This document shows, in pieces, positions 1-43,316 of a stretch of 43,316 nucleotides of DNA. The stretch covers positions 1 through 43,316 of the forward strand of contig QOUO01000012.1 in the NCBI GenBank assembly GCA_003862195.1, given 5' to 3'. The DNA comes from Coriobacteriaceae bacterium. Its GTDB lineage: Bacteria > Actinomycetota > Coriobacteriia > Coriobacteriales > Atopobiaceae. Each line of letters opens with the position of its first letter. Within the stretch, counting starts at the first letter, position 1. The notes beneath the pieces are model-generated. The model was given only the letters and a program-made list of their open reading frames with translations. It was not told the origin of the DNA and made no database searches. The translations under genes and the position numbers were made by a program.

Positions 1-1470
1 CTGGCGGTTCTCGATCAGGTAGTACTCGGTGTCGCTCACCTTGATGATGTAGCTCTTGTAGCCTGCGGAGTCCGTCTCGGAGGTCGCGGTGTAGGTGCCG
101 TCCTTCGTGATCTCCTCGGGCGTGATGTAGCCAAGCGGGTAGCGGTCATACGGGTCGAAGAACGTCGGGCGGTACTCGCCGCTCGTGGTCTTGCCGTAGG
201 AGCCGTAGTCCATGATGGAGAGGTACATGGTGGAGTAGTTGTCCCACGCGCCGCTGTCGGACGTCGTGGAGTACAGGTCGGGCATGCCGAGGAAGTGCCC
301 CAGCTCGTGGCCGAGTGCGCCGATGCCGCTCTGGTGCTGCTCGCCCTCGGACATGGACTCGTTCTCGGACTGGACGATGTAGCGGACGATGCCCACCTTG
401 CCGCCGCTCGGGGTGCTCACCTCGTAGGGGCTGCCGACCTCCTCGGTAAAGGAGTACTGGTGCGACCAGATGCCGTGGTGGCCCGTCGGGATGACGCCGG
501 TCGCGGCCTCGTAGCCGGCAAACACGACGCCCAGGCCAAGCTCGTTGGCCTCGACCTTGCCGTCGCCGTCGGTGTCATATTGCGAGAAGTCCACGTACTG
601 GGCCGCGGCCTGAATCGCGTCCTCCATGTCCTTCACGTAGTCGGGATCCTGGTTGCCAAACGGGTCGGGGTTGCCGTAGGTGTGGTCCACCGTCACGTGC
701 ACGACGCCGTCGTTAGCCTTGTCGGCCGTGTTGGTGTTGCCGCCCACGCCGTACGCGCTGCTCTCGGTCGCGGGGGTCCAGGTGAACTTCCCCTCAGAGG
801 ATATGCGATACAGGGAGCTCACGCTGTAGTCGCCTGTGAAGAACGTCTTGTTCCAGTCGTAGCTGGTGCTGTACGGCTCGTCGCTGAAGCCCACGACGAT
901 GGTGAGCAGCGGGATGCTGGTCGTGGTGCTCGTCGTGGACTGCGCAGCGGTCCTCATCAGCACCGACTTCTTGGTCGTCTTGGCCGTCGTGGCGGCAGTG
1001 GCCTGCGTCTTCTGCAGCGAGCTCACCGTGATGGGTGCGGAGGTCGTCGCGTCGCTCGCGGTCTTGCCCGTGTAGGTCTGACCCGCAAGCGCGTAGTACG
1101 CCACGCGGGCGGAACTTTCGGAAAGGTCGTCCGCGCTGATGGCACCCGCGTCGGTCGCGTCCTCCGCGGCGCTCCCAAGCTGGAGCGAGGATCCGGACCC
1201 AACCACCTGACGCCATGACCCGTCGGACGGGTCGCGCTGCACCACCACGCCGTCCGCGTTGGTCGCGTAGTGGAACCACTCGTCACCGTGCGTGGTGATC
1301 TTCGCCGTCGAGCCATCGGGCTGCTCGACCGATACCGCGCGGTTGTACGCCGGCATTGCCGATGCGACGCCCGCCGAACCCAGTGCCAGGGCAAACCCCA
1401 GCGCCGCGGCAGCCGCCGCCTTCGCGACGCGGCCCCGCGCGGCGAACCTGCCCTTCGTCCTACCTGCCAT
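1..1470 (-). CDS. Secreted M6 family (immune inhibitor A-like) metalloprotease, C-terminus off the window
   Basis: This is the first 490 codons of a zinc metallopeptidase; the frame is open through base 1, so the 3' end lies outside the window. The N-terminus has Arg/Lys residues, an Ala/Leu-rich core and an ASA cleavage site near residue 38, a classic Sec signal peptide. The catalytic signature GHELGHFLGMPDLY is at residues 387-400, with zinc ligands His388 and His392 and the G-x-PDLY continuation typical of M6 peptidases. Family knowledge: these enzymes act outside the cell on host or environmental proteins. Between the signal peptide and the catalytic part is a Thr/Ser/Ala-rich linker (about residues 135-180). 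ATG at 1470 is preceded by GGAGGAGG on the minus strand; an in-frame ATG one codon upstream (1473) is equally possible. Confidence in the family is high; the substrate is unknown. Confidence 0.9.
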   Translation of the reverse strand, partial: MAGRTKGRFAARGRVAKAAAAAALGFALALGSAGVASAMPAYNRAVSVEQPDGSTAKITTHGDEWFHYATNADGVVVQRDPSDGSWRQVVGSGSSLQLGSAAEDATDAGAISADDLSESSARVAYYALAGQTYTGKTASDATTSAPITVSSLQKTQATAATTAKTTKKSVLMRTAAQSTTSTTTSIPLLTIVVGFSDEPYSTSYDWNKTFFTGDYSVSSLYRISSEGKFTWTPATESSAYGVGGNTNTADKANDGVVHVTVDHTYGNPDPFGNQDPDYVKDMEDAIQAAAQYVDFSQYDTDGDGKVEANELGLGVVFAGYEAATGVIPTGHHGIWSHQYSFTEEVGSPYEVSTPSGGKVGIVRYIVQSENESMSEGEQHQSGIGALGHELGHFLGMPDLYSTTSDSGAWDNYSTMYLSIMDYGSYGKTTSGEYRPTFFDPYDRYPLGYITPEEITKDGTYTATSETDSAGYKSYIIKVSDTEYYLIENRQ

Positions 1471-1473
1471 CAT

Positions 1474-1774
1474 GCCTCCTCCGTAAAGCAACCAGACATC
1501 AACCTGCATTCAAGTTGAGGCTAACGAACCTGATTTTCCGTTTTATTGGATATCAGTTACGAGTGTGCTTCCTATAAGCGCGCCAACTAAACGGTAAACG
1601 GCAGTTCAGATACCTTGAGTCGAACCATCCATCAATCTTACGCATGGTTGACATGCATATCAGGCATGCGCATTTTCAGATTCGGCCACTCCGCAAACCC
1701 ACATGCCGTACAGCTACAATTGCAGAGAAGAACGCGGGCACCTGCCCGGAGGCATCACGATCTTTCGAGGTTAC
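1474..1774. other. Divergent intergenic region, M6 protease / uracil methyltransferase
   Basis: About 300 bases with no credible gene, noticeably richer in A+T than its flanks. It must hold promoters for the leftward protease gene and the rightward methyltransferase gene. A TTGACA hexamer at 1648-1653 on the plus strand is a candidate -35 box, but no convincing -10 follows at the right distance. Bases 1725-1733 are a copy of the GAGAAGAAC motif, followed directly by a short hairpin (CGGGC-ACCT-GCCCG, around 1734-1748). Confidence 0.5.
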
Positions 1775-2965
1775 ATGGGCTTCAAGACCTACACCTGTCC
1801 CATCGCACGGCAATGCGGCGGCTGCGAGTGGCTCGCCGTCCCCTACCCTATCCAGCTGCGCCGCAAGCAGCAGCAGGTCGAGGAGCTGCTGGGGACCATG
1901 GCCCGCGAGGACGGCGCGGAGGTGCTGCCCATCGCCGGCATGGCGGAGCCCAAGGGCTTCCGTCACAAGGCCGCCACGCCCTTCTCGCCCGCAAGGGGCG
2001 GATGCATCCGCTCCGGCTTCTATAGCGCGGGCACGCACCGCATCGTGCGCTGCGACAGCTGCCTGGTGGAAGCCCCGGGCGCCCGTGCGGTGCTGACGGA
2101 CGTCGCGCGCGTGGGCGAGGAGCTGGGCATGAGCGCCTACCAGGAGGACCGCGGGCGCGGCCTCCTGCGCCATGCCGTGGTGCGCTGCGGCTACGCCACG
2201 GACGAGGTGCTCCTGACCGTGGTCGCCAACGGCAACCGCCTGCCGCGCGAGGACGAGTTCGTGCACCGCATGCTGGGGCTCCACCCCGAGCTCACGTCCA
2301 TCGTGCTCAACGTCAACCAGCGGCGCACCAATGCCATCCTGGGACGCGACAGCCGCACGCTCTGCGGTCCCGGCAGCATGCGCGATGCCCTGCTGGGCTG
2401 CACGTTCAAGATCGGCCCCACCAGCTTCTATCAGACCAACCCCGCCCAGACCGAGGTCCTCTATCGCATCGCCCTGGAGGGGGCCGGGCTTCGCGACGGC
2501 TCCCGGCTGCTCGACGCGTACTGCGGCTGCGGCACCATCGGCATCTGCGCCGCCGCGCACGCGCGCTCCGCAGGGGCGGACGTGAGCGTCACGGGCGTGG
2601 ACCAGGTGGGCGGTGCCGTGATATCCGCCCGCTGGGCCGCGCAGCACAACGGGCTCGACGACAACTGCACCTTCGTGCATGAGGACGCCACGGCCTACAT
2701 GGAGTCGGTCGTGCGCGAGGGCGGCCGCGGCTTCGACGTCGTGGTGCTCGACCCGCCGCGCGCGGGGTCCACACCACGCTTCCTCACGGACGTGGCGCGC
2801 CTCGCCCCCAAGCGCGTCGTGTACGTCAGCTGCAATGTAAAGACGCAGGCACGCGACCTCGCCCTTTTGCGTCAGCACGGCTACCGCATCATGCAGGTGG
2901 CACCGGTTGACATGTTCCCGCACACCAAGCACGTAGAGAGCGTGGTCTCTCTGGTGCGCGGCTAG
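1775..2965 (+). CDS. 23S rRNA (uracil-5-)-methyltransferase, RlmC/RlmD/TrmA family
   Basis: A SAM-dependent RNA m5U methyltransferase of 396 residues. Cys8, Cys14, Cys17 and Cys93 or Cys96 fit the [4Fe-4S] pattern of RlmD-type enzymes (CPIARQCGGC near the N-terminus). The RNA-binding core has SFYQTNPAQTE, the SAM site DAYCGCGTIG is near residue 240, and DPPRAG and the catalytic cysteine motif YVSCN follow toward the C-terminus. The family usually has SCNP; here it is SCNV. There is no N-terminal TRAM domain. The frame is open back to 1703, but ATG at 1775 has GAGG four bases upstream and starts exactly where the family begins, so I prefer it. Whether it modifies U747, U1939 or both in 23S rRNA cannot be told from sequence alone. 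Confidence 0.88.
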   Translation: MGFKTYTCPIARQCGGCEWLAVPYPIQLRRKQQQVEELLGTMAREDGAEVLPIAGMAEPKGFRHKAATPFSPARGGCIRSGFYSAGTHRIVRCDSCLVEAPGARAVLTDVARVGEELGMSAYQEDRGRGLLRHAVVRCGYATDEVLLTVVANGNRLPREDEFVHRMLGLHPELTSIVLNVNQRRTNAILGRDSRTLCGPGSMRDALLGCTFKIGPTSFYQTNPAQTEVLYRIALEGAGLRDGSRLLDAYCGCGTIGICAAAHARSAGADVSVTGVDQVGGAVISARWAAQHNGLDDNCTFVHEDATAYMESVVREGGRGFDVVVLDPPRAGSTPRFLTDVARLAPKRVVYVSCNVKTQARDLALLRQHGYRIMQVAPVDMFPHTKHVESVVSLVRG

Positions 2966-3023
2966 GGTCGCCCCCTCCGCCTGCGGGACTGTGTCGATTC
3001 CATCAATATCGCGACGATGTGCC

Positions 3024-3082
3024 CATGCGCGTTGCCACCGCGCATGCAAGGCGTCAGTCTGTCTTCAGCCCCGCTTCGGGGC
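3024..3082 (+). terminator. Two tandem stem-loops after the uracil methyltransferase gene
   Basis: The first is a perfect 8-bp stem CATGCGCG / CGCGCATG with a 7-base loop (3024-3046). The second is GCCCCG-CTT-CGGGGC (3068-3082). Neither has a T-run, so if they terminate transcription they would be of the U-less type seen in high-GC actinobacteria. They lie between the stop at 2965 and the next gene at 3119. Confidence 0.4.
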
Positions 3083-3118
3083 CGGAGTTTGGCGATTCGT
3101 ACGTAAAGAGGCATTTTC

Positions 3119-4102
3119 ATGACAACCAATAGCGAGGCGACGGTCAGTCGCAACCCCTTTGGCTACCACAGCCGCCGCTGGTGGGTGGGGCTGACCGCGT
3201 TTCTGTTCCTGTTCCTCGTGGGGCCGTTTGCGGAGTTTGGCAACATGGACCGCGGCACCATCCACCACGCGCCGCAGCTGGCGGCGCACTACCAGACCAT
3301 GCTGCTGTGCTTCTCTCTCCTGCTCATATACCTGGTGCCGTTCTTCCTGTTCGTGCGCTACACGCGCATGCGCGCGGGCGTGCCGCGCTGGCTTGTGGTG
3401 CTGGCGTTCGCGAGCGGCCTCTTTGTTCCCGGCTGGATCGCCGGAGAGCTCAACGCCGGCGCAGACGACCTGCTGCACCTGCTCGCGTCCAAGTCCTTTG
3501 TCAGCACGTGGGGCGATGCCCTCGAGGCGCCGCTGGTGGAAGAGACCCTCAAGCTCCTCACCGTGGTGGCGGTGCTGAGGCTGGCCGGCCGGCGTGACGG
3601 GCGCGACTGGCTCGTGGGCGGCATGTGCGTGGGCATGGGCTTCCAGCTGTCCGAGGACCTTGGCTACATAGAGGACCAGATCGCCTCCGGGCATCACGGG
3701 TTCGAGACCGCGGTGCCGGTCACGCTCAACGACCGCATCTCCGGCGCAATCGTGTCGCACTGGACATACACGGCGCTCGTGGCCGTGGCGATCTGGCTGC
3801 TCTTCTGTCAGCGCCGACGCGTGCGCGGACTCCTGCTCCTGCTTGTGCCCCTGCTGGGCCACGCCGCATGGGACACGCCGCTCAGCGACGCAGGCGCGCT
3901 GTTCGAGGCATTCTTCTGCCTGATCGTGGCCGTCCCGTTCCTGTATGCCTGGGGCGACATCGCGTTTGACGGCGGGCGCCGCCTTTCCGCGGCACGTCCC
4001 AAGCGGCATAAGCGGCACAAGGCGCAAGGTGCGCACGTGACGCACACCGCGCCGGGCGAGAAGGACTCGAGCCCCGCGCCGCAGCCCCCACAGGGTCTGT
4101 AA
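3119..4102 (+). CDS. PrsW family intramembrane metalloprotease
   Basis: A polytopic membrane protein of 327 residues with about seven or eight hydrophobic segments. It carries the motifs expected of PrsW/glutamic-type intramembrane proteases: EAPLVEETLKL with Glu141-Glu142, GFQLSEDLGYIED with Glu179, SHWTYTAL with His214, and HAAWD near residue 250. Family knowledge: PrsW performs site-1 cleavage of anti-sigma factors in Bacillus, and many actinobacterial homologues have unknown substrates. The C-terminal 50 residues are basic and hydrophilic (Lys/Arg/His-rich, then Pro-rich) and probably cytoplasmic. AGAGG upstream supports the ATG. It is followed 27 bases later by a second membrane-protein gene, probably in one transcript. 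No anti-sigma factor gene is visible nearby. Confidence 0.85.
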   Translation: MTTNSEATVSRNPFGYHSRRWWVGLTAFLFLFLVGPFAEFGNMDRGTIHHAPQLAAHYQTMLLCFSLLLIYLVPFFLFVRYTRMRAGVPRWLVVLAFASGLFVPGWIAGELNAGADDLLHLLASKSFVSTWGDALEAPLVEETLKLLTVVAVLRLAGRRDGRDWLVGGMCVGMGFQLSEDLGYIEDQIASGHHGFETAVPVTLNDRISGAIVSHWTYTALVAVAIWLLFCQRRRVRGLLLLLVPLLGHAAWDTPLSDAGALFEAFFCLIVAVPFLYAWGDIAFDGGRRLSAARPKRHKRHKAQGAHVTHTAPGEKDSSPAPQPPQGL

Positions 4103-4129
4103 CCAGCGCAAAGGTCGGGAGGTTGTGCC

Positions 4130-5851
4130 ATGCACGGTGGTAACGCACGGAAAGACGCGCGCAAGGCAGCAGCAAGTTGCGCACGCGAAACCGCAAGTCC
4201 CTACGACCTTGGCACTCCCCTCCCGCGCGACTATCCGTACGATCCCCGCGGCCGCAGGCTTGCGGACGGCGCCCTCGCCACGGTCATCCTCCTGCGCGTC
4301 GCGGCGGCAGCGCTCGCGTTTGCCGGTCTCGCATGGTGCGCAATCTGGTGGGCGGCCACCTCGCTTGGCGCCGCAATCACGGCCATCCTTTGCATCACGC
4401 TTTCCGCACTCGTCCTCGGGCGCGGCCTCGAGTATGCGGCCGGCGCGGCGTTCGGTCGCGCGTCGCTCCGCCTGGAGCCAAACGTTCGCCACGACTACGT
4501 GCTGCGCGCGTTCCGCAAGGGACGCCGCTCCGCAGGCACCACGCCACGCTTCCTGCTCGCTCTTGCGCGGCTAGACATCCTCAGAGGGCAGCCCCGCCTA
4601 GCCGGCGACGCCCTCGCGCGCGTAGACACGTCCAACCTGAACCCCAACCGCCTAAAGCTCCTGTACCTGCTACAGACCGTCACGGCAATCCAGCTGCAAG
4701 AAGACGCCCACAACGCGGCAATCCGCTACGCGGGCATCACGGGCGAGAAAAGCGCAGGCTTCCCGCCCGATAGCGTGGTCATTGGCTGGGCGCAAGACGC
4801 CGCAGACGGCCGCGCGCCTGAGGACGCAACCATGCGCGACGTCTGCGCAAGCGCGCTGCAACCGCGCCGACGCAGACCGTTTTTGGCAGTCTCGCTCTCC
4901 GTCATGCTGGCGCACTGCCTTCTCTTCGCAGGCGTCGCCACCGGGGTCGACGCCACGGACAGTTGGCGCCTGCACCTGGGGTATCAGACCGTAGCAGGAC
5001 TCTTGACCTCGATGTTCATGGTGGCGCTCGCAATCGCGGGCGTCGTTCTTCTCGCCCGGTGGCGCATGCGCCAGGATGCGCCGCAAACGCGCGGGCGCAA
5101 GGTCGCACAAGTCGTGGGCTCGTGTCTTGTGGTCATGGCCGTCACTTGCCTTGCGCTTGTTGTCGCAATCGGGACGATCTTCGCAACGGATGGAACAGAG
5201 CGCACCATCGCACGCGGCGTACGGAGCGATTCAGCCGACGGACGCCCATACAACTACGTCGCGCTCGACATGGAAAACGGCTACGGCGCAGCACGCACCA
5301 CCACGTATTGGCGCACGCGCGATTTCATCGTGATGCAAGAGTGGTCGCCAGCGCAGGACTATGACACCAAGGCAGAACGCAAGACGACTGCAGACAGCAG
5401 CGAGGCTGGCACTGGTACGACCGATGTCTCGACGTCCGCAACGGAGTCGGCAGGTACCTCTTCGAGTCCAACCAGCTCCAACGCGTCCGATTCGGGCACG
5501 CCCGACGCCGACAGTGCGTCCGCACTCGCAGACCAGATGCGCGCAGTCGCAAGGTATCTGCAAGAACAGGGCATCGTGCCCGGCGCAAGCGAGCCCGCGC
5601 TCGACTACGATGCCAAGGGCCATGCATATGCAAGTCTGGGCACGCAAAGTCAAACCGTGAACGGCAAGGCCGTCGAAGTCGGGTACGAGCTGAGAGACAA
5701 CGGCGAGTCACAGCAGCCTTCCGGCACGGCACAGGAGCTCGTGCTGGAACGCACGTATCCCAACGGCGGGGGCGATGCGGAGCTCGTGGGCTTCTACCTG
5801 GTGGACCACCAGACGCTTGCCGTTACGGACGAAAACAGGACGTCCTGGTAG
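4130..5851 (+). CDS. Multi-pass membrane protein of unknown function
   Basis: I do not recognise a family. The 573-residue product has a hydrophilic N-terminus, two close hydrophobic segments (about residues 48-95), a soluble helical stretch (about 100-235) that might contain a TPR-like repeat (RFLLALARLDILRGQPRLAG), three more hydrophobic segments (about 235-350), then an extracytoplasmic-looking tail. The tail includes a Ser/Thr/Ala-rich low-complexity linker (about 400-445) followed by a small folded C-terminal part. The topology suggests a cytosolic helical domain and an exposed C-terminal domain. ATG at 4130 is preceded by GGGAGG. The gene follows the PrsW gene by 27 bases, so the two may be cotranscribed and functionally linked; that is inference only. 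Confidence 0.7.
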   Translation: MHGGNARKDARKAAASCARETASPYDLGTPLPRDYPYDPRGRRLADGALATVILLRVAAAALAFAGLAWCAIWWAATSLGAAITAILCITLSALVLGRGLEYAAGAAFGRASLRLEPNVRHDYVLRAFRKGRRSAGTTPRFLLALARLDILRGQPRLAGDALARVDTSNLNPNRLKLLYLLQTVTAIQLQEDAHNAAIRYAGITGEKSAGFPPDSVVIGWAQDAADGRAPEDATMRDVCASALQPRRRRPFLAVSLSVMLAHCLLFAGVATGVDATDSWRLHLGYQTVAGLLTSMFMVALAIAGVVLLARWRMRQDAPQTRGRKVAQVVGSCLVVMAVTCLALVVAIGTIFATDGTERTIARGVRSDSADGRPYNYVALDMENGYGAARTTTYWRTRDFIVMQEWSPAQDYDTKAERKTTADSSEAGTGTTDVSTSATESAGTSSSPTSSNASDSGTPDADSASALADQMRAVARYLQEQGIVPGASEPALDYDAKGHAYASLGTQSQTVNGKAVEVGYELRDNGESQQPSGTAQELVLERTYPNGGGDAELVGFYLVDHQTLAVTDENRTSW

Positions 5852-5861
5852 GGACGTCCTG
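5836..5861 (+). terminator. Perfect 10-bp stem-loop overlapping the stop codon
   Basis: CAGGACGTCC (5836-5845) pairs with GGACGTCCTG (5852-5861) around a 6-base loop that contains the TAG stop of the upstream membrane-protein gene. No T-run follows. It lies between two convergent genes (stop at 5851 and the purN stop at 5909), so it could act on both strands. Confidence 0.5.
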
Positions 5862-5908
5862 CTCTTCTCACGCCAGTCTTTCAGTTGTCTGCCCGCAACG
5901 TCGCGCCG

Positions 5909-6541
5909 CTATGCGCCCGCCGGCGGGTCGACCACGACCTTGTTGCCCTCCACGTGCACGCGACCCTCCGCCAGCAGCTGGATGGTGTCGGGGTACAGCT
6001 CGTGCTCGATCTCGTGGATGTGCGCCTCGAGCGTGTCCACGTCCCAGCCCTCCTGCACGGGCAGCGCGCGCTGCGCGATGATCGGGCCGCAGTCGTAGTG
6101 GTCGTCCGCAAAGTGCACGGTCACGCCCGTGACCTTCACGCCGTAGTCAAACGCGTCCTGGATGGCGTGCGCGCCCTTGAAGCTGGGCAGCAGTGCCGGG
6201 TGCAGGTTCACGACGCGGTTCTGGAACGTGCGCAGGATCGGCGCGTGCACCATGCGCATGTAGCCCGCCATGATCACGTAGTCGACCTTCTCGCGCACCA
6301 GCGTGGAGGCAATCACCTCGTCTGCCGTGATGGGGTCGGCGTAGATCTCCTTGCTCAGGGTCATGGTCTGGATGCCCGCAGCCTCCGCGCGCTTGAGCCC
6401 GTACGCGCTGGGACGGGACGAGATAACGATCGCGACCTCCGCGTCCAGCGTGCCTGCGGCGATGCGGTCGATAATGGCCTGCAGGTTGGTGCCGCTGCCG
6501 CTGATGAGGACGCCAAGCCTGATGGGACTGCGGTCGCTCAT
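5909..6541 (-). CDS. purN: Phosphoribosylglycinamide formyltransferase (GAR transformylase)
   Basis: Catalyses the third step of purine synthesis, moving a formyl group from 10-formyl-THF to GAR. The 210-residue product has the phosphate loop GSGTNLQAI at residues 15-23, the catalytic trio Asn112-Leu-His114 within VVNLHPALLPSFKG, and Asp150 in DDHYDCGPII. Length and motif order are normal for PurN. The start is ATG at 6541, which overlaps the TGA of purM by four bases (ATGA), so the two are translationally coupled. The reading frame stays open further upstream, but that extension only overlaps purM in another frame and is not needed. Confidence 0.96.
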   Translation of the reverse strand: MSDRSPIRLGVLISGSGTNLQAIIDRIAAGTLDAEVAIVISSRPSAYGLKRAEAAGIQTMTLSKEIYADPITADEVIASTLVREKVDYVIMAGYMRMVHAPILRTFQNRVVNLHPALLPSFKGAHAIQDAFDYGVKVTGVTVHFADDHYDCGPIIAQRALPVQEGWDVDTLEAHIHEIEHELYPDTIQLLAEGRVHVEGNKVVVDPPAGA

Positions 6542-7608
6542 CGGTAGGTCACCTTGCCCTCGCCCTTGACGCACTCGCCCATCACGAAGGGCTCGAAGCC
6601 CTGCGCCACGAGCGCCTCGCACACGTCGTCCACGTCGTCGCGGCCGCAGATGATGCTCATGCCCACGCCCATGTTGAAGGTCTTGTACGCCTCGTCGGGG
6701 GTGAGGCCCGCCGCCTTGACGCAATAGTTGATGATGGGCGGCACGTCCCATGCGGGGCCGTCCTCGCCGCCGCGGTCGACCACGGCATCCACGTCCGCCG
6801 GCAGCGCGCGGTTGAGGTTCTCCGTGATGCCGCCGCCCGTGATGTGCGCCATCGCGTGGATGGGGGCGCCGGCCTTGAGCGCGACCACCAGGCCGCCGGC
6901 GTAGATCGTGGTCGGGCGCATCACGGCGTCGGCCAGGCTCTCGCCACCCAGCTCCTCGAGCGGGGTCTCGAGCTCCTCCACGGTCTTGCCCTCGATCGCG
7001 ACCTTGCGCACCAGGCTGTAGCCGTTGGAGTGGATGCCGGAGCTGGGCAGGCCCAGGATCACGTCACCCTCGTGCACCAGGTGCGGTCCGATCATCTTGG
7101 GACGGTCCACGACGCCCACCACAAAGCCGGCCAGGTCGTAGTCCTCGGGCTTCATGACGCCGGGGTGCTCGGCCATCTCACCGCCCACCAGGGCGCAGCC
7201 GGACTTCTTGCAGCCGTTGGCGATGCCCTTCACGATCTTGGCCACGTGCTCGGCCTTGAGCTTGCCGATCGCCACATAGTCCAGGAAGAACAGCGGCTCC
7301 GCGCCGATGGGCACCACGTCGTCCACGCACATGGCCACGAGGTCCTCGCCAACCGTGTCGTGACGGTCGAGCAGCTGGGCGATGGCGAGCTTGGTGCCCA
7401 CGCCGTCCGTGCCGCTCACGAGCACGGGGTCCTCCATGTCCTTGAACCCCTTCATGCTGAAGCACGAGCCAAAGCCGCCCAGGCCGCCAATGACCTCGGG
7501 GCGGTTCGTCTCCTTCACGGCCGCCTTGATGGCGTCTACCGCGCGGGCGCCCTCGTCTACGTCCACGCCGGCATCGGCGTAGGTGATGTGCCTGGGCTGG
7601 GTCTCCAT
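6538..7608 (-). CDS. purM: Phosphoribosylformylglycinamidine cyclo-ligase (AIR synthetase)
   Basis: Makes AIR from FGAM and ATP, step five of purine synthesis. The 356-residue protein has VSGTDGVGTKL at residues 64-74, the second ATP/substrate motif GLPSSGIHSNGYSLVRK, and the C-terminal glycine-rich HITGGGITENLNR. ATG at 7608 is chosen because GGAGGAGAAGG lies just upstream on the minus strand; the ATG five codons earlier (7623) overlaps that ribosome-binding site. It is translationally coupled to purN downstream. The upstream neighbour is a sortase gene, separated by a 164-base gap with a hairpin, so purMN may have its own promoter. Confidence 0.96.
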   Translation of the reverse strand: METQPRHITYADAGVDVDEGARAVDAIKAAVKETNRPEVIGGLGGFGSCFSMKGFKDMEDPVLVSGTDGVGTKLAIAQLLDRHDTVGEDLVAMCVDDVVPIGAEPLFFLDYVAIGKLKAEHVAKIVKGIANGCKKSGCALVGGEMAEHPGVMKPEDYDLAGFVVGVVDRPKMIGPHLVHEGDVILGLPSSGIHSNGYSLVRKVAIEGKTVEELETPLEELGGESLADAVMRPTTIYAGGLVVALKAGAPIHAMAHITGGGITENLNRALPADVDAVVDRGGEDGPAWDVPPIINYCVKAAGLTPDEAYKTFNMGVGMSIICGRDDVDDVCEALVAQGFEPFVMGECVKGEGKVTYR

Positions 7609-7728
7609 GTCCTTCTCCTCCATATGCGGCGCTGGTTGGGCGCCTGTTTCAGACGACGTTTTCAGTCTAACAAGTTCGCGCACGTGGGAGCGCTTTCGTA
7701 CCCCCACGCGCGCATTTTGTTTACGAAC

Positions 7729-7759
7729 GCGGGCGAGAAGAACGTGCCCCCTCGCCCGC
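7729..7759 (-). terminator. Stem-loop downstream of the sortase gene
   Basis: GCGGGCGAG (7729-7737) pairs perfectly with CTCGCCCGC (7751-7759) around a 13-base loop, 13 bases after the sortase stop codon. It contains a copy of the GAGAAGAAC motif (7735-7743). No U-run follows on the minus strand, so it would be a U-less terminator, or a processing site between srtB and purM. Confidence 0.5.
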
Positions 7760-7772
7760 AGCGCTTCCGCTC

Positions 7773-8753
7773 TTATGAGCTCGAGCCGGAGCTCTGTCCC
7801 GTGGCCGCGGCGGCCTCGCTCTTGGGCACGCACAGCAGCACGGCGCGGCCGTGCCCAAAGTCGTAGTTGCACGTGACGAGCGTCATCACGTGGCTCGTGC
7901 CCTGGATGATCTGCGCGGCGTCGGAGCGCTTGGCGGACGCCTTCGCGAGCATCTTGTTGAGGTACGTGTGGAACTCGTCCGTGGACGCGAAGTTGAAGGT
8001 GCGCAGGTCGTCGTCGTAGTCGCTCTTGATGATGTAGAGCAGCAGCGGCTCCATCTCGTACGCCTTGTTGTTGCGGTCCACGTACCACACAGTCGTGATC
8101 TTGTCGAAGTTGGCCTGCTTCTTGAGGTCGTCCAGCGGCGCGAACATCTGCCCGTCGTTGAGGTGGTGGCCGTAGATGAGCGTCTGGGCGTCCACCATGC
8201 CGGGCTTGGTGTTCTGGCAGTCCATGAAGACCCGCCCGCCGATGCTGTACTCGCCCGTGGCGGAGTGACGCAGGTACTGCGTGTTGTTCTTGCCCTGGTA
8301 CACGGGGAAGTTGATCGTCGTGCCCTCGACGTCGATCCAACCCACGATGTCGTTGTTGACGGCCTCGAGCGCGGCAAAGTCGATCGTGGGCGCGCCCGTG
8401 GACTTGTCGGTCTTTACGTTGGCGATCTTCTCGAGCTTCTGGTTGTTCTGGCGCTGGTGGCTGTACTCGCTCTGCGCGTGGAAGTACAGGTACCCTGCCA
8501 CGGCGAGAAGGGCGATGCCCACCACCAGGAAGATGGTGCTGAGCACGCGCCTGCCGCGGCCGCGGCGCCTGGGCTTCTCGCCCCTATCGTCCCGACGCGA
8601 CCTTCCGCCGCCACCGTTGCCGCCGGCCGCGCTGCGGTCCGCCTGCACGGAAGACGCGTACGCGACCGCGGACGTTGCCGGCACGTAGCCGGCGGCACGT
8701 GGCGCGGCAGCCGTGGAGTCGGCGTCGACGTTCGACCTGGAATGCTTACCCAT
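7773..8753 (-). CDS. srtB: Class B sortase
   Basis: A membrane-anchored cysteine transpeptidase of 326 residues that links surface proteins to peptidoglycan or builds pili. The N-terminal ~65 residues are low complexity and basic, followed by one membrane segment (about 69-90), a type II topology. The catalytic domain shows [19 protein letters not shown], the active-site His196 in LIYGHH, Cys295 in [10 protein letters not shown] and Arg303 in GHGRAVLL, which fits class B rather than class A (the longer N-terminal helix region and the NDIVGWI motif are typical). A short Ser/Gly tail ends the protein. It starts nine bases after purE ends. No substrate with an obvious sorting signal is seen in the window, although the M6 protease is cut off before its C-terminus. 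The symbol is by class only. Confidence 0.9.
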
Positions 8754-8762
8754 CGGCCTGTC

Positions 8763-9224
8763 CTACGCCTCGGCCATCTGCCTCTTGAGCTCCACGATCT
8801 TCTCGCGGTACTCGGGCATGGTCGCGCCCAGAATCTGGGTCGCGTAGATGGCGGCGTTCTTGGCACCGCCGATGGCCACGCAGGCCACGGGCACGCCGGA
8901 CGGCATCTGCACCATGGACAGGAGCGAGTCCATGCCGCCGAGGTCGGAGGTCTTCATGGGGACGCCCACGATCGGCAGCGGCGTGTAGGCGGCCACGACG
9001 CCGCCCAGGTGCGCGGCCTTGCCTGCGGCCGCGATGATCACCTTGAGCCCGCGGTCAGCCGCGGTCGAGGCCCACTCGTGCACCTTGGCGGGCGCGCGGT
9101 GCGCGGACGCGATCACGAGCTCGTAGGGAACGCCCAGCTCCTCGAGCTCCTTGGTGCACGCCTCCATCGCCGGCATGTCCGACTTGGATCCCATGATGAT
9201 TCCCACGACTGGCTTGTCTGCCAT
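8763..9224 (-). CDS. purE: N5-carboxyaminoimidazole ribonucleotide mutase, class I PurE
   Basis: Converts N5-CAIR to CAIR in purine synthesis. The 153-residue protein has the loop [10 protein letters not shown] at residues 11-20, SAHRAP at 40-45, and [14 protein letters not shown], all standard for bacterial class I PurE. The frame extends 12 codons upstream, but ATG at 9224 has GGAGG at the right spacing and matches the family start. No purK is next to it; in this window the partner genes are purM and purN, separated from purE by the sortase. A TATACT hexamer about 70 bases upstream is a candidate -10. Confidence 0.95.
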
Positions 9225-9293
9225 GATTGCCTCCAAAGCAAGGTGGTTGTTCTTCTCCACCCGTGGGGCGTCGCGCTCCCACAGGCTGCTTAC

Positions 9294-9299
9294 AGTATA
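9294..9299 (-). promoter_or_regulatory. Candidate -10 element (TATACT) upstream of purE
   Basis: On the minus strand the sequence CCCTATACTGT (9292-9302) lies about 70 bases before the purE start codon. The same 11 bases occur upstream of purA (16655-16665). There is no good TTGACA -35 at 16-18 bases. Confidence 0.4.
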
Positions 9300-9328
9300 G
9301 GGATGGCGCGGCGGCGCCGCGAGCGGGC

Positions 9329-10294
9329 CTAGGAGCTGGTGCCCTTGGAGCTGCTGGAGCTCGTGGTGCCGGTGCTGGTGGAGCCGGACGACGTGGTCGA
9401 GCTGGTTGTGCTCGTGCCTCCCGTCATGCTTGTCTTGTTGTTTGTCGTGTTGCCGAGCGTGGTGGTGACCGTGGTCGTGGTGCCGGAGTCTGACTTGTCA
9501 TCCGCACTCGGGCCAAACACCTGGTCAAGCACGCCGTTGGTGATCGATCCGCGCAGCTGCTTTTCCGTCGCGGCGTCCACGCCCGTGATGGAGCAGTTAA
9601 AGCGCACGCCCTGCGCCGTGGACGTCTTGGTCCAGACGAAGGTCATCAGGCTCTTGATCTCGCCCGTCGGCTTGAGGTAGCCCAGCAGCTGCGTCTTCTG
9701 GATCTTGCCGTTCTTGTCCACGTGGACGTTCACGTTGTATATGACGGTGTTGATGTCGGGGTTCATGAGCGCGTTGGTCGCGAGCGCGGCCGCCTGGATC
9801 TGCGAGGACGAGAAGACCCCCAGCACGTCGCTGGACGTGTCGTCCGTGACGGTCACCTCGATGCGGTGCGTGTTCTCGTCCGCCTCCTGGACGGAGAAGT
9901 CCTCCGGGAACTGCGTGTAGCCGTTGCCCCACTCCACGCCGTTGTTCATGGCGGACACCACGGTCGATATGCTCACCTGGTTGCCCAGGGACTCCGTGCT
10001 CACGCGGCGCGCCACGCCGCAGGACACCTGCAGCGCCATGATGCCGAGGAAGAATATCAACAGGATGATTGTGGCCGTCCTGGTCATGACCTCACTCAGG
10101 TTGGAGCCCGAGGGGTCCTTGTCGGAAAGCGGGTCGACCTCCACGCCGTGGCGGCCCTGGCTGCGCCTGCTGCGCTGGCGCTTGGCGGTCTCCTCGTTGG
10201 TGTGGCCGGTCTCGTCCACGGTCGAGAAGAGCTCCTCCGCCTCCTTGGCGTTGAGGGTGCGCCGCCTGTGCGACCTGTTCTTCTCCCTTGGCAT
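9329..10294 (-). CDS. Single-pass exported protein with Thr/Ser-rich tail, unknown function
   Basis: I do not recognise a named family. The 321-residue product has a basic, acidic-spotted cytoplasmic N-terminus (about 1-75), one membrane segment (about 79-98, TATIILLIFFLGIMALQVSC), a folded extracytoplasmic region (about 100-265), and a final ~55 residues almost only of Thr, Ser, Gly and Asn. A cysteine near the end of the hydrophobic segment is not in a convincing lipobox context, because the hydrophobic part is too far from the N-terminus. ATG at 10294 is preceded by GGGGGAG. The Thr/Ser tail looks like a wall-spanning or glycosylated stalk, but no LPxTG-like sorting signal is present. It sits upstream of purE and the sortase on the same strand, with 104 bases between its stop and purE. 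Confidence 0.72.
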   Translation of the reverse strand: MPREKNRSHRRRTLNAKEAEELFSTVDETGHTNEETAKRQRSRRSQGRHGVEVDPLSDKDPSGSNLSEVMTRTATIILLIFFLGIMALQVSCGVARRVSTESLGNQVSISTVVSAMNNGVEWGNGYTQFPEDFSVQEADENTHRIEVTVTDDTSSDVLGVFSSSQIQAAALATNALMNPDINTVIYNVNVHVDKNGKIQKTQLLGYLKPTGEIKSLMTFVWTKTSTAQGVRFNCSITGVDAATEKQLRGSITNGVLDQVFGPSADDKSDSGTTTTVTTTLGNTTNNKTSMTGGTSTTSSTTSSGSTSTGTTSSSSSKGTSS

Positions 10295-10601
10295 GAACTC
10301 CCCCGGATCGCTGCCGACTAACCCGTTTATGATATCCGTTTTCTCTGTTAGACCACGATTGACCCGAGAGGGCACAAATAATGTCTGGGGCTCCGTCTAC
10401 GATGCATGTCACCAGACAAGTATCAACGAGGGACGGGGCCAGACGGGTTCCATGATACTGCGGCGTGGTCGGGATGATGGGCATTGCCGAGAAGCGCGAA
10501 CTCCTCGAGGTGCTGAAGGCGCCTATAGTCGAGGAGGAAGCGGGGGGCGGCGAGTTGAGACTGAGATGCGAATCGCTGATGCGTCACGCTCTTCGTTGAA
10601 T
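10295..10601. other. Intergenic region between the Thr/Ser-tailed protein and the Fic gene
   Basis: About 300 bases without a supported gene. The part next to 10294 is AT-rich (TATCAT on the minus strand near 10330) and probably carries the promoter of the exported protein. A 41-residue plus-strand frame at 10474-10599 begins ATGATGGGC and would end three bases before the Fic stop; it may be a gene remnant but cannot be supported. The composition drops in GC here, at the edge of the HTH-Fic pair. Confidence 0.45.
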
Positions 10602-11357
10602 CTATCCTCGTCTGCTCCCCCACGTCTTGACTGCCTCGACTTTTAGGAACGTGAGAGTAGGAACTAGATTTTTATCCGTATCCCACGCCTCAATAGCACC
10701 GTAATAGGACATGCGGTCGTCCTCGAACACAATGATTGGCGGATTGTTTAGGCAAACGAGCAGGTAGTTCATGAGCGCGCGCCCACACCTGCCGTTTCCA
10801 TCGGCAAAGGGATGGATGTTCTCGAGTACGTCATGGAAGTAGGCGGCAAGCACCAGCGGCTTTGTCGGTTCCGCTTGGCTGACCTCGTCGATGAGGGCAG
10901 ACATCTCCTGCGGCACCTCGTCGGGCGTTGCGCCCACATCTCCCGAGCCAACGACATAGTCACCGCGCTTGTACGAACCGGGTCTCTCACCGGCTCGCCA
11001 GCGACGCTCGTCATAAGTGCCTTGGGTAAGCGTCCTGTGACATTCAAGTACGAAATCCTCGTCCAACTTGCGGTGTACGGCGAAGGCATCCAGCAGCACC
11101 TCATGGCACTCCTTGAGGTTCTGGATCTCAAAGAGCGTTCGTGGGTCTCCGGTAAATCCGACTACCCTCCCGTCCTCGAACACCGCTCGCGTGTCGTGGT
11201 AGCTGATCTGGGGATTCTCGATATGGCCAGAGTTATAGGCAAAGCGAATGCGGTAGTCATCAAGCGCGGCAGCAAGGTCCTCGCGGCTTGAGATGTTCCT
11301 AGCCTGCCAGTCAGAAACAACCTGCCGGTACGCCTTATCAAGAAAATCGGAGGCCAT
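10602..11357 (-). CDS. Fic domain protein (AMPylase type, self-inhibited class II)
   Basis: A 251-residue Fic enzyme, a family that usually transfers AMP from ATP to target proteins. The active motif HPFADGNGRCGR is at residues 182-193 and matches HxFx[D/E]GNGRxxR exactly, with the catalytic His182. SGHIEN at residues 43-48 fits the inhibitory motif [S/T]xxxE[G/N] placed N-terminal to the Fic core, which defines class II proteins whose own helix blocks ATP binding. The beta-hairpin flap that positions targets lies around residues 120-140. It begins nine bases after a small HTH gene on the same strand. The GC content and codon use are lower than in neighbouring genes, suggesting recent acquisition. 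Whether it is a toxin or a regulator is open. Confidence 0.9.
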   Translation of the reverse strand: MASDFLDKAYRQVVSDWQARNISSREDLAAALDDYRIRFAYNSGHIENPQISYHDTRAVFEDGRVVGFTGDPRTLFEIQNLKECHEVLLDAFAVHRKLDEDFVLECHRTLTQGTYDERRWRAGERPGSYKRGDYVVGSGDVGATPDEVPQEMSALIDEVSQAEPTKPLVLAAYFHDVLENIHPFADGNGRCGRALMNYLLVCLNNPPIIVFEDDRMSYYGAIEAWDTDKNLVPTLTFLKVEAVKTWGSRRG

Positions 11358-11365
11358 TAGTCACC

Positions 11366-11686
11366 TCACAGGTAATCCGAAAGACGAGTGCGCTTGCGCT
11401 CTCTCTTGTCCATTTTGCGGGCCATATCATCAACCAGCTGTTGCACCGCTGCCTCTCCGTGACTGCTCGAGGGAGGCTGCCCCGTAGCAAGGACGAGACC
11501 GACCTGCCTGGCAACAGCAAATGCCTTGCCAATCTCTGCGGTAGGCTTCCCTCGCTCGAGTTCCGATACAAAACGTTGAGAGCAACCGCTGAGCTCGGCG
11601 ACCTTCACCTGCGAAAGCCCACGCTCATGTCGTGCCCTGCGAATAGCTGTGCCGAAATCCTTCGCGTCGTTGATGATTGTGGCCAT
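11366..11686 (-). CDS. XRE/HipB-like (y4mF type) helix-turn-helix regulator
   Basis: A 106-residue DNA-binding protein. The HTH covers about residues 13-66 (RRARHERGLSQVKVAELSGC and SQRFVSELERGK) and resembles the y4mF/HipB group normally encoded beside HipA kinases. A charged C-terminal extension follows (MARKMDKRERKR). The frame extends 16 codons upstream to 11734; ATG at 11686 is preferred because it matches the start of related proteins, although no strong ribosome-binding site precedes either. The stop is eight bases before the Fic start, so the two form an operon and the regulator probably represses it. Here the expected HipA partner is replaced by a Fic protein. Confidence 0.82.
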   Translation of the reverse strand: MATIINDAKDFGTAIRRARHERGLSQVKVAELSGCSQRFVSELERGKPTAEIGKAFAVARQVGLVLATGQPPSSSHGEAAVQQLVDDMARKMDKRERKRTRLSDYL

Positions 11687-12050
11687 TGTGTCAGCCAATC
11701 TAATACCGTTCTGTGTGTTCCTATTACAGTTCAATCATAGTCTATTAGTAATTAGTAACGTACGTGATTAACTCGATAGAGGTGTAGCGCTGACGTCTCG
11801 AAGCAGTACGGCGCCAATGCGAATCGAGCTTCGGCTCCACCATTGCTCGAAGAGCCTTGCATGTGGCCGGACGTCGACTTCCTGCAGCAGCGTCGCAGGG
11901 TTCTTCCAGAGCCATGCGGCTGGTTGGGAGTTGCAGTGGATGCGGTGCAGCCGAGCGCCACGACGAGGGCTCCCCGCCGTGGCGAGGGCGATGGCCCAGA
12001 TAGTCAGGCAGATGTCAGGTTGTGGGCGGAGGGACCCGGCTGGCGGCGCG
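11687..12050. other. Intergenic region between the HTH gene and the Nudix gene
   Basis: About 360 bases. The stretch next to the HTH gene (11700-11770) is AT-rich and is the likely promoter/operator region of the HTH-Fic pair. The remainder is GC-rich, with only short overlapping frames and no recognisable protein. It may be the decayed edge of an inserted segment. Confidence 0.45.
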
Positions 12051-12962
12051 CTAGCCCAGGCGGCGCGCCACGGCGTCGCACACCAGGGCGCCCACCACGG
12101 TCTTGGCGTCCTCGATGCGGCCGTCGAGCACGGCGTCGATCAGCTCGGGGAGCTCGACCAGGTCGACGTTGATGAACTCGTCCGCGTCCGGGCTCGACTC
12201 TGCGAGCGAGAGGCCAGTGGCCATGTAGATGTGGATGAGCTCGTCCGCAAAGCCGGCCGAGGTGGCGATCGTGGTCAGGAAGGCCATCTTTTGCGCCTTC
12301 ATGCCGGTCTCCTCCTGCAGCTCGCGGCGGGCGCAGTCGAGCGGGTCCTCCCCCGGCTGCAGCTTGCCGGCAGGAATCTCAACCGTCACGCGGCCGAGCG
12401 GCGCACGGTACTGGCGCACCAGGCAGATGCGACCGTCCTCCGTGAGCGCCACGATGGCGACGGCGCCGGGGTGGCGCACCACGTCGCGCTCCGCCTCCGC
12501 GCCGTCCGGCAGGCGCACGCGCAGCCGGTCGACGTTGAACACGTGGCCCCTGAAGATCACGTCCTCGTCCAGCACGTGCTCCGTCAGGTCCTTGTCGCGC
12601 GGGTCGTCGTCGCCCAGCACCAGGTGGCGGCTCTGCGGCGCGCCTGACTTGTGGTCGTGGCGCGAGCGGTCTCCGTCAAACGTGAACGCGCCCGTGGACG
12701 CCTTCATCCCCGCGATTGCGTGGTCGAGAAGTTCGGACCCATCCGGGTCGACGCCCTCTGCCAAGTCGTCCATGAACTCGTCCTCGTCGGCCGTGCTGTA
12801 GCGGGGCTCCTCCTCGGGCGGCTCCGCGCCAAGGCCTGCATGCCCCTGCGTGGCCGCGTCCTTCTCGCCCGCGTCGTCCTTGGGCGTGGCCTGCCTTGCG
12901 GCTGCCTTTGCCTGCGTTGCGTCGTCCTGGCTCTGGTCCCGTTTGCTGTCCTTCGACACCAT
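12051..12962 (-). CDS. Nudix hydrolase, ADP-ribose pyrophosphatase-like, with acidic N-terminal extension
   Basis: The C-terminal ~180 residues form a Nudix fold. The Nudix box lies at residues 199-221 (GKLQPGEDPLDCARRELQEE then TGM) and fits GX5EX7REUXEEXGU; the context VTVEIPAGKLQPGED is typical of ADP-ribose pyrophosphatases (NudF type), which split ADP-ribose into AMP and ribose-5-phosphate. The first ~115 residues are low complexity, rich in Asp, Glu, Ala, Lys and Gln, and absent from standard NudF (about 200 residues); the protein is 303 residues in total. ATG at 12962 has AAGGGGGA just upstream. It lies downstream of purD behind a strong 11-bp hairpin. Confidence 0.87.
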   Translation of the reverse strand: MVSKDSKRDQSQDDATQAKAAARQATPKDDAGEKDAATQGHAGLGAEPPEEEPRYSTADEDEFMDDLAEGVDPDGSELLDHAIAGMKASTGAFTFDGDRSRHDHKSGAPQSRHLVLGDDDPRDKDLTEHVLDEDVIFRGHVFNVDRLRVRLPDGAEAERDVVRHPGAVAIVALTEDGRICLVRQYRAPLGRVTVEIPAGKLQPGEDPLDCARRELQEETGMKAQKMAFLTTIATSAGFADELIHIYMATGLSLAESSPDADEFINVDLVELPELIDAVLDGRIEDAKTVVGALVCDAVARRLG

Positions 12963-12985
12963 GTCCCCCTTGCTTGCGTATACGC

Positions 12986-13011
12986 GTCGCGGCGCCACAG
13001 GGCGCCGCGAC
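12986..13011 (-). terminator. Perfect 11-bp stem-loop between purD and the Nudix gene
   Basis: GTCGCGGCGCC (12986-12996) pairs with GGCGCCGCGAC (13001-13011) around an ACAG loop. It stands 24 bases upstream of the Nudix start and 32 bases after the purD stop. No T-run follows; instead the 10-base palindrome GCGTATACGC comes next. It could be a U-less terminator of the purA-degV-purD unit or a leader structure for the Nudix gene. Confidence 0.5.
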
Positions 13012-13043
13012 TGATGGCTAGCTAGGTTGTACCCACTCGGGCG

Positions 13044-14342
13044 CTACAGGTTCGCGCGGCCCTTGATCGCCTTGATGCCGATGTCGTGGCGATAGGTCTT
13101 GCCCTCGAACCAGATCTTGTCGCAGGCCTCGTAGGCGAGGTTGCGAGCGTCCTCGAACGTGGGGGCCACGGCCGTCACGTCAAGCACGCGGCCGCCGTTG
13201 GTGTAGACGTTGCCGTCCTCGTCCAGCTTGGTGCCCGCGTGGTAGACGGTCACGCCGTCCATCGCGTTGGCGTCGTCGATGCCGTGGATGAGCTTGCCCT
13301 TCTCGTAGTGGCCGGGGTAGCCCGCGCTCGTGAGCACCACGGACACGGCCCAGTCGTCGTCCCAGCTCACCATGTCCGGGCTCAGCGTGCCGTTGTCGCA
13401 GGCGAGGAAGCACTCCACCAGATCGCCCTTCATGCGGGGCAGCACGACCTGCGTCTCCGGGTCGCCAAAGCGCGCGTTGAACTCGAGCACCTTGGGGCCG
13501 TCCTTGGTGAGCATGAAGCCGCCGTACAGGCAGCCGCTGTAGGGATTGCCCTCGGCCGCGAGCTCGGCCACGACCTTACGCTCGATCTCGACCATCTTGT
13601 CGAGCTCGCCCGGCAGCAGGATGGGCACGGGCGAGTAGACGCCCATGCCGCCCGTGTTGAGGCCGCGGTCGCCGTCGAGCGCGCGCTTGTGGTCCTGCGA
13701 GGTCGCGAGCGGCACCAGGGTCTTGCCGTCGGTCAGCGCGAGGAGCGAGCACTCCGGCCCCTCGAGCATCTCCTCGACCACGACGACGTTGCCCGCGTCG
13801 CCAAACGCGTTGAAGCACTCGTGCACGCCGTCGAGGGCCTCCTCGGTAGTCTGGGCCACGATCACGCCCTTGCCCGCGGCAAGGCCGTCGGCCTTGATCA
13901 CGATGGGGCCGCCCACCTTGCGGACGTAGTCCGCGCAGGCCTGCTCGTCCGTGAAGGACTCGTAGCGGGCCGTGGGGACGCCTGCGCGCGCCATGACCTC
14001 CTTGGCGAACTTCTTGGAGCCCTCCATCTGCGCCGCCTTGCCGCTGGGGCCAAAGACGGGAATGCCCTCCGCACGCACGGCGTCTGCCACGCCCGCGACC
14101 AGCGGTGCCTCGGGGCCTATCACCACGAGGCCGACGTTCTTCTCCCTTGCGAAGGCCGCGACGGCCTCCGGGGAGTCCTGGTCCACGTCCACCTTCTGGG
14201 CCAGCTGGTACATGCCGCCGTTGCCCGGCGCCACGTAGAGCTTGCCCGCGCGGGGCGACTCCGCCAGCTTGGCCAGGATGGCGTGCTCGCGGCCGCCAGA
14301 GCCCAGTAGCAGGATGTCGATCTTGTTGTCAGTACCAGCCAT
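13044..14342 (-). CDS. purD: Phosphoribosylamine-glycine ligase (GAR synthetase)
   Basis: An ATP-grasp ligase for the second step of purine synthesis, joining glycine to phosphoribosylamine. The 432-residue protein starts with LLLGSGGREHAIL (residues 11-23), the PurD hallmark, and has the ATP-grasp features KADGLAAGKGV, ATSQDHKRALDGDRGLNTGG and EFNARFGDPETQ. Length is normal. ATG at 14342 is preceded by GGAGGG. It is the third gene of a minus-strand unit purA-degV-purD, 29 bases after degV. Confidence 0.97.
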   Translation of the reverse strand: MAGTDNKIDILLLGSGGREHAILAKLAESPRAGKLYVAPGNGGMYQLAQKVDVDQDSPEAVAAFAREKNVGLVVIGPEAPLVAGVADAVRAEGIPVFGPSGKAAQMEGSKKFAKEVMARAGVPTARYESFTDEQACADYVRKVGGPIVIKADGLAAGKGVIVAQTTEEALDGVHECFNAFGDAGNVVVVEEMLEGPECSLLALTDGKTLVPLATSQDHKRALDGDRGLNTGGMGVYSPVPILLPGELDKMVEIERKVVAELAAEGNPYSGCLYGGFMLTKDGPKVLEFNARFGDPETQVVLPRMKGDLVECFLACDNGTLSPDMVSWDDDWAVSVVLTSAGYPGHYEKGKLIHGIDDANAMDGVTVYHAGTKLDEDGNVYTNGGRVLDVTAVAPTFEDARNLAYEACDKIWFEGKTYRHDIGIKAIKGRANL

Positions 14343-14371
14343 GATGCCCTCCTTGGGCTCGACGCCGCCCG

Positions 14372-15313
14372 CTACTGGGCGGCCTTTGGTTTGAGGACCG
14401 AGGCGGCTTCCTCGGCGGTGATGAGCGAGCTCGGCGCGTAGGCTATGCCCACGGCGCCGATGCCGAGCTGCGCGCAGGTGCTGGGGTTCGCCCTGAGCAC
14501 GGCGGCGCAGGCCGACTCGAACTCGTTGGTGTCCAGCGGCTTCTCCACCTTCTGCAGGGTCCTGGGGTCGCCGGAGTACATCTCGGCGTACGTGATGGCG
14601 CCCACCTTGGCGGAGTATCGGCTGAGCGTGCGCGCGAGGACGCCCGCGATGCGTGCCATGTCCGAGGACGAGAAGATCTCCTCCGCCTGGCCGTCGGGCG
14701 TCACCTTGACGAGGCCGCGCACGTTGAGGGCGCGCCTCTGGAGCATGCTCATGTGGCCCAGGATGCCGCTGCGCTTGTGGCCGATGCCCGCGGCGAGGTC
14801 CGCGTCGGGCGTGGGGATCATGAGCATGCGCGACGAGGCGGAAAGCGCCTGGGCGCGCTCCACGGCCTCGTAGAGGTCCATGCCCGCGTCGCGGTCGCGC
14901 ACGAGGCGCGCCAGTACGAGGGCGTACTCCGCGGACACCGCGTGCGTGTCGATGACGGTGACCTTTGCGCCCTGCACCTTGGACACGGCGGAGCGCGCCA
15001 CCTCGCCGGCGTCGCGCATCTGCGACGACACGTGGAGCGATACGATGCGCTCCCAGCCCTGCTCGGCCAGTGCCTGATAGACGGTCAGGAAGTCCACCTC
15101 GGACGGCGAGTAGGTGTTAATCTGCCCCTTGTGCTTGGGCGACTCGCGATAGAACGTGGGCGTGTCGATGTCGAGGCACTCCCTGAACTGCTCGTGCCCC
15201 ATGCGAACGACGAGCGGCACAAGGGCGACCCCCGCCCTCTCCAGCGTGGAGAGGGGAAGGTCGCAGGAGCTGTCGCATACGATGGCGAACTTCTTTTTGG
15301 AGGCGGCGCTCAC
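14372..15313 (-). CDS. DegV family fatty-acid binding protein
   Basis: A 313-residue DegV domain protein. In Gram-positives some members (FakB) bind fatty acids for phosphorylation by a kinase; most others have no known role. The N-terminus FAIVCDSSCDLPLSTLERAG is typical, as is the GQINTYSPSEVDF segment (normally T-SQPS). The usual SS-x-LSGTY motif appears as the divergent SSQMRDAGEVA. The start codon is GTG at 15313, with GGAAGTAGG upstream. It lies between purA and purD with very short gaps (6 and 29 bases), so it is cotranscribed with purine genes. No fakA is in the window. Confidence 0.86.
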   Translation of the reverse strand: MSAASKKKFAIVCDSSCDLPLSTLERAGVALVPLVVRMGHEQFRECLDIDTPTFYRESPKHKGQINTYSPSEVDFLTVYQALAEQGWERIVSLHVSSQMRDAGEVARSAVSKVQGAKVTVIDTHAVSAEYALVLARLVRDRDAGMDLYEAVERAQALSASSRMLMIPTPDADLAAGIGHKRSGILGHMSMLQRRALNVRGLVKVTPDGQAEEIFSSSDMARIAGVLARTLSRYSAKVGAITYAEMYSGDPRTLQKVEKPLDTNEFESACAAVLRANPSTCAQLGIGAVGIAYAPSSLITAEEAASVLKPKAAQ

Positions 15314-15319
15314 GTGTGC

Positions 15320-16600
15320 CTACTTCCAGTAACGGTCGATCGTCTGCTCGCGGTCGGGGCCGACGGTGATGATGGACACGCGCACGCCCGCCAGCTGCTC
15401 GAGGAAGTCGATGTAGTCCTTGGCCTCGCGCGGGAGCTGGTAGAAGTTGCGGACGCCGGAGATGTCGCACTTCCAGCCGGGGAGCGTCTCGTACACGGGC
15501 TTGGCGTGATAGAAGACGCTCTGGTGCTCGGGGACGGTGGTGTAGCGCTTGCCGTCGCACTCGTAGGCGACGCAGACCTTGATCTCGTCCAGGCAGCCCA
15601 GGACGTCGAGCTTGGTGATGGCCAGGTCAGTCAGGCCGTTCACGCGGGCGGCGTAGTTGACGACGACGCCGTCGTACCAGCCGCAGCGGCGCTTGCGGCC
15701 GGTGGTCACGCCGTACTCGTGGCCGACCTCGCCCAGCTTGTCGCCAATCTCGTCATACAGCTCCGTGGGGAAGGGACCGGAGCCCACGCGGGTGAGGTAC
15801 GCCTTCGCAACGCCCAGCACGCGCTTGATGTGGGTGGGGCCGACGCCCGAGCCCGTGACCGCGCCGCCGGCGGTGCAGTTGGAGGAGGTGACGAAGGGAT
15901 ACGTGCCGTGGTCGATGTCGAGCATCGTGGCCTGCGCGCCCTCGAAGAGGATGTTCTTGCCGGCCTCGAGCTGCTCGTTCAGGAAGAGCGAGCTCTCCAC
16001 GATGTAGGGACGGATTCGCTCGGCGTACGGCAGGTACGTCTCGCAGATCTGGTCGACGGTGTAGGTCGGGAGCTCGTAGACCTTCTCGAGGATGGGGTTG
16101 GTGTAGCTGAGAGCCGCGTCCAGCTTCTCGCGGAAGATCTTCTCGTCCAGCATGTCCTGGATGCGCAGGCCCGTGCGGTTCATCTTGTCCATGTAGCAGG
16201 GGCCGACGCCGCGCTTGGTCGTGCCGATCAGGTTCTTGCCAAGCTTCTTCTCGTGCGCGCCGTCGAGGTCCTTGTGGTACGGCATGACGATGTGCGCGTT
16301 GCCGGAGATCTTGAGGTCGTCGCACGAGATGCCTTGCTCCTCGAGGGTGTCGATCTCGCCCAGCAGGACCTCGGGGTCGACGATGCAGCCGTTGCCGATC
16401 ACGGGGTAGGTCCCCTTGTACATGACGCCGGAGGGCACCTGGTGCAGTGCCAGCTTGTGACCATTGGCGACCACCGTGTGGCCGGCGTTGGCGCCACCGG
16501 CGTAGCGGCACACGACGTCGAAGTCACCCGAGATGAGGTCGGTCACCTTGCCCTTGCCTTCGTCTCCCCATTGCGTACCAACGAGCACTGTTGCAGGCAT
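15320..16600 (-). CDS. purA: Adenylosuccinate synthetase
   Basis: Commits IMP to AMP: GTP-dependent joining of aspartate to IMP. The 426-residue protein has the P-loop GTQWGDEGKGK (residues 8-18), the catalytic GGANAGHTV region, GTTKRGVGPCY and QATMLDIDHGTYPFVTSSN, all canonical. The frame is open upstream to 16717, but ATG at 16600 has AGGAGG at ideal spacing and matches the family start. It is the first gene of the purA-degV-purD unit. A TATACT candidate -10 lies about 60 bases upstream within an 11-base sequence shared with the purE leader. Confidence 0.97.
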   Translation of the reverse strand: MPATVLVGTQWGDEGKGKVTDLISGDFDVVCRYAGGANAGHTVVANGHKLALHQVPSGVMYKGTYPVIGNGCIVDPEVLLGEIDTLEEQGISCDDLKISGNAHIVMPYHKDLDGAHEKKLGKNLIGTTKRGVGPCYMDKMNRTGLRIQDMLDEKIFREKLDAALSYTNPILEKVYELPTYTVDQICETYLPYAERIRPYIVESSLFLNEQLEAGKNILFEGAQATMLDIDHGTYPFVTSSNCTAGGAVTGSGVGPTHIKRVLGVAKAYLTRVGSGPFPTELYDEIGDKLGEVGHEYGVTTGRKRRCGWYDGVVVNYAARVNGLTDLAITKLDVLGCLDEIKVCVAYECDGKRYTTVPEHQSVFYHAKPVYETLPGWKCDISGVRNFYQLPREAKDYIDFLEQLAGVRVSIITVGPDREQTIDRYWK

Positions 16601-16656
16601 TGCATCCTCCTGTTGGGTCAAAAACTGCCTTCGGCGCACCTGCGCCGGCACGTCAC

Positions 16657-16662
16657 AGTATA
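16657..16662 (-). promoter_or_regulatory. Candidate -10 element (TATACT) upstream of purA
   Basis: On the minus strand CCCTATACTGT (16655-16665) is identical to the sequence before purE. No clear -35 box is present. The position, about 57 bases before the purA ATG, suits a promoter. Confidence 0.4.
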
Positions 16663-16727
16663 GGGCACGAGAAGAGCCGCCGACCTTCTCGCGCCCCCAA
16701 ACTGACGCCGTATGCAATTCTTCCGCG

Positions 16728-18122
16728 CTACTCCATGTGCCTGGTGTCGACCTCCACGAACTTGGTGGAGCCGGGCAGGAACATGAGCGGCACGATGTTG
16801 AGCGGGCCGGAACGGTTCTTCGCGATGATGAACTCCGTCACGTTCATGTCCGGGCGGTCGTCGCGCGCGGCCTCCTCCTCGGTCATGGAGCGGTCCAGCA
16901 GGATGACGATGTCGGCGTCCTGCTCGATGGAGCCGGACTCGCGCAGGTCGGAAAGCTGCGGACGCTGGCCCTTTCTGTCCGTTACCTGACGGTTGAGCTG
17001 CGACAGCGCGACCACGGGCACCTCGAGGTCCTTTGCCATGATCTTGATACCACGCGACATCTCCGAGACCTCCGTGGCACGGCTGTCCGCGCGGTGCCCG
17101 CCCGCCGGGGGCGAGAGCAGCTGCAGGTAGTCGACCATGACCATGCCCTTGGGCTTGTCCTTGAGCATGCGGCGCGCCTTGGCCCTGATCTCCGTCACCG
17201 TCGTGCCCGGCGTGTCGTCGATCATGATGTCGAGCTGCGACAGGTCGCGCGTGGCATCCAGGATCGTGGGCCACTGGTCGTCCTTGATGTTGCCGCCGCG
17301 GATGGCGGAAAGCGGGATCTTGGCCTGCGCGGAAAGCAGGCGCTGCGCGATTTCCGCCTTGCTCATCTCGAGCGAGAAGAACGCGACGCTCGCGCCCGCG
17401 GCCGCAGCGTTGACCGCGAGGTTGAGCGCGAAGGACGTCTTGCCGACGCCGGGTCGCGCGCCGACGACGACCATCTGGCCGGGACGGAGTCCCTGCAGGC
17501 TCGCGTCAATCCCGGGGTAGCCGGTCGAGACGCCGATCATCCCCTGCGGGTTCTGGCTCATCTCGCTCAGCTCGTTGTAGAGGTCGCCCATGACGTCGGT
17601 CAGGGTGGAGTAGCTGTCGCCTATCTCGCGGTTCGTCACACCCAGAAGGAGGTTCTCCGCGGAGTCCACGACCTCCTTCGTGTCCTCCGGTGCGTCGAAG
17701 GCGAGCGCCGTGATCTTGGACGCCGCCTCGATGATCGCGCGAAGCGTCGCGTCCCTGTGGAGGATCTCAACGTGGTGCTGCCAGCTCGCGAGCGAAAACG
17801 AGTTGGTGTTGAGGTCGAGGATGTAGGCCATGCCGCCCACGCGGTCGAGGTTGCCCGTGCTGCGCAGGTGGTCTGCGAGCGAGACGGGGTCGACGACCTG
17901 CCCCCTGTCGAACAGCTCGTTCATCGCGCGGAAGATCGCCTTGTGGGAGTACAGGTAGAAGTCGTCCTCGTTCAGGGCGACCAGGCACTCCTGCAGGACC
18001 TCCTGCGAAAGCAGCATGGCCGAGAGTATGCTCTTCTCCGCCGCGATGTCCTGCGGCATCACGTGCTCCTGCCGGCCGTCCCCACTTGGCGCGGCGTAGC
18101 TGTCATACGTACTCTCGGCCAT
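16728..18122 (-). CDS. dnaB: Replicative DNA helicase
   Basis: The hexameric 5'-3' helicase that drives the replication fork. The 464-residue protein has the N-terminal DnaB domain (MPQDIAAEKSILSAML, residues 22-37), a linker, and the RecA-like C-terminal domain with Walker A GARPGVGKTSFALN (221-234), Walker B MVMVDYLQLL, and the arginine-finger/DnaB-specific RESGSIEQDAD motif. No intein interrupts the Walker A or later motifs, unlike many actinobacterial DnaB genes. It lies downstream of the rplI block on the same strand after a ~456-base gap, so it probably has its own promoter. Confidence 0.96.
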   Translation of the reverse strand: MAESTYDSYAAPSGDGRQEHVMPQDIAAEKSILSAMLLSQEVLQECLVALNEDDFYLYSHKAIFRAMNELFDRGQVVDPVSLADHLRSTGNLDRVGGMAYILDLNTNSFSLASWQHHVEILHRDATLRAIIEAASKITALAFDAPEDTKEVVDSAENLLLGVTNREIGDSYSTLTDVMGDLYNELSEMSQNPQGMIGVSTGYPGIDASLQGLRPGQMVVVGARPGVGKTSFALNLAVNAAAAGASVAFFSLEMSKAEIAQRLLSAQAKIPLSAIRGGNIKDDQWPTILDATRDLSQLDIMIDDTPGTTVTEIRAKARRMLKDKPKGMVMVDYLQLLSPPAGGHRADSRATEVSEMSRGIKIMAKDLEVPVVALSQLNRQVTDRKGQRPQLSDLRESGSIEQDADIVILLDRSMTEEEAARDDRPDMNVTEFIIAKNRSGPLNIVPLMFLPGSTKFVEVDTRHME

Positions 18123-18578
18123 GCTTCTTCCGTTTCTCTCGCGCCCACGGCACCTTCGTGCCTAAGCGCGTCGTCATGTCTTTGTCAACCCCGCGTAAGA
18201 GCGGTCACGCACTATGAACGCCGTTTTGTTGATACCGGGACGCCTTAAGCGGGCGTTTCTTGGCTTTTCTCACTTTTCAACAATTTTGGAAAATTGTTTG
18301 TGAGCGAGTTTTCAACATCGCAGCTCCACGATTCCGCTGGAGGGGTCGACTTAAGCCGCGTTTCAAAATTAGCCCATCTAACAGCGGAAACATCACGTTT
18401 TCGCAGGTAGATTGAGTGTCCTTCCCAAACGCGAAGCACGGGCCACCCGAACGAAAGTCTGTTCGAGTGACCCGTGCTCTTTGCACAAGTTGCCAATCCA
18501 TTGGCAGACAGTGGCCCCTACCTGCAATTCCTGTTGAAAATCCCAGCTCAGGGCCACGCCTTTCGCAAGGGTCTCGCG
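18123..18578. other. Long intergenic region between rplI and dnaB
   Basis: No gene is supported; an 83-codon minus-strand frame (18245-18496) has no recognisable protein character. The region is clearly AT-rich at 18210-18420. It holds a perfect 9-bp palindrome, AACAATTTT-GG-AAAATTGTT (18279-18298), two nearby TTTTCAACA copies (about 18274 and 18310), and the long terminator-like stem at 18435-18478. It probably contains the dnaB promoter. Confidence 0.5.
18435..18478 (-). terminator. Long stem-loop after the rpsF-rplI block
   Basis: Eighteen-base arms (18435-18452 and 18461-18478, core AGCACGGG / CCCGTGCT) pair with two mismatches around an 8-base loop. It lies about 100 bases downstream of the rplI stop on the minus strand and likely ends the ribosomal-protein operon. 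The T-tract is weak on both strands. Confidence 0.6.
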
Positions 18579-19109
18579 CTACTCGGCAGACTCCTCAGCG
18601 GCGGGCTGCTCGCCCTCGGCCTCTGCGGTCTCCTCGGCAGGCTCCTCCTCCGCCTCGGCCTCGGCGGTCACGCCAACGAGGACGGTGACCTTGGAGCCGA
18701 TCTCACGGTAGAAGTTGACGTCGACCACGTGCGCGCCGGCGGTCTTGATGGCGCCACCGGTGGAGATGCGCTTGCGATCGACCTCGACGCCGAGCTGGTC
18801 CTTGATCGCGTCCGCGATCTGAGCGGCGGTAACGGCACCGAAGAGCTGGTCGTTCTCGCCCACCTTGGCGTCGATGGTGACGGACTGGCCGTCGAGCTTG
18901 GCCTTCGTCGCGTTGGCATCGGCGATGCGCTTCTCCTCGCGCTTCTCGATGTTGTGGCGGCGCTCCTCAAGCTGCTTGATGTTGCCCGGGGTGGCAGGCT
19001 GAGCGATCCTCTGGGGGAACAGATAGTTCTCCGCATAGCCCTGAGCGACCTCTACGATGTCGCCCTCGCCGCCCTTGCCCCTGAGCTCACCCAGAAGGAT
19101 GACTTTCAT
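18579..19109 (-). CDS. rplI: 50S ribosomal protein L9
   Basis: L9 binds 23S rRNA at the base of the L1 stalk and helps keep the reading frame. The 176-residue protein has the N-terminal MKVILLGELRGKGGEGDIVE and the GYAENYLFPQ motif, the connecting long helix (residues ~40-75), and the C-terminal domain. It ends with an unusual ~28-residue tail almost only of Glu and Ala (from about residue 149), longer than the standard ~150-residue L9. AAAGGAG precedes the ATG. It is the last gene of the rpsF-ssb-rpsR-DUF2232-rplI series, 23 bases after its neighbour. Confidence 0.97.
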   Translation of the reverse strand: MKVILLGELRGKGGEGDIVEVAQGYAENYLFPQRIAQPATPGNIKQLEERRHNIEKREEKRIADANATKAKLDGQSVTIDAKVGENDQLFGAVTAAQIADAIKDQLGVEVDRKRISTGGAIKTAGAHVVDVNFYREIGSKVTVLVGVTAEAEAEEEPAEETAEAEGEQPAAEESAE

Positions 19110-19132
19110 GGGAACTCCTTTTGTTGGTCGGC

Positions 19133-20158
19133 TTACGCCGACTCCTTACTCTCTCTCGGGTCCTGCTGGGACTTCGCCTTCCCGCGAGGAAGCTCGCGGA
19201 AGTTCGCGACGAAGATGTCCACAAGACCCAGAACGCTCACTATCAAGAAGGACGCCTCGAGGTAGAACGCGAAAACGACCAGGAGCACACGAGTGAGGGG
19301 GCCGAGGCCCGCCTTCCTCGCGTACCACATGGCAACCGCCAAGCCCTGGAGCCCCAGGGCGATCCTGGCGGTGTTGAGCACGTTCTCGCCCACCATCTTC
19401 ACCTGAGAGGACCAGGTTGGCACGTACGGCCCCGCAAGACTCAGGACCACACCCACCACGAAGACGATGGCAACCCACACCGGCGCGTCGAATTCGGAAA
19501 ACGTCCGGGTGGTCCGGGCGTTCCTCTTTCGTGCCGCAAGCACGCCGCCCACATGGGCGCAGAGTGCCTGCACGATGGCGTTGCTCACGAACGCCATCGG
19601 CCAGTAGACCTTGGCCAGCGCACGGACGGTCGCGATCTGGTCGCTCATGTCGGCGCTGGTGGACTGGCTTGCAACCTTGGCGTACGTCCTCACGGCCTGA
19701 TCGATCAGGGCAGGCAGGTTCGTGCCGTTGAGATAGGCGTACGTCGCGTCTATCCCCGCGCCCAAGGCCGCTAGGACCAGGACGGCAAGGCACTTAGTAC
19801 CCGTCGAGACCTCTGCCTCCGAACCGTCGCCGGAGAAGGCGAAGGCCGCCAGACACCCCACAAGCGCGTAGGGAATCTGCTCGGGACCGGCCAGCACGCA
19901 TATGAGCACGGAGGCCAGGCAGCTCACCACGAACGACGAGCGCCTGGATCCCCTCCCGCCCTGAAGCGAAAGGCCAAGCCCGTAGGCGACGATCACGCAC
20001 GCGAGCTCGACGCCCGCGTACATGCAGGCTCCACCCAGCAGCGTCCAGAAGAGGGCCCCCTGGACGGTCTTTGGGCTTCTCGTCACTTCCCTCACGCCCT
20101 CGTCGGTCCCGATGTTGCCGGGAACGGGCGGGCGATTGTTGTCAGAAGTGTCAGCCAA
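19133..20158 (-). CDS. DUF2232 (YybS-like) membrane protein
   Basis: A polytopic membrane protein of 341 residues with about eight hydrophobic segments, matching the DUF2232/YybS group by topology and by its standard position between rpsR and rplI in Gram-positives. The function is unknown; related proteins have been compared with S-components of ECF transporters. The start is a TTG codon (20158), with AAGGA about ten bases upstream; no ATG fits. The C-terminal 30 residues are charged and cytoplasmic. Confidence 0.78.
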   Translation of the reverse strand: MADTSDNNRPPVPGNIGTDEGVREVTRSPKTVQGALFWTLLGGACMYAGVELACVIVAYGLGLSLQGGRGSRRSSFVVSCLASVLICVLAGPEQIPYALVGCLAAFAFSGDGSEAEVSTGTKCLAVLVLAALGAGIDATYAYLNGTNLPALIDQAVRTYAKVASQSTSADMSDQIATVRALAKVYWPMAFVSNAIVQALCAHVGGVLAARKRNARTTRTFSEFDAPVWVAIVFVVGVVLSLAGPYVPTWSSQVKMVGENVLNTARIALGLQGLAVAMWYARKAGLGPLTRVLLVVFAFYLEASFLIVSVLGLVDIFVANFRELPRGKAKSQQDPRESKESA

Positions 20159-20186
20159 GGATGCTACGTCCTTCTCTCTGGCTCAA

Positions 20187-20459
20187 CTAGCCGCGATTAC
20201 GGCCGCCGCGGCTGGAAACCACGGTGACGGTGTACGGCAGGAGAGCCATCTCGCGGGCGCGCTTGATGGCGACCGCGATGTCGTGCTGATGCTGCGTGCA
20301 GGCGCCAGTGACACGACGCGGCTTGATCTTGCCGCGGTCAGTCATGTACTTGCGAAGGAGCTGGGTGTCCTTGTAGTCGATGAACTCGACACCCTCCTTG
20401 CAGAACTGGCAATACTTGCGACGCGGCTGGCGCTGTTCAACTTGCCTTTGCTTAGCCAT
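20187..20459 (-). CDS. rpsR: 30S ribosomal protein S18
   Basis: S18 binds the 30S platform together with S6. The 90-residue product has KYCQFCKEG (Cys17, Cys20), [19 protein letters not shown] and [21 protein letters not shown], all typical; the cysteines suggest a zinc-containing type. ATG at 20459 is chosen because AAAGG lies upstream and the protein matches the family start; the open frame continues 16 codons further. It lies 53 bases after ssb and 28 before the DUF2232 gene. Confidence 0.97.
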
Positions 20460-20512
20460 GTCTATTTGCCTTTCGTTCGACGGCCGCCCGAAGGTGACCG
20501 CCATCAAAAAAT

Positions 20513-20989
20513 CTAGAACGGGATGTCCTCGTCGTAGACGTCAGCCGAGGGCGGCGTCTGCACGGGAGGACGCGAGGGCTGTGGAGCGCGCGCGGGCGCG
20601 GGTGCGGAATAGCTCTGGTAGCCACCATTGCCCTGCTGGCCACCACCCTGCTGTCCCTGGTTCCTGGGTGAGAAGAACTCGACCTCGTCCACGATGACCT
20701 CGATCTTGCTGCGCTTCTGACCGTCGCGCTCCCAGGAGCTCCAGCGAAGCTTGCCCTCGATGGCAACCTTCGAACCCTTGGAGAGGAAACGGCTGAGCGG
20801 CTCGGCACGGTTGCCGAACACGACGCAATCGATGTAGTTGGGGACGTCCTCCCACTCGCCGCTCTGCGGGTTGCGACGACGGTCGTTCACGGCGACGCCA
20901 AAGGTAAGGACCTGGGTGCCGCCGGAGGTCGAACGCAGCTCCGGGTCACGAGTGAGGTTTCCGGAAATGTTCACCCTGTTGATGCTCAT
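20513..20989 (-). CDS. ssb: Single-stranded DNA-binding protein
   Basis: Protects and organises ssDNA during replication and repair. The 158-residue protein has the OB fold at residues 1-108 ([19 protein letters not shown], then [20 protein letters not shown]), a Gly/Gln/Pro-rich disordered linker, and the acidic partner-binding tip DEDIPF at the extreme C-terminus. It lies between rpsF and rpsR, its usual place. GAGAGG precedes the ATG. Confidence 0.97.
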
Positions 20990-21037
20990 GCTTGCTCACG
21001 CCTCTCATCCGCGGACGCATGCGTCCGCACTTCCAAA

Positions 21038-21331
21038 CTAGTCCCTGTCGGTGCGACGGACGATCATGTGACGCTTCACCGTATCGTTGATGCGGAGAAC
21101 GCGATCGAGCTCGGCGATCTGAGCGGGGTCTGCGTGGAAGTCGACGAGGATGTAGTCACCCTCGGTGAGCTTGTCGATCTCAAAGGCGAGCTTGCGCTTG
21201 CCCCAGTCCTCGACGTTGTCGATGGTGCCGCCGTTCTCGGTGACAGCGACGTCAATACGCTTGGAGACGCCGGCGCGAGCCTCCTCAGTGGCCGCGGGAT
21301 CGACAAAATACAGCAGTTCATAAGCCTTCAT
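21038..21331 (-). CDS. rpsF: 30S ribosomal protein S6
   Basis: The 97-residue platform protein, partner of S18. It begins MKAYELLYFVDPAATEEARA and has WGKRKLAFEIDKLTEGDYIL, typical of S6. A strong AGAGGAGGTGA ribosome-binding site precedes the ATG. It heads the rpsF-ssb-rpsR-DUF2232-rplI operon. In the leader a stem-loop may be the S6:S18 autoregulatory element. Confidence 0.97.
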   Translation of the reverse strand: MKAYELLYFVDPAATEEARAGVSKRIDVAVTENGGTIDNVEDWGKRKLAFEIDKLTEGDYILVDFHADPAQIAELDRVLRINDTVKRHMIVRRTDRD

Positions 21332-21355
21332 GTGGTCACCTCCTCTGGGCTAACG

Positions 21356-21385
21356 GCTCCGGTTTGTGAAGGTATCATCCGGAGC
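21356..21385 (-). promoter_or_regulatory. Stem-loop in the rpsF leader, possible S6:S18 control element
   Basis: On the minus strand GCTCCGG and CCGGAGC pair (7 bp) around a 16-base loop, ending about 25 bases before the rpsF start codon. Leaders of rpsF operons in many bacteria bind the S6:S18 dimer through a CCG-containing hairpin. The fit here is by position and the CCGGAG arm only. Confidence 0.35.
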
Positions 21386-21533
21386 AGGAAAGGTCGATTT
21401 GCAATCGTAACACACGAACTTCTCCCCCATTCCCAAACGCCAGCTTTCCCAGACTCACCACACGTTCCCCACACGTGCCGACGGAGGATGCGTTCCTCCA
21501 CCGTGACGCTAGCAAAGCCACCTTGCATATAGA

Positions 21534-21567
21534 TGTCCCCAGGCTGCAGATAGCTTGCCTGGGGACA
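21534..21567 (-). terminator. Stem-loop downstream of the DUF4013 gene
   Basis: TGTCCCCAGGC (21534-21544) pairs perfectly with GCCTGGGGACA (21557-21567) around a 12-base loop. It lies 70 bases after the stop of the upstream membrane-protein gene and before the rpsF leader. No strong U-tract follows. Confidence 0.5.
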
Positions 21568-21636
21568 CATCGTCGCACGTAGATGGGTTGTTCTTCTCGC
21601 CCTCAGGCGCCTGGGCACACGGGGCGTCCACGGACT

Positions 21637-22593
21637 CTACAGAATCACGGGGCCGTCCGAGTTGTCGTCGTTGGCATCCGGCTCGCTCTGGGGCGTGGGG
21701 TTGGCTGCGCCAGGCGTGGCGTCGGTCGGGGTGTCCGCCGGAGCCTGGTCCGCCGGAGCCTGCGTGGGGTCCTGCGGCTTGGAGGGCTCGGCCAGTGCCA
21801 TCGCGGTGGCGGGAAGCGGGTCCTTGCTGGCACCCCAGTGCGGCACGTCGAAGTTGCGCACCCACAGGCCCACGGCCGTGGTGACGATGAGCTCCTCGAA
21901 CGTCCTGGCGAGGTTTGCGACGTAGCACAGGAGCGCGAGAGCCGGGAACACGCCGCTCAGCGCGGAGAGGATCGAGGGCATCCGGACGAGGAGGTCGGAG
22001 CGCGTCGAGATGCTCCCGATGCCAAAGAAGAGGTTGACGAGGACGGGCATGACGATCGCGAGGCCGAGCACGAAGAGGATCACGCCAGAGATGAGCCCGA
22101 TGAGAAACCCAATCCCCACGATCTTGGCAAAGCCGCCAAAGTCGGCCTTGACCATGTCCCAGATTCGGTTGACCTGGTACGCCGCCTTGAAGTCCTGGTA
22201 GATCGTCGCACGGAGCGCCACGACGAGGTAGAGCACGCCCAAGAAGAGCGTGGCCACGTCCAGCAGCAGGTTCATCACGTCGTTGTTGTCAGTTAGCTTC
22301 TTGAGGGCGCCGCAGATGATGCCCCAGACAACGGCCCAACCCAGGAAGCCTACAAAGCCGCGCCAGCCGCTCTTGATGCACTCGCCCACGCGGACGTTCT
22401 TCTGCTTGGGGTATGAGTCAACGCCCCACGCCGTGAGCCGCGCCCACTCCAGGCGGTACCCATAGGTGCCCAGCGCGCCAGCAACGGGCACGAAGTCCGC
22501 GATGCCCATAACGAGGAGGACCTTCCACCAGCCTTTGTCATGCGAGAGAAGTGCCCACGACCTCGAGTAGTAGGCGTCCTTTTTGTCGCTCAT
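21637..22593 (-). CDS. DUF4013-like polytopic membrane protein
   Basis: The 318-residue protein has about six hydrophobic segments with Gly-rich turns and a C-terminal ~65 residues that are Pro/Ala/Asp-rich and disordered. The opening YYSRSWALLSHDKGWWKVLLVMGIADFVPVAG, cut by the first membrane segment, resembles DUF4013 proteins, which are common next to tRNA or housekeeping genes in Firmicutes and Coriobacteria and have no assigned function. AAGGAG lies upstream of ATG 22593. Its leader is near the tRNA-Ser terminator, so it is probably transcribed alone. Confidence 0.72.
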   Translation of the reverse strand: MSDKKDAYYSRSWALLSHDKGWWKVLLVMGIADFVPVAGALGTYGYRLEWARLTAWGVDSYPKQKNVRVGECIKSGWRGFVGFLGWAVVWGIICGALKKLTDNNDVMNLLLDVATLFLGVLYLVVALRATIYQDFKAAYQVNRIWDMVKADFGGFAKIVGIGFLIGLISGVILFVLGLAIVMPVLVNLFFGIGSISTRSDLLVRMPSILSALSGVFPALALLCYVANLARTFEELIVTTAVGLWVRNFDVPHWGASKDPLPATAMALAEPSKPQDPTQAPADQAPADTPTDATPGAANPTPQSEPDANDDNSDGPVIL

Positions 22594-22751
22594 GCGTACG
22601 CTCCTTCTGGATGCCTTGCGGCGCTTGTCCGGCCAGCTGGCCCGCGCCTTGCGTTTGTTGGGAAAGTATCTGGCATGTCCACTCTAAAGTAAAGCCTGCC
22701 GCAAGGTACGGCGCGGCGTAGATTGATAGGGCTCCGTAAGCCCTCGCGCTA

Positions 22752-22784
22752 TAAAAAAGCGGACAGGACCTGCGTCCTGCCCGC
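22752..22784 (-). terminator. Rho-independent terminator after tRNA-Ser(CGA)
   Basis: On the minus strand GCGGGCAGGAC pairs with GTCCTGTCCGC (one G-U pair) around a short loop and is followed by six T residues. It is the most canonical intrinsic terminator in the window. Confidence 0.9.
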
Positions 22785-22795
22785 GCTAGCTCAAA

Positions 22796-22886
22796 TGGCG
22801 GAGGAGGAGGGATTCGAACCCTCGTACCCGCAAGGCGGGTAAACGGTTTTCGAGACCGCCGCATTCAACCACTCTGCCACCCCTCC
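22796..22886 (-). tRNA. tRNA-Ser, anticodon CGA
   Basis: A 91-base gene including an encoded CCA. The acceptor stem is GGAGGGG/CTCCTCC, the anticodon stem GCGGT/ACCGT encloses the loop CTCGAAA with anticodon CGA (reads UCG), and a long variable arm (ACCCGC/GCGGGT) and the GGTTCGAATCC T-arm show the class II serine tRNA. It follows tRNA-Ser(GGA) on the same strand. Confidence 0.96.
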
Positions 22887-22904
22887 GTGGAGTACTGGCT
22901 ATTT

Positions 22905-22928
22905 AAAAGTGGCGCCCGAAGGCGCCAC
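22905..22928 (-). terminator. Terminator after tRNA-Ser(GGA)
   Basis: On the minus strand GTGGCGCC-TTCG-GGCGCCAC forms an 8-bp stem capped by a UUCG tetraloop and followed by TTTTAAA. It separates the two serine tRNA genes, implying independent transcripts or partial read-through. Confidence 0.85.
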
Positions 22929-22938
22929 GCAAGTATTC

Positions 22939-23029
22939 TGGCGGAGAGTCTGGGATTTGAACCCAGGATACGCTTTAGGCGTATACACGATTTCCAATCG
23001 TGCTCCTTCGGCCACTCGGACAACTCTCC
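22939..23029 (-). tRNA. tRNA-Ser, anticodon GGA
   Basis: A 91-base class II tRNA with encoded CCA. The acceptor stem is GGAGAGT/ACTCTCC, and the anticodon stem CACGA/TCGTG encloses TTGGAAA with anticodon GGA (reads UCC/UCU). The long variable arm TACGCC/AGCGTA and the GGTTCAAATCC T-arm are serine-type. Confidence 0.96.
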
Positions 23030-23046
23030 TCAAAACCGCGGACGTA

Positions 23047-23052
23047 AGTATA
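23047..23052 (-). promoter_or_regulatory. Candidate -10 element (TATACT) for tRNA-Ser(GGA)
   Basis: TATACT on the minus strand, 17 bases before the tRNA 5' end, the right distance for a tRNA promoter. The -35 region is weak. The same hexamer precedes purE, purA and the M28 gene. Confidence 0.5.
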
Positions 23053-23115
23053 CATTACTTTGCGGCCCGTGGCTACTGACATTATTTCTTCAAAAGGCGG
23101 AATGTCAGCCAAGTG

Positions 23116-23418
23116 TTAGCGGTTGAGGACATCTGCCGCCTGGGCGCCGGTCATGTCCGCCGTGACGCCCAGCTCCGCAGCCTGGGGCGTCATGCCGGTT
23201 ACCTTGTTGGCCAGCACGTCCTCAAAGCTGCCGCCTGCCACGCGCACGGCCGCATCGCCCAGCGCCTCGGCCTTCTCAAGGCTCAGGTATCCGCACATGA
23301 GGTAGCCGCGTGCACACTTGATCGCGATGAGGGAGGCATGCCCTTCTCCCCCAAGCTCAGAGAAGATCATGCCCTCTGCCTTGCCGGAACCTATCGTCAG
23401 CATCTGGGTGGTAACCAT
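23116..23418 (-). CDS. DUF1805 (YunC-like) protein
   Basis: A 100-residue protein matching the YunC/DUF1805 group by length and by the conserved opening (IGSGKAEGMIFSELGG) and the Cys-containing IKCARGYLMCGYL; the B. subtilis homologue is a small protein of unknown function. The open frame is longer upstream, but ATG at 23418 has GGAG nearby and a good promoter 30-60 bases upstream, while the longer form would overlap that promoter and the neighbouring divergent gene. The C-terminal ~25 residues extend past the usual domain. Confidence 0.8.
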   Translation of the reverse strand: MVTTQMLTIGSGKAEGMIFSELGGEGHASLIAIKCARGYLMCGYLSLEKAEALGDAAVRVAGGSFEDVLANKVTGMTPQAAELGVTADMTGAQAADVLNR

Positions 23419-23448
23419 GGCAACTCCAATCGTCTGGGATTTCGCCCC

Positions 23449-23477
23449 ATTCTTCGCTTCGCGGGCTGGCATGTCAA
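23449..23477 (-). promoter_or_regulatory. Sigma-70-like promoter of the DUF1805 gene
   Basis: On the minus strand TTGACA (23472-23477) is followed 17 bases later by AAGAAT (23449-23454), about 30 bases before the DUF1805 start codon. This is the best -35/-10 pair seen in the window. Confidence 0.6.
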
Positions 23478-23536
23478 TCCGCAACGCCCTATATTCGAAG
23501 TTCGACCTCACATACCGTTGTCTGGAGGAGAAGAAC

Positions 23537-24478
23537 GTGCTCCCTTCCCTCATATCCGCCACCGGCCCCGACGTGACCGCTGTCGCGATCCCCGCATGGC
23601 TCGACGCCTCCGCCGTGGCCGTGGGTTCCGTTTCGGGCATCCTCGTCGCGCGCGAGCGCAAGCTCGACCTGGTGGGCTACATCGTCCTCGCCATGGTCGG
23701 TGGGCTTGGCGGCGGTCTCATCCGCGACATCATCATCCAGCACAACGACGTCTACATGGCAAAGTCCTCCTACGCCATCCCGATGACCGTCCTCGTCGGA
23801 TTCCTTGGGTTTCTCTTCCCCAACGCCCTCAAGCGCTTCCCGCACCTTCTGGAGTGGGTCGACATCGTCTCCGTCGGGCTCTTTGTTGCGGCAGGTACCG
23901 ACAAGGCGATCGTCTACGGCTTCAACGCTTGGGCGGTGGTGCTCCTTGGCACGGTAACGGGCGTTGGCGGCGGCATGCTCCGCGACATCTTTCTGGGAGA
24001 CACGCCCCGCATCTTCCAACGCAGCAACTTCTATGCGCTGTGCGCGGTGGCCGGCGCCCTGAGCTACCACATACTGGTCTTCCACCTCAACGTGACGAGC
24101 CAGTGGGCCGCAGCCATCTGCGTGGCAGTGGTGGTCCTCACCAGGCGCGTGTCGCTCAGGTTCAACATCCTCTCCCCCGCCAACGTCAACCTCGCGCCCG
24201 CCGTCACGCGGCGCGTCAAGGTCATCTACCACATGGCGAAGGAGGACGGGGTCGAAAGCTCCAAGCGCATCCTCCAGAGGCTCAGCAAGACAGGCAACTA
24301 CCAGGTAACGTTCGAGAAGAGCGCGGGCCCCCAGGACGGCACCGCCTCGGGAAAGGCAGCCGCCAGCGATTCCGACGACCAGGACGGCAGTCCCGTGATA
24401 GACAGGATCATCGTTGAGGACGACGTGGACCTGAACTCGCACGACGGCGCCACAGGATCGGACTCAGACCTAAGCTAG
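23537..24478 (+). CDS. TRIC-type (UPF0126) cation channel family protein
   Basis: A 313-residue membrane protein with seven hydrophobic segments and two internal repeats, each with the diagnostic glycine-rich turn: GGLGGGLIRD at residues 55-64 and GVGGGMLRD at 142-150. These proteins form homotrimeric cation channels; the bacterial role may be K+ or amino-acid related. A hydrophilic acidic tail of about 85 residues follows, longer than in most relatives. The frame is open back to 23318, but GTG at 23537 has the strong GGAGGAG seven bases upstream, and the earlier stretch overlaps the divergent DUF1805 gene. Confidence 0.88.
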   Translation: MLPSLISATGPDVTAVAIPAWLDASAVAVGSVSGILVARERKLDLVGYIVLAMVGGLGGGLIRDIIIQHNDVYMAKSSYAIPMTVLVGFLGFLFPNALKRFPHLLEWVDIVSVGLFVAAGTDKAIVYGFNAWAVVLLGTVTGVGGGMLRDIFLGDTPRIFQRSNFYALCAVAGALSYHILVFHLNVTSQWAAAICVAVVVLTRRVSLRFNILSPANVNLAPAVTRRVKVIYHMAKEDGVESSKRILQRLSKTGNYQVTFEKSAGPQDGTASGKAAASDSDDQDGSPVIDRIIVEDDVDLNSHDGATGSDSDLS

Positions 24479-24508
24479 CCGCAAGAACAATAGCTAACCG
24501 CAAGGCAA

Positions 24509-24545
24509 AGCCGGGGAGAAGAACATGACGTCCTTCTCCCCGGCT
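24509..24545. terminator. Bidirectional terminator between the TRIC and typA genes
   Basis: AGCCGGGGAGAAG (24509-24521) pairs perfectly (13 bp) with CTTCTCCCCGGCT (24533-24545) around an 11-base loop AACATGACGTC. It sits between convergent genes. The GAGAAGAAC motif spans stem and loop (24516-24524). Confidence 0.8.
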
Positions 24546-24578
24546 CCTTTGTATCTGCAGCTTATCTGCCGTCGCAGC

Positions 24579-26417
24579 CTACTTGTTGACGAGGCCGTTC
24601 CTCACGCGCCACTTGCGGCGCTCGGTCTCGGACAGGATGCGCTTGCGCATACGGATGCTCTTGGGCGTGACATCGACCAGCTCGTCGTCCATGATGTACT
24701 CGAGCGCCTCCTCGAGGGTGAAGTGCCTCGGCGGGGTCAGCTGCACGGCGATGTCTGCCGTGGAGCTGCGCTGGTTGCCCAGCTGCTTGGTGCGCGCCAC
24801 GTTGACGACCATGTCGCCGGGCTTGGAGCGCTCGCCCACGATCATGCCCTCGTAGCACTCGTCGCCGGGGCCAACAAAGAGCTGGCCGCGGTCCTGCAGG
24901 GTGCCCAGCGCGTAGGCAACGGCCTTCTCGGTCGACATGGAGATCATGGCGCCGTTCTGGCGGCCGCCGATCTCGCCGGCAAACGGGCCGTACTCCAGGA
25001 AGTTGTGATAGAACACGGCCTCGCCGTGGGTCACGTTCATGATGCGGGTCTTGAGGCCCATGATGCCGCGCGTGGGGATGCGGAACTCGAGGTGAGTCTG
25101 CTGGATGCCTGCGCTCATGTTGCTCATGGTGCCGCCGGCGTTGCCAAATACCTCAATTACCTTGCCGGAGTAGTCGTTGGGGCACTCGACCACGGCCTCC
25201 TCAATCGGCTCGAGCTTGTTGCCGTTCTCGTCCTTCTTGAAAAGCACCTTGGGGCGGCCGACCTGGAACTCGAAGCCCTCGCGACGCATCTGCTCCATCA
25301 GGACGGAGAGGTGCAGGATGCCTCGGCCGGCAACCTCCACGCCGGTCTTGTCCGGCGTCTCCTCGATGCGCATGGTCACGTTGTTCTCGCGCTCCTGCTC
25401 CAGGCGCTCCTTGAGCTGACGGCCACCGACGATGTCGCCCTCGCGGCCCACGAGCGGGCTCGTGCTCGGCTCGAAGATGATGGAGAGGGTCGGCGGGTCG
25501 ATCTCGATCGGGTCCAGTTCGACGGGGTTGTCCGGGTCGGTGTACACGTCGCCGATGTCGGTGGAGTCAAGGCCCACCACGGCCGCGATGTCACCGGCCT
25601 CGGCCTCGCTGCACTCCTTGCGGCCCAGGTAGTCAAACGTGAAGAGCTGCTTGACCTGGCTCATCGTACGGGAGCCGTCGTTCTTCACGACGAGGATCTT
25701 GTCGCCGTCGTGGATGGTGCCGCTGTAGATGCGGCCAATGCCGATGCGGCCCACGTAGTCGGAGTGGTCAACGGTCACGCACTGCATGGCGAGCGGGCCG
25801 TCCACGTCCACGTCGGGGGCGGGCAGCGCGTCCACGATCATCTCGAGCAGCGGGTACATGTCCATGTTGCCGTCGTTGGGGTCCAGGCGCGCGTAGCCGT
25901 TCACGGCGGAGGCGTACACCACGTGCTCCATCGCAAACTCGAGCTGGTCGTCGTCGGCGCCCAGGTCCATCATCAGGTCGAGGCAGTCGTTCAGGGCCTT
26001 CTCGGGGTTGGCGCCCTCGCGGTCAATCTTGTTGATGCAGATCATGATCTGCAGGTTGGCTGCGATGGCGTGCGAGAGCACAAAGCGGGTCTGCGGCATG
26101 GGGCCCTCTGCGGCGTCAACCAGCAGGACGGCGCCGTCGGCCATCTTCAGGACGCGCTCGACCTCGCCGCCAAAGTCGGCGTGGCCCGGGGTGTCGATGA
26201 CGTTGATCTTCACGCCGCGGTACTCGATCGAGATGTTCTTCGCAAGGATCGTGATGCCGCGCTCGCGCTCCTGGTCGTTGGAGTCGAGCACGCGCTCCTG
26301 CACCTGCTGGTTCTCCCTAAAGGCGTGCGTCGCCTTGAGCATCTGGTCGACCAGCGTCGTCTTGCCGTGGTCGACGTGCGCGATGATTGCAATGTTCCTG
26401 ATGTGCTCCTGGAGCAT
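24579..26417 (-). CDS. typA: Translational GTPase TypA/BipA
   Basis: A ribosome-associated GTPase of the EF-G family used in ribosome assembly and stress. The 612-residue product has G1 AHVDHGKTT (residues 13-21), switch region ERERGITI, G3 DTPGHADFGGEVERVL, G4 INKIDR, followed by the EF-G domains and the BipA-specific C-terminal region (SMSTEKAVAYALGTLQDRGQ region). Length is normal. AGAGGT precedes the ATG. Confidence 0.96.
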   Translation of the reverse strand: MLQEHIRNIAIIAHVDHGKTTLVDQMLKATHAFRENQQVQERVLDSNDQERERGITILAKNISIEYRGVKINVIDTPGHADFGGEVERVLKMADGAVLLVDAAEGPMPQTRFVLSHAIAANLQIMICINKIDREGANPEKALNDCLDLMMDLGADDDQLEFAMEHVVYASAVNGYARLDPNDGNMDMYPLLEMIVDALPAPDVDVDGPLAMQCVTVDHSDYVGRIGIGRIYSGTIHDGDKILVVKNDGSRTMSQVKQLFTFDYLGRKECSEAEAGDIAAVVGLDSTDIGDVYTDPDNPVELDPIEIDPPTLSIIFEPSTSPLVGREGDIVGGRQLKERLEQERENNVTMRIEETPDKTGVEVAGRGILHLSVLMEQMRREGFEFQVGRPKVLFKKDENGNKLEPIEEAVVECPNDYSGKVIEVFGNAGGTMSNMSAGIQQTHLEFRIPTRGIMGLKTRIMNVTHGEAVFYHNFLEYGPFAGEIGGRQNGAMISMSTEKAVAYALGTLQDRGQLFVGPGDECYEGMIVGERSKPGDMVVNVARTKQLGNQRSSTADIAVQLTPPRHFTLEEALEYIMDDELVDVTPKSIRMRKRILSETERRKWRVRNGLVNK

Positions 26418-26539
26418 GTCTACCTCTTCTGTCTTTCGCCTAGTACCCGCATGACTCTATAACAGCGCCGCTAGGCGCATCGTCTGCGTTTTGGCTTTCC
26501 ATCTAAACTGCTACCGCATCGCCCACAACTGGGGTGCGT

Positions 26540-26586
26540 CGTTCTTCTCGCCCAACTTCGCCTATCTGCGGCGGGCGAGAAGAACG
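26540..26586 (-). terminator. Perfect 14-bp inverted repeat after the M28-adjacent small gene
   Basis: CGTTCTTCTCGCCC (26540-26553) is perfectly complementary to GGGCGAGAAGAACG (26573-26586), with a 19-base spacer that can itself form a short CGCC/GGCG stem. On the minus strand it begins six bases after the stop of the gene ending at 26593, so it likely terminates the M28 operon. No U-run. It contains two copies of the GAGAAGAAC motif in opposite directions. Confidence 0.7.
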
Positions 26587-26592
26587 TGCCGC

Positions 26593-27057
26593 CTAAAGCA
26601 GCGGCTCCACCTCGCCGGCAGGTGCTGGCTCCGTCCACGCGAAGCCGTCGCCCTCTCCTCTGCCCTTCACGTAGGAGTATGCGGAGTAGGCCTTGTAGCC
26701 CTTCTCGCCAAACTCCAAGAGGACCGCGTCCTGGTAGGCGCCGGACTCGTCCGCCACGGCGCCCTCATAGGTTATTGCATAGCGCACGGGTTCCCCAAGG
26801 CCGACCTCGGGGTCGCCGCCATCGCGCCTGAGCTCGCGTACCTTTGCGTGCGCGCCGGCGAGGCACTCCTCCATGCCGTCGTCGGAAAACGCATACGAGG
26901 CCACGTTGCTGGCGGCGTCGCCCACCACCAGCAGCACGTCCACGTCCTTGCCCGCGGCAAGCAGGTCAAACGCGTCGCCCATAAGGGTGCTGGAAAGCTC
27001 GTCGAGCTCGGGGGTGACCCCGTCCGCGCGATGTTCGTCCTCAGCCTTGCGTGCCAT
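26593..27057 (-). CDS. Small acidic cytosolic protein, unknown
   Basis: I do not recognise this 154-residue protein. It is soluble, acidic, and has an alternating hydrophobic/charged pattern consistent with an alpha/beta fold (VDVLLVVGDAASNVASYAFS, then VRYAITYEGAV and QDAVLLEFGE). There is no signal peptide, membrane segment or known motif. ATG at 27057 follows AGAAGGGCAGG; the open frame continues to 27105 but that extension is Lys/Arg/Gln-rich and unlikely. It lies 59 bases after the giant M28 gene on the same strand, so it is probably cotranscribed with it, and a perfect inverted repeat follows. Confidence 0.65.
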   Translation of the reverse strand: MARKAEDEHRADGVTPELDELSSTLMGDAFDLLAAGKDVDVLLVVGDAASNVASYAFSDDGMEECLAGAHAKVRELRRDGGDPEVGLGEPVRYAITYEGAVADESGAYQDAVLLEFGEKGYKAYSAYSYVKGRGEGDGFAWTEPAPAGEVEPLL

Positions 27058-27116
27058 GGCCTGCCCTTCTCTACGCTTGCGTTTGTCTTCCCGCTGATGA
27101 CCCAAGGTTCACGCAC

Positions 27117-30100
27117 CTAAGAGCGACGGATGAGCTCCGCGACCAGGTCGGTCACGTCGACCACCTGAGCGGGGTTCACGTTCTGGGGCACGTCCTCGGA
27201 TGTGGCGGAAAGCGCCGGAACACCGCCGGGGCCCACACCCATGAGCGTGGTCGCGCGGACGGAGTTCTGCATCGCGAGCGTCGCGTCCGTATCGTCCCAG
27301 TCGTGCTTTGCGCGGCCGAGTGGGATGTGGAGGTCCTTGGCGATGTTGAGGAGCATCCTGCCCATGCGCCTGTCTGCCCTGCGCGTGTTGGTCCTGCCCT
27401 CGTGCGTGAGGAACACGAGGTCGCCGGCGCCCACGGAGTCCAGGTTCACCAGGAAGGCGCCCCTGATGTCGCTGCGGTGGTCTGCCAGGAAGTGCTTCAT
27501 GCCCGCGTGGTCCTTGGCGGAGGCACCCAGCGCCACAAAGTAGATGTCGTGTGCCAGGAGCTCGTCGTCGCTCATGCCGAGTACCGCCTGGCGCAGGTCC
27601 TCCTGCGTGGGTTCCTGCGGCATCTGGCCCTGTTGCTGGTAGGCGGGGTCGTTCCAACCCTGGTCCGTAGGCTGGGGCTGGTCGGCCGGCATGTCGTACA
27701 GGTCGTAGCCCTGAGCCTCGGCGGGCGCGACAGGGTCCTGCTGCTGCGGCTGGCCGTACGGGTCGTCCGCATACTGGGCATCCGCGTACTGGTTGTCCGC
27801 GTACTGACCGTCCATGGGCACGTCGTCCTGGCCGAGATTCGCGCCGTCGGGCGCGTCGCCGTCCACGACCCTGAAGCCGGACCGCGTGGTGGCACCACCC
27901 TTCCAGCTTCCCTTGCGCTGGTTCTTCTCGCCCTTGTCGTCCTCGGGCTCGTTGAAGTGATCCCAGTCGCCTATCTTGCGGCCGTCCTTCTTGGCGTCGT
28001 AGTCCTCCTCGACGCCAAGCCACTCGCTCATGGATTCCTGACCCTCGCTCGGGTCGAGCTTCTTGGGACGTCCGCCAAACAGGTTGGGGAGCTTCACCTT
28101 GTGATGGGTGGGCGCCTTCTTCCTGTTGCGGTCGACGCTAAAGCGCATGGCCTCGTTCTGCATGGGCTGGGCCCCCTTTACCAGGCCAATCGGCTCGCGC
28201 GTGCCAACCGGACCGGACTCAGCGCGCTCCGCGCCGGCGCCGACGGGCGTACGGCCGGCGTTTGCGGCCTTCTTGGCTCCATCGAGCGGACCGGAGGCAA
28301 ACGGGTCGCTCGAAGACTCGCTCGGGTCGGGCAGATCAAACAGGACCGCACGACGTGCCACGGAGTTTACCTGGGGACGGTACTCGCTGCGGCCCCAGTT
28401 GGGGTCGTCAACGGGGCGCGGCTCGGGAATCTTCTCCCGCGCTGCGCTGTCTTCGTCCTCAATCGGGGCGTCGAGGCCGGATGCGTCCTTGGATTCCAGC
28501 TCGCTTTCCGGAACCTCCTCGTTCGGGATGAAGCTCAGATGCTGCATGGACTCTGCCGTCGCAGCGGTTGCGTCATGATCCTGTGCTGCCTCGGGCTCCG
28601 CCGGCGCATCGGGCTCGGTCTGGTCGGGCTCGTCCGTTACCTGCTCGACCGAACCGTCGGTCGGCACGTCGTCGGAAGCCACGTTCTGCGGCTCTGCCAT
28701 GTCGCCCTCTGGCGCCTCGGCCGGTTCGGGCTCGGACTCGACATCAGACTCAATCTCGCTGTTAGCTTCGGGCTCGGGCTGCTCGCTTGGCGCGGCATCC
28801 TCTGCGTCATCGTACAGCGGCTCGATGGGTGACGCCTCCTCGCCCGCGCGAGGCATCGGCTCAACCCTATCCGGGTACTCATCCCTCAGCGTCGCCGTGG
28901 GCTTGAGCGGACGCATGTGCGCCGTACTCTCGAGCTCGTCGTAGCTGGCTGCCGCATAGGCATCAAGCTTGGTCGTGGAATCCAGCGACTCGTCGGCCGC
29001 GGCACCATAGTTCGCGTCACTATATCCGTTGTCTTCCTGCGAAGGCGCCGCGCTCTTCTCGTCCGAATCGCCAATGACCTCGTAGTCCTCCACAATGGGG
29101 GCGTCATCCACAAAGTAGTTGTACTTGGGCACGGGGGCAGGCTCGGGCGCGACGGGCTCCGCAGCCTCCTGCAAGGGAGCGGGCTCCTCGTCGCGCAACG
29201 ACTCGACATCGGTATCGGCGGCCGGCTCGGGCTCCACCTCTGCAGCCGGCTCGGACTCAGGTTCGGGCATCATCTCGGACTCAAGCGTTACCTCGGACTC
29301 AGGCTCAGGTTCAGCCACGTCCTCGCTTTCCGGCGACTCCGCCTCGGGCTGCTCTTCCGTCACCTGATCCTCAGACGCATCGTAGTATTCCGCGTCCGCG
29401 GTATCTATATACTGCGGCTCGTCCGCAGGCGCCGGCTCCTCAGGCTCTGCCTCGGGCCCGACTTCAGGCTCCGCGACCTGCTCGACAGGCTGTTCTGCCT
29501 CGTACGTCTCTTTCTCGGCGGCATCCTCCGCAGGCTGTGCGGCTGCATCGTCTTCGCCCATGGCAGGCGCGGACTCGGTCGGCTCCGCGTCCCATTCGCT
29601 CGTGGGCTCGTACTCGCTCATGTCCAGGACGGGCATGTCCATGGTCGAGTCAAGGTTCTCGTTGGCGTTCGACCCTGCGGGCGAGAAGGACGAGCCCTCC
29701 TGCTTGCGACCCTTCCCAAAGGCAGACGCAAACTTCGCCTTGAGGCTGCTAAAGAAGCCCTGCTTCTTCTCGCCCTCAGGCGCGACGGCACCAGTATCCT
29801 CAGGAGCCGGCTCGCTTGTGATCGTCTCCCATGCTTCCTCGCTCGCGACGGTTGCCTCATCCTCCGGAAGGGAGTCCTCTGGCGCATACGTCACATCCGA
29901 AGTCTGCTCGACGTCGCCCTCGTCCTCGGCGGAAACGTCCTCGGACTCGGGCTGCACCGGCTCCTGCAGAGCGGGAGCAGTCGACTCGTCGTCGTAGTAC
30001 GGCGCGACGGGCTCCTCGCCCACCGGAATGTAATAGTCTTCCTCGGAGCTGCCAGCACCTTCGTCATGGGGAGTCGCCTCGGTCTCAAAATCAGCGGTGG

Positions 30101-32444
30101 CGTCCTGCGGTGCCTCCGCAGTCGGTGCAACCTCCGGAAGGTCAATCAGCTTGGACTTGCGCTCAGCCGCGTCCATCCTCGCGGTGTCCTCGGGAGCGGC
30201 CGCAAACGCATCCGTCTGCTGGCTGGGCCGCGCGGTCGGCTGGGGCTCTGGCGCCGCAACAGGCTCGGGCTCGGTCTCGACCTCACCCTCCGGCTGGACG
30301 GTCGGCTCCGTCGCATCCGCAAAGTGAGCGGGCTCCGCGGGAGCCTCCTCCACAGGCGCGTCTGCATTCTGGTTGGCAGTTGTCTGCCCACCCTTCGGAC
30401 CCGCGGGCGGCTCGGGCTCCTCCAGGACCTCGTACTCCTCCACGATCGGGTACTGCTCGTCGTACGTCACATAATGTATGTAGTCGACGGTCGGGTGCTC
30501 CTGAACCATGTACGGGTTCACGTGAGTCTCGTCCATGGACGTCGCGGGGTTGTACGGCTCGTACACAACGTCTTCCGGCTGCCTGCCGTCGGCTGCCTCG
30601 GGCTCGGCCGGCTCGTATCCCTGCTCCGCCTCGGACTCCTCGGCCTCCGCCGCTGCGGACTGCTCGTACAGGCGCTCGTACTTCTCCTCGTACTCCTTCT
30701 CGAAGTCGGGAATCTCGGGCACCTGCGGAAGCTTCGTCAGGTCGGGCTTCGGCCGCGGCGGATTGTCATACACGATCTCGCAGTCGGTCGGCAGGATGTT
30801 CAGGCTACCCACAAAGTCCGGGCCGCGGCGGACGTTCCCATCAAACGGGTTGTCCCCAACCTCGGGAACGATGTCCTCCAGCCTCTGGCCAGAGCGCGTC
30901 CTCACGTCGTGGGCGCCAGTCACGTCACCGCGGTTGGTGCCAGCCTCGCGGTTGTCTGCCACCTGCTCGGGTACGCTTGTCGCAAACTCGTCCTCGGCTA
31001 CGCCGCTCTCTGGAGTCACGGCAGGCGTCGGCTCGCCAGCGCCCTCGGGGTACCCGGCATTGCCGCGCGAGGCGTTGCCCTTGCGGAAGCCCTGCACGCG
31101 CTCCGTCACGCTGTCGGCAGCCTTCCTAAAGAAACCGGCAAGCCCCGCGGCCTTCGAGGCCGGCTTGGTCTCGGTCTGCTCGCCCTGCGTCTCTGCCGCG
31201 GCATCCACACGCTCGGCGGGCACGGCCGGCTGGCGGACGACCGTCGCGTCAACGGGTGCGGCCTGAGGCTGCTCCGCGTACGACGCCTCGTTCTTCTCGT
31301 CATACTGAGCGTACTGCGCGTACTGCGCGGGCGTCTCGGCGTAGCCCTCGTCCGCTGGCGCCGCCTCGGTCTGGCTCTCATAAGTCTGGCCCTCGGGGTT
31401 GGCCTCTGCGTACTGACCCTGCTCGGGCGCGTACTGCTGTGCCTCATACTGCTGCTCCGGCGCGTACTGCTCGGGAGCAGCCTGCTCGCCATACGGCATG
31501 TCTGCCGGCGCGGCACCCTCTGGCGCCCCCTCGGGCGAGAAGTACTGACCCTCCTCGTAGCCGGCGGGAGCCTCCTGCGGCATCGCGCCCTCGGGCTGCT
31601 GGCCCTCAGCCGCAGCCGCACCATAGTATTGGTCCGTGCCCTCCTCCGGGGCGGTCTGGTCGTACGCGGGCTGCTCCTGCCTGCGCGGGTGGAGAGCAAC
31701 GTAGCGCTTGGCTGCGTCATCGTGCGGCGCGACCATGTCCATCACGCCCAGCATCGCCGCAAGCGAGGACTTGTTGTCGCTCGCGCCCGTGGTGCAGGGC
31801 GCAAACCTCTGGTAGATTGCGGACACGCCCACCGCCAGAAGCGGGAGGGACGCAAGTATGCCCACGATCCAAAAGATGTGCCTAAAGCCAGCCGGCAGGA
31901 ACACCAGAAGCTGGAACACCGCGCACAACGGCACGATCACGCTGCACACAAACGTGGAGCGCTTGATCATGGGCTGGTACGCGGAGATTCCCGGGTGGCT
32001 CAGCAGGTCCTCGTTGGGGCTGTCGTAGTGCGCCACGATCACGATGGGGCGGTTGCCCTTCATCACGAGGGGACCGGAGGCGCGGTGCACGCCGATGACG
32101 TTCTGGCTCCTGCCACGCGGGCCAAGGTTTGCCAGCACGTCATGCCCCGCGTATTCCAGGGCCAGAAAGACAAACGAAACCGCAACAAGAACGAGCCCCA
32201 GGACTCCCACCCGAGAGGAGAGGAAGCCTGCCAGCAGGATGCCAACAAACATAACAATGTAAAGCACATAGTGTGCAAGGTTCCCCTGCGATGGAGCGTC
32301 AAACTCCTGCATCTGGACGTCGAGTCCGTGCTCTTCCATAAGGGAGCCAATCAGCTCCGCTGCGTCAAGCTCCTCCTGGCTATTAGCGGGCGAGATGTCG
32401 ATCTTCTCGTCAAGATAATCAAGATAGGTGCGCGTTGTCGCCAT
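27117..32444 (-). CDS. Giant membrane-embedded M28-type peptidase-like protein with a ~1,350-residue disordered insertion
   Basis: The 1775-residue product is built on an M28 (aminopeptidase Y/S) peptidase fold. The first half has a cytosolic start (1-55), two membrane segments (about 58-96), then IVIVAHYDSPNED with ligand candidates His139 and Asp141, two more membrane segments (about 163-210), and GASDNKSSLAAML with Asp223. From about 245 to 1615 is acidic Glu/Ala/Pro/Gln-rich sequence of low complexity. The last ~165 residues complete the domain: VALGASAKDHAG (where M28 enzymes have the catalytic EE), VNLDSVG with its Asp, and AKHDWDDTDA with the final His. So the catalytic Glu-Glu appears lost while other ligands remain. 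ATG at 32444 (AAAGGAC upstream) is preferred over the open extension to 32471. It is divergent from a WYL regulator. Peptidase activity is uncertain. Confidence 0.8.
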   Translation of the reverse strand: MATTRTYLDYLDEKIDISPANSQEELDAAELIGSLMEEHGLDVQMQEFDAPSQGNLAHYVLYIVMFVGILLAGFLSSRVGVLGLVLVAVSFVFLALEYAGHDVLANLGPRGRSQNVIGVHRASGPLVMKGNRPIVIVAHYDSPNEDLLSHPGISAYQPMIKRSTFVCSVIVPLCAVFQLLVFLPAGFRHIFWIVGILASLPLLAVGVSAIYQRFAPCTTGASDNKSSLAAMLGVMDMVAPHDDAAKRYVALHPRRQEQPAYDQTAPEEGTDQYYGAAAAEGQQPEGAMPQEAPAGYEEGQYFSPEGAPEGAAPADMPYGEQAAPEQYAPEQQYEAQQYAPEQGQYAEANPEGQTYESQTEAAPADEGYAETPAQYAQYAQYDEKNEASYAEQPQAAPVDATVVRQPAVPAERVDAAAETQGEQTETKPASKAAGLAGFFRKAADSVTERVQGFRKGNASRGNAGYPEGAGEPTPAVTPESGVAEDEFATSVPEQVADNREAGTNRGDVTGAHDVRTRSGQRLEDIVPEVGDNPFDGNVRRGPDFVGSLNILPTDCEIVYDNPPRPKPDLTKLPQVPEIPDFEKEYEEKYERLYEQSAAAEAEESEAEQGYEPAEPEAADGRQPEDVVYEPYNPATSMDETHVNPYMVQEHPTVDYIHYVTYDEQYPIVEEYEVLEEPEPPAGPKGGQTTANQNADAPVEEAPAEPAHFADATEPTVQPEGEVETEPEPVAAPEPQPTARPSQQTDAFAAAPEDTARMDAAERKSKLIDLPEVAPTAEAPQDATADFETEATPHDEGAGSSEEDYYIPVGEEPVAPYYDDESTAPALQEPVQPESEDVSAEDEGDVEQTSDVTYAPEDSLPEDEATVASEEAWETITSEPAPEDTGAVAPEGEKKQGFFSSLKAKFASAFGKGRKQEGSSFSPAGSNANENLDSTMDMPVLDMSEYEPTSEWDAEPTESAPAMGEDDAAAQPAEDAAEKETYEAEQPVEQVAEPEVGPEAEPEEPAPADEPQYIDTADAEYYDASEDQVTEEQPEAESPESEDVAEPEPESEVTLESEMMPEPESEPAAEVEPEPAADTDVESLRDEEPAPLQEAAEPVAPEPAPVPKYNYFVDDAPIVEDYEVIGDSDEKSAAPSQEDNGYSDANYGAAADESLDSTTKLDAYAAASYDELESTAHMRPLKPTATLRDEYPDRVEPMPRAGEEASPIEPLYDDAEDAAPSEQPEPEANSEIESDVESEPEPAEAPEGDMAEPQNVASDDVPTDGSVEQVTDEPDQTEPDAPAEPEAAQDHDATAATAESMQHLSFIPNEEVPESELESKDASGLDAPIEDEDSAAREKIPEPRPVDDPNWGRSEYRPQVNSVARRAVLFDLPDPSESSSDPFASGPLDGAKKAANAGRTPVGAGAERAESGPVGTREPIGLVKGAQPMQNEAMRFSVDRNRKKAPTHHKVKLPNLFGGRPKKLDPSEGQESMSEWLGVEEDYDAKKDGRKIGDWDHFNEPEDDKGEKNQRKGSWKGGATTRSGFRVVDGDAPDGANLGQDDVPMDGQYADNQYADAQYADDPYGQPQQQDPVAPAEAQGYDLYDMPADQPQPTDQGWNDPAYQQQGQMPQEPTQEDLRQAVLGMSDDELLAHDIYFVALGASAKDHAGMKHFLADHRSDIRGAFLVNLDSVGAGDLVFLTHEGRTNTRRADRRMGRMLLNIAKDLHIPLGRAKHDWDDTDATLAMQNSVRATTLMGVGPGGVPALSATSEDVPQNVNPAQVVDVTDLVAELIRRS

Positions 32445-32494
32445 GCTATTGTCCTTTGCCAAGACAACCAAATCCGCTACTACTCCATCGTCAA

Positions 32495-32500
32495 AGTATA
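32495..32500 (-). promoter_or_regulatory. Candidate -10 element (TATACT) for the M28 gene
   Basis: TATACT on the minus strand, about 50 bases before the chosen M28 start codon at 32444, in the 157-base region shared with the divergent WYL gene. No consensus -35. Confidence 0.4.
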
Positions 32501-32560
32501 CGTCTTATGTGCCTGCGTTTCCCAAACGCGCATAACCTACCTTATATTGGTGCGCGGCAG

Positions 32561-32584
32561 GGCAACGCAGGTGGCAACGCAGGT
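32561..32584 (+). repeat. Tandem 12-bp direct repeat in the WYL gene leader
   Basis: GGCAACGCAGGT occurs twice back to back (32561-32572 and 32573-32584), 17 bases before the WYL start codon and just before its AGGGAG ribosome-binding site. It may be an operator for the WYL regulator or a slippage product. Confidence 0.6.
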
Positions 32585-32601
32585 CGTAGGGAGTCGCACT
32601 C

Positions 32602-34593
32602 ATGGCTGCAGACAACTGGGGAGACGAATCGTTTGCGTATGAGGACCGCAACAGCGACGACCTCCAGGCGCTGCGCCTCACCTCCCTCATGATCGGCCTC
32701 TCCAACAGCAAGAAGCCGCTCTCCACCGCGGAGCTGCGCGACCTCTACTACGCGGACATGTCCGAGGACGCCTTCGCAAAGAAGTTCCAGCGCGACCGCA
32801 AGAGCCTCGCAACCTGCGGAATCGTTGTCCGCGAGGTCGACCGCACCGGCGAGGGCGCGCTCTGGGCCCTCGACGCGGACGCCACGTTCGCCGCGGACGC
32901 AAGCCTCTCGATAGAGGACGCGACCCTCATCGACGTCGTCTGCATGCCCCTGGCAAACGACCCCTCGTTTCCCTACCGAGACGAGCTCACCCTCGCGCTC
33001 GCAAAGGTAAATCGCAGCTACACCACGGTCGTCGCAACCCGCGACGCAAGCGAGGCCGGCGCGTTTGACGTGCGCCTGGCAGAGCTCGTTGGCGCGCTCC
33101 AGAACAGGCATCCAATAACCGCCACCTACCAGGCAAAGTCCGCGGGCGAGAAGAACTACACCCTCGCGCTGCTGGGCTCCTTCGGCATGCGCGACAACAC
33201 GTACTTCGTGGCGTGCGACTACGACCGCAGGTCGCGGCAGCTATCCGGCAGCCCGCGCACCTTCCGGCTCGACCGCTTTGGCAAGGTCAAGCCCCTTGTC
33301 TCTCAAACCTACCAGATACCTGCGGACTTCTCCGTAAGCGACTACGTCAGGCTGCCGTTCCAGCTCGGACCCACCGTCTGCACGGCAAGCTTCCTCGTGC
33401 CACAGCCGCCCAACAGCCCAGACCTCACGCCAGAGGCACGCCGCGCAATCGCGTCGTACGGAAGCCTCTCCAAAGACAAGCGCACCTGGAGCGCGGACGT
33501 GTCCAACCTGGATGCCGCGGCGACATGGGCCATCGACGTCGAGCTCGTCCCCCAGTCACCGTCCCAGCTTGCGGACAGCTACAAGAAACGGCTCTCCGCT
33601 GCGGCAACGCTGCAGCCAACGAGCCAGGAAGAGGCACCCGCTAAGGCGGACTCGCGGTCGAGAAGGACGGGGCGCCGCGGCCGCAAGGGCGGCCTGCTCG
33701 AGGCCCGTCAGCTCTCGGCACTCGTCGGCGCGCTCGACCGCGAGGGTTCGACCCTCAGCGCGGACGTTGTCGCGCGCCGCCTCGGCTGCAGCCAGGACCA
33801 CGCAAAGCACCTGCTCAGCATGCTTGTCGATGCCTCAGACGACAAGAGCCTCTACAGGCTCCCGCTCTTGCCCGCGGACGACATGAGCAAGACCATCCTC
33901 ATGTTCCGCACGCTCGCGGGCAGGCCGCTCCGCCTCACCAGGACGGAGTCGGCGGCGCTCATATCCGCCCTGGGTCACGCTGGCGTCACGCCAGATGATC
34001 CCCTGTTTGCCAAGCTTGCGCGGGGTCTCGTCGCAAGGCCACTGCAAGACGACCTGCCAAACGACGCCTCTCCCAAGGCGGATGCCTCCACTCCCGAGGC
34101 TGACGTCCTGCGCGTCTGCTCGCAGGCAATCGCAAGGGGATGTGCGCTCGCCTTCGACTACGTCTCTTCACTCTCGGGCCAGCACACGCACAGGATGGTC
34201 CTGCCCAAGGGTGTCGACCACAGCAACGGCTCCTGGTATCTCGACGCCTTCGATCTCTCGCGCGGCGGCGCGAGGACGTTCAGGCTCGACCATATGACAA
34301 ACCTGCAGCTCGCACAGGGCGCCACGCGCACCCAACCGCCAAAGCTCGCCCCAGAGGCAGACGCCCCCAAGCAGGTGTCGTTCGTCCTTCTCGACCCAAG
34401 CCTTGTGGATGCCTTCCACTGGAACCAGACCAGCTTCACGCCGCTGCCGTCCGGCCACGTGCTTGCCCACTGCACCTACTTTGGTGGCAACTGGCTTCCC
34501 CGCAGGCTTGCTGCCTGCGGAAATGCCATTGCCACCTCGGACGCCGCCCTCTGCGAGGCGATTCGCAGCTACGCCAGCCGGCTACTCGTGTGA
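32602..34593 (+). CDS. Double WYL-domain regulator (PafBC-like fusion)
   Basis: A 663-residue transcription regulator with the layout HTH-WYL, HTH-WYL. The first half has an N-terminal winged HTH-like region (residues ~20-90, including SEDAFAKKFQRDRKSLA) and a WYL core with NTYFVACDYD and TFRLDRF. The second half has another HTH (about 370-420, LSADVVARRLGCSQDHAKHL) and a WYL core with SWYLDAFDLSRGG and TFRLDHM. This fits the fused form of PafB and PafC, which in mycobacteria control the DNA-damage response; WYL domains bind ligands such as ssDNA or nucleotides. The two halves are joined by a basic linker. It is transcribed away from the M28 gene and its 3' end overlaps dinG by 12 bases on the opposite strand. 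The link to dinG supports a DNA-damage role by inference. Confidence 0.85.
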   Translation: MAADNWGDESFAYEDRNSDDLQALRLTSLMIGLSNSKKPLSTAELRDLYYADMSEDAFAKKFQRDRKSLATCGIVVREVDRTGEGALWALDADATFAADASLSIEDATLIDVVCMPLANDPSFPYRDELTLALAKVNRSYTTVVATRDASEAGAFDVRLAELVGALQNRHPITATYQAKSAGEKNYTLALLGSFGMRDNTYFVACDYDRRSRQLSGSPRTFRLDRFGKVKPLVSQTYQIPADFSVSDYVRLPFQLGPTVCTASFLVPQPPNSPDLTPEARRAIASYGSLSKDKRTWSADVSNLDAAATWAIDVELVPQSPSQLADSYKKRLSAAATLQPTSQEEAPAKADSRSRRTGRRGRKGGLLEARQLSALVGALDREGSTLSADVVARRLGCSQDHAKHLLSMLVDASDDKSLYRLPLLPADDMSKTILMFRTLAGRPLRLTRTESAALISALGHAGVTPDDPLFAKLARGLVARPLQDDLPNDASPKADASTPEADVLRVCSQAIARGCALAFDYVSSLSGQHTHRMVLPKGVDHSNGSWYLDAFDLSRGGARTFRLDHMTNLQLAQGATRTQPPKLAPEADAPKQVSFVLLDPSLVDAFHWNQTSFTPLPSGHVLAHCTYFGGNWLPRRLAACGNAIATSDAALCEAIRSYASRLLV

Positions 34594-37533
34594 CTTTCGC
34601 CACATCTCTATGTACCTGCTCACGTTCTCGCACTCGAGCATGGTGCCAGATGGCTTCGGTAGCGACGTCAGGAACTGCCTGCCGTAGCGCTTCGTCACGA
34701 GCCTCGAGTCCGCAAGCACCAGGATGCCGCTGTCGGATGCAGTCCTGATCAGCCTTCCGGCGGCCTGCTTCACCTCGATGACCGCCTCGGGAAGCGAGTA
34801 GCGCCACCACGCGCGCTGCTCGCGTCTGTCGCGCTCGCGCACGAGTGGGTCGCGCGGGCTCGCAAACGGCAGCTTTGGGATCACGACGCAGCGAAGCGTC
34901 TCACCCGTCGCGTCGAATCCCTCCCAGAACGACTTGAGCGCCAGCAGGGACGAGCTCCTGTCTCGCAGGAAGCTTTCCCTGATGCGCCGGGGAGAAGAAC
35001 CCCTCTCCTGGCAGATAAGCGAAAGCCCGGCCGCGTCCAGCCTCGGCTTCAGGATCTCGTACACGCCCTCCATGTCCCTGCGGTTCGTGAACAGCGTGAG
35101 CACGGAGCCGTCCATCGCGGTGTGCACGTCGTACAGGAGGTCGGCCAGGCGCTCGATGTACCTGGGGTCATTCGGCTGAGGCATGTCCTTCGCCACGATG
35201 ACGGACATGTTCCTGTCGTAGTCAAAGCTCGAGGCCAGGCGCACGTCCTTGTGCATGGACGCGTCAAGCCTGTCCAGGCCAACGGCGTGGTCAAAGTGCT
35301 CGAAGCTCTTTCCCACCGCAATCGTCGCGGAGGTAAAGACCACGCTCATCATCTCGGGAAGCCACTTCTCGCCCAGGTCGGCGCCAATGTCGAGCTTCTC
35401 GGCATGCAGCAGGTCGGAGCCCATGTCCTTCTTCCTGCGCGATATCTGCGCGGAGTAGACGTAGGCCTCGTTCCTACCATCCATGATGAGCTTGAGGGAA
35501 TCAAGCAGCTCTGTCAGGAACCTTCCCGATTCGGATATCTCAGCAGCAAGCTGCGGCGCGTTCTTCGCCAGCTCCACGCGCGCAGACTCGATGTCCTTGG
35601 TCGTCTCCTCAAGACGGTCGATGGCCACCTGCGCGGTCTCGGTCAGGGCCGCCCATTCCGGCGTCTCCCGCACCTCGTCGTCAATCCAGAGCTTCGTGTT
35701 GTCGTAGGCACCGTTCGGGCCGGATACCCTGCCCAAGTCGTACAGCGCCACAAACACGTCGCCCATGCTGACGGAAGACCTCGCGGCAGCGGCAGCAGCC
35801 TTGGTAAGAAGCCGTATTATCAGCGTCGAGCCCTCAAGCCCCGCCGCGTGCGTCATCACGTTATGCAGGGCACCGCTCTTCGTGCCGCCAAGCAGCTCAA
35901 AGGCCGCGCGGGTCTTCTCGCCCGACACCTCCACTGCCCACTGTCTGCGTGCCTCGGACTCAAAGCCGTGCGCCTCGTCAATAACCCAATGCCGTATGGG
36001 TGGCAGAATCCTGCCCTCCATCTCGATGTCGCGCAGCAAAAGCGAGTGGTTCGTGACCACCACGTCGCTCGACGCGGCTCTGCGCCTCGCGCCATGCACC
36101 AGGCACTCGTTGGGGAAGTATGGGCACTTGGTGCGCAGGCACTCGGCGGGCGTGGTCGTCAGCAAGGCACGCGGCACATAGCGCCACCTGATGCCCAGGG
36201 CGTCCAAATCGCCCTCCGGGGACTGGCAGCAATACGCATACGTGACCGCAATCGCGGTCATAACGTCCGATTCCACGGCAGAAAGCGACTTCGTCGCGTC
36301 AGAAAGCAGCTCCGTCGGCAGCTCGTTACGGGCCGCAAGGTCCAGCCTGTGCAGGCAGGGGTAGTGGTCGTACCCCTTCAGGCTCGTAAAGGAGATCCCC
36401 CCAAGCGCCTTCGAAACCGCAGGTAGCTCGTGCGAGACCAGCTGGTCGGTCAGAGTGTTACTCTTCGTGGCAACGCCCACGGTCACGCCGTTGCGCTTGG
36501 CAAACGCCGCCTCGGGAAGCAAATACGCCATGGACTTCCCAACGCCAGTCCCCGCTTCGATGGCACGATGCGTCGAGCTCGCCAGCGCGTCCCGCACCTC
36601 AAGCGCCATCTCGACCTGCTCAGGCCGCGGCTCATATCTGTCATATAGCTGCGACACCACACCGCCGGGCGCAAACGCGGCCTCCACCTCGTCACGGCTC
36701 ATCGCCACAAGGTCGTCGGCCTTCTCCGCCGCGTCCTGACGCGGCTGCGCAACAACCTCACGCAGCAGCTCATGTCTCAACGCCTTGAGCGAGAAGGTCG
36801 TGTCCTCGTCCTCGCGCTCAAGTGCCAAATGCCTGATGATCGGCCTGAACTCCCAGTCCACGTCGTCATGCATCTGCGCCAGGAGCAACAGCAGTCCCGC
36901 GGGCAGGTCGCTCAGCCCCAGCAGGATGATGCGCCACATACCGCACAGTGCCTCTACGTCGGCGTTAGCACGGTGCGTGACCGAGTCGCAGTCAAACGCC
37001 TGGGCCATGTCGGACAACCTGTGCGAGCTCAGCCGCGGCAGCGCAATCCTGGAAAGCGCCAGAGTGTCGATCCAGTTGTCTGTCACATCCCTGCCACCGG
37101 GCGTCCGCTCAATAAACGTCCTGTCAAACGTCGCGTTGTGCGCCAGGATCGGCGCACCGCCAACAAACTCCGCCAGCATGGCTACCGCCTCAGGCGCCTC
37201 GGGGGCGTCCGCAACGTCCACGTCGCGTATGTGCGTAAGCGCGGTAATCTCCTTGGGGATCGGGCCGCCCGGATGCACATACGTCTGGAACCTTTCGGAT
37301 ACCTTTCCCTCGGATATCCTCGCGGCGGCAATCTCGATGAGGTCGCAGTCCTTAAAGGAAAGGCCCGTGGTCTCGGTGTCCAAGACCACGATGTCATCCT
37401 CAAGGGGACCAAAGTCGGCCGTCTTCGCTCGTTCCTGGAGCGAGAAGTACTGATCCCTTATCGATTTTGGTGTACCAGGGAGGAGGAGCGACTCCAGGGT
37501 CGCCCCTCCCTTAGCCGTATCGGCAGACGCCAT
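34582..37533 (-). CDS. dinG: DinG-type helicase with N-terminal 3'-5' exonuclease domain
   Basis: A 983-residue XPD/DinG superfamily 2 helicase fused to a DEDDh exonuclease. The exonuclease has LDTETTGLSF (Asp52, Glu54), ILAHNATFDRTF and the HRANADVEA segment (residues ~187-195). The helicase has Walker A AGTGVGKS (327-334), DEAH at 519-522 (VIDEAHGFE), and the C-terminal RecA-like domain with GRLIRTASDSGILVLADSR. Cys393, Cys465, Cys470 and Cys477 fit the Fe-S cluster of DinG. The fusion is the Firmicutes/Actinobacteria layout (B. subtilis DinG) rather than E. coli. It is 16 bases after ddl on the same strand, so likely cotranscribed, and its C-terminal codons overlap the end of the WYL gene. 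Confidence 0.94.
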   Translation of the reverse strand: MASADTAKGGATLESLLLPGTPKSIRDQYFSLQERAKTADFGPLEDDIVVLDTETTGLSFKDCDLIEIAAARISEGKVSERFQTYVHPGGPIPKEITALTHIRDVDVADAPEAPEAVAMLAEFVGGAPILAHNATFDRTFIERTPGGRDVTDNWIDTLALSRIALPRLSSHRLSDMAQAFDCDSVTHRANADVEALCGMWRIILLGLSDLPAGLLLLLAQMHDDVDWEFRPIIRHLALEREDEDTTFSLKALRHELLREVVAQPRQDAAEKADDLVAMSRDEVEAAFAPGGVVSQLYDRYEPRPEQVEMALEVRDALASSTHRAIEAGTGVGKSMAYLLPEAAFAKRNGVTVGVATKSNTLTDQLVSHELPAVSKALGGISFTSLKGYDHYPCLHRLDLAARNELPTELLSDATKSLSAVESDVMTAIAVTYAYCCQSPEGDLDALGIRWRYVPRALLTTTPAECLRTKCPYFPNECLVHGARRRAASSDVVVTNHSLLLRDIEMEGRILPPIRHWVIDEAHGFESEARRQWAVEVSGEKTRAAFELLGGTKSGALHNVMTHAAGLEGSTLIIRLLTKAAAAAARSSVSMGDVFVALYDLGRVSGPNGAYDNTKLWIDDEVRETPEWAALTETAQVAIDRLEETTKDIESARVELAKNAPQLAAEISESGRFLTELLDSLKLIMDGRNEAYVYSAQISRRKKDMGSDLLHAEKLDIGADLGEKWLPEMMSVVFTSATIAVGKSFEHFDHAVGLDRLDASMHKDVRLASSFDYDRNMSVIVAKDMPQPNDPRYIERLADLLYDVHTAMDGSVLTLFTNRRDMEGVYEILKPRLDAAGLSLICQERGSSPRRIRESFLRDRSSSLLALKSFWEGFDATGETLRCVVIPKLPFASPRDPLVRERDRREQRAWWRYSLPEAVIEVKQAAGRLIRTASDSGILVLADSRLVTKRYGRQFLTSLPKPSGTMLECENVSRYIEMWRKSHE

Positions 37534-37549
37534 GCAGTGTCCTTACTTC

Positions 37550-38521
37550 TTACTTTTCCTTCGCAGCATGTGCCTCGAGCGCATACTCCACAAACTTGCG
37601 GCAGAGCTCGGGGAACTCGATGCCGTCGTGACGCGCGGAGTCCGGCATCAGGCTCGACTCGGTCATGCCAGGGATGGTGTTCGTCTCCAGAATCACCGGC
37701 GTGCCATCAGACTTTACAATAAAGTCGCTTCTTGATGCACCGAGGCAGCCAAGCGCCTTATGTGCCCGCACGGCAAGCTCCTGCGCCTTCGCGTAAGCCT
37801 CCTCGGGCAGACGCGCGGGGATGACATGGTGAAGGGCGGACGGCTCGTACTTCACCTTACTGTCGTAGAAGTCGGAGCCGGTCACGATCTCGATGATGGG
37901 GAGCGCGTGAGGCTCGTCGTTGCCGATGACGGGTACGGAGATCTCCATACCCTCGATGCAGGACTCGACCAGCACACGGTCACCCTCGGAGCCGGCCTTC
38001 GCAACTGCAGCCGCCAGCTCATCAGCAGAAGTGACGCGGGACACGCCATAGCTTGAGCCATTAGCTGCAGGCTTCACAAAGATGGGCAGACCGAGCTTCT
38101 TCACAAGCTCTTCCGCCATCGCATCGTCTACCTGCGTGTCACCCTTTAGGTCAACACCCTCGGGCACTGGGATGCCGGCGGACCTATATATCGACTTTGC
38201 AACTTCCTTCTCGGTGCCGGTGGCAGACGCAAGCACGCCAGAGAACGTGTAGGGGATATGCATAATCTCAAGCAGACCCTGTATACAACCGTCTTCGCCG
38301 TAGCGACCGTGCATTGCCACGAAGGCCACGTCGTAGTTGCCGTCGGCAAGCGTCTTCACAAAGTCAGGCGCCGCGACGTCCAAAAAGTCGACCTTCTCGA
38401 ATCCAGCCTGACCAAGTGCCTTCTGGCACGCCTTGCCCGACTGAAGCGAGATTTCCCTCTCGTCCGACCATCCACCGGCAAGCACAACCACGCTGCATTG
38501 TGTAACGTCGGTCTTCTCCAT
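37550..38521 (-). CDS. ddl: D-alanine-D-alanine ligase
   Basis: Makes D-Ala-D-Ala for peptidoglycan. The ATP-grasp protein has VVLAGGWSDEREISLQSG at the N-terminus, PIFVKPAANGSSYGVSRV, and TNTIPGMTESSLMP at the C-terminus, all standard; the active-site loop is intact. I chose ATG at 38521 (323 residues) because AAGGAG stands six bases upstream, within the five-codon extension that the longer frame (38536) would need. It is divergent from rlmN, and dinG follows on the same strand after 16 bases. Confidence 0.95.
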   Translation of the reverse strand: MEKTDVTQCSVVVLAGGWSDEREISLQSGKACQKALGQAGFEKVDFLDVAAPDFVKTLADGNYDVAFVAMHGRYGEDGCIQGLLEIMHIPYTFSGVLASATGTEKEVAKSIYRSAGIPVPEGVDLKGDTQVDDAMAEELVKKLGLPIFVKPAANGSSYGVSRVTSADELAAAVAKAGSEGDRVLVESCIEGMEISVPVIGNDEPHALPIIEIVTGSDFYDSKVKYEPSALHHVIPARLPEEAYAKAQELAVRAHKALGCLGASRSDFIVKSDGTPVILETNTIPGMTESSLMPDSARHDGIEFPELCRKFVEYALEAHAAKEK

Positions 38522-38631
38522 CTTAAGCTCCTTCATCCTGCACTTCGTGCGGTAGTATCAACTCGAAAGGCGAGGTAACTCAAACGAGGATACTCCACAA
38601 CACCACGAAGACCCAGGCGAGGTCCCAAATC

Positions 38632-39708
38632 ATGCAAGATGCCAATACTCAGCAGCCGTCTTCTAAGCCACACCAGAAGAAGGACATTCACAGCTATTCG
38701 CACAAGGAGCTTGTCGCGCTCTTCAAGGAGCTTAACCAGCCCGCGTTCCGTGCCAAGCAGGTGGAAGAATGGGTTTGGGAGAAGAACGCGACGTCCTTCT
38801 CCCAGATGACGAACCTACCGAAGTCCCTTCGTTCCGTTCTGGAGGAGAACCTTACTCTCGGCGGGACTGAGGAGCTCGTCAAGCAGGTCTCTCAGGACGG
38901 AAGCAGGAAGTACCTGCTGAGGTATCCTGACGGAGTTTCCGTCGAGTGTGTTGGTATGCCCAATCGCGGCAAGCTTGCGGTTTGCGCATCCTCGCAGGCA
39001 GGTTGCCCGATGGGTTGCGCATTCTGCGCCACCGGTGCCTCCGGCTTTACGAGGAATCTTACCGCTGGGGAGATCTACGAGCAGGTAATGCATGTGCGCG
39101 ACGACTTCGACACGCGTGTAACGAGCGTTGTCCTCATGGGTCAGGGCGAGCCTTTCATGAACTACGATGCTGTGCTTTCCGCGTTGCGCAAGCTCAACTC
39201 GCCTGACGGAGCGGGTATTGGCGCAAGGCACTTGACTGTTTCGACTTGCGGCGTCATCCCCATGATCAAGCGCTTCGCGAATGAGCCTGAGCAGTTCACG
39301 CTTGCCGTCTCTCTTCACTCCGCGGTTCAGCGCACTCGTGACATGCTGATGCCTGGCGTCAAAAAGTACTCTCTACTCCATCTTTACGATGTCATGGGTG
39401 AGTATGTTGACAAGACCGGGCGTCGACCGACATACGAGTACGCACTGATCAAGGGAGTTAACGATACCGAGGAGGAGCTTGCCTCGCTTTGTGACTTCTG
39501 CCGCGACAATCTTGCACACGTTAACCTTATCCAGCTTAACGACGTCAAGGGTTCTAAGTTCCAGCCGTCATCAGAGGCACGCGCCCAGGAGTTTGTCAGG
39601 CGACTTGCTAACGTAGGCGTTGAGGCTACGATCAGAAACTCGCGTGGCTCCGATATCGATGCCGCTTGTGGTCAGCTCAAGCAGAATGTCGAGCGTATGA
39701 GTCGCTAA
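38632..39708 (+). CDS. rlmN: 23S rRNA/tRNA dual-specificity adenine C2 methyltransferase
   Basis: A radical-SAM enzyme that methylates A2503 of 23S rRNA and A37 of some tRNAs. The 358-residue product has the Fe-S motif CPMGCAFC (Cys125, Cys129, Cys132), LMGQGEPFMNYD, and the C-terminal Cys346 that carries the methyl group. Its GC content and codon use are clearly lower than in the genes to its left. Bases 38776-38804 inside the gene form a hairpin near-identical to the intergenic one at 24509. It is followed by a strong terminator. Confidence 0.96.
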   Translation: MQDANTQQPSSKPHQKKDIHSYSHKELVALFKELNQPAFRAKQVEEWVWEKNATSFSQMTNLPKSLRSVLEENLTLGGTEELVKQVSQDGSRKYLLRYPDGVSVECVGMPNRGKLAVCASSQAGCPMGCAFCATGASGFTRNLTAGEIYEQVMHVRDDFDTRVTSVVLMGQGEPFMNYDAVLSALRKLNSPDGAGIGARHLTVSTCGVIPMIKRFANEPEQFTLAVSLHSAVQRTRDMLMPGVKKYSLLHLYDVMGEYVDKTGRRPTYEYALIKGVNDTEEELASLCDFCRDNLAHVNLIQLNDVKGSKFQPSSEARAQEFVRRLANVGVEATIRNSRGSDIDAACGQLKQNVERMSR

Positions 39709-39732
39709 CCATTCTCCTTAGATACCTTGTGG

Positions 39733-39767
39733 AAAAGGCCGGCCTGGAAGTTCCAGACCGGCCTTTT
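39733..39767. terminator. Strong bidirectional terminator between rlmN and the parB-coupled small gene
   Basis: A 17-base stem with one mismatch (AAAAGGCCGG... / ...CCGGCCTTTT) ending in T runs in both directions. It lies 25 bases after the rlmN stop and one base after the convergent small gene's stop. Confidence 0.92.
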
Positions 39768-39768
39768 C

Positions 39769-40005
39769 TTAGTACCCGATAGCCTTCCATTCGTTGAGAG
39801 TTCTCTCGCTGTTCTTAGTTGAAGAACTCTCTTGCTCTCTTTTAGCCTTTGAAGCCTTCACTGCCTCGCTTCCCTTGTCTCTTAGAAACCGGATGAGTGA
39901 CTGCAATGATTGCTTGGCTTCATCGTTTAGCAGAAGATAGCTTATTGTCAGAAGCATACTCACAGATAAGATTCCGCATCCAAACGCCGCCGTTGACTTC
40001 TTCAT
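39769..40005 (-). CDS. Small single-pass membrane protein coupled to parB, unknown
   Basis: A 78-residue protein with one hydrophobic segment (about residues 8-26, FGCGILSVSMLLTISYLLL) followed by a charged, Lys/Glu/Ser-rich soluble tail. I do not recognise a family. Its ATG overlaps the parB stop by four bases (ATGA), so it is translationally coupled to parB and belongs to the rsmG-parA-parB operon. The end coincides with a bidirectional terminator. A role in membrane-linked chromosome segregation is possible by context only. Confidence 0.7.
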   Translation of the reverse strand: MKKSTAAFGCGILSVSMLLTISYLLLNDEAKQSLQSLIRFLRDKGSEAVKASKAKREQESSSTKNSERTLNEWKAIGY

Positions 40006-40880
40006 TCGTCATCTCCTGAAGCTTCTTCATTCGAGAGCATGTCCACTATTCTCGCCAAATCTTCGTCAGTCGAGAATTCGATCTCTATCTTGTTCTTGTT
40101 CCGGAGACGCTTAACCTTGACGTTTGTATTCAGTGCCGTACGAAGCTGTCTCGCTGCCCTCTTATATGCGAGCGGTGTAGGCTCCCTATGCTTTCTCTCT
40201 TCAGTCTCGCCAGTGCCAGAAAATAGGGGAGCAAGCTTTTCTGTCTGTCTTACCGTTAGATTCTCGTCGATGACCTTATGTGCAAGCTTGATTTTTCCCT
40301 CAGATCCGGAGACAGCCAGAATCGCCCTTGCATGCCCTGCTGTAAGTTTCCCATCCAACATCATCTGCTGGACCTCTTCTGGCAAATCAAGCAGTCTGAG
40401 GGTATTTGCTATTGCCGAGCGCGATTTCGAGAGCGCTTTCCCAAGTTGCTCTTGAGTAAAGCCATTATCCTTAATGAGCTTCTCGTAACCTTTTGCCTCT
40501 TCAATTGGGTTAAGGTCCGAACGCTGCAGGTTTTCGATTAGGGCAAGCTTGAATACCTCTTTCTCATCAATATCCTTGATGTTCACAGGTATTTCCTTGA
40601 GACCGGCAAGCTTTGCAGCCTGGTATCTTCTCTCACCAGCTACGATTTCGTAATTCGAACCTTTCTTCCTGACAAGAATTGGCTGTAGTACTCCGTTTTG
40701 CTTGATGGAGTCCGCAAGTTCCTCAAGTGCTTGTTCGTCGAAATTCTTTCTCGGCTGGTCTTTGTTCACCTTGATCTTCGACAATGGGAGTGTTGAATCA
40801 CTCGAAATGGCGGAAATCTCTGCATCGGCCGTTCCCATTAGGGATTCGAGTCCCTTTCCGAGTCCACCCTTTCTAGCCAC
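40002..40880 (-). CDS. parB: Chromosome partitioning protein ParB/Spo0J
   Basis: The CTP-dependent DNA clamp that loads at parS and spreads. The 292-residue protein has the ParB core: GGLGKGLESLMG at the start, PRKNFDEQALEELADSIKQ, the CTP-binding GERRYQAAKLAG (residues 82-93), an HTH segment GFTQEQLGKALSKSRSAIAN, and a basic C-terminal dimer region. The start is a GTG at 40880 that overlaps the parA stop region by eight bases, so parA and parB are coupled. Two perfect parS sites are just upstream. Confidence 0.96.
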   Translation of the reverse strand: MARKGGLGKGLESLMGTADAEISAISSDSTLPLSKIKVNKDQPRKNFDEQALEELADSIKQNGVLQPILVRKKGSNYEIVAGERRYQAAKLAGLKEIPVNIKDIDEKEVFKLALIENLQRSDLNPIEEAKGYEKLIKDNGFTQEQLGKALSKSRSAIANTLRLLDLPEEVQQMMLDGKLTAGHARAILAVSGSEGKIKLAHKVIDENLTVRQTEKLAPLFSGTGETEERKHREPTPLAYKRAARQLRTALNTNVKVKRLRNKNKIEIEFSTDEDLARIVDMLSNEEASGDDE

Positions 40881-41673
40881 GGCGAGTCACTTCCTTTGCC
40901 AACTTCATATATGCCAACGAACCCTTACTGACATGAGCATACAGCGTAATCGGGAGCCCGTGGCTTGGTGCTTCAGACAGTTTCACGTTTCTCGGAATGA
41001 TTGTCTTGAACACTTTTCGACCAAAATACTTTGTTACTTCCTCGACGACCTGCTTCGAAAGCGTCGTTCTTGCATCATACATGGTCATTACTACGCCAAA
41101 CACGTCGAGTCCAGGGTTTAGACGGGTCTTGACCATCTTCATAGACTCAAGAAGTTTAGTTACACCTTCGAGCGCGTAGAACTCACATTGAATCGGAATT
41201 AGGAGAGAATCAGCGGCAACCAAAGCATTTACCGTCAAGAGGCCGAGTGATGGGGGGCAATCAATAAAGATGTAGTCAAATTCGTTTCTAATCGGCTCAA
41301 GTATGCTTTTTAGAATGCTTTCCCTTGCCATGGCTGAGACAAGCTCGATTTCCGCACCAGCAAGTTGAATCGTTGCTGGGATTACAAACACATTTGGCTC
41401 GACAGTCTCTGTAATGAGCTCCTTTATTGGGAAGTCATTGAGAAGAGCATCGTAAACGTCGTGTTCCAGTTCCTCTTTTTCAATTCCATACCCGCTTGTC
41501 GTGTTTCCCTGGGGATCTAGGTCAATCACAAGCACTTTCTTCTTATTCTCTCCGAGCGCTGCAGACAGATTGACGGCGGTGGTCGACTTGCCTACTCCAC
41601 CTTTTTGGTTAATGATGGCGAGCACCTTCGAGTCTCTGTCAGGAAACGCTCGTTTTACTTCCTCATACTTCAT
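40873..41673 (-). CDS. parA: Chromosome partitioning ATPase ParA/Soj
   Basis: A deviant Walker ATPase of 266 residues that works with ParB on chromosome segregation. It has KGGVGKST (residues 24-31), the Walker B region DYIFIDCPPSLG, and the C-terminal KLSEAPSHGLPI typical of Soj. The ATG at 41673 is chosen because GGGGAG stands just upstream; a GTG four codons earlier (41685) is possible. A parS site (41688-41703) lies 15 bases before this start, suggesting ParB feedback. Confidence 0.96.
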   Translation of the reverse strand: MKYEEVKRAFPDRDSKVLAIINQKGGVGKSTTAVNLSAALGENKKKVLVIDLDPQGNTTSGYGIEKEELEHDVYDALLNDFPIKELITETVEPNVFVIPATIQLAGAEIELVSAMARESILKSILEPIRNEFDYIFIDCPPSLGLLTVNALVAADSLLIPIQCEFYALEGVTKLLESMKMVKTRLNPGLDVFGVVMTMYDARTTLSKQVVEEVTKYFGRKVFKTIIPRNVKLSEAPSHGLPITLYAHVSKGSLAYMKLAKEVTRRG

Positions 41674-41687
41674 GTTTCTCCCCACAT

Positions 41688-41703
41688 TGTTTCACGTGAA
41701 ACA
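41688..41703. promoter_or_regulatory. parS site 1
   Basis: TGTTTCACGTGAAACA, a perfect 16-bp palindrome identical to the bacterial parS consensus, in the rsmG-parA gap. It is 15 bases before the parA start codon. Confidence 0.95.
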
Positions 41704-41718
41704 TTAGACAATATACTT

Positions 41719-42438
41719 TTAGAACAGAGGGCTTGCTTTTGCCTCGCCAGTTCTTCTAGGTAGTCTTACACTCGATCTCTTGATCTTCTCTACTTTAAGA
41801 ATCTCACGATGACCAGACTCGTTCGGAAGTTCGAATGTTTCACGTGAAACAATCTTCATTCCACAAATCTTTGCAGTCTTAATAGCATCGTCCAATTCTT
41901 CGTCAGTTAGATTACCTTTCGATGCAATCAAGAAGCCACCGATTGCTAGAAGAGGAGCTGCGTACTCAATTAGCACCCTCAACTTAGCAACTGCCCTTGC
42001 AGTCACATATTCATACTTTGAATCATTGGAACGAGCTAAGTCTTCTACTCGAACATGAAAGGCATGGCAGCGGTCGGCCAATTCGAGATCTTCAATAAAC
42101 GAATTGACGCAGTCAACCTTCTTGCCAACAGAGTCAACCATATCGATAGAGAAATTCGTCATGATGGCGATAGGAATTCCAGGAAAACCAGCACCGGTAC
42201 CAATGTCACATAAATGAGAGTCGTCCTCAAGTGAGCTCATTTGCTTCAAATATAGGAGTGAGTCAACAATATGACGATCTATCGCATCGTCAACAGATGT
42301 GATCCTGGTTAGATTGATTGTCCTGTTCTTCTCATTTACAAGAGAGATATGCTTGAGGAGCAGTTCAGCCTGATGTACAGAAACAGGGATATCGAAATCC
42401 CTAGCCATCAAGATGACTCTATCAATGTTGGTACTCAT
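41719..42438 (-). CDS. rsmG: 16S rRNA (guanine-N7)-methyltransferase RsmG (GidB)
   Basis: Methylates G527 of 16S rRNA; loss gives low-level streptomycin resistance. The 239-residue product has the SAM-binding DIGTGAGFPG (residues 78-87), the rRNA-binding opening region NEKNRTINLTRI, and the conserved IVSRETF segment near residue 200. That segment is encoded by a perfect parS site. GAAAGG lies upstream of the ATG. It heads the rsmG-parA-parB series, a hallmark of the origin region. Confidence 0.95.
   Translation of the reverse strand: MSTNIDRVILMARDFDIPVSVHQAELLLKHISLVNEKNRTINLTRITSVDDAIDRHIVDSLLYLKQMSSLEDDSHLCDIGTGAGFPGIPIAIMTNFSIDMVDSVGKKVDCVNSFIEDLELADRCHAFHVRVEDLARSNDSKYEYVTARAVAKLRVLIEYAAPLLAIGGFLIASKGNLTDEELDDAIKTAKICGMKIVSRETFELPNESGHREILKVEKIKRSSVRLPRRTGEAKASPLF
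41836..41851. promoter_or_regulatory. parS site 2, inside rsmG
   Basis: A second perfect TGTTTCACGTGAAACA, coding for part of the VSRET motif of RsmG. A parS embedded in rsmG is seen in many bacteria. Confidence 0.95.
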
Positions 42439-42746
42439 GTGGGCCTTTCAGTTTGACAGAAGTTCCCGAGTCGAGAATTTTCGTCCTAGACAAGATCCAA
42501 ATCACGCTACTAGTGAAGTCAACTATGACAGTATGATATGCCATGCCTAAGAGGAAACGCTCGACACCCTAGACAGCAAGATTCAAACGTATGACTAAGT
42601 GGGTCGCAAATCCCCCGTACTTCTCAGCAGCCTCTTATGATTCGCTTGTAGACCAGAATGATGACAGACAGCGTCCACTAGTAGCAGATGAGAATTCTCA
42701 GACACTCTTATACTTTCTACTAACAGGCGAATGTGGCTTCGTGTGA

Positions 42747-42793
42747 CTCATGAGGAACAGGAAGTCTCACTAAGAGTTTCTGTTCCTCATGAG
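42747..42793. repeat. Perfect 14-bp inverted repeat
   Basis: CTCATGAGGAACAG (42747-42760) is complementary to CTGTTCCTCATGAG (42780-42793); three more pairs extend the stem inward. It lies in a stretch without a gene. Possible terminator of a gene outside the window, or a remnant of a mobile element. Confidence 0.6.
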
Positions 42794-43266
42794 CCAGTAT
42801 TTAAAGATGATCTAGGGGCACAACTCGCAATTAACACCCAAAAAGCTGATCGACCCATAGAAGTATTGAAGCGTCCTCACGCTGCACCTCTTGCAGGCAT
42901 CATAAAGATCAAGAGACAACCAGGTACCGAACGCTACTTCTTGACCCGATGTGCGTCTCATTGTCATGTACGTGTCCTGACATGGGATATTAAGCACTCA
43001 CCAGCAGTACCTCAGCTAGACATTGCTCCAATCCTCTTTGTATATATGACAGTAGGCAGTCACACCGAAATCAGAAGGAGACATCAGACGCACCGTCTAT
43101 AACAGATGGCAGGGTCATACCCCACAGACCCTAGACGCATCATCGATACCAATCGAGACAATACCTTGCCAGCTATCAAAGCATTAGCAATCCGAGAGTA
43201 GCGAATCGTGCGGGTCGCGGTAACCTCCCCGCACCCGCCTGACACCACTCGGGGTACCATGGGGAT

Positions 43267-43312
43267 GCCAAACATAGATTTGCCCAAGCGGCCACCCGGT
43301 CCTATGTTTGGC
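43267..43312. repeat. 11-bp inverted repeat at the window end
   Basis: GCCAAACATAG (43267-43277) and CTATGTTTGGC (43302-43312) flank 24 bases. The last bases read TGTCGCCAAACATAG on the minus strand, resembling the TG-starting tip of an insertion sequence, but no transposase is visible within the window. Confidence 0.4.
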
Positions 43313-43316
43313 GACA

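Follow-up and report, generated by a model that had tools for sequence, protein, structure and literature searches.

The minus strand of the window (the whole stretch of DNA that was analyzed, 43,316 nucleotides) carries a complete coding sequence, the features of which are collected in Table 1. An AAAGGA sequence resembling a ribosome-binding site lies upstream of the ATG at 32444, and the run of 1775 codons without a stop that had been noted in a preliminary description of the window was confirmed and assigned to this strand. The inferred product falls within the M28 fold family. Searches against NCBIfam and for plasmids yielded no match. Long spurious frames arise in high-GC genomes, and an antisense open reading frame of 1,241 aa is listed, which raises the question of whether the gene is in decay, the frame has arisen by chance, or a sequencing error has fused two genes. 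Against all three stand the identical architecture of more than 70 full-length orthologues, dN/dS values well under 1 for each half of the domain, and a codon bias that marks the insert as coding along its full length (GC by codon position 0.74/0.46/0.80). This explanation is already refuted, and we give it practically no weight. A second frame of 170 aa (26593-27105, same strand) with coding bias and no Pfam match starts approximately 12 bases downstream of the stop codon and is a possible operon partner of the gene.

Table 1. Features of the M28-fold gene (positions in the window; residue numbers refer to the inferred product)
Feature	Position	Strand	Basis
Complete CDS, 1775 aa, probable membrane M28-fold pseudopeptidase	27117..32444	-	ORF list, translation; stop 27117-27119
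N-terminal half of M28 domain and both transmembrane hairpins, residues 1-240	31725..32444	-	Homologue searches, alignment, orthologue model
Predicted transmembrane hairpin 1, about residues 57-97	32154..32276	-	Hydropathy; helices in orthologue model
HYDSP, ligand site 1, His139 (His97 of Aeromonas proteolytica aminopeptidase), kept	32016..32030	-	Alignment
Predicted transmembrane hairpin 2, about residues 163-211	31812..31958	-	Hydropathy; helices in orthologue model
GASDN, ligand site 2, Asp223 (Asp117 equivalent), kept	31773..31787	-	Alignment
Acidic insert, predicted disordered, residues 241-1609, 1,369 aa, net charge -240	27618..31724	-	Disorder prediction, composition
Insert motif M1, RRGPDFVGSLNILPTDCEIVY, 539-559	30768..30830	-	Pattern and profile comparison, codon analysis
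Insert motif M2, DPNWGRSEYRPQVNSVARRAVLFDLPDPSESSSDPFA, 1347-1383	28296..28406	-	Pattern and profile comparison
Insert motif M3, MSEWLGVEEDYDAKKDGRKIGDWDHF, 1472-1497, common to sister orders mostly retaining Glu-Glu	27954..28031	-	Pattern and profile comparison
Insert motif M4, WKGGA, 1514-1518	27891..27905	-	Pattern comparison
C-terminal half of M28 domain, residues 1610-1775	27120..27617	-	Pfam, homologue search, orthologue model
Catalytic Glu-Glu position, Ser1642-Ala1643; base and site 3 ligand lost	27516..27521	-	Alignment
Ligand site 4, Asp1669 of NLDSV (Asp179 equivalent), kept	27438..27440	-	Alignment
His1714 of KHD, not a conserved ligand position	27303..27305	-	Alignment
Ligand site 5 (His256 equivalent), Ala1747, lost	27204..27206	-	Alignment

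The M28 domain is encoded in two widely separated pieces. Pfam family PF04389 matched the C-terminal half alone, with a score (20.3 bits) just short of the cut-off (21.3), which several orthologues pass. A search of the PDB by sequence returned no significant match, the best weak one being to YwaD (E 0.3), which served solely to place the Glu-Glu and His columns in our alignment. Structure was judged from models of natural short orthologues and, in the main, from that of a 641-aa protein of Lancefieldella rimae (L255) in place of the window protein. In the AlphaFold model of this orthologue 349 residues, the majority of them in the two halves, have a pLDDT of at least 90, and the insert lies largely below 50. 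Aligned whole (residues 1 to 641), the model superposed on a bacterial glutaminyl cyclase (Z 28.9, 2.4 A, 260 residues), on Bacillus YwaD/BSAP (6hc6; Z 28.7), on the A. proteolytica aminopeptidase (1amp; Z 27.8), and on the transferrin receptor (Z about 24.7). Homology and the short-orthologue model together indicate that the two halves of the window protein fold into one M28 domain, as had been proposed, the superposition on M28 enzymes at Z about 29 bearing this out.

Like the M28 metallopeptidases (PF04389; 1amp and 6hc6), the protein has the fold and the HxD, NDN, and NLD motifs in order; unlike them, it is without the base Glu, the site 3 Glu, and the site 5 His, and has two membrane hairpins and the insert. 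These assignments come from an alignment of 99 distinct Atopobiaceae proteins, with intact homologues and YwaD as guides and with the metal sites defined as for 1amp (Table 1 of PMC7522609). The alignment upheld the preliminary description as to the order of HYDSP, ASDN, and NLDSV (the Asp of the last being residue 1669) and as to the missing Glu-Glu pair: where family members have GAEEVG, the window protein has GASAKD. The supposed fifth ligand in KHD was a misassignment, in that the column of His1714 is not conserved (H in 30 of the 99, otherwise Y, F, L, R, C, or M) and the true column is the His of HTxxD. Thus, two of the five ligands (sites 3 and 5, both Ala) and the general base are missing, the H-D-E-D-H set is incomplete, and His139, Asp223, and Asp1669 make up a full Zn2 site. 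Across the 99 proteins the Asp of HxD is invariant (99/99), and the ligands are retained to differing degrees: His at site 1 in 96, Asp at site 2 in 93, Asp or Glu at site 4 in 92, and His at site 5 in 51, the site 1/2/4 triad being intact in 83 and the Zn1 triad in 19. The base Glu was found in none of the 99, its place being taken by Ser (93), Asn (4), His (1), or Thr (1).

Could the enzyme have kept its activity by shifting the catalytic Glu? An acidic residue does occupy the second Glu position in about a third of the Atopobiaceae proteins (22 Glu, 12 Asp; n = 99), and the first Glu is retained in most of the Eggerthellaceae-like proteins sampled. Nevertheless, an active aminopeptidase of this kind is highly improbable: the full ligand set was found in none of 27 Coriobacteriales proteins in our tree, both Glu residues and the His256 equivalent are missing from the window protein, and no replacement Glu-Glu was found elsewhere in the aligned C-terminal half, nor was a displaced pair found among homologues of this lineage.

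A different possibility is that the conserved Ser at the base position together with one metal triad could represent changed chemistry rather than none. The protein would then be a non-canonical enzyme or a ligand sensor, in which a pocket with a single metal site and the new Ser binds or converts a small substrate by another chemistry and the insert serves as a regulatory tail. The prevalence of the Ser (93/99) and of the intact site 1/2/4 triad (83/99) speak for such a protein, as does the M28 fold of the one-zinc glutaminyl cyclases (PMC7522609). However, the known one-zinc M28 members use sites 2, 3, and 5, the opposite set (PMC7522609). The glutaminyl cyclases and GPAA1/GAA1 resemble our protein in fold, in their altered metal sites, and (GPAA1) in being membrane bound, but hold zinc at sites 2, 3, and 5, and the window protein has lost sites 3 and 5 (PMC7522609). 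Moreover, the Coriobacteriaceae- and Eggerthellaceae-like proteins sampled have Cys, Ser, or Asn at site 2 and, at times, Asn or Pro at site 1, and therefore conservation of the pocket does not extend over the Coriobacteriales. On balance, we regard a non-canonical enzyme or sensor as unlikely, if the foremost of the competing explanations.

Hydropathy placed two hairpins in the N-terminal half. Of the four membrane segments that had been described as lying between the ligand motifs, those of hairpin 2 do fall between ligands 1 and 2, but those of hairpin 1 precede ligand 1. The density of Lys and Arg near the membrane (2.3-2.6 for the loop that joins the two hairpins on the domain side versus 0.15-1.1 for the hairpin turns) and the even number of helices predict that the M28 domain and the insert are cytoplasmic, a call that rests on the middle loop because there is little charge around the first and the last of the stretches that flank the membrane. 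Surface proteins can carry long acidic stretches rich in Pro and Ala, and the preliminary description had suggested that this might be one, with (in our formulation) the acidic tail outside the cell. We saw no signal peptide or wall anchor on inspection of the window protein, the charge distribution and helix count point to the cytoplasm, and the distribution of the protein is single-copy and class-wide; a surface or secreted protein is not supported and seems very unlikely. The lumenal domain of GPAA1 differs from the predicted cytoplasmic domain of the window protein.

The insert was correctly described as acidic and, by prediction, disordered over some 1,350 residues, but it is not featureless, for it contains four conserved motifs. 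The family consensus sequences of the first three are RxGxxVLxxLxILPxxCEIxY (M1), DPxWGKSxxxPxxxxVARRAxLFDLPDPSxxxxDP (M2), and WLGVDxDFDAKxxGRxIGSWDNF (M3), and all four motifs occur in a fixed order with nearly free spacer lengths. Among the 74 other Atopobiaceae proteins, pattern searches found M4 in 73, M2 (loose pattern) in 58, M1 in 52-54 (54 with the loose pattern), and M3 in 11. M3 was in addition present in 11 of 11 proteins of sister orders and in both of the two Coriobacteriaceae-like proteins sampled, and one Eggerthellaceae-like genome gave a profile match to M3-M4 (E 2.5e-6). Because not every motif is universal, one fixed set of partners is not implied. M1-M3 did not appear in any of 1,900 shuffled inserts, whereas M4 appeared in 64 of 1,900, and hence by itself is weak evidence. 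In the 21 genomes searched, M2 and M3 were convincing solely in the M28-fold protein; elsewhere in those genomes the matches (E 0.04-0.09) were treated as chance. M1 has a pLDDT of about 70-80 in both orthologue models and may pack on the M28 domain; in the second model part of M2 forms helix, with values of about 60-70; and M3 and M4 have low values. This picture fits a partner-binding role without proving one. We also considered a repeated D-S/A-T motif of the insert as possible kinase sites, but its enrichment in related sequences was approximately two-fold over shuffles and was noticed post hoc, and it was not used.

The gene is nearly universal in the Coriobacteriia. The C-terminal half was found in 287 of 298 genomes, one copy each (266 of 270 among good genomes), and within the family of the window the N-terminal half was found in 137 and the C-terminal half in 133 of 140 genomes, nearly always once. 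Named loci (Olsenella, Atopobium, Lancefieldella, and others) identify the family of the window as the Atopobiaceae; the labels Eggerthellaceae and Coriobacteriaceae (two other large families) and class Coriobacteriia for the searched genome groups were assigned by inference. In 74 full-length Atopobiaceae proteins the insert ranges from 240 to 1,663 aa between halves that hold steady near 240 and 160 residues. A large insert is thus not peculiar to this gene, and the architecture first noticed in the window, recurring as it does over the whole class, is beyond chance. A seemingly longer insert at one locus (L069, genus g23), where the halves lie 8 kb apart, was rejected as a probable error of scaffolding, since runs of N and unrelated, foreign genes separate the two halves. 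We found no second copy of the membrane-type M28 gene in the genome of the window and no description of an M28-fold family of Coriobacteriia in the literature searched. An active M28 paralogue that the protein might regulate was also sought, and the other PF04389 matches in this genome were set aside; their coverage is confined to the initial part of the profile, by which they would be related M20-type peptidases.

How did such a protein arise? Other classes of Actinobacteria have compact four-helix membrane M28 proteins (loci L160-L179, with reading frames of 385-596 aa). These share the membrane hairpins of the N-terminal half and the domain order but have 0-12 residues at the insert site, and half of those sampled retain the full ligand set and the Glu pair. 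We built a tree from 398 core columns, excluding the Glu-Glu columns, the root of which was assumed (with the compact forms as the outgroup) and not inferred. All of the insert-bearing proteins fall on one side of a single branch with moderate support (87/84). The sister orders form a starred clade with an insert of 122-273 aa in the same place and the full H-D-E-E-D-H set in 7 of 11 proteins; the Coriobacteriales form another, in which that set is absent (0/27). On this rooting, the insert probably arose before the loss of catalysis and then grew. The data do not support the idea that insertion and the loss of catalysis are directly linked, in that the insert is already present in the sister orders, most of whose sampled members keep Glu-Glu and His. 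Glu-Glu was, moreover, lost separately in compact proteins without an insert (10 rows, one starred clade: L163, L164, L165, L167, L169, L170, L172, L174, L177, and L178), which constitute a second bacterial group of M28 pseudoenzymes. Living relatives thus display apparent stages from a compact enzyme through an enzyme with a motif-bearing insert to a pseudoenzyme with a long insert, and the order in which a new interaction region was gained and catalysis lost is therefore open to direct study.

Both halves are under purifying selection, with a dN/dS within the genus of 0.03-0.13. For the insert as a whole the ratio is 0.28-0.39, with more than 300 codons gapped relative to the window; conservation is for the most part higher in the motifs than in the spacer, less clearly for M3-M4 in the comparisons of the window itself (0.29-0.55). 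A conserved fold, lost catalytic residues, and purifying selection, the marks of a pseudoenzyme, are therefore all present. The absence of the base Glu from all 99 proteins, the selection, and the single M28 domain of the model lend support to the earlier suggestion of a pseudoenzyme or scaffold-like protein, and with the base, site 3, and site 5 lost, it is improbable that the protein is an aminopeptidase of the ordinary kind.

We consider it probable that the protein is a membrane-anchored M28 pseudopeptidase, conserved over the class, that acts as a docking scaffold. The two helical hairpins would hold the M28 domain at the cytoplasmic face of the membrane, as the charge distribution suggests. 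Judging from its residues, the domain would not hydrolyze peptides by the M28 mechanism, the base, the Glu-pair ligand, and the last His being absent, and the remaining zinc site may still accommodate a single metal or a small ligand. The long acidic tether loops out of the domain, bearing its short conserved motifs, and most likely recruits cytoplasmic partners through them to a membrane platform. An ancestor of the Coriobacteriia would have been a compact four-helix M28 membrane enzyme into which a stretch of roughly 120-280 residues carrying motifs was inserted, and in the Coriobacteriales the catalytic residues would later have been lost and the insert lengthened. A more elaborate proposal, which taken as a whole we think rather improbable, is that of a class-wide membrane hub for signaling or assembly, in which the dead domain would sense a ligand at its single unusual metal or ligand site with the new conserved Ser and would control the disordered, motif-bearing cytoplasmic arm that organizes partners, the sister orders representing an enzyme stage with the arm.

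A docking scaffold would have parallels elsewhere. The animal transferrin receptor, which has no aminopeptidase function, has similarly reused the M28 fold for binding and not for cutting, and nicastrin is another animal M28-fold protein without aminopeptidase function. Both are lumenal or extracellular and single-pass, and neither is known to have a large disordered insert within its M28 domain. The iRhom pseudoproteases likewise descend from membrane proteases, having lost catalysis and acquired new regulatory regions, but they have an unrelated fold, are eukaryotic, and have known clients (PMC6451368). The protein is near-universal and single-copy in Olsenella, Atopobium, Lancefieldella, their relatives, and other families of Coriobacteriia, and its conserved motifs are ready baits for a partner search. 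Genetic tools are available for Eggerthella lenta and other Coriobacteriia (PMC9734109).

Finally, we note the surroundings of the gene. Nearly all Coriobacteriales loci examined show synteny with divergent WYL regulators and/or DinG, in the conserved order of divergent WYL genes and then DinG; because they are transcribed divergently, these neighbors say little about function. In the window the divergent neighbor (32602-34593, plus strand; compare L188:7010-8927) encodes a 663-aa protein with two WYL stretches, and many relatives have two adjacent WYL genes in its place; it would appear to resemble a fused PafB-PafC pair. In the sister orders (L180, L188) the gene is followed in the same orientation by genes for a GGDEF membrane protein and a Lit-like lipoprotein transacylase. 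Homologues of parB, parA, and rsmG lie close by (40002-42438, minus strand), which suggests that the locus is near the replication origin. Also on the minus strand are genes for a DUF4013 membrane protein (21637-22593) and a DUF2232 membrane protein (19133-20158).
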